This document shows, piece after piece, positions 1 through 32,765 of a stretch of 32,765 bases of DNA. Every line of letters begins with the position of its first letter. Position 1 is the stretch's first letter. Where the stretch lies: assembly GCA_029865675.1 (NCBI GenBank), contig JARXAU010000079.1:1-32765 (forward strand). Reading direction: 5' to 3'. The DNA comes from Rhodoferax sp. (GTDB taxonomy: Bacteria; Pseudomonadota; Gammaproteobacteria; Burkholderiales; Burkholderiaceae_C). Under the pieces are notes generated by a model. That model saw nothing but the letters and a program-made list of their open reading frames with translations. It had not been told where the DNA came from and made no database searches. The translations under genes and the position numbers were made by a program.

Positions 1-493
1 CGTAGCCCTTGCTTGCTGCGTAGCTCGCCAAGCCGGGGCAGGGCTGAAAGGCCGAGGTGGAGCCAATGTTGCCAATGCGGCCATAGCCCTGGCGCTTGAA
101 GTCCGCCGCAAACAGGCAAGTCAACTCAGTGAGTGCCACCACATTGAGCTGCAGCATGTCGGCCAGAACCTTCGCATCCGCCTGCGCCACAGGTTTGTAG
201 TCGCCGTAACCTGCGTTGTTGACCAGGATGCTGACCGGCAGACCCTCGGCCTGGCAATAGTTGTGCAGCGTGCTTGCCGCACCAGGCACGGCCAGGTCCA
301 GCGCCAGGTGGCGCACGGTGACGCCGTGCTCCTGCTGCAAACCACCCGCCAGCGTGGCCAGGCGGTCTGCGCTGCGCGCCACCAGCAGCAGGTCATGGCC
401 GCGCTGGGCCATCAGGTGCGCCAATTCCAGCCCGATGCCGTTGCTGGCACCGGTAATCAGCGCAAACCCGGTGGGTTTGGTGGGGCCGCTCAT
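1..493 (-). CDS. SDR family NAD(P)-dependent oxidoreductase (partial, runs off window start)
   Basis: Minus-strand translation MSGPTKPTGFALITGASNGIGLELAHLMAQ...ILVNNAGYGDYK...NIGSTSAFQPCPGLASYAASKGY: TGxxxGIG, NNAG and YxxxK motifs of classical SDRs. Not in the ORF track because it is open at the window edge. Start overlaps the DUF2147 stop (ATGA). Confidence 0.92.
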   Translation of the reverse strand, partial: MSGPTKPTGFALITGASNGIGLELAHLMAQRGHDLLLVARSADRLATLAGGLQQEHGVTVRHLALDLAVPGAASTLHNYCQAEGLPVSILVNNAGYGDYKPVAQADAKVLADMLQLNVVALTELTCLFAADFKRQGYGRIGNIGSTSAFQPCPGLASYAASKGY

Positions 494-954
494 TGCGCGC
501 GTTCCCAGGTTTGGGTGCGGTAGAAGGGGCCGATGTAGCCGCGGACGAGTAGTTTGGCACCGCCTTCGGCCACCTGCATTTTGAGCTTGTAGGTCTTGCC
601 GTTGTCCGGGTCCAATATCTCGCCGCCTTCATACCACTGGCCGTCCGCTGCCAGCTTGCCGCCGCGCACCATCTCCAAGCCTTCCATGGGCTGGTCTTTG
701 CGGTCGTCGGTGCAGACTTTGCAGGTGGTGGGTTCTTTGGATGGGTCAGCCGCCAGGCTGCGCACCAGGCGACCGCTCAGGCCCTTGGCGGTCTCGGTAA
801 TGCGCACCTCGCCGCGTGGCTTGCCGGTGTTGTCGTCAATCGTGCGCCACAGGCCTACGGGGCTGGTCTGGGCTATTGCGGTGCTGGTCAGCGCAAAAAC
901 AGCGGCAGCGCCTGCGAGAAATCGGAAGTAAACAGAGCTTTTCATATCAATCAA
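490..954 (-). CDS. DUF2147 domain-containing secreted protein
   Basis: N-terminal signal peptide (MKSSVYFRFLAGAAAVFALTSTAIAQ) and DUF2147-like pattern (PVGLWRTIDDNTGKPRGEVRI...GGEILDPDNGKTYKLKM...VRGYIG). Start may be 945. Confidence 0.85.
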   Translation of the reverse strand: MIDMKSSVYFRFLAGAAAVFALTSTAIAQTSPVGLWRTIDDNTGKPRGEVRITETAKGLSGRLVRSLAADPSKEPTTCKVCTDDRKDQPMEGLEMVRGGKLAADGQWYEGGEILDPDNGKTYKLKMQVAEGGAKLLVRGYIGPFYRTQTWERAQ

Positions 955-1043
955 CCTTTCTTGGTGGTATCCACGGAATGTGAATGGTGTTAACTTTAGA
1001 CTAGAATGTGAACATCGTCAACATTTATTTTCGTGAAATTTTT

Positions 1044-1865
1044 ATGACAAGAAAAATACCAGGTTCCTCCGTGAGCTGCGCTCTGGGTTTAGCCCCGTAT
1101 GTGCGCCCTGCCTTACCATTGGTCATGGTCGACGAACTCCTCTTACCAGCCTCGCGTGAGCACTACCACCACGGAGATTTGGCACAGGCGCTCAAAACGC
1201 TGGCGCTGGCGCTGATCGCTACGCGTGGCGTGGAAGGCTTTTCCATGCGCCAGGCAGCGGCCACTCTGGGCGTGGCACCCAGTGCGGTGTACCGGCACTT
1301 TGCCGACAAGTCGGAGCTGCTCAGTGCCTTGGCACACGACGGCTTTCAAGCCATGGGCGCGCTGTGGTTGCAGCGCGTAGCCCTGCTTGAGCCGCATATC
1401 GGCGACAACCCGGCAGTGCGCAGCATTGCGCGTTTTTCTGCCGGGGCGGACGCTTACTTTCAGTTTGGCCTGGACCACCCGGCGCTGTTTCAACTCATGT
1501 TTGGCCCTTTTGGTACCGGCTCAGCCCAATGGGTCATGCAGGCAGCAGACATGCCGTCCAACCCCTACTTCATGCTCGGGCAGGCGCTGGACGGCTTGCG
1601 CGACGCCCAGGTCATCACACCCAGCGCGCGCGCTCACGCAGAGGTCAGCGCGTTCTCTGCCATCCATGGGCTCACCTGTTTCGCGACATCGGGCGTGTAC
1701 AAAGACCTGCAGCCCGAGCAAAAGTGGCAACTTCTTGAGCTGGTCAAGAACAACATCCTGGGTGGCCTGCTGGCGTTTGACCAAGTCCTGGCGCTCACAC
1801 CAGCCATGGAGGCTGCACTGCAACCCGGCATGCTTGGAAGCCCGCTGCCGCGCGTGGGCGTCTAG
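1044..1865 (+). CDS. TetR/AcrR family transcriptional regulator
   Basis: N-terminal HTH (GVEGFSMRQAAATLGVAPSAVYRHFADKSELLSAL) and an all-helical C-terminal ligand domain. Divergent from DUF2147/SDR. Start could be 1008, 1044 or 1125. Confidence 0.9.
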   Translation: MTRKIPGSSVSCALGLAPYVRPALPLVMVDELLLPASREHYHHGDLAQALKTLALALIATRGVEGFSMRQAAATLGVAPSAVYRHFADKSELLSALAHDGFQAMGALWLQRVALLEPHIGDNPAVRSIARFSAGADAYFQFGLDHPALFQLMFGPFGTGSAQWVMQAADMPSNPYFMLGQALDGLRDAQVITPSARAHAEVSAFSAIHGLTCFATSGVYKDLQPEQKWQLLELVKNNILGGLLAFDQVLALTPAMEAALQPGMLGSPLPRVGV

Positions 1866-2212
1866 TTGCAGGGATACACGGTTTTGAGAGCGTTGCGCAG
1901 CACCAGCGTGGCGGGCATGTCTGCTTCATAAACGTCAGCGCGGCGGCGCAGCTCGGTGTCAAGAAGGTCTTTGGCCATGGCGGGCTCTAGCCTGCGGCCA
2001 TTCACGCAAATTTGGGGCTTTGCACCTGCGCGCACCGCAAAAGCTTCGGAGTCAAGCAAGGCCTCCATGGTGCCCACCAAGTAGTAGCGCGCGTGCAGGT
2101 CGCCGCCGTCTTGCGTGGCCTCGAGCACCCGAAGCTCGCGCAAGCTCAGGGCCTGCGCGTTAAAAAAAATGACGGCGCACAGGGCGATCAATACATTGCG
2201 GGCTTTTGTCAT
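1862..2212 (-). CDS. hypothetical exported protein
   Basis: ORF of 116 aa with signal peptide (MTKARNVLIALCAVIFFNAQALS); two Cys; convergent with the TetR gene. Confidence 0.6.
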   Translation of the reverse strand: MTKARNVLIALCAVIFFNAQALSLRELRVLEATQDGGDLHARYYLVGTMEALLDSEAFAVRAGAKPQICVNGRRLEPAMAKDLLDTELRRRADVYEADMPATLVLRNALKTVYPCN

Positions 2213-2277
2213 GCTGAAGGTTGGGGCTTGGGGTTGGTGAACTGGGCTTTTATACCGCGCCTCCTACAATCCCCGCC

Positions 2278-3426
2278 ATGGCAAGACCTTTTGACGTTTG
2301 TGTTCGCGGCGCTGGCATTGTGGGCCGCGCCTTGGCATTGCAATTGGCTGCCAACCGCCTGCGCGTGGCTTTGGTCGACCACCGTTTGGGCGAGGGCGCT
2401 GCCTTGACCGAGGGGCACAGCGATGTGCGCGCCTATGCGCTCAACCCGGCCTCGCGCGCCTTGCTGCAGGGCATGCGCTGCTGGCCCGACGCGGCGCATG
2501 CTACCCCCGTGCTGGCCATGCAGGTGTTTGGCGACGCCGGGGGCGCCACCCACTTTGACGCATCAGACACCCCCGCCGAGGCCTTGAACTGGATGGTGGA
2601 CGTGCCCGAACTGGAGCGCCTTTTGGCCGCAGCCGTGGGTTTTCAAAGCCAGATCGAGGTGGTCAACAGCCCCAAGCAGGCTCCGCTGACGGTGGTGTGC
2701 GAAGGCAAAACCAGCCGCACGCGCGAAGAGTTTGGCGTGGAGTTTGTGGTTAAACCCTATGCGCAATGGGCGCTGGCCGCCCGCGTGGACTGCGCCGTTC
2801 CCCACGCCCAGGTGGCGCGGCAATGGTTTGCACAGGCAGACGGGGAGGGCGACATATTGGCCATGCTGCCTGTGGACGGCGCCCTAGGCCAACGCTGCGC
2901 GCTGGTCTGGTCCTTGCCGCCCGAGCGCGCCCAAGCCTTGCACGCCGCTTCCCCCGAAGACTTTTGCCAAGCGCTGCAATCCGCCACTGCCCACACGCTG
3001 GGCGCGCTGACGCTTGCCAGCGAGCGCCAAATCTGGCCTTTGCAACAGGCCCAGGCGGTGCACTGGTGCGGCCAAAGTGCGCAAGGCGCTTGGGTTCTGG
3101 CGGGCGACGCCGCGCACACGGTGCACCCGCTGGCCGGCCAGGGGCTCAATCTCGGCCTGGGTGATGTGGCCGAACTCGCCGCCGTGCTCGAGGCGCGGCC
3201 CTACTGGCGCAGCGTGGGCGACGTGCGCCTGCTGCGCGCTTACGAGCGTGCGCGCAAGACCGAGCTGGCGCTGATCGGCGGTGCGGGCGACGCGCTGCAA
3301 CAGCTTTTTTCCCGCGACAGCGCCTGGGCGCGCAGCCTGCGCAATGCGGGTATGCGGGCGTTTGAGCGCAGCGGCCCGTTCAAAGCCTGGGTCGCAAAGC
3401 GCGCCATGGGCACACGCGGCCTGTGA
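2278..3426 (+). CDS. FAD-dependent monooxygenase, UbiH/UbiF/Coq6 family
   Basis: N-terminal FAD motif (FDVCVRGAGIVGRALALQLAANRLRVALVDHR) and C-terminal WVLAGDAAHTVHPLAGQGLNLGLGDVAELA, diagnostic of the UbiH family. ORF-track start 2221; ATG at 2278 fits better. Confidence 0.92.
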   Translation: MARPFDVCVRGAGIVGRALALQLAANRLRVALVDHRLGEGAALTEGHSDVRAYALNPASRALLQGMRCWPDAAHATPVLAMQVFGDAGGATHFDASDTPAEALNWMVDVPELERLLAAAVGFQSQIEVVNSPKQAPLTVVCEGKTSRTREEFGVEFVVKPYAQWALAARVDCAVPHAQVARQWFAQADGEGDILAMLPVDGALGQRCALVWSLPPERAQALHAASPEDFCQALQSATAHTLGALTLASERQIWPLQQAQAVHWCGQSAQGAWVLAGDAAHTVHPLAGQGLNLGLGDVAELAAVLEARPYWRSVGDVRLLRAYERARKTELALIGGAGDALQQLFSRDSAWARSLRNAGMRAFERSGPFKAWVAKRAMGTRGL

Positions 3427-3466
3427 GCCGCCTCTTTAAATCCTGTCCCCTAGAACACCCCTTTCC

Positions 3467-4192
3467 ATGCAACGCATCCTCCACACCCTGCTTCTTGCCC
3501 TCTTGACCACGCTCAGCGTAAGCGCACTCGCGCAAGAGGCCACTATCCGCAAAAACATCGCCGCGCGCCTGCCCCAGCTCAAGGCCATTGACGAGGTGCG
3601 CAAGACCGATGTGCCCGGCCTCTACGAGCTGCGCGTGAACGGCTCCGACATTTATTACACCGACGCGCAGGGCAACTACCTGATAGAAGGCAGCCTGATA
3701 GACACCCGCAGCCAGCGCAATCTGACCGAAGAACGGGTGGAAAAACTCACCGCCATCCCGTTTGACAGCTTGCCGCTTAAAGATGCGTTTACCATGGTGC
3801 GCGGCACTGGTGAACGCAAGATGGCGGTGTTTGAAGACCCCAACTGCGGCTACTGCAAGCGCTTTGAGCGCGACTTGCAAAAGGTGGACAACGTCACGGT
3901 CTACTTTTTCTTGTATCCCATTCTGGGGGCAGATTCCACAGAGAAAACCAAAGCCATCTGGTGCGCCAAAGACCGCACGCTGGCGTGGCAAGACTGGATG
4001 CTGCGCGACCAGGTGCCGCCGGCCGCCGCTGCCATGTGCGACACCAGCCCCATCACACGCAACGTGGCGCTGGGGCGCAAACACAAAATCACCGGCACGC
4101 CCACCCTGCTGTTTACCAACGGCGCGCGCGTGCCCGGCGCGGTGGACACCAAAAAGATAGAACAATTGCTGGCTGAGGCCTCCAAAGGCTGA
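3467..4192 (+). CDS. dsbC: DsbC-like periplasmic thiol:disulfide interchange protein
   Basis: Signal peptide; DsbC dimerisation-like N-terminus; active-site FEDPNCGYCKRFE and GTPTLLFTNGARVPGAV. Confidence 0.9.
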   Translation: MQRILHTLLLALLTTLSVSALAQEATIRKNIAARLPQLKAIDEVRKTDVPGLYELRVNGSDIYYTDAQGNYLIEGSLIDTRSQRNLTEERVEKLTAIPFDSLPLKDAFTMVRGTGERKMAVFEDPNCGYCKRFERDLQKVDNVTVYFFLYPILGADSTEKTKAIWCAKDRTLAWQDWMLRDQVPPAAAAMCDTSPITRNVALGRKHKITGTPTLLFTNGARVPGAVDTKKIEQLLAEASKG

Positions 4193-6045
4193 TGCGCCCG
4201 GCCCCCGCCGCACCCTGGGCGGTGCACTACCACGTCGAAGCCGCCAGCCTGCACGCCCACCTGTGGCGCGTGACCATGACTATCGCCCAGCCCGCCGCCC
4301 TGCAAGCCCTGCGTTTGCCGGTGTGGATTCCGGGCAGCTACATGGTGCGCGAGTTTTCCAAGCACCTGCAGCACTTGCAATGCCGCCAGACCGGCCACGA
4401 TGTGGCCGCCACGCAGACTGACAAAGCCACCTGGCAAGTGGCTTGCGAGAGCGGCCAGCCCCTGCAAGTGCAATACGAGGTGTACGCCTTGGACAACTCG
4501 GTGCGCACCGCATGGCTGGACACGGCGCGCGGCTTTTTCAACGCCACCAGCCTGTGCCTGATGGCCGAGGGCGGCACCGACCAGCCCCACGCGCTGGACC
4601 TGGTGCGCCATACCGGCATGGCAGATTGGAGCGTAGCCACCGGCTTGCCTGCCGTGGATACAGACACAAGTGGTTTTGGCCGCTACCAAGCCGCCCACTA
4701 CGACGAACTGGCCGACTGCCCGGTAGAAATGGGTGCCTTCTGGAGCGGCACGTTTACCGCCTGCGGCGTGCCGCACCGCCTGGTGGTGGCCGGGGCCTTG
4801 CCCTCGTTTGATGGTGCGCGCCTGCTGCGCGACACGCAAAAAATCTGCGAAACCCAGTTGCGCTTTTGGCACGCCGAAGGCGACGCACACGCCACGCACC
4901 TGGCCGCTAAAGCGCCGTTTGCCCACTACGTTTTTCTGCTCAACGCCGTGGACGACAGCTACGGCGGGCTGGAGCACCGCAACTCCACCGCGCTGATCGC
5001 CGCCCGGCGCGACCTGCCGCGCCTGGAGGACGCCAAAACCAGCGAGGGCTACACCACGCTCTTGGGCCTGATCAGCCACGAGTACTTTCACACCTGGAAC
5101 GTCAAGCGCCTGCGCCCGGCCGAATTTGCCCGCTACGACTACGCGCAAGAAAACTACACTGAGTTGCTGTGGTTTTTTGAGGGCTTTACCAGCTACTACG
5201 ACGACTTGCTGCTGCGCCGCGCCGGGCTGATTGACGACGCCATCTACTTCAAACTGCTCACCAAAACCGCTAACCAAGTGCTGCAAACCCCCGGGCGCGC
5301 GGTGCAAACCGTGGCCCAGGCCAGCTTTGATGCCTGGGTGAAGTACTACCGCCAAGACGAAAACACCCCCAACGCCACGGTGAGCTACTACACCAAAGGC
5401 GCGCTGGTGGCCCTGTGCCTGGACCTGAGCCTGCGCGCCCACCGCACCGCAAGCCGACAGGCCTTCGCCCCTGCCGACGCCGCGCCAGCCCCCGTCACGC
5501 TGGACACCGTTACGCTTGACACCATCCTGCGCGGCCTGTGGCAGCGCTGCGCAGGTGGCCCCATGGCAGAGGCCGACCTGCTGGCCGTCTTGCACGAGCA
5601 CACCGGGCGCAGCTGGGCCAAAGAAATCAAAGCCTGGGTGCACAGCACGGCTGAGCTGCCGCTCAAAACCCTGCTGCAAGCCCAAGGCCTGCAAGTCCAC
5701 GAAGACCTGGCGCAGATGGCCCAGCGCCTAGGCCTGCGAGTGGCAGACGCCAACGGCACGGTCACCGTCAAAGCCGTGCTGCGCGGCGGCGCGGCTGAGA
5801 CCGCAGGCTTTGCCGCCGGTGACGAATGGCTGGGCGTGGACGTAGGCGCGCGCGGCCAGGGCGGATCGTGGCGGCTCAACAAGCTCGACGACCTGGCGCT
5901 GCTCTTGGGCCCCGAGCACCGCTTCAGCGCCCTGGTGTCCCGCGACAAACGCATGTTGCGCCTACCCTTGCGGCTGCCGCAGAAGGTGACGACTTGGCGG
6001 ATTGGGAATGCGGGGTGGGTGACGGGGGGGTGGCCTGGGGGTTGA
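4192..6045 (+). CDS. M61 family metallopeptidase (glycyl aminopeptidase type) with C-terminal PDZ domain
   Basis: HEYFHTWNVKRLRP (HExxH zinc motif), N-terminal WIPGSYMVREFSKHLQ, PDZ-like C-terminus. Confidence 0.93.
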   Translation: MRPAPAAPWAVHYHVEAASLHAHLWRVTMTIAQPAALQALRLPVWIPGSYMVREFSKHLQHLQCRQTGHDVAATQTDKATWQVACESGQPLQVQYEVYALDNSVRTAWLDTARGFFNATSLCLMAEGGTDQPHALDLVRHTGMADWSVATGLPAVDTDTSGFGRYQAAHYDELADCPVEMGAFWSGTFTACGVPHRLVVAGALPSFDGARLLRDTQKICETQLRFWHAEGDAHATHLAAKAPFAHYVFLLNAVDDSYGGLEHRNSTALIAARRDLPRLEDAKTSEGYTTLLGLISHEYFHTWNVKRLRPAEFARYDYAQENYTELLWFFEGFTSYYDDLLLRRAGLIDDAIYFKLLTKTANQVLQTPGRAVQTVAQASFDAWVKYYRQDENTPNATVSYYTKGALVALCLDLSLRAHRTASRQAFAPADAAPAPVTLDTVTLDTILRGLWQRCAGGPMAEADLLAVLHEHTGRSWAKEIKAWVHSTAELPLKTLLQAQGLQVHEDLAQMAQRLGLRVADANGTVTVKAVLRGGAAETAGFAAGDEWLGVDVGARGQGGSWRLNKLDDLALLLGPEHRFSALVSRDKRMLRLPLRLPQKVTTWRIGNAGWVTGGWPGG

Positions 6046-6091
6046 GGCGGGGCATCCGATTCCGCTTAGTTCGATAAAGCAAGGACAAAAA

Positions 6092-6105
6092 GCTACACTT
6101 GTAGC
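6092..6105. promoter_or_regulatory. candidate autoregulatory operator of the toxin-antitoxin module
   Basis: Perfect inverted repeat GCTACA-CT-TGTAGC, ending 22 bp before the antitoxin ATG. Confidence 0.5.
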
Positions 6106-6127
6106 AAACTGCTTCAAGGAGATAGCC

Positions 6128-6352
6128 ATGGGAATGCCCGTACGGATCGACAGCGACTTGTATGACCAAGCCAAAGCGCATGCAAACGCAGAGCGGCGCA
6201 CTATTGCCGGTCAGATAGAGTTTTGGGCGTTGATCGGTAAGGCCGCCTTGGACAACCCGGATTTGCCCATCGACTTTGTGCGGGACCTTTTGCTTGCCAA
6301 GGCCGAAGGCAAGTCGCTCGCCACTCCGTTTGTGCCTCAGGGTCAAGGCTGA
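6128..6352 (+). CDS. ParD-like type II antitoxin
   Basis: 74 aa: PVRIDSDLYDQAKAHANAERRTIAGQIEFWALIGKAALDNPDLP, ribbon-helix-helix ParD-like antitoxin pattern; overlaps the toxin start (TGATG). Confidence 0.8.
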   Translation: MGMPVRIDSDLYDQAKAHANAERRTIAGQIEFWALIGKAALDNPDLPIDFVRDLLLAKAEGKSLATPFVPQGQG

Positions 6353-6633
6353 TGGCCGCAGTGCCTGTTGTGGTTACCCAGTCGACTGTATTTGCTAGGG
6401 CCTACAAAAAACTACACCCCCATCAAAAGCAAGATGTGGATTCGGCGGTGGACGCAATCGCGTCGGACCCGCTTCTTGGCGATGCCAAGCGAGGCGATCT
6501 TGCCGGCGTTTATGTATACAAGTTCAAAAGCCAAAGCCAGTTGGTTCTGCTCGCCTATGAGTTCGATCCGAAGACGCGCCATTTGTTACTACTTGGCTCC
6601 CATGAAAACTTCTATCGGGAACTCAAGCGCTAA
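6352..6633 (+). CDS. type II toxin, RelE/ParE superfamily
   Basis: 93 aa: TVFARAYKKLHPHQKQDVDSAVDAIASDPLLGDAKRGDLAGVYVYKFKSQSQLVLLAYEFDPKTRHLLLLGSHENFYRELKR, typical RelE/ParE fold pattern; coupled to an upstream antitoxin. Confidence 0.82.
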   Translation: MAAVPVVVTQSTVFARAYKKLHPHQKQDVDSAVDAIASDPLLGDAKRGDLAGVYVYKFKSQSQLVLLAYEFDPKTRHLLLLGSHENFYRELKR

Positions 6634-7186
6634 GCCGGTCTTGCAACGGCCCAGCAGATGGCAGCCATCCGCTAACCAGGGAGTGTGCCTGCTGCCCTGG
6701 CCAGCTTCTGCTGCGCATCAACAGCAAAAAGTTGCCTACTCTGGGCGGCCTTGGGCTAAATCAAACGGCCATTGCAATGGCCCTCGGTTTCAAAGACTCT
6801 ACGTTTGACAATGACCGGAATGCAGCGATAGCGGACATTGAACTTAAAAAATCGCATGTGACGGGTGGGCCAGGAGTGGGCCTTGTTTCTGCCCTGCTTC
6901 CATGTCACGGATAAATGGCGATCGGAGCGTACTTCTAAATCTAAACAACTTGCGACGACTTGAAAGCAGAAGCCGACCGGAGCAATATATAAAAACAAAT
7001 AACATTAATTAAACATTTTTTATATTAAAATCGTATATAAATTCAAATATTGTATTTTTTATAGTAATTATTGTGACACATTAATACCGACAATAGCTAC
7101 TTGGGAGCGGGGTAGCAACCCTCCCAAAAACCGCGATAAATCAATCACCTTTTATTTTTTAAGACTTACCATGAGAGACAAATGTA

Positions 7187-8425
7187 ATGACCAAAATTTC
7201 TGACAGCGATCGCGGTGGATTAGTCAGTAGCGTTGACACTATTGATCCAGCCTCTGACCGAAGAGAGTTTTTGACGAAAGCAAGCCAACTCATTGGCTCC
7301 TTAGCCGCCCCCGGCTTAGTCGGTTTGAGCACACTTGGCGCCTCCGATGAGGCAATGGCATGGGGGCCATGGCACGTTGCTCGGATCTTTTTCGACCGGA
7401 CGGAAGGTTCTAATGGCTGGTGGATGAATGAAATGTTTCGCGCGGGCGGGCGGACTTATGTCGACAAATGGGAGGTAGTTTCAATGAACTGGAGGAATTC
7501 AAATGACGCCAAGTGGAAAGACGGCGATGTAAGTGTTTATTCTGCGATGGATTCGGGAGGACAAGTGCAGCGATTTGCCTACTGGAAATTTAATTTTAAT
7601 ACATATAGAGATAGCTACGGTCGCAAAGATTTAAGAGCTCAATCAATCAGTATGAGTTACAACAATCAGCGGGTATTTCTGAATTTAAATTGGAATGGAT
7701 CTGATTATTACAACCGTGGATTATCTATTTTTCAGCAGTTTAGACTTCCATTGGCGTGGGTCCTACTTTTTAATTTTTGGACCAAGAAGCCCACCATTCC
7801 AGGAGTACCGGCTAATACCCCCATCGGCAGAGTAGTTAAAACGAGTATTGGAGCGTTTTCCATGTTTTTTAGACAGGTTGAGTACACAGTTACTCAGCTG
7901 TATCCAGGTTATCTGGATGTTAACGGTGATTGGCAACTAACCGTGACAAATGGACGTTGTGATGCACTACCAACTCCGATAGTAAATACCTACGTCGTCG
8001 TACAGGCATTTCAAGCCGATGGCACATGGGGAAGTTTCTGCTACCCAAAGGCTGCTTTTGATGCTTTGGCGAAAACGGAGGCGGGAGCCTCGATTACACA
8101 AACCGTGACCACGGAGCTAGCCAAATTAGCGCAATATTGCACCAGTTTTCAGACCAGTGTAGGCGGTACGGGATTTGGAACTATCACAGCTGTCCTTGGA
8201 GCCGGATGGGTCGCTTCTCAAGACCAAAATGCACAACAACAGCAATATGCTATTTACAGCGGAATTGGTCTTGCTGTAGTTGGGGTTGCTTTCACGGGCT
8301 ACGGTATTTTTACAGGACGACAAGCAATAATGATGACTGGTACAGCACTGTTACAACGATTCGCGACGCCAGTGTTAGCTGCCATCCTAGTCCCTGCTAA
8401 TTCCGATTCTGGCTGGGGATCTTAA
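7187..8425 (+). CDS. Tat-signal orphan protein of unknown function with hydrophobic C-terminus
   Basis: 412 aa ORF in AT-richer DNA; Tat motif DRREFLTK followed by a hydrophobic stretch and AMA|WG candidate cleavage site; Trp/Tyr/Phe-rich middle; C-terminal hydrophobic segments IYSGIGLAVVGVAFTGYGIF and TPVLAAILVP. No family recognised. Confidence 0.7.
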   Translation: MTKISDSDRGGLVSSVDTIDPASDRREFLTKASQLIGSLAAPGLVGLSTLGASDEAMAWGPWHVARIFFDRTEGSNGWWMNEMFRAGGRTYVDKWEVVSMNWRNSNDAKWKDGDVSVYSAMDSGGQVQRFAYWKFNFNTYRDSYGRKDLRAQSISMSYNNQRVFLNLNWNGSDYYNRGLSIFQQFRLPLAWVLLFNFWTKKPTIPGVPANTPIGRVVKTSIGAFSMFFRQVEYTVTQLYPGYLDVNGDWQLTVTNGRCDALPTPIVNTYVVVQAFQADGTWGSFCYPKAAFDALAKTEAGASITQTVTTELAKLAQYCTSFQTSVGGTGFGTITAVLGAGWVASQDQNAQQQQYAIYSGIGLAVVGVAFTGYGIFTGRQAIMMTGTALLQRFATPVLAAILVPANSDSGWGS

Positions 8426-8609
8426 GAGGTTTTTAAAAACAAGGCACCGAGTTGCCCGCATATTTGTAATTTTCGTAGCATTAACTTCAAAAACTTGATT
8501 CCGATGGATGATTAAACGGAGTTAATGTCTTTTTTTATTTAAACAGGTCTGCAGCAGTTAATTCAAACACATGCATCAAATAGTATTTTTATTTTATTAC
8601 TATTAAAAT

Positions 8610-9305
8610 ATGACTAATAAATACGAGTCTTGGCAATTACTATTATTTATTGGGATGATCGTTGGTATATTTTTTGGTATCTTGCAATTATCTTCGGGTA
8701 CTCCAATTGTAATCATTGAGTCCCGTCCTGTCAGCAATGATTTTCCATGGCATATGGCGTCGCAAAAGACTCACCAGACTGTCGAAGCAAGTGCTCCGTC
8801 AGAAAATGTAGTTAATGCAAGCTCCTTGGAGCAGATTCATTCTGATGTTGCAGACATGCCAATTTCGATACGTAAGCAAGCCCTAGAGAACATGCGGAAA
8901 GCACACTTCAGCGAGGCGTGGAGTTACGTAAATGCCCGTCATCTTTGCCTTTCTGGCTCAGTTTTTAGTTCAGAGCAGGGCTGCGAAATGACGGATGACA
9001 TGGCACAAGATGACGCGCAGGCTCTGATGTTGTTGCAAAGTGCGGCCGACCGATCCATTCCTGAAGCTGAGATGGCGCTGGCCCAATGGTGGATCTCGGA
9101 CTTTTCCCGCAAAATTCCAGGGCTTGGTGGTTGGGAGTTGGGTGTCCCCGCGTCTGCAGAAACCATATCAACTGACGAAGCCCAGCGACGTTTGGATGCA
9201 CAACTGGCACAACGTAAGGCGCTCGACGCTTTAACTTCAGCGGCACCGCACAATCCGGCGGCGGCGGTAAGGCTGGAGGAACTAAAGGCTGCTTGGGGCT
9301 ACTAG
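8610..9305 (+). CDS. hypothetical membrane-anchored protein with Sel1-like segment
   Basis: N-terminal TM (WQLLLFIGMIVGIFFGILQL); DDAQALMLLQSAADRSIPEAEMALAQWWIS resembles a Sel1/TPR-like repeat. Confidence 0.6.
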   Translation: MTNKYESWQLLLFIGMIVGIFFGILQLSSGTPIVIIESRPVSNDFPWHMASQKTHQTVEASAPSENVVNASSLEQIHSDVADMPISIRKQALENMRKAHFSEAWSYVNARHLCLSGSVFSSEQGCEMTDDMAQDDAQALMLLQSAADRSIPEAEMALAQWWISDFSRKIPGLGGWELGVPASAETISTDEAQRRLDAQLAQRKALDALTSAAPHNPAAAVRLEELKAAWGY

Positions 9306-9700
9306 GAGCACGTCCAGCGCCCTCCGCTCGAGGGTGTCGCTTCAGTGATTACCGGTCTGACGCATCTTGTAACTGCGTCAAAGGCAAGGCAACACCTTTC
9401 GACGCCCGATACATAACGCAACAGCATGGCCGATCGTGCTGCAGCACCGCCTTCACTAGCCACAACACGCAGTTGACTAATGCTCCTGCGTTGCCAATTG
9501 CGTTAAGAAAGGTGATGACCGCTACCAGCCTAATGCGGTCTTGCGGCAAGAGTTAGCCAGTGAACGCTCCTAGCCCTGCACGGCCAGCCTTGGCACTTTT
9601 TTTTGCCCCTGGAGATGCACTATGAACTTCCATTGGCCCACTGATTTTTGCGCAATGTGCGTGCGTGTCGTCGCTGCATTTTTGGACCTGTACCTCCCAC

Positions 9701-10495
9701 CTACTTCCCCGTAAACCGCGCCGCCCGCTTCTCCAAAAACGCCGTCACACCCTCAATGTAATCATGCGTGGCGCCCATGGCGGACTGGGTGTCGCGCTCC
9801 ACGTCCAGGTGCGCGCTAAGTGAGCGGGTGCTGGCGCCTTGCAGCAGGGCGCGGGTGGCCACCAGGGCGGTGGTGGGCATGGTGGCCAGGCGCTCGGCCA
9901 GGGCCAGGGCGGAGGCCAGGGGGTCTTCGGCCACGTCCCAAATCATGCCCCACTCTTTGGCTTGGGGCGCGGGCAGTTTGTCGCCGGTCATGGCCAGGGC
10001 CAGGGCGCGCGCCAGGCCCAAGCGTTCCACCAGCAGCCAGCTGCCGCCCGCGTCGGGCACCAGGCCGATTTTGCTAAAGGCCTGGATAAAGCTGGCCGTG
10101 GGTGCGGCAATGGCAATGTCGCAGGCCATGGCCAGGCTGGCGCCCGCACCGGCGGCCACGCCGTTGACGGCGGCAATACATGGCATGCGCAGCGACTGCA
10201 GGCGCCGGGTGGTGGGGTTAAAGGCCTGGTCGATCACCGGGCCGGGGTCGGCGCGCTGCACCATGTCCGGGCCGGGTGTGAAGTCAAAGTCCGCCAAATC
10301 TGCCCCGGCGCAAAAGCCCCGGCCCGCGCCGGTGATGACGCAGGCGCGTATCGCCGGGTCAGCCTCTGCCCGGTCCAGCGCGGCCCACAGGTCGTGGTGC
10401 ATGGTGCGAGTGAACGCGTTGAGCGAGGCGGGGCGGTTGAGCGTAATGAGCGCCACATTGGCGCGCGCTTCAAACAATACGGTGCGGTCGGTCAT
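9701..10495 (-). CDS. enoyl-CoA hydratase/isomerase (crotonase family, PaaG-like)
   Basis: ACVITGAGRGFCAGADL and PCIAAVNGVAAGAGASLAMACDIAIA...KIGLVPDAGGSWLL crotonase signatures. ATG at 10495 chosen over ORF-track 10585. Confidence 0.9.
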   Translation of the reverse strand: MTDRTVLFEARANVALITLNRPASLNAFTRTMHHDLWAALDRAEADPAIRACVITGAGRGFCAGADLADFDFTPGPDMVQRADPGPVIDQAFNPTTRRLQSLRMPCIAAVNGVAAGAGASLAMACDIAIAAPTASFIQAFSKIGLVPDAGGSWLLVERLGLARALALAMTGDKLPAPQAKEWGMIWDVAEDPLASALALAERLATMPTTALVATRALLQGASTRSLSAHLDVERDTQSAMGATHDYIEGVTAFLEKRAARFTGK

Positions 10496-10583
10496 GGGGG
10501 TTCCTGCGAGGCGGCTGTGCCGGTAAACATGGGCTGGGGAGCGCTGGTTATAGTGGGGTTTTGACCACCAGGCGCGCGCCATC

Positions 10584-11363
10584 ATGACTTACGAATGCAT
10601 CACCACCCGTACCGAAGGCGACAAAGTCGTCATCATCACGCTCAACCGCGCCAAGCAGCTCAACGCGCTCAATGACCAGTTGATGGATGAACTCGGCCAC
10701 GCCCTCAAAGCATTTGACGCCGACCCCGCCCTGGGCTGCGCGGTGATTACCGGCAGCGAAAAAGCCTTTGCTGCGGGCGCCGACATTGCCGCCATGGCCA
10801 AATACAGCTTTGCCGATGTTTATGGCGCAGACTACATCTCGCGCAACTGGGAAACCATCCGCAGTATCCGCAAACCGGTAATCGCCGCCGTGAGCGGCTT
10901 TGCCCTGGGTGGCGGCTGCGAGCTGGCCATGATGTGCGACTTCATCATCGCCGCCGACAACGCCCGCTTTGGCCAGCCCGAGATCAAGCTCGGCGTCATC
11001 CCCGGCGCCGGTGGCACCCAGCGCCTGCCGCGCGCCGTGGGCAAGGCCAAAGCCATGGACATGGCCCTGACCGGGCGCATGATGGACGCGGCAGAAGCCG
11101 AACGCGCCGGCCTGGTCAGCCGCGTGGTGCCGCTGGCCACCCTGATGGACGAGGCGCTGGCCGCAGCGCTGACGATTGCGGGCTTCTCGCAAATCGCCAC
11201 ACGCGCCGCCAAAGAGAGCGTCAACCGCGCGTTTGAGAGCGGCCTGTCCGACGGAGTCATGTTCGAGCGCCGCCTGTTCCACGCCTTGTTCGCCACCGCC
11301 GACCAAAAAGAAGGCATGGACGCCTTCCTGGCCAAGCGCGCAGCGGTGTTTACCCACCAGTGA
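10584..11363 (+). CDS. enoyl-CoA hydratase
   Basis: [20 protein letters not shown] and [54 protein letters not shown]. Confidence 0.95.
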
Positions 11364-11421
11364 AAAGCGCTGGTACCAGCGCTGGCGCAGCACCGTCGTC
11401 TGGCTATAATCCCGGTCGCTC

Positions 11422-11498
11422 GGTGATATAGCTCAGTTGGTTAGAGCGCAGCATTCATAATGCTGATGTCGGTGGTTCAAATCCACCTATCACCACCA
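11422..11498 (+). tRNA. tRNA-Met (CAU anticodon), elongator-type
   Basis: GGTGATA...TATCACC acceptor stem, D-arm AGCTCAGTTGGTTAGAGC, anticodon stem-loop CAGCATTCATAATGCTG, T-arm GGTGGTTCAAATCCACC, encoded CCA; 77 nt. Confidence 0.95.
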
Positions 11499-11516
11499 AA
11501 TCCTCCCGACAGGGAC

Positions 11517-11552
11517 AAAAAGCCCGACAGATCGCACTGGCGGGCTTTTTTG
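11517..11552 (+). terminator. rho-independent terminator after tRNA-Met
   Basis: AAAAAGCCCG ... CGGGCTTTTTT stem with T tract. Confidence 0.8.
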
Positions 11553-11621
11553 TTTTCCCGGCCCCTTTGGCGCAAGACCTTGGGGCTGCCAACGGCCCCG
11601 CCTTTTGCTAGAGTCCCCCCG

Positions 11622-13244
11622 ATGCCGCAACTCCACCCGCCCCCAGCCGCTTCGCGCGCGCTGGTCTGGTTCAAGCGGGATTTGCGCCAAGACGACCACG
11701 CGCCTTTGGCTGCCGCGCAGCACTTTGAGTCGGCGCTGGGCCTGTACATCATTGAGCCGGAGTGGCTCAGCAGCCCGGAATTCAGCTCCATCCACCTGCA
11801 GTTTGCGCTAGACAGCTTGGCGTCTTTGCGCCAGTCGCTGGCCGCACGCGGCCTGCCTTTGCTGGTGCGCGTGGGCGCGGCCACCGAGGTCTTGGCGGCC
11901 TTGCAGGCGGAGATTGGCTTTACCCACCTGCTCAGCCACGAAGAAACCGGCCCCATGTGGACTTACCGGCGCGACCAAGCGGTGGCTACTTGGTGCGCCG
12001 CCAATAGTGTGCGCTGGCAGGAATGGACGCAGACTGGCGTGGTGCGGCGCTTGCGCACGCGTTTTGGCTGGGCAAAGCGCTGGCAGGCGCGCATGGACGC
12101 GCCCATTCTTGCCGCCCAAGGCGGTTTTGCTGGTGCGCCAGGGGTGGCGCTGGAGGATTTGCCTGGCCTGCAAGCACTGGGCCTGCAGCCGGATGCCAAA
12201 CCCGTGCAGGCGGGCTCAGAAGCCCATGCATGGGCAGAGCTGGGGAATTTTTTGGACGGGCGCGGGCGCGACTACCGGCGCGCCATGTCCAGCCCTCTGA
12301 CGGCTGTCGACGCCTGCAGCCGCCTGAGTCCGCACCTGGCCTTTGGCACCATCTCCATGCGCGCGGTGCACCAGGCCACCGAACACGCCATCGCCCACAC
12401 ATCCGACCGCACATTGGCGAAAGCCTTGCGCAGCTTCAGCGGGCGCCTGCGCTGGCACTGCCATTTCATGCAAAAGCTCGAAGACCAGCCCTCCATTGAG
12501 TTCGACAACTTCGCCCGCGTCTGCGACGGCCTGCGGGAAAACGACTTCGACACCGCACGCTTTGAGGCCTGGTGCGCCGGCCAAACGGGCTACCCGATGG
12601 TGGACGCCTGCATGCGCTCGCTCACCGCCACCGGCTGGCTCAACTTTCGCATGCGCGCCATGCTGGTGAGCTTTGCGTCCTACCACCTGTGGCTGCACTG
12701 GCGCCCCACCGGTATCTTTTTGGCGCGCCAGTTTCTGGACTTTGAGGCTGGCATCCACTGGAGCCAGATGCAGATGCAAAGCGGCACCACCGGCATCAAC
12801 ACCTTGCGCATGTATTCGCCCACCAAACAGGCCCAAGACCAGGACCCGGACGGCACTTTCGTCCGCCACTGGGTGCCCGAGCTGGCCCGCGTGCCGCTGC
12901 CCTACCTGGCCGAACCCTGGAAGATGAACGATACGCTGGAGCGCATGGCGGGCTGCGTCATTGGGCGCGACTACCCCGCGCCCATCGTGGACGACAAAAC
13001 AGCAGTCAAAGCCGCCAAAGAACGCTTGTACGGACTGCGCAAAACCCCACAGGCGCGCGCCGAGGCCGACGCGGTGCAGTCCCGCCATGGATCGCGCAAA
13101 AGCGGCATGGCGCAAACGGGCGTGCGGCGGCGTACTTCTGCCAGCGGCAAAGCCGCTGCCGCGAGCGGCGCTGACGCGCAGCAAGCCGATTTGTTTGCCG
13201 ACTTTGCGGACCCGGCCAGTGCGCCAGACAGCAACACCCCATGA
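11622..13244 (+). CDS. deoxyribodipyrimidine photolyase / cryptochrome family protein
   Basis: N-terminal ALVWFKRDLRQDDHAPLAAA, C-terminal FAD domain GYPMVDACMRSLTATGWLNFRMRAMLVSFASYHLWLHWR...MYSPTKQAQDQDPDGTFVRHWVPEL. Start ATG 11622 chosen over ORF-track 11460, which lies inside the tRNA. Confidence 0.92.
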   Translation: MPQLHPPPAASRALVWFKRDLRQDDHAPLAAAQHFESALGLYIIEPEWLSSPEFSSIHLQFALDSLASLRQSLAARGLPLLVRVGAATEVLAALQAEIGFTHLLSHEETGPMWTYRRDQAVATWCAANSVRWQEWTQTGVVRRLRTRFGWAKRWQARMDAPILAAQGGFAGAPGVALEDLPGLQALGLQPDAKPVQAGSEAHAWAELGNFLDGRGRDYRRAMSSPLTAVDACSRLSPHLAFGTISMRAVHQATEHAIAHTSDRTLAKALRSFSGRLRWHCHFMQKLEDQPSIEFDNFARVCDGLRENDFDTARFEAWCAGQTGYPMVDACMRSLTATGWLNFRMRAMLVSFASYHLWLHWRPTGIFLARQFLDFEAGIHWSQMQMQSGTTGINTLRMYSPTKQAQDQDPDGTFVRHWVPELARVPLPYLAEPWKMNDTLERMAGCVIGRDYPAPIVDDKTAVKAAKERLYGLRKTPQARAEADAVQSRHGSRKSGMAQTGVRRRTSASGKAAAASGADAQQADLFADFADPASAPDSNTP

Positions 13245-13417
13245 AAAACGACTTCAAGGGCAACAAAAGCAGCCTGCCCTCCAAACCCTGCCTGGTGTGC
13301 GGACGGCCCATGAGCTGGCGCAAAGCCTGGGCGAAAAACTGGGAATCGGTGCTTTACTGCTCCGACGCCTGCCGCGCCAAGAAGAACACTGCGCCGCTTA
13401 AGGGCAGCGCAACATAA
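13241..13417 (+). CDS. DUF2256 family small zinc-binding-like protein
   Basis: 58 aa read directly: MKNDFKGNKSSLPSKPCLVCGRPMSWRKAWAKNWESVLYCSDACRAKKNTAPLKGSAT; CxxC...WRKxW...YCSxxCR signature. Start overlaps the photolyase stop (ATGA). Too short for the ORF track. Confidence 0.9.
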   Translation: MKNDFKGNKSSLPSKPCLVCGRPMSWRKAWAKNWESVLYCSDACRAKKNTAPLKGSAT

Positions 13418-13423
13418 ATCACC

Positions 13424-15058
13424 ATGAACAACACCACCTCAAGCTCAAGCTCCAACGAAAGCGCCGCCGCAAACGACCCAGGCCCTCGCGCACCGGTCCG
13501 CCACCTCGTGCTGGTTCTGGGCGACCAGCTTGACATCAGCGCCACCGCCTTGGACGGCTTCGATGCGGCGCAAGACTGCATCTGGATGGCCGAGGTGGCG
13601 CAGGAGTCCGAGCACGTCTGGTCGGCCAAGCAGCGCACCACGGTGTTTTTGAGCGCCATGCGCCACTTCGCGCAGGAGCTGCGCGCCAAAGCCTGGCCGG
13701 TGCATTACGTGGCCCTGGACGCGCCCGACAACTGCGGCACCCTGGCGGGTGAACTGGACAAGGCCATTGCCACCCTCCAGCCCCAAACCCTGGTGCTGAC
13801 GGCGCCGGGCGACTGGCGCGTGCTGCAAGACTTGCGCGGCGCAGCGCTGGCGGCCAAAGTGCCTATGGATCTGCGCGACGACCTGCATTTTTTCAGCACC
13901 GTGCGCGACTTTGCCGCCCACGCCAAAGGCCGCAAACAGTTGCGCCTGGAATACTGGTACCGCGAATTGCGCCAAAAAACCGGCATCTTGATGGACGGCA
14001 AAGCCCCCGCAGGCGGGCAATGGAACTTTGACGCCGACAACCGCGCGTCCTTCGGCGCCAAAGGCCCCGGCGCCGTGCCGCCGCCCACCCGCTTTGCGCC
14101 CGACGCCACCACGCAAGAGGTCATCACTCTGGTCAACACCCGCTTTGCCAGCCACCCCGGCAGCGTGGCCGAATTTGGTTGGCCGGTCACGCGGGCACAG
14201 GCCTTGCTGGCGCTGGACGCCTTTATTCAAAAGCGCTTGCCTTACTTTGGCGAACACCAAGACGCCATGTGGGAGGGCGATGTGTGGCTCTACCACTCGC
14301 ACCTGGCCTGCGCCATGAACCTCAAGCTGCTGGGCGCGCGCGAAGTGGTGTCTGCGGCGGAAGCCGCCTACCGCGCGGGTGCCGCGCCCTTGCCCGCAGC
14401 AGAAGGCTTCATCCGCCAGATTTTGGGCTGGCGCGAATACGTGCGCGGCATTTACTGGACACAGATGCCCGACTATGTGGAGCGCAACGCCTTGGGTGCC
14501 ACGGCTGAACTGCCGGCCTTTTACTGGACCGGCGACACCGACATGGCCTGCCTGCGCGACGCAATTGGCCAAACCCTGCGCCACGGCTATGCGCACCACA
14601 TCCAGCGGCTGATGGTCACAGGCTTGTACGCCTTGCTGTTCGGTGTGCGACCGCAGGCGGTGCACCAGTGGTACTTGGCCGTGTACGTGGACGCGGTTGA
14701 ATGGGTAGAACTGCCCAACACCCTGGGCATGAGCCAGTTTGCCGATGGCGGCGTCATGGCCAGCAAGCCCTATGCGGCCAGCGGCAAATACATCCAGCGC
14801 ATGAGCAACCACTGCAAGGGCTGCCGCTATGACCCGGCGCTGTCGGTGGGCGAGGCGGCTTGCCCCTTCACCACCCTGTACTGGGACTTTTTGCTGCGCC
14901 ACGAAGCAGTGCTCACGGCCAACCCGCGCATGGGCATGCAACTCAAGAACCTGGCGCGGCTCTCGCCCGACCAGCGCAGCGCCATCGTGGACAAGGCCGC
15001 CCACCACCGCGCTACCACGGTGTTTATGGTGCCAGCGGCGGTGGGGGAGTCGAGATGA
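13424..15058 (+). CDS. cryptochrome/photolyase family protein, iron-sulfur bacterial cryptochrome/(6-4) photolyase type
   Basis: RHLVLVLGDQLDISATALDGFD; four conserved Cys of the FeS-BCP/PhrB type (ACLRDAI, CKGCRYDP, ACPFTTLYWDFL); HGYAHHIQRLMVTG. Confidence 0.93.
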   Translation: MNNTTSSSSSNESAAANDPGPRAPVRHLVLVLGDQLDISATALDGFDAAQDCIWMAEVAQESEHVWSAKQRTTVFLSAMRHFAQELRAKAWPVHYVALDAPDNCGTLAGELDKAIATLQPQTLVLTAPGDWRVLQDLRGAALAAKVPMDLRDDLHFFSTVRDFAAHAKGRKQLRLEYWYRELRQKTGILMDGKAPAGGQWNFDADNRASFGAKGPGAVPPPTRFAPDATTQEVITLVNTRFASHPGSVAEFGWPVTRAQALLALDAFIQKRLPYFGEHQDAMWEGDVWLYHSHLACAMNLKLLGAREVVSAAEAAYRAGAAPLPAAEGFIRQILGWREYVRGIYWTQMPDYVERNALGATAELPAFYWTGDTDMACLRDAIGQTLRHGYAHHIQRLMVTGLYALLFGVRPQAVHQWYLAVYVDAVEWVELPNTLGMSQFADGGVMASKPYAASGKYIQRMSNHCKGCRYDPALSVGEAACPFTTLYWDFLLRHEAVLTANPRMGMQLKNLARLSPDQRSAIVDKAAHHRATTVFMVPAAVGESR

Positions 15059-16257
15059 GCGCTATGTTCTTGCCGACCCTGGAGGCAGCACAAGCGCGCC
15101 TGGACGCGGTGAATCCGCAGGCTTACGCGCGCAGCCGCAATGCGATCGATGGCGCCGTTACGCGGCTCTCGCCCTATCTCACGCACGGCCTGCTGACGCT
15201 GCCCGAGGCCTACCAGGCAATCAATACCCGTACACCGCTAGAGCCCCAAGGCAAGCTGATGTTCGAGTTTGGCTGGCGCGAGTACCACCACCATGTCTGG
15301 GCGCACCTGGGCGAGCGCATCCACCGTGATTTGCATCCGGGCCTGCTCGACGCGTCAGCCTACGCCGCGGAGCTGCCTGAGGATGTGCGCCAGGCGGCGA
15401 CTGGCATCCCGGCCATTGACGAAGCGGTGCGCACCCTGTACGCCACGGGCTACCTGCACAACCACGCCCGCATGTGGTTGGCCAGCTACCTGGTGCACAT
15501 CCGCAAGGTGCATTGGCACGCGGGTGCACGCTGGATGATTGCGCACCTGCTGGACGGCGACCTGGCCAGCAACCACCTGAGCTGGCAGTGGGTTGCAGGC
15601 ACCGGCAGCACTAAGCCCTATTTGTTTAACGCCGACAACGTGGCCCGCTACGCGCCCGCGCACTGGCACAGTCCGGGCACGGTGATAGACACCAGCTACG
15701 AGGCGCTGGACGCAGTGGCGCGCAGCCCCAAGCGCCTGCTGCCGCGCGCGCCGTCTGGCCTCAACCCTTTTGCCGCCACCGAGGAACCCGCCGTGCTGGC
15801 CGCGCCGCCCGCATCTCTGGGCTTTACTTCGCCAAACGCCGACGCCGTTGCGGGCAAGGACGTCTGGCTGGTGCACGCCTGGTCTTTAGGCCAGCGCCCG
15901 GCAGGCGTGCCGCAAGACGCGGTGTGCATTGCCATCGCCATTGCCGAATTCCACCAAGCGAATCCCTGGAGCGCGCTGCGCTGGCACTTTGTCGGCCAGC
16001 GCATGGCACAAATGGCGTCCGCGCGCTGGTTTGCCGATAGCGGGGCAATTTGCACCGCATTGGCTGGCGCCCGCAGCTTGCATGTGGTGGGCGACTTGCA
16101 CCTGGGCAAGTTCCCCGCGCAGTTATCGGCTCTGCCGCACCACATCCACCCCAAGCCGCTGTTGTTTGAGCCGGTGGCTCGGCTGTGTGCCAGCTTTTCT
16201 GCGTGGTGGAAGCAAACCCGTATCGCACCCCGCCCGTCACAGAACGCCCCGCAGTAA
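15055..16257 (+). CDS. FAD-binding photolyase-like protein lacking the N-terminal antenna domain, with an unusual C-terminal domain
   Basis: LMFEFGWREYHHHVWAHLGERI...GIPAIDEAVRTLYATGYLHNHARMWLASYLVHIRKVHWHAGARWMIAHLLDGDLASNHLSWQWVAGTGSTKPYLFNADNVARYAP is a photolyase FAD domain near the N-terminus; starts with ATGA overlap. Start by inspection at 15055 (ORF track 14860). Confidence 0.88.
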   Translation: MSAMFLPTLEAAQARLDAVNPQAYARSRNAIDGAVTRLSPYLTHGLLTLPEAYQAINTRTPLEPQGKLMFEFGWREYHHHVWAHLGERIHRDLHPGLLDASAYAAELPEDVRQAATGIPAIDEAVRTLYATGYLHNHARMWLASYLVHIRKVHWHAGARWMIAHLLDGDLASNHLSWQWVAGTGSTKPYLFNADNVARYAPAHWHSPGTVIDTSYEALDAVARSPKRLLPRAPSGLNPFAATEEPAVLAAPPASLGFTSPNADAVAGKDVWLVHAWSLGQRPAGVPQDAVCIAIAIAEFHQANPWSALRWHFVGQRMAQMASARWFADSGAICTALAGARSLHVVGDLHLGKFPAQLSALPHHIHPKPLLFEPVARLCASFSAWWKQTRIAPRPSQNAPQ

Positions 16258-16360
16258 ACCCGCCGCACACACCTTGGGCCGCGCTGCTGGCCAAGCGGCT
16301 ATGCGCAGGGTGAATGTTAGAGTTCGCTCTGTTTTTTCACCCAGCCTCTGGATACACACC

Positions 16361-16738
16361 ATGAACCGCTGCACCCCACAGGCGCCCCGCGCCACCTTTC
16401 CCCATCGTCCTGCTTTTGCCGTCTCGCTGGCGCTCGCACTGTGCGCCCTGTCTTTGGCAGCATCGGGCCAAAGCACCAATCCGCGCCCGTTTCCGCCCCA
16501 GGCCGAGCGCGGCCTCCTCATAGTCACCCAGCCGCCCGACCTGCTGCTCAACGGCAAGCCCGACCGCCTGTCACCGGGCGCGCGCATTTTCGGCGCCAAC
16601 AATATGCTGGTCCTGTCCGGCCAGCTGATCGGTCAAAAAACCGTGGTGAACTTTGTGCGCGAACCCAATGGGCAAGTACACCAAGTGTGGATATTGACCG
16701 AGGCCGAGGCCGCGCTGAAGCTGCCTACTTCCCCTTAA
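16361..16738 (+). CDS. hypothetical exported protein
   Basis: 125 aa with signal peptide (FAVSLALALCALSLAASGQS); conserved-looking LSPGARIFGANNMLVLSGQLIGQKTVVNFVREPNGQVHQVWILTEAEA. Confidence 0.7.
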   Translation: MNRCTPQAPRATFPHRPAFAVSLALALCALSLAASGQSTNPRPFPPQAERGLLIVTQPPDLLLNGKPDRLSPGARIFGANNMLVLSGQLIGQKTVVNFVREPNGQVHQVWILTEAEAALKLPTSP

Positions 16739-16810
16739 GTGGTGCCGACCCGGGGCCCGAAGCGGGCACCCTTAGGCCTAAGCCCCGCCCCCCATTTCTG
16801 AGAATTTCCC

Positions 16811-18151
16811 ATGTCCAAAAAAGTCTTTATCAAAACCTTTGGCTGCCAGATGAACGAGTACGACTCGGACAAGATGGCCGACGTGCTGCACGCCGCCCAG
16901 GGCTATGAGAAAACCGAGGTCGTGGAAGACGCGGACCTGATTTTGTTCAACACCTGCTCGGTGCGCGAAAAGGCGCAAGAGAAGGTGTTTTCCGATCTGG
17001 GCCGGGTCAAGCACCTGGCCAAACAAGGTGTGCAAATCGGCGTGGGCGGCTGCGTGGCCAGCCAGGAAGGCGCGGCCATCATTGCGCGCGCGCCCTATGT
17101 GGACGTGGTGTTCGGCCCGCAAACCCTGCACCGCCTGCCCGAGATGCTGAACCAGCGCCGCCTGCAAGGCCGCGCGCAGGTGGACATCAGCTTTCCCGAG
17201 ATCGAAAAATTTGACCACCTGCCCCCAGCCAAGGTGGAGGGCGCTTCGGCCTTTGTCAGCATCATGGAAGGCTGCTCCAAATACTGCAGCTACTGCGTGG
17301 TGCCCTACACGCGCGGCGAGGAAGTGAGCCGCCCGTTTGACGACGTGCTGGTGGAGGTAGCCGGTCTGGCCGACCAGGGCGTGAAAGAAATCACGCTCTT
17401 GGGCCAAAACGTCAACGCCTACCGCGCGCCCATGGTGGGCCCTGGGGCTGGCGGTGAGGTCGCAGACTTTGCCACGCTGCTCGAATACGTGAGCGACATC
17501 CCCGGCATTGAGCGCCTGCGCTACACCACCAGCCACCCCAATGAATTCACGCCCAGCTTGATTGCCGCCTACGACAAGCTGCCCAAGCTGGTCAGCCACC
17601 TGCATTTGCCGGTGCAGCACGGCAGCGACCGCATTTTGATGGCCATGAAGCGCGGCTACACCGCCATGGAATACAAGAGCACGGTGCGCAAACTGCGCGC
17701 CATTCGCCCCGACATGGCCATGAGCAGCGACTTCATCGTCGGCTTTCCCGGCGAGACAGAGGACGACTTTGGCAAGATGATGAAGCTGATTGACGACATT
17801 GGCTTTGACAACAGTTTTAGCTTCATCTTCAGCCCGCGCCCGGGCACGCCCGCAGCCAATTTGCACGACGACACGCCGCACGAAGTCAAGCTGCGCCGCC
17901 TGCAGCACCTGCAAGGCGTGATCAACGCCAACATCGCCCGCATCAGCGACAGCCGCTTGGGAACGGTGCAGCGCATTCTGGTGGAGGGCGCGTCCAAGCG
18001 CGACGCCACCGAGCTGATGGGCCGCACCGAGTGCAACCGCGTGGTCAACTTTGCCGGTCAACCCCGGCTGGTCGGGCAGTTGGTGGACGTGAAAATCACC
18101 GAAACCCGCACCTACTCGCTGCGCGGCGAAGTGCTCACCTCCGAAGCCTGA
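16811..18151 (+). CDS. miaB: tRNA-2-methylthio-N6-dimethylallyladenosine synthase MiaB
   Basis: [23 protein letters not shown]; radical-SAM [22 protein letters not shown]-terminal TRAM domain. Confidence 0.98.
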
Positions 18152-18161
18152 GGCGCTGACC

Positions 18162-18704
18162 ATGCACATCAAACACCTCTTTTTCGCCCTGGCACTGGCT
18201 TGGACGGCTGGCGCAGCCCCGGCCGCCGAACCACTGGCCACCGTGCCCGCACTCGACGTGCCGCGCTACATGGGCACCTGGTACGAAATTGCCAAATTTC
18301 CCAACTGGTTTCAGCGCAAATGCGTGAGCAACACCCGCGCAAACTATGTGCTGCAGGCGGACGGCAAGGTGCAAGTCACCAACCGTTGCAAGCGTGAGTC
18401 GGGCGAAGTCGACGAGGCCATTGGCGCAGCGCGCCAGATCGGACCCGCCCACTCGCCCAAGCTGCAAGTGCGCTTCGCCCCGGCGTGGTTGTCGCTGATA
18501 CCGGCAGTGTGGGGCGACTACTGGGTGGTGGAGCTGGACGACAACTACCAATGGGTGGCGGTGAGCGAGCCGGGGCGCGCGTACCTGTGGATTTTGTCGC
18601 GCAGCCCGCGCATGGAAGCGGCCACCTACACCGATGTGTTGGCGCGCCTCACCCGCAAAGGGCTGGACGTGCAAAAGCTCGAAACCACCCGCCAAGACGA
18701 TTAA
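18162..18704 (+). CDS. lipocalin family protein (Blc-like)
   Basis: Signal peptide; VPRYMGTWYEIAKFPNWFQRKCVSNTRANY; YWVVELDDNYQWVAVSEPGRAYLWILSRSP. Confidence 0.93.
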   Translation: MHIKHLFFALALAWTAGAAPAAEPLATVPALDVPRYMGTWYEIAKFPNWFQRKCVSNTRANYVLQADGKVQVTNRCKRESGEVDEAIGAARQIGPAHSPKLQVRFAPAWLSLIPAVWGDYWVVELDDNYQWVAVSEPGRAYLWILSRSPRMEAATYTDVLARLTRKGLDVQKLETTRQDD

Positions 18705-18760
18705 CTGCCATGGTTCACAATCCGGGCTTTCTCGTTTTTTCTGACACCACGCACTGACCC

Positions 18761-19021
18761 ATGACCGAAGCACTCCCTGCCCCCGCCTTGCCCGACCACC
18801 TGAGCGTGGACCCGCGCAGCCCCCACCACGTGGCCGCCGTGTTCGAACACGAAATTGGCATCCGCCTGAACGACAAGGAGCGCTTTGACGTGGAGGAATA
18901 CTGCATCAGCGAAGGCTGGGTCAAAGTGCCGGCCGGCAAGACCAAAGACCGCCATGGCCGCCCGCTGCTGATCAAAATCAAGGGCCGGGTCGAGGTTTTC
19001 TACCGCAGCCCGGCGGCGTAA
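18761..19021 (+). CDS. DUF3297 family protein
   Basis: LPDHLSVDPRSPHHVAAVFEHEIGIRLNDKERFDVEEYCISEGWVKVPAGKTKDRHGRPLLIKIKGRVEVFYR. Confidence 0.88.
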   Translation: MTEALPAPALPDHLSVDPRSPHHVAAVFEHEIGIRLNDKERFDVEEYCISEGWVKVPAGKTKDRHGRPLLIKIKGRVEVFYRSPAA

Positions 19022-19041
19022 ATACGGCTCGGGGTGGCTGA

Positions 19042-20406
19042 CTAAAACGGCATCTTGGGCATGCCCTTCATGCCGCCCATGCGCTTCATCATTTTCATCA
19101 TCCCGCCGCCGCTCATTTTCTTCATCATGTCCTGCATTTGCTCAAATTCCTTGAGCATGCGGTTCACTTCCTGCACCTGCACCCCGGCGCCCGCGGCAAT
19201 GCGGCGCTTGCGGGTGGCTTTGATCAGGTCGGGCTTGCGCCGCTCCAGCGGCGTCATGCTGTGGATGATGCCTTCCTTGCGCTTGATGTCTTTCTCAGCT
19301 TTGTTCATGTCCACTTGACCGGCCTTGGCCGCCATCGCAGCGGGCAGCTTGTCCATCAGGCTGGACAAACCGCCCATTTGCTTCATTTGTTGGATTTGGC
19401 TTAAAAAATCGTTCAGGTCAAAGGCCGCGCCGCTTTTGACCTTGGCGGCGAGTTTTTGCGCCGCCTCCACGTTCACCCCGGCCGTGACCTGCTCCACCAG
19501 CGCCACGATGTCGCCCATGCCCAAAATCCGCCCGGCGTGGCGCTGGGCATCAAACACTTCCAAGCCATCAAGCTTCTCGCTGGTGCCCGCAAACTTGATG
19601 GGCGCGCCGGTCACCTGGCGCACCGACAGCGCCGCGCCGCCGCGCGAGTCGCCATCGGTCTTGGTGAGGATGATGCCGGTCAGCGGCAGTGCCTCTTTGA
19701 AGGCGCGCGCAGTGTTGATCGCGTCCTGGCCCTGCATCGCGTCCACCACAAACAGCGTTTCCACTGGTTTGAGCGCCGTGTGCAGGGCCTTGATCTCGGC
19801 CATGAGCGCCTCGTCAATCGCCAAGCGGCCGGCGGTGTCGACCAGCAGCACGTCAAAAAAGTGCTTTTTGGCGTAATCCAGGGCGGCCAAGCCAATGTCC
19901 ACCGGCTTTTGGTCGGGTGCGCTGGGAAACCATTGGGCCCCGGCCTGCGCCGTCACGGTTTTGAGCTGCTCAATGGCCGCCGGGCGGTAAACGTCGCCTG
20001 AGACAGTGAGCACCTTCTTCTTGCGCTTCTCTATCAGGTGCTTGGCCAGTTTGGCGGTGGTGGTGGTTTTGCCCGCGCCCTGCAAGCCAGCCATCAAAAT
20101 CACCGCCGGGGGCTGGACGGCAAGATTGATGTCACTCACCCCTTCACCCATGGTGGCAGCGAGTTCTTGGTTCACGATGCTCACCAGCACCTGGCCCGGC
20201 TGCAAAGAGCCCAGCACTTCTTGGCCCAGCGCTTTTTCCTTGACCCTGGCAATAAAGTCGCGCACCACGGGCAGCGCCACATCCGCCTCCAAGAGCGCCA
20301 TGCGCACCTCGCGCAGCATCTCGGCCACGTTGTCCTCAGTAATGCGCGATTGGCCGCGCAGGGTTTTCACCAGTCGGGAGAGTTTGTCGGTCAGGGCGGA
20401 GGCCAT
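19042..20406 (-). CDS. ffh: signal recognition particle protein Ffh
   Basis: MASALTDKLSRLVKTLRGQSRITEDNV; GTPase G1 GLQGAGKTTTTAKLAKHL; Met-rich C-terminal M domain. Confidence 0.98.
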   Translation of the reverse strand: MASALTDKLSRLVKTLRGQSRITEDNVAEMLREVRMALLEADVALPVVRDFIARVKEKALGQEVLGSLQPGQVLVSIVNQELAATMGEGVSDINLAVQPPAVILMAGLQGAGKTTTTAKLAKHLIEKRKKKVLTVSGDVYRPAAIEQLKTVTAQAGAQWFPSAPDQKPVDIGLAALDYAKKHFFDVLLVDTAGRLAIDEALMAEIKALHTALKPVETLFVVDAMQGQDAINTARAFKEALPLTGIILTKTDGDSRGGAALSVRQVTGAPIKFAGTSEKLDGLEVFDAQRHAGRILGMGDIVALVEQVTAGVNVEAAQKLAAKVKSGAAFDLNDFLSQIQQMKQMGGLSSLMDKLPAAMAAKAGQVDMNKAEKDIKRKEGIIHSMTPLERRKPDLIKATRKRRIAAGAGVQVQEVNRMLKEFEQMQDMMKKMSGGGMMKMMKRMGGMKGMPKMPF

Positions 20407-20508
20407 AGGAATCCAGTCGGGAAGAATCAAGAAAAAGAAGGGCGGGGTGCTAATGCCGCAGGGGCTTACCTGGCAAAACTTCAGCAGACAAAAGGCTAAA
20501 CTGTTGTC

Positions 20509-21312
20509 ATGATTTTAGTCAGCGAGTCCTCTGTGAGCATAGGTTTGACGGCCGTGACCGCCTTTGCCTATGTCTGGGCGGCTGTCCGGGTCTCTGCGCA
20601 GAGTCCGTGGGTCACTCGGTTTTGGGTGGGGTTGGCTTGGTTGGCCCATGTCTGCTTGCTGACTTTGAGCTTTTTAGAAACCCCGGCGCGCTTTGGCTTC
20701 GCCCCCGCGCTTTCTGTTACGGCGTGGTTGATTGCCACCAGCTACGCGGTAGAGCGCCAGTTGTACCCTCAACTCCCGTCGCGCTGGGCACTGAGCGGCT
20801 TGGGTGCGCTGTCCGTTGTTTTGGCGCTGCTCTTTCCCGGTACTGCGCTGCCGAGTTCGGCTTCGGTCTGGATGCCGGTGCATCTGGCGATGGGCGTTTC
20901 GTGTTACGGCTTGTTTGGGGTGGCGGTGGTGCACGCCTGGTTTATGACGCGGGCCGAAGCCCGCATGCGCCGAGGCGTAGACACCCAAAGCGGTCTTCCG
21001 CTGCTCACATTGGAACGATTGACCTACCGCTTTGTCACTGCGGGGTTTGTGCTGCTCACGGCCACTTTGTTGGTCGGTTATGGCTTCGGTGATGTGGTGT
21101 ACGGGCACGAAAAAGCCTGGCGCTGGGACCATAAAACCACTTTTTCAGTTCTGTCCTGGCTCACCTTTGCCGTGCTTTTGGTGGGGCGATCCTATTTTGG
21201 CTGGCGTGGCAAGCGCGCGGTGGTGGTGCTCTATACCGGGTCGGCATTTTTGTTTTTCGCCTATGTGGGCTCGCGTTTTGTGTTGGAAGTAGTGTTGGGG
21301 CGCGTGGCTTGA
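20509..21312 (+). CDS. CcsA/YpjD-like cytochrome c biogenesis inner membrane protein
   Basis: Multi-TM; VWMPVHLAMGVSCYGLFGVAVVHAWFM, LTLERLTYRFVTAGFVLLTATLLVGYGFG, WRWDHKTTFSVLSWLTFAVLLVGR; divergent from ffh. Confidence 0.88.
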   Translation: MILVSESSVSIGLTAVTAFAYVWAAVRVSAQSPWVTRFWVGLAWLAHVCLLTLSFLETPARFGFAPALSVTAWLIATSYAVERQLYPQLPSRWALSGLGALSVVLALLFPGTALPSSASVWMPVHLAMGVSCYGLFGVAVVHAWFMTRAEARMRRGVDTQSGLPLLTLERLTYRFVTAGFVLLTATLLVGYGFGDVVYGHEKAWRWDHKTTFSVLSWLTFAVLLVGRSYFGWRGKRAVVVLYTGSAFLFFAYVGSRFVLEVVLGRVA

Positions 21313-21536
21313 AATACCTGCTTCTGCTTTTGGTCGCCCTGCTCATCGTCTGGCAATGGCGCACCTACCGGGACAGAAAAGCGCGCCAGCAGCCCCCACC
21401 GCGCGGCAGCGCTAAGCAACCCCTTGAGATGGTGTCCTGCAGTCAATGCGGTATGCATATCGCCGCGTCTGACGCAGTCGTGGGACGCCTGGGTAGCTAC
21501 TGCAGTGCGGCCCATCTCCAGCGCCACGAGGCCTAA
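21309..21536 (+). CDS. PP0621 family protein
   Basis: 75 aa: N-terminal TM then MVSCSQCGMHIAASDAVVGRLGSYCSAAHLQRHEA; overlaps the upstream stop. Confidence 0.85.
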   Translation: MKYLLLLLVALLIVWQWRTYRDRKARQQPPPRGSAKQPLEMVSCSQCGMHIAASDAVVGRLGSYCSAAHLQRHEA

Positions 21537-21560
21537 TGGGGACAACACAAGGGTCGCTCG

Positions 21561-22142
21561 ATGAGCGTTGACTTACCTGACACGCTGTGGCGCAGCGGTT
21601 GGTACCTGCCAGCGCACCAACAATCGTCCCCCAATTTCGGCCCGCGCCCGGCGCAGGCCTGTATCGACCTGCTGGTAGTGCATTCGATCAGCCTGCCGCC
21701 AGGCATGTACGGCGGTCCCGAGGTCGCACAACTGTTTGGTAACTGCCTGAATTGGGACGCGCATTCGTATTTCCGGTCCATTCGCGGTTTGCGGGTCTCG
21801 GCGCACTTCTTTATCCGCCGTGACGGCAGCCTCTGGCAATTTGTGAGCTGCGATGAGCGGGCCTGGCATGCCGGCGCATCAAGCTACCGGGGCCGAGGCG
21901 ACTGCAACGATGACTCCATCGGTGTTGAATTGGAGGGGCTTGAAGGCGACGTGTTTGAGCCGCAGCAGTACCAAGCCTTGGCGCAGCTGATTGCTGCGAT
22001 AGCGCGCCAGTACCCCCTGCGCTATTTGGCCGGTCACGAGCACATTGCGCCGGGTCGCAAGAACGACCCCGGCCCGGGATTTCGCTGGGCGGAATTGCGC
22101 CCCCTCGCCGCGACCTTGGGTCTTGGTCTGCCAGACGCCTAA
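21561..22142 (+). CDS. ampD: 1,6-anhydro-N-acetylmuramyl-L-alanine amidase AmpD
   Basis: LLVVHSISLPPGMYGG, VSAHFFIRRDGSLWQFVSCDERAWHAGASSYRGRGDCNDDSIGVELEG, LAGHEHIAPGRKNDPGPGFRW. Confidence 0.95.
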   Translation: MSVDLPDTLWRSGWYLPAHQQSSPNFGPRPAQACIDLLVVHSISLPPGMYGGPEVAQLFGNCLNWDAHSYFRSIRGLRVSAHFFIRRDGSLWQFVSCDERAWHAGASSYRGRGDCNDDSIGVELEGLEGDVFEPQQYQALAQLIAAIARQYPLRYLAGHEHIAPGRKNDPGPGFRWAELRPLAATLGLGLPDA

Positions 22143-22283
22143 AGCGTCCGTTTTGGCTCGACGCCACCCGTTTGGGAGAGCGCGGGTACTTTCATCGAAC
22201 GCGAAAAGAGTCGCATTTTTTGTGTTTTAAATCAATTTTTTGAATGTGGCTTACGGCGCTTGTAGTCCCCGTGGCAGCCGCTC

Positions 22284-22307
22284 CACTTCAGTCCCCGATC
22301 TGAAGTG
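22284..22307. repeat. inverted repeat upstream of the NrdR-like boxes
   Basis: CACTTCAG - TCCCCGAT - CTGAAGTG, perfect 8-bp arms. Confidence 0.6.
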
Positions 22308-22312
22308 CGGCT

Positions 22313-22328
22313 ACACTACCGGTAGTGG
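22313..22328. promoter_or_regulatory. candidate NrdR box 1
   Basis: ACACTACCGGTAGTGG; perfect 14-bp palindrome CACTACCGGTAGTG, partial match to acaCwAtATaTwGtgt. Confidence 0.6.
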
Positions 22329-22344
22329 CTTGCGCACCGTTCAA

Positions 22345-22360
22345 ACACCAGATATAGTGG
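22345..22360. promoter_or_regulatory. candidate NrdR box 2
   Basis: ACACCAGATATAGTGG, strong match to acaCwAtATaTwGtgt, 32 bp from box 1 start-to-start. Confidence 0.7.
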
Positions 22361-22450
22361 TTTCCAAGTTTTGAGCCCGACGCCGTTTACGCCATACCGT
22401 CAGCAAATAGCCCTCATTTTTTACGAAAACACCGATTGTCAAAGGACGCC

Positions 22451-25393
22451 ATGCAAACCCTTACTACCCTTTCCCCTGCCGGAGCTGTGGCCATGCCCTT
22501 AGGAGCCCATGTTTCTGAGTCGGGCAGCGTTAGTGCTTTGGCCAGCTACCAGATTATTCGGCGCAACGGTGCGGTGGTGCCCTTCGAGCCTAACAAGATC
22601 GCTGTCGCCATCATGAAGGCCTCATTGGCGGTTCACGGAACCCAGGGCGCTGCCTCTGCCAGTGTCCGGGAAAATGTCGAGGCCCTCACCCAGCAGGTGA
22701 TGCGCGCACTCATGCGCTCGCGACCAGGCGGCGGCACCTTCCACATCGAAGACGTACAAGACCAGGTCGAACTCGGCTTGATGCGCGCAGGCAACCATGA
22801 AGTGGCGCGGGCTTATGTGCTGTACCGCGAGCGCCGAACCCAAGAACGCGCAAAACAGCTTGCCGACATGACGCCCGTTGCTCCGACTATCCATGTGCTG
22901 GACCGCGGTCAGCGCGTGGCGCTGGACATGAACGCGATGACGCAGCGCATCGAAACAGCGTGTTCCGGTTTGGGGGCAGACGTTCAAGCCGAACCCATCA
23001 TCGCCGAAACCATGCGCAATTTGTACGACGGTGTGCCCATGGACGAAGTGTTCAAAGCCTCGATCCTGGCGGCGCGCACATTGATTGAGAAAGATCCGGA
23101 CTACACCTACGCCACCGCACGCCTGTTGTTCCACACGATCTCTCGTGAAGTCTTGGGCCGCGATGTTGTCAGCGCTGACATGCAGGCAGCTTATGCAGAC
23201 TATTTTCCTGACTGTATTAAAAAGGCCGTGCGTTACGAGTTGCTCGACGAAAAGATGTTGCAGTTTGACCTGGTGCGTTTGGGAGCAGCGCTCAAGGCCG
23301 AGCGGGACTTGCAGTTTGATTACCTGGGTTTGCAAACTCTGTATGACCGCTATTTCCTGCACCATGCCAAAGCACGCATTGAGCTGCCGCAAGTCTTTTT
23401 CATGCGCGTTGCCATGGGCTTGTCGCTCAATGAGACCGACCGGGAAGCCCGCGCCATCGAGTTCTATGAAGTGCTGTCGTCCTTTGACTTCATGTCGAGC
23501 ACGCCCACGCTTTTCAACAGCGGCGGTCTGCGTTCCCAGCTGTCGAGCTGCTACTTGACCACGGTGCCCGACGATCTGGACGGCATTTACGAGTCCATCA
23601 AAGAAAACGCCTTGCTGTCCAAGTTTGCCGGTGGCCTGGGCAACGATTGGACGCGTGTGCGCGCTCTGGGTTCGCGCATCAAGGGCACCAACGGCGAGTC
23701 GCAAGGCGTCGTGCCCTTCCTCAAAGTGGTTAACGACACGGCAGTAGCGGTCAACCAGGGCGGCAAGCGCAAGGGCGCGGTGTGCACTTACCTGGAAACC
23801 TGGCACCTGGACATCGAAGAGTTTCTGGAGCTGCGCAAAAACACCGGCGACGACCGCCGCCGCACTCACGACATGAACACGGCCAATTGGGTTCCAGATC
23901 TGTTCATGCGCCGCGTGATGGAAAAAGGCCAGTGGACACTGTTTTCGCCGTCCAATGTGCCGGATTTGCACGACAAGTTTGGTGCTGATTTCGAGAAGGC
24001 TTATGTGGCTTACGAGTTGCAAGCGGCCCAGGGCCTCATCAAACCCTCGCGCGTGGTAGAGGCGGCCGACCTGTGGCGCAAGATGCTCACCATGCTGTTT
24101 GAGACCGGCCACCCTTGGATCACCTTCAAGGACGCCTGCAATGTGCGCTCGCCCCAGCAACACGCCGGTGTGGTGCACTCCAGTAACTTGTGTACCGAGA
24201 TTACGCTCAACACTTCGGACACCGAGACCGCAGTGTGCAACCTGGGCTCGGTTAACTTGCTGCAGCACTTGAAAGACGGCGAGAACGGCAAGGTGCTGGA
24301 TCACGACAAGCTCAAGCGCACCATCACCACGGCCATGCGCATGCTCGATAACGTCATCGAAATCAATTACTACGCGGTCAAGAAGGCGCGCGATTCGAAC
24401 GTGCGCCACCGCCCGGTGGGCCTTGGCATCATGGCGTTCCAAGACAGCTTGTACGAGCTGCGCATTCCCTACGCCAGCGAAGCCGCTGTGGCTTTTGCCG
24501 ACACGTCCATGGAAGCCGTGAGCTACTACGCCTACTGGGCGTCTACCGACTTGGCGCGTGAGCGCGGTTGCTATTCCAGCTTCAAAGGCTCTTTGTGGGA
24601 CCAGGGCATATTGCCCTTTGACACGCTGGACCTGCTGGCCAAGGCCCGCGGCGGCTATGTGGAAGTGGACCGCTCCAGCACCATGGACTGGGACGCGCTG
24701 CGCCGCAAGATTGCCAAAGACGGCATGCGCAATTCCAACTGCGTGGCCATCGCCCCCACCGCGACCATCTCCAACATCATTGGCGTGGACGCGTCGATCG
24801 AGCCTTGCTTTGGCAACCTGTCGGTCAAGTCCAAGTAGTCGGGCGAGTTCACGGTCATCAACAGCTACCTGGTGCGCGACCTCAAGCGCGTTGGGCTGTG
24901 GGACGACGTGATGGTGATGGATCTGAAGCATTTCGATGGCTCGCTCAGCCCCATGGACCGCGTTCCAAACGAAATCAAACAGCTCTACGCCACCGCGTTT
25001 GAGGTGGAAACCCGCTGGCTGGTCGAAGCTGCAGCGCGCCGCCAAAAGTGGATCGACCAAGCGCAATCGCTGAATATTTATATGGCCGGCGCCTCGGGCA
25101 AAAAACTCGACGACACCTACAAGCTTGCTTGGGTGCGCGGTCTGAAAACCACCTACTACCTGCGCACCATGTCGGCCACCCATGCAGAGAAGTCCACGGT
25201 GAGTTCGGGGCGCATGAACTCGGTGTCGTCCGAGTCCGGCGTTGTCCTCGCTGGCGTCTCTGGCGCGCGATCCGTGTCATTGCTAGAAGCCGCGGCTGCA
25301 GCAGCCCAAGATCAAATGACAGCCAGCGCAACGGCCGCCACCGACATCAAATTTTGCGGAGTGGACGACCCCACTTGCGAGTCCTGCCAATAA
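22451..25393 (+). pseudogene. nrdA: ribonucleoside-diphosphate reductase alpha subunit, coding frame interrupted by in-frame TAG (24836-24838)
   Basis: ATP-cone N-terminus (YQIIRRNGAVVPFEPNKIAVAIMKA), SSCYLTTVPDDLDGIYESIKENALLSKFAGGLGNDW, then ...[46 protein letters not shown]...[17 protein letters not shown]...[12 protein letters not shown] in the same frame. Start may be 22436 (TTG). Could be an intact gene with a sequence error or readthrough rather than a pseudogene. Confidence 0.85.
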
Positions 25394-25401
25394 GTTTGTC
25401 A

Positions 25402-25429
25402 GTGTGGCATTCGGTGACGAATGCCACAC
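25402..25429. promoter_or_regulatory. intercistronic hairpin between nrdA and nrdB
   Basis: GTGTGGCATTC - GGTGAC - GAATGCCACAC, perfect 11-bp stem with 6-nt loop, no following T tract. Confidence 0.75.
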
Positions 25430-25508
25430 CATTTAAATCAGCCGAGTAGTGCGCCAGCGCTTTGCAATTGGCGTTGCTACTCCCATAATCGAACCATTGG
25501 AAAAATCT

Positions 25509-26681
25509 ATGCTTACCTGGGAAGAAGAGATCAAACCCGCATCGCAAAACAACTTTGCCTTGCCACCACAGCCACTCGCGTCAGCGGTGCTCGCGCCGAT
25601 GTTTGGCGGTCCATTGCCTGTGCTGCATGCGCCACACGAAGTGGTTGCGCCCGCTGTTGCGACGCGGCGGGTCAAAGCCTCGGACAAACGCATCATCAAT
25701 GGTCAAACCGACGTTAACCAGTTGGTGCCTTTCAAATACAAATGGGCTTGGGAAAAATACCTCGCCACATGCGCCAACCACTGGATGCCGCAAGAGGTCA
25801 ACATGACGCGCGATATCGCGCTCTGGAAAGACCCCAACGGCCTGACCGATGACGAGCGCCGCATCATTAAACGTAATTTAGGTTTTTTTGTGACTGCGGA
25901 TTCGCTGGCGGCTAACAACATTGTGTTGGGCACTTACCGCCACATCACGGCGCCGGAGTGCCGTCAGTTCTTGCTGCGCCAGGCCTTTGAGGAAGCAATT
26001 CACACCCACGCTTACCAGTACATCGTGGAGTCTCTTGGCTTGGACGAAAGCGAGATTTTCAGCGCCTACAACGAAGTCAAATCCATTCGCGACAAAGACG
26101 AGTTTCTGATCCCCTTCATCCAAGCGATCATGGACCCGCACTTCCACACCGGAACACCCGAAACGGATCAGACACTGCTGAAGTCTTTGATTGTGTTTGC
26201 CTGTTTGATGGAAGGCTTGTTCTTTTACGTCGGTTTCACGCAAATTCTGGCGTTGGGACGCCAAAATAAGATGACAGGTGCAGCCGAGCAGTACCAGTAC
26301 ATCTTGCGTGACGAGTCCATGCACTGCAACTTTGGCATCGACCTGATCAACCAGCTCAAGGCGGAAAACCCCCACCTGTGGACCTCCGAGTTCAAGGCCG
26401 AGATCAAGGCGTTGTTCGAAAAGGCGGTGGAACTGGAATACCGCTATGCCGAGGACACTATGCCACGTGGCGTGCTGGGCATGAACGCGTCTATGTTCAA
26501 GGGTTATCTTCGCTACATTGCCAATCGCCGGGCGACCCAAATTGGTTTGGAGCCTTTGTTTCCCCACGAGGAGAATCCTTTCCCTTGGATGAGCGAAATG
26601 ATCGACCTGAAGAAAGAGCGCAATTTCTTCGAAACCCGCGTAATCGAATACCAGTCTGGTGGAGCCTTGTCTTGGGATTAA
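25509..26681 (+). CDS. nrdB: ribonucleoside-diphosphate reductase beta subunit
   Basis: [95 protein letters not shown]-terminal [13 protein letters not shown]-track start 25449; ATG 25509 preferred. Confidence 0.95.
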
Positions 26682-26847
26682 GGTTTTTGAATCAGGATGG
26701 CCGAACAATCCAAGCCTGCCACGCACTCTGTGCGGTGATGGCTTGGTCCCACGTTCATGTCGCTGGGAACCTGCCCAACCACATGAATCTCTTTTTGTTA
26801 TCCAATAGGCAAAAAGTGCTCTTTGCAAACTGATCAAGGAGAAAGTT

Positions 26848-27378
26848 ATGGCAACTGCAAAAAAATCGGCCGCGAAAAAGGCCACTCCCGCAACCAAAGT
26901 GATTGCTAGCAAAGCTGCCTCCGTTGCAGCACCAGCCAAGAAGGCGGTAGCAAAAAAGGCGGCTGCTCCAAAGGCGGTAGCGGCACCGGCGAAGAAAGCC
27001 CTTGCTAAAAAAGCGCCTCCTTCAAAAGCAGCGCCAGCCCAGGCTGCGGTGAAGGCTCCTGCCAAGAAGCCTGCAGCGAAAACCGCAGCGCCTGCAAAAG
27101 TGGCTGCGGTGAAGCCGGCTGTAACGGCCGCTGTACCCGCCAAAAAGTCAGCGCCTGCTAAAAAAGCGGCTGCCAAAAAAGTAGCCCCTGCGAAGGCAGC
27201 ACCCGCTAAAAAGGCTGCTGTCAAAACCGCCCCGGCGAAAAAGGTAGCTGCTAAGAAGGCCGCCCCCGCCAAGGCCGCGCCAGCGAAGAAAGTAGCTGCC
27301 AAAAAGCCCGCAGCACCAGCGCAGACAACGTTGAACCCAAAGGCTGCGTGGCCTTTTCCAAGCGCTACAAAGCCCTAA
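26848..27378 (+). CDS. histone H1-like Lys/Ala/Pro-rich nucleoid-associated protein
   Basis: MATAKKSAAKKATPATK... repeated (A)PAKKxAAKK units through the whole protein; SD-like GGAGAAAG upstream. Confidence 0.85.
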   Translation: MATAKKSAAKKATPATKVIASKAASVAAPAKKAVAKKAAAPKAVAAPAKKALAKKAPPSKAAPAQAAVKAPAKKPAAKTAAPAKVAAVKPAVTAAVPAKKSAPAKKAAAKKVAPAKAAPAKKAAVKTAPAKKVAAKKAAPAKAAPAKKVAAKKPAAPAQTTLNPKAAWPFPSATKP

Positions 27379-27397
27379 ACGTTTTCGCGTATGGCCC

Positions 27398-27436
27398 AAA
27401 AGCCCGGTATCTTTGAAAGGTGCCGGGCTTTTTTGC
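27398..27436 (+). terminator. rho-independent terminator after the histone H1-like gene
   Basis: AAAAGCCCGG TATCTTTGAAAGGTG CCGGGCTTTTTT. Confidence 0.85.
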
Positions 27437-27467
27437 ACCTTAAATTCGCGAATTCAATTTCTAAGCT

Positions 27468-28193
27468 TCAAGGGTAAATGGCTTTTAAGCGGTAGCCTGC
27501 CACTGGGTGCGCATCGGCGGGCAAGTCGATCTCAACCCATAGAAGCACTGGCCACACGGTTTGGCTGGACAGCGTCTCAGCCTGAGCGCCCCATTCTTTC
27601 GGTTCAAATGACTTGCGAGCAACCACCTGATCTGCCGAATCTGTGAGTTCCAGTGCAAGTGATGGTGCCTGCTGGTACAACCCAGAGGTGTTTACCAGCG
27701 ATGCACTGAGTTTGAAGTGGTTCGAATCCACCGCCTCGAAGTGGGAGTCCCTGATCACAATACTTCGCACATCGCGCAAGCTGCAGGCATGGCGCACACC
27801 ACACAAAGACTGTAGCCATGACGCTGCTAATGGAAACTGGGCTGCCAAGTCGTGGCGCTGCCCTACCGCCAGCTGAACCCCAAACAAAAAAACCATCGCT
27901 GCCGATGCCAGCCATATTCCCTTAGCGCGCACTGTTCGAGGGCGGGACAAGGTGGGGCTTTCCACCTGCACCTTAAGGGCGGCGCTTGGTTCCACAGGCT
28001 CTTTGACGACTTGGGCCACTGGGTCTTCATGGCGAACGAACTGCGGGTTGGGCGTCTCAGGCAAAGCATGCGCCTGAGCGCTAAAAACCTCCCCGCACAG
28101 GCCGCAGCGTACCCAGCCTCGTGCTTCGCGAAGCTGTTCTGGCGCTACATGGAAAGCTGCCAGACACTGCGGGCACTGGGTAGTCAGACTCAT
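27468..28193 (-). CDS. DUF3426 / zinc-ribbon domain-containing protein
   Basis: TQCPQCLAAFHVAPEQLREARGWVRCGLCGEVFSA zinc finger/ribbon N-terminus, single TM, DUF3426-like C-terminus. Confidence 0.88.
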   Translation of the reverse strand: MSLTTQCPQCLAAFHVAPEQLREARGWVRCGLCGEVFSAQAHALPETPNPQFVRHEDPVAQVVKEPVEPSAALKVQVESPTLSRPRTVRAKGIWLASAAMVFLFGVQLAVGQRHDLAAQFPLAASWLQSLCGVRHACSLRDVRSIVIRDSHFEAVDSNHFKLSASLVNTSGLYQQAPSLALELTDSADQVVARKSFEPKEWGAQAETLSSQTVWPVLLWVEIDLPADAHPVAGYRLKAIYP

Positions 28194-28236
28194 TGGGTCG
28201 TGCTCGGCGGGCGGCGGTACGTGGCGTTTGGCTGGC

Positions 28237-29115
28237 TTACAACACCGCAGTCATCAGTATCCAACCTTCTTGGTGGTCCGAGACGCGGAGTGCGCAATGG
28301 GGCGCGTAAGCCTGCACCAGCTCCTCAGCCTGGCGCTCCAAAATGCCCGCAAGTACCAGCTGGCCACCGCTTGCAACGTGGGCGCATAGCAAGGGCGCGA
28401 GCACTTTCAGTGGCGAGGCAAGAATGTTGGCCAATACCAAACCGTATTGACCCTGCGCGCGCTCTGGCAGGCCAGCGTCCAAGTGCGTATGGTTTGCAAG
28501 CGCGTTGCGCTCGGTGGAGTCAACCGCCGCCGGGTCAATGTCCACCGCCAAAACCTGTGCTGCAGCAAACTTCGCTGCCGCGATGGCCAAGATTCCAGAG
28601 CCGCAGCCATAGTCGAGCACGCGTTGCGGCATCGGATGGCTGGCAATCCAGCGCAAGCACATGCGGGTGGTTGGGTGGGTGCCTGTGCCAAATGCGAGTC
28701 CGGGGTCTAGCCGGATTACCGTGTGCGCGGATTCGGGTGGCGTGTGCCAAGTAGGGACGATCCAGAACGTAGGCGTGATGGCCACTGGCGCAAACTGCGA
28801 CTGTGTCAGCCGTACCCAGTCCTCGTCCGGTACCGCCACGGTGCCCAAAAGGCTGCAGTCTTCAAAAAAGTCTTGTGCCTGCAAAATCGAGCCTGCTTGA
28901 GTTGCCGCACGATCATTCGTAAACAAGGCACTTAGGCGCGATCGTTGCCAGCCGTCTTTGGGTGCTGGCATTCCAGGTTCGCCAAACAGAGCAATTTCAG
29001 CGTCGGTTTGCGCATCCGCGTCTTCTACGCTGACGCTGAGCGCGTCCAGGGCTTCGAGCGCATCACTCAAGGCTTCTACCCGGTGTTCCGGGCACATCAG
29101 GCGCAGTTCAAACAT
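28237..29115 (-). CDS. prmA: ribosomal protein L11 methyltransferase
   Basis: MFELRLMCPEHRVEALSDALEALDALSVSVEDADA; IRLDPGLAFGTGTHPTTRMCLRWI; RVLDYGCGSGILAIAAAKFAAAQVLAVDIDPAAV; LANILASPL. Confidence 0.96.
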   Translation of the reverse strand: MFELRLMCPEHRVEALSDALEALDALSVSVEDADAQTDAEIALFGEPGMPAPKDGWQRSRLSALFTNDRAATQAGSILQAQDFFEDCSLLGTVAVPDEDWVRLTQSQFAPVAITPTFWIVPTWHTPPESAHTVIRLDPGLAFGTGTHPTTRMCLRWIASHPMPQRVLDYGCGSGILAIAAAKFAAAQVLAVDIDPAAVDSTERNALANHTHLDAGLPERAQGQYGLVLANILASPLKVLAPLLCAHVASGGQLVLAGILERQAEELVQAYAPHCALRVSDHQEGWILMTAVL

Positions 29116-29123
29116 GGCAGATT

Positions 29124-30473
29124 TCAGCGTTTGTGCTGCTCCAGCCAATGTTCTAGGTAGTGGATATTGGTGCCTCCAGCCATGAATTTGGCATCCACCA
29201 TCAGCTCGCGGTGCAGCGGGATGTTGGTCTTGATGCCTTCCACTGCGGTTTCCAACAATGCGGTGCGCATGCGCGCCAGCGCTTGTTCGCGGGTGTCACC
29301 GTGGACTATGAGTTTGCCAATCATGGAGTCGTAGTTGGGCGGCACAAAGTAATTGGTGTAGATGTGCGAGTCCACCCGCACGCCCGGTCCGCCTGGCGCG
29401 TGCCAAGTGGTGATCCGGCCTGGAGAGGGTGTGAAGTTGTAGGGATCTTCGGCATTGATGCGGCACTCAATGGCGTGTCCATGTATCGTAATTTGTCGTT
29501 GGGTGAAGGGCAGTTTTTCTCCTGCAGCCACCATGATCTGGGTCTTGACGATGTCGATACCCGTGACCAACTCGGTCACGGGATGCTCGACTTGCACCCT
29601 CGTGTTCATCTCAATAAAGTAAAACTCACCCGCCTCGTACAAAAACTCGAAGGTGCCCGCGCCCCGGTAGCCCATTTTTTTACACGCAGTCACGCAGCGC
29701 TCACCGATGCGTTCAATGAGTTTGCGATTGATGCCGGGTGCGGGCGCTTCTTCAAGAATTTTTTGGTGGCGCCGCTGCATGGAGCAGTCGCGCTCCCCCA
29801 GATACACCGCGTTTTTAAAGGTGTCTGCCAGCACCTGAATCTCGATGTGGCGCGGGTTCTGGAGGAACTTTTCCATGTATACCGAAGGGTTGCCGAAGGC
29901 TGCACCGGCTTCAGCCTTTGTCATGGTGACCGCGTTGACAAGAGCCGCCTCGGTGTGCACCACCCGCATACCGCGCCCGCCGCCGCCGCCTGCGGCTTTG
30001 ATGATGACGGGGTAGCCCACTGTTTTGGCGATGCGCCGAATTTGGACCGCATCGTCAGGCAACTCGCCCTCGGACCCCGGCACACAAGGGACGCCCGCGC
30101 GGATCATGGCTTGCTTGGCGGACACCTTATCGCCCATCAGGCGGATCGACTCTGGTGTCGGGCCAATAAACTGGAAACCGCTTTTTTCGACCCGTTCCGC
30201 AAAATCGGCGTTTTCGCTCAAAAACCCATAGCCTGGGTGAATGGCCTCCGCATCGGTGACCTCTGCCGCAGAGATGATGGCCGGCATATTGAGGTAGCTC
30301 AGGCTGGATGCGGCAGGTCCGATACACACCGCCTCTTCTGCCAAGCGCACGTACTTGGCGTCCCGGTCTGCCTCTGAGTACACCATCACCGCTTTGACAC
30401 CCAACTCGCGGCAAGCGCGTTGGATTCGCAGGGCAATTTCGCCACGGTTGGCGATCAGGATTTTTTTGAACAT
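29124..30473 (-). CDS. accC: acetyl-CoA carboxylase biotin carboxylase subunit
   Basis: [81 protein letters not shown]. Confidence 0.98.
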
Positions 30474-30486
30474 TTCGGTGCGTGGC

Positions 30487-30942
30487 CTATTCGATGGTCA
30501 GCAACGATTGCCCGTATTCCACCGCCTGGCCGTTTTCGCACAGTATTTGGGTGACTTTGCCTGCTTTGCCGGCCTCGATTTCGTTCAGGATCTTCATGGC
30601 CTCAATGATGCAGATCGTGTCGCCCGCCTTGACCATGTCACCCACTTCAACAAACGACTTGGCACCTGGCGAAGCCGACCTGTAAAAGGTCCCGACCATA
30701 GGCGATTTGACTGCGTGCAGCGCGGGTGCCTCGGCTGCTGCGACTTCGGCGGGGAGAGCGGCCAGTGCCGATGGCACCACTGCGCTTGGCGTCATCGGCA
30801 CTGGCGCTGGTGCGTAGCCTTGGACCACGGCGTTGGAGCCTTTGACGATGCGAACCTTACCCTCTGCCTCAGTAATCTCCAGCTCCGAGACATTGGAGTC
30901 CGAAACCAGATCGATCAGAGTTTTGAGTTTTCGTAAGTCCAT
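30487..30942 (-). CDS. accB: acetyl-CoA carboxylase biotin carboxyl carrier protein
   Basis: [79 protein letters not shown]. Confidence 0.97.
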
Positions 30943-31108
30943 GGGGTCTCCCTCAGTGTGTGTCCACCTGCTGGCGAACCTGTCTTAAAAAATACTCAAC
31001 AATTTGCAATTTGTGCTAAATGTCAGCAAAATTCGACAAATTAGTTGAAAAACGCGAATTCTTCTGGTTTTCGCGCCGGGCGGGTAAAGCGTTTACGCTT
31101 CAGTCAGA

Positions 31109-31726
31109 CTATTTTAGACCACGCAACAAGGCCAAATCGTTGGCGTCGAGCTGCCCCATTTTTCTCTGAATGATGCCGCCCTTCGCATTGAGGGTCACAG
31201 AAAAAGGTAGCCCTCCCGAAAGGTTCCCCAAGGCTTTGCTCAGTTCCGTGCCGCCAAAACCCGCCATAGCGACGGGGAATGCCAATGGATTGCGGGCCAG
31301 AAATGACAGCACCAAAGCGGGCTTGTCCACCGCCAAACCCAGCACTTGCCAGCCGTTAGCTTGATTTTGTTGAAAAAAGGCATTAATTAGCGGGAGTTCT
31401 TCCACGCATGGCGGGCACCATGTCGCCCAGAAATTAATCAGCAGTGGACGCCCTTGGAGTGATTGCATTGATAGCGCCCCGCCCGACGGTGTGCGCCACT
31501 TCAGATCCCAAAAGTCGGGAACGGCAGCGGTAACTGCGGGCGCTTCAGGTGGCATATTGCGCATCCAGGACGCGGTCATGCCTGCGCCCACCGCCGTGAT
31601 GGCAGCTCCCACCAGAATCGCTCGACGTGGTAAGCGCGCCAATGCCGCTTGTACCTCGCTGGTGTGGGCGCTCGGTTCGCCGGGCGGATGTTTAAACGCG
31701 GACTCAGGATCAAAGTGCTGGTTCAT
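31109..31726 (-). CDS. TlpA-like thioredoxin-family protein
   Basis: N-terminal TM; LLINFWATWCPPCVEELPLINAFFQQNQANGWQVLGLAVDK. Confidence 0.92.
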   Translation of the reverse strand: MNQHFDPESAFKHPPGEPSAHTSEVQAALARLPRRAILVGAAITAVGAGMTASWMRNMPPEAPAVTAAVPDFWDLKWRTPSGGALSMQSLQGRPLLINFWATWCPPCVEELPLINAFFQQNQANGWQVLGLAVDKPALVLSFLARNPLAFPVAMAGFGGTELSKALGNLSGGLPFSVTLNAKGGIIQRKMGQLDANDLALLRGLK

Positions 31727-32316
31727 GGGGATGTATTTTCCATCAGGCGTTGAAGGGCGGCCGCATCACCCCGGGGACTGCGGCCCCGGGAATCCGGGTG
31801 CAGGGCACCGCGGATATCGTCCAGGTCATAAACCATCAAGTGCACGCCCATGTTTTGTCCTAGCGTCTCGCTGCGGACATGCACGCTGAGTGCGTCCACC
31901 AGCGTGCCCTGAAAGCCCGGCACCGAGCGTGCTTCAAAGCGCACGCCCATATCTATCAGTGCGATTTCTGCCGCTTTCGAGTCTTCGCAAAACAGCTGCA
32001 GGTAGATGTCAGAGTTCCGGGTGGCGGTGCCGCGCCAGACCGCGCCGCCCAAATAGGGCTGGAAGCGCGCCAGTCTCTGCATCCACTCCAAGGCCAGTTC
32101 GCGCAGCGCGCGCAACTCTTGCGGCTGGGTGTCTGCACAGAACAGTGCGATGTATTCCTCGACCGCCGCTTCCACTTGGTCGTTGTCGGGCAAGCCGCCG
32201 CGCCCGCCCGCGCCGAGCTGTTTGGCGGCGCGGCGCTTGGCGGCGCCGTAGTCCAGACCCTCCTCCACAATCATCCGGGCTGCGGCTGCCGCGATCTCAG
32301 CTTGGTAACTTTCCAT
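31723..32316 (-). CDS. conserved hypothetical protein
   Basis: MESYQAEIAAAAARMIVEEGLDYGAAKRRAAKQLGAGGRGGLPDNDQVEAAVEEYIALF...; UspA-unrelated conserved betaproteobacterial-type protein; ATG 32316 chosen over ORF-track 32736, which is antisense to mpl. Confidence 0.8.
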   Translation of the reverse strand: MESYQAEIAAAAARMIVEEGLDYGAAKRRAAKQLGAGGRGGLPDNDQVEAAVEEYIALFCADTQPQELRALRELALEWMQRLARFQPYLGGAVWRGTATRNSDIYLQLFCEDSKAAEIALIDMGVRFEARSVPGFQGTLVDALSVHVRSETLGQNMGVHLMVYDLDDIRGALHPDSRGRSPRGDAAALQRLMENTSP

Positions 32317-32376
32317 GCGCGCATTGTGCCCGCCCGTGCCGGCAGGTGCCCCGGGGTGGGTGGCTAAACTCGCGCG

Positions 32377-32765
32377 ATGCATATTCATATATTGGGCATT
32401 TGCGGCACTTTCATGGGCGGTTTGGCGGCGCTGGCGCGTGAAGCGGGCCACCGGGTGACCGGTTGCGACGCCGGGGTCTACCCGCCCATGAGTGACCAGT
32501 TGCGTGCGTTGGGAATTGATCTGATTGAGGGTTTTGGCGCCGACCAGCTGGCGATCAAGCCCGATATGTTTGTGATTGGCAACACTGTGAGCCGCAGCCG
32601 CACAGAGGCCGGCGCGGCTAAGTTCCCGCTGATTGAAGCTATTTTGGACGCCGGTGCGCCCTACACCAGCGGCCCGCAGTGGCTCGCTGAACACGTCTTG
32701 CAGGGCCGCCACGTGCTGGCCGTGGCCGGTACCCATGGCAAAACCACCACCACCGCCATGCTGAC
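32377..32765 (+). CDS. mpl: UDP-N-acetylmuramate:L-alanyl-gamma-D-glutamyl-meso-diaminopimelate ligase (partial)
   Basis: Read directly: MHIHILGICGTFMGGLAALAREAGHRVTGCDAGVYPPMSDQLRALGIDLIEGF...VAGTHGKTTTTAML, Mur ligase ATP-binding motif. Open at window end. Confidence 0.95.
   Translation, partial: MHIHILGICGTFMGGLAALAREAGHRVTGCDAGVYPPMSDQLRALGIDLIEGFGADQLAIKPDMFVIGNTVSRSRTEAGAAKFPLIEAILDAGAPYTSGPQWLAEHVLQGRHVLAVAGTHGKTTTTAML

What the first reader, a model, noticed from the sequence alone, without database searches (positions are those of the whole stretch)
7187..8425. Tat-exported orphan protein with a hydrophobic C-terminal tail
Long n-region then DRREFLTK-ASQLIGSLAAPGLVGLSTLGASDEAMA|WGPWH fits a twin-arginine signal. 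The mature part is rich in Trp/Tyr/Phe (WWMNEMF, WKFNFNTYRDSYGRK, FLNLNWNGSDYYNRG) and contains few Cys; the C-terminus has a likely membrane-inserting hairpin (YSGIGLAVVGVAFTGYGIF...TGTALLQRFATPVLAAILVP). A Tat substrate folded before export, possibly with a membrane-active tail, and no family I recognise: candidate secreted effector, toxin or envelope protein.
Basis: partly seen in the sequence, partly recalled or inferred. Interest (0 to 1): 0.6.

Follow-up and report, generated by a model that had tools for sequence, protein, structure and literature searches.

The report
Orphan Tat-signal protein in variable island
A bacterium carries, in a foreign-looking stretch of DNA at a spot where its relatives keep other optional genes, a gene for a probably exported protein that resembles nothing in the databases searched; it is a real but isolated 'orphan' gene and its job can only be guessed at.

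Summary
The ORF is real: 412 aa, window 7187-8425 +, far longer than chance allows. Its N-terminus (SDRREFLTK, mild h-region, AMA|W) fits a Tat signal. No relative was found in Pfam, NCBIfam, PHROGs, PADLOC or PDB sequences, in plasmids, phages or IMG/VR, in two peptide-seed scans of GTDB genomes, or in searches of about 1,500 Pseudomonadota genomes including 103 of its genus: a singleton ORFan as far as these tools reach. It lies in a 3.65-kb low-G+C insertion (6046-9700) with a ParD/ParE pair and a second ORFan (8610-9305, one clear N-terminal TM helix), between convergent M61-peptidase and enoyl-CoA-hydratase genes. In relatives this junction is empty (G1194), holds a small gene (G797), or holds a giant cadherin-repeat protein with HlyC and type I secretion genes (G791, G1241): a variable cargo site. 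The 'membrane hairpin' is borderline (Kyte-Doolittle 1.59, 1.44). Structure prediction failed for the whole protein; residues 59-179 came out, at low confidence, as a beta meander without a significant fold match. Most likely a horizontally acquired, Tat-exported envelope protein, perhaps membrane-associated. A toxin or effector role is not excluded, but nothing specific supports it.

The parts
7187..8425 (+). Orphan ORF, 412 aa: predicted Tat signal peptide (residues 1-58), aromatic-rich probable all-beta domain (about 59-179), middle part, Gly-rich mildly hydrophobic C-terminal part (325-404)
   Evidence: AF2 domain model pLDDT 60, pTM 0.52; no homologue
7253..7279 (+). Twin-arginine motif codons S-D-R-R-E-F-L-T-K (residues 23-31)
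   Evidence: read directly from the sequence; fits S-R-R-x-F-L-K as described in PMC5539426
8252..8398 (+). Two mildly hydrophobic C-terminal segments (residues 356-374 and 386-404), borderline for membrane insertion
   Evidence: KD 1.59 and 1.44; Hessa-type sums positive
6990..7186 (+). A+T-rich upstream region (29% G+C in 7000-7149), possible promoter region of the orphan; the promoter-like match 6999-7026 is no better than chance
8610..9305 (+). Second ORFan, 231 aa: strong N-terminal TM helix (about residues 7-28), then a probably periplasmic domain, Sel1-like by eye only; possible partner
   Evidence: KD 2.42; no Pfam/NCBIfam/PHROG/PDB match and only chance-level genome hits
6128..6352 (+). 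ParD-like antitoxin of the insertion
   Evidence: PF11903, E 3e-21
6352..6633 (+). ParE-like toxin of the insertion
   Evidence: PF15781, E 9e-35; the pair occurs at 82% DNA identity elsewhere in G797 (C30)
6046..9700 (.). Variable segment between convergent flanking genes; G+C 26-61% in 150-base windows against about 65% around it
4192..6045 (+). Left flank: M61 family aminopeptidase
   Evidence: PF17899/PF05299; syntenic in relatives
9701..10585 (-). Right flank: enoyl-CoA hydratase (convergent)
   Evidence: PF00378, E 4.5e-58; next to the site in G791, G797, G1194, G1241

Best explanation
An ORFan accessory gene, acquired horizontally into a variable site, encodes a protein that folds in the cytoplasm, is exported by the Tat translocase and cleaved after AMA58. 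The mature protein (354 aa) then sits in the cell envelope: an aromatic-rich beta domain (about 59-179) would face the periplasm and bind a ligand, glycan or envelope partner, and the Gly-rich C-terminal part would associate with the inner membrane. The TM-anchored ORFan 184 bp downstream may work with it. Shown here: the ORF, the twin-arginine pattern, the lack of relatives, the insertion and the variable site. Inferred: export, processing, location, beta fold, ligand binding and partnership.
For: ORF far longer than chance. Good match to S-R-R-x-F-L-K with a low-hydrophobicity h-region and AxA site (motif per PMC5539426). The lineage has TatC (19 of 20 relatives). G+C 42-43% against about 65%, and absent from 103 genomes of the genus and about 1,500 of the phylum. 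The same junction is empty in G1194, carries a 119-aa ORF with a hydrophobic N-terminus in G797, and a giant cadherin-repeat protein with HlyC and type I secretion genes in G791 and G1241: other cargo at this site also concerns the cell surface. Residues 59-179 are predicted as long antiparallel strands.
Against: No homologue, so no test of purifying selection: function at all is not proven. Hydropathy of the tail is borderline. Models have low confidence (pLDDT 34.5 whole, 60 domain) and no significant fold match. tatC is missing from the incomplete own assembly.
Confidence: 0.45

Rival explanations
1. Soluble periplasmic protein (binding protein or enzyme), also Tat-exported, whose C-terminal hydrophobic segments are core helices, not membrane-embedded.
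For: KD values below the TM threshold; the survey of Tat tail anchors itself discards a candidate because its hydrophobic region belongs to a Rieske fold (PMC10924467).
Against: Three hydrophobic segments cluster in the last 90 residues and two come close to the threshold.
Confidence: 0.28
2. Tat-exported antagonism effector or toxin whose Gly-rich C-terminal part inserts into membranes, with the downstream TM-anchored ORFan as immunity or accessory protein.
For: Two adjacent ORFans in a cargo site; two or three mildly hydrophobic Gly-rich segments; neighbour has a clear TM anchor.
Against: No toxin, effector or PADLOC match; no trafficking domain or secretion-system gene beside it; Tat alone leaves it in the producer's periplasm; hydrophobicity weak.
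Confidence: 0.12
3. Long ORF without a present function: a decaying or recently formed reading frame in horizontally acquired A+T-rich DNA.
For: No relative anywhere searched; one genome only; modest codon-position contrast (G+C 0.51/0.48/0.42); parts of the insertion (6634-6990, 9306-9700) hold no convincing gene.
Against: An open frame of 416 codons where shuffles reach at most 196; a complete Tat-type signal peptide at its start is unlikely by chance.
Confidence: 0.09
4. Envelope protein exported by Sec rather than Tat, the twin arginine being incidental.
For: Some Sec signals carry paired arginines (PMC5539426).
Against: The motif beyond RR (x-F-L), the long n-region and the mild h-region all favour Tat.
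Confidence: 0.06

Closest known systems
[quoted passage not shown] cofactor-less examples in PMC10924467)
   Same: N-terminal Tat signal plus hydrophobic C-terminal region; some known members lack cofactors.
   Different: Known members have one C-terminal TM helix and mostly a recognisable globular family; here two or three borderline segments and no family.
Cofactor-less soluble Tat substrates (general knowledge: AmiA, AmiC, SufI)
   Same: Same kind of signal; few Cys, no metal-site motif noticed.
   Different: No sequence relation found to any known family.
Cadherin-repeat giant protein plus HlyC/ABC/HlyD/OEP type I secretion cluster at the same genomic site in G791 and G1241
   Same: Same junction; optional cargo that concerns the cell surface.
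   Different: Unrelated proteins, different export route.

Membership tests
Tat (twin-arginine) substrates | N-terminal S/T-R-R-x-F-L-K-like motif, mild h-region, AxA-like cleavage site | tested here: met
   SDRREFLTK at residues 23-31 (S/T position is D, K one position later), KD 1.41, AMA|W; by inspection, no SignalP or TatP run
Tat (twin-arginine) substrates | Host encodes the Tat translocase | tested here: inconclusive
   no TatC in the 70%-complete own assembly; present in 19 of 20 relatives
Tat (twin-arginine) substrates | Tat-dependent export | not testable with these tools
   needs a reporter fusion
Tat tail-anchored membrane proteins | Clear C-terminal transmembrane helix | tested here: inconclusive
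   KD 1.59 and 1.44; Hessa-type sums positive
Secreted effector or pore-forming toxin | Similarity to a characterised toxin or effector domain | tested here: not met
   no match in Pfam, NCBIfam, PADLOC, PHROGs or PDB sequences; no significant fold match for the beta domain
Secreted effector or pore-forming toxin | Toxicity or membrane damage | not testable with these tools
   needs expression in a laboratory strain

The most novel reading that the evidence does not exclude
A new two-gene module: a Tat-exported, folded protein with an aromatic beta domain and a Gly-rich membrane-active C-terminus, working with a TM-anchored periplasmic partner (8610-9305), as competition or phage-resistance cargo of a variable chromosomal site.
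Probability: 0.1. Interest if true: 0.65.

Novelty: new member of a known kind. Interest (0 to 1): 0.3.

Why it matters
As it stands it is one more ORFan with a predicted export signal, of which genomes hold many. It would matter if the tail does insert into the membrane, because Tat substrates with more than one C-terminal membrane segment would extend what the translocase is known to integrate, or if the pair proves to be a competition module. The variable site between the M61-peptidase and enoyl-CoA-hydratase genes is a useful place to look for further cargo in this genus.

Tried and rejected
Whole-protein AF2 without an alignment: pLDDT 34.5, unusable. Foldseek of the 59-179 model (pLDDT 60): best E 0.09 (PDB) and 0.065 (viral), low TM-scores; not interpreted. 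PDB sequence hit of the beta segment to a designed TIM barrel (E 0.0013, a 30-residue stretch): judged a chance similarity to a designed sequence. Weak genome hits (E 4.5e-4 to 0.05 per genome, over about 770 genomes) were inspected or listed: short, several with internal stops, in inconsistent regions; rejected as chance. Plasmid hits at E 2-6: chance. Weak hits of the neighbour ORF fall in the frames of what look like an outer-membrane efflux protein and an anti-sigma-type protein: rejected. Repeats around the insertion: only chance-level pairs, no att-like or IS-like ends. Promoter and terminator scans: no more than in shuffles. Paper searches gave background on Tat tail anchors and signals but nothing on this protein.

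Full report
The observation. The ORF at window 7187-8425 (+) is present as described, 412 aa from ATG. Its open frame of 416 codons compares with at most 196 in 300 shuffles of the surrounding A+T-rich stretch, so it is not a chance frame. Read directly, the N-terminus holds a 24-residue n-region, the pattern SDRREFLTK, a mild hydrophobic region (KD 1.41) and AMA|WGPW. This agrees with the S-R-R-x-F-L-K motif and the low hydrophobicity of Tat signals described in PMC5539426, although the S/T position is D and the K is one place late. The mature part is rich in W, Y and F (15.2% together) and has three Cys.

The tail. Residues 356-374 and 386-404 score 1.59 and 1.44 on the Kyte-Doolittle scale, with a third segment (325-343) at 1.25; the neighbour ORF's TM helix scores 2.42. 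A Hessa-type sum, with values from memory and an approximate positional weighting, gives positive values for all three and -1.15 for the neighbour's helix. The hairpin is therefore borderline, and no topology predictor was available.

Relatives. No profile match in Pfam, NCBIfam, PHROGs or PADLOC, nor with the protein cut into pieces; no meaningful PDB sequence match. Whole-genome searches covered 401 genomes of the family, 399 of the order, 369 of the class, 103 of the genus and 299 of the phylum, with some overlap: only the gene itself was found with confidence. Plasmids, phages, IMG/VR and the GTDB contigs gave nothing; the IMG/VR and GTDB scans rest on exact 8-residue seeds and would miss distant relatives. 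The gene is thus a singleton within reach of these tools.

Setting. The host assembly (G000) is 2.49 Mb in 242 contigs, about 70% complete. The ORF lies in a segment of low G+C (26-61% in 150-base windows) inside DNA of about 65%, between a DsbC-type/M61-peptidase gene pair and two enoyl-CoA hydratase genes followed by tRNA-Met. The segment also holds a ParD/ParE pair, which occurs elsewhere in G797 at 82% DNA identity, and a second ORFan at 8610-9305 with one clear TM helix.

The site in relatives. In G1194 (99% complete) the M61 and enoyl-CoA hydratase genes touch at their 3' ends (L062: stops at 732 and 745). In G797 about 490 bp between them encode a 119-aa ORF with a hydrophobic N-terminus. 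G791 has a relative of that ORF (68% identity) at the left edge of a 15-kb segment that also holds a 2433-aa protein with cadherin-like and Ig-type repeats, an ABC transporter, an HlyD-type fusion protein, an outer-membrane efflux protein, an HlyC-type acyltransferase and a DJ-1/PfpI protein. G1241 has the same kind of cluster, with HlyC confirmed, next to its enoyl-CoA hydratase gene; its contig ends before the M61 gene. G1166 and G1192 have the two flanking genes close together. This is a variable cargo site; no integrase, repeat or other sign of the mechanism of insertion was found.

Structure. AF2 without an alignment failed on the whole protein (pLDDT 34.5). For residues 59-179 the best of five models reached pLDDT 60 and pTM 0.52, an antiparallel beta meander, but the other four models scored 37-47, and Foldseek found no significant match. 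The beta character is a plausible lead only.

Function. The most economical reading is a Tat-exported envelope protein carried as optional cargo, possibly associated with the membrane through its C-terminus, perhaps acting with the downstream TM-anchored protein. Tat substrates with C-terminal anchors and no cofactor are known (PMC10924467), but those have a single helix. The toxin or effector reading is not excluded, has no specific support, and needs a way out of the producing cell that is not seen here. tatC is missing from the incomplete own assembly but present in 19 of 20 relatives.

Verdict. Real ORF, probably Tat-targeted, no known family, function open. Interest 0.3.

Noticed in passing
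L022 (G791:C7:45500-61500) and L063 (G1241:C44:1500-12655): At the same junction two relatives carry a type I secretion cluster with a giant cadherin-repeat protein and an HlyC-type acyltransferase (PF02794, E 2e-31 and 1e-28).
   Followed up: partly
window 6128-6633: ParD-like/ParE-like toxin-antitoxin pair in the insertion; its DNA recurs at 82% identity elsewhere in relative G797 (C30:6941-7494), so it seems to move independently.
   Followed up: partly
window 8610-9305: Second ORFan with a strong N-terminal TM helix; third-position G+C is 41% in its N-terminal half and 54% in its C-terminal half, which might mean a composite origin.
   Followed up: partly
window 22622-25183 (-) and 31723-32736 (-): Large minus-strand ORFs (853 and 337 aa) without a Pfam match at E 1e-4; the first overlaps an 800-codon plus-strand frame (22436-24838), so which strand is coding was not settled.
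   Followed up: no
window 31109-31726 (-): Redoxin-type protein with a paired arginine before its N-terminal hydrophobic stretch (LPRRAILVGAA), a possible second Tat-type signal.
   Followed up: no
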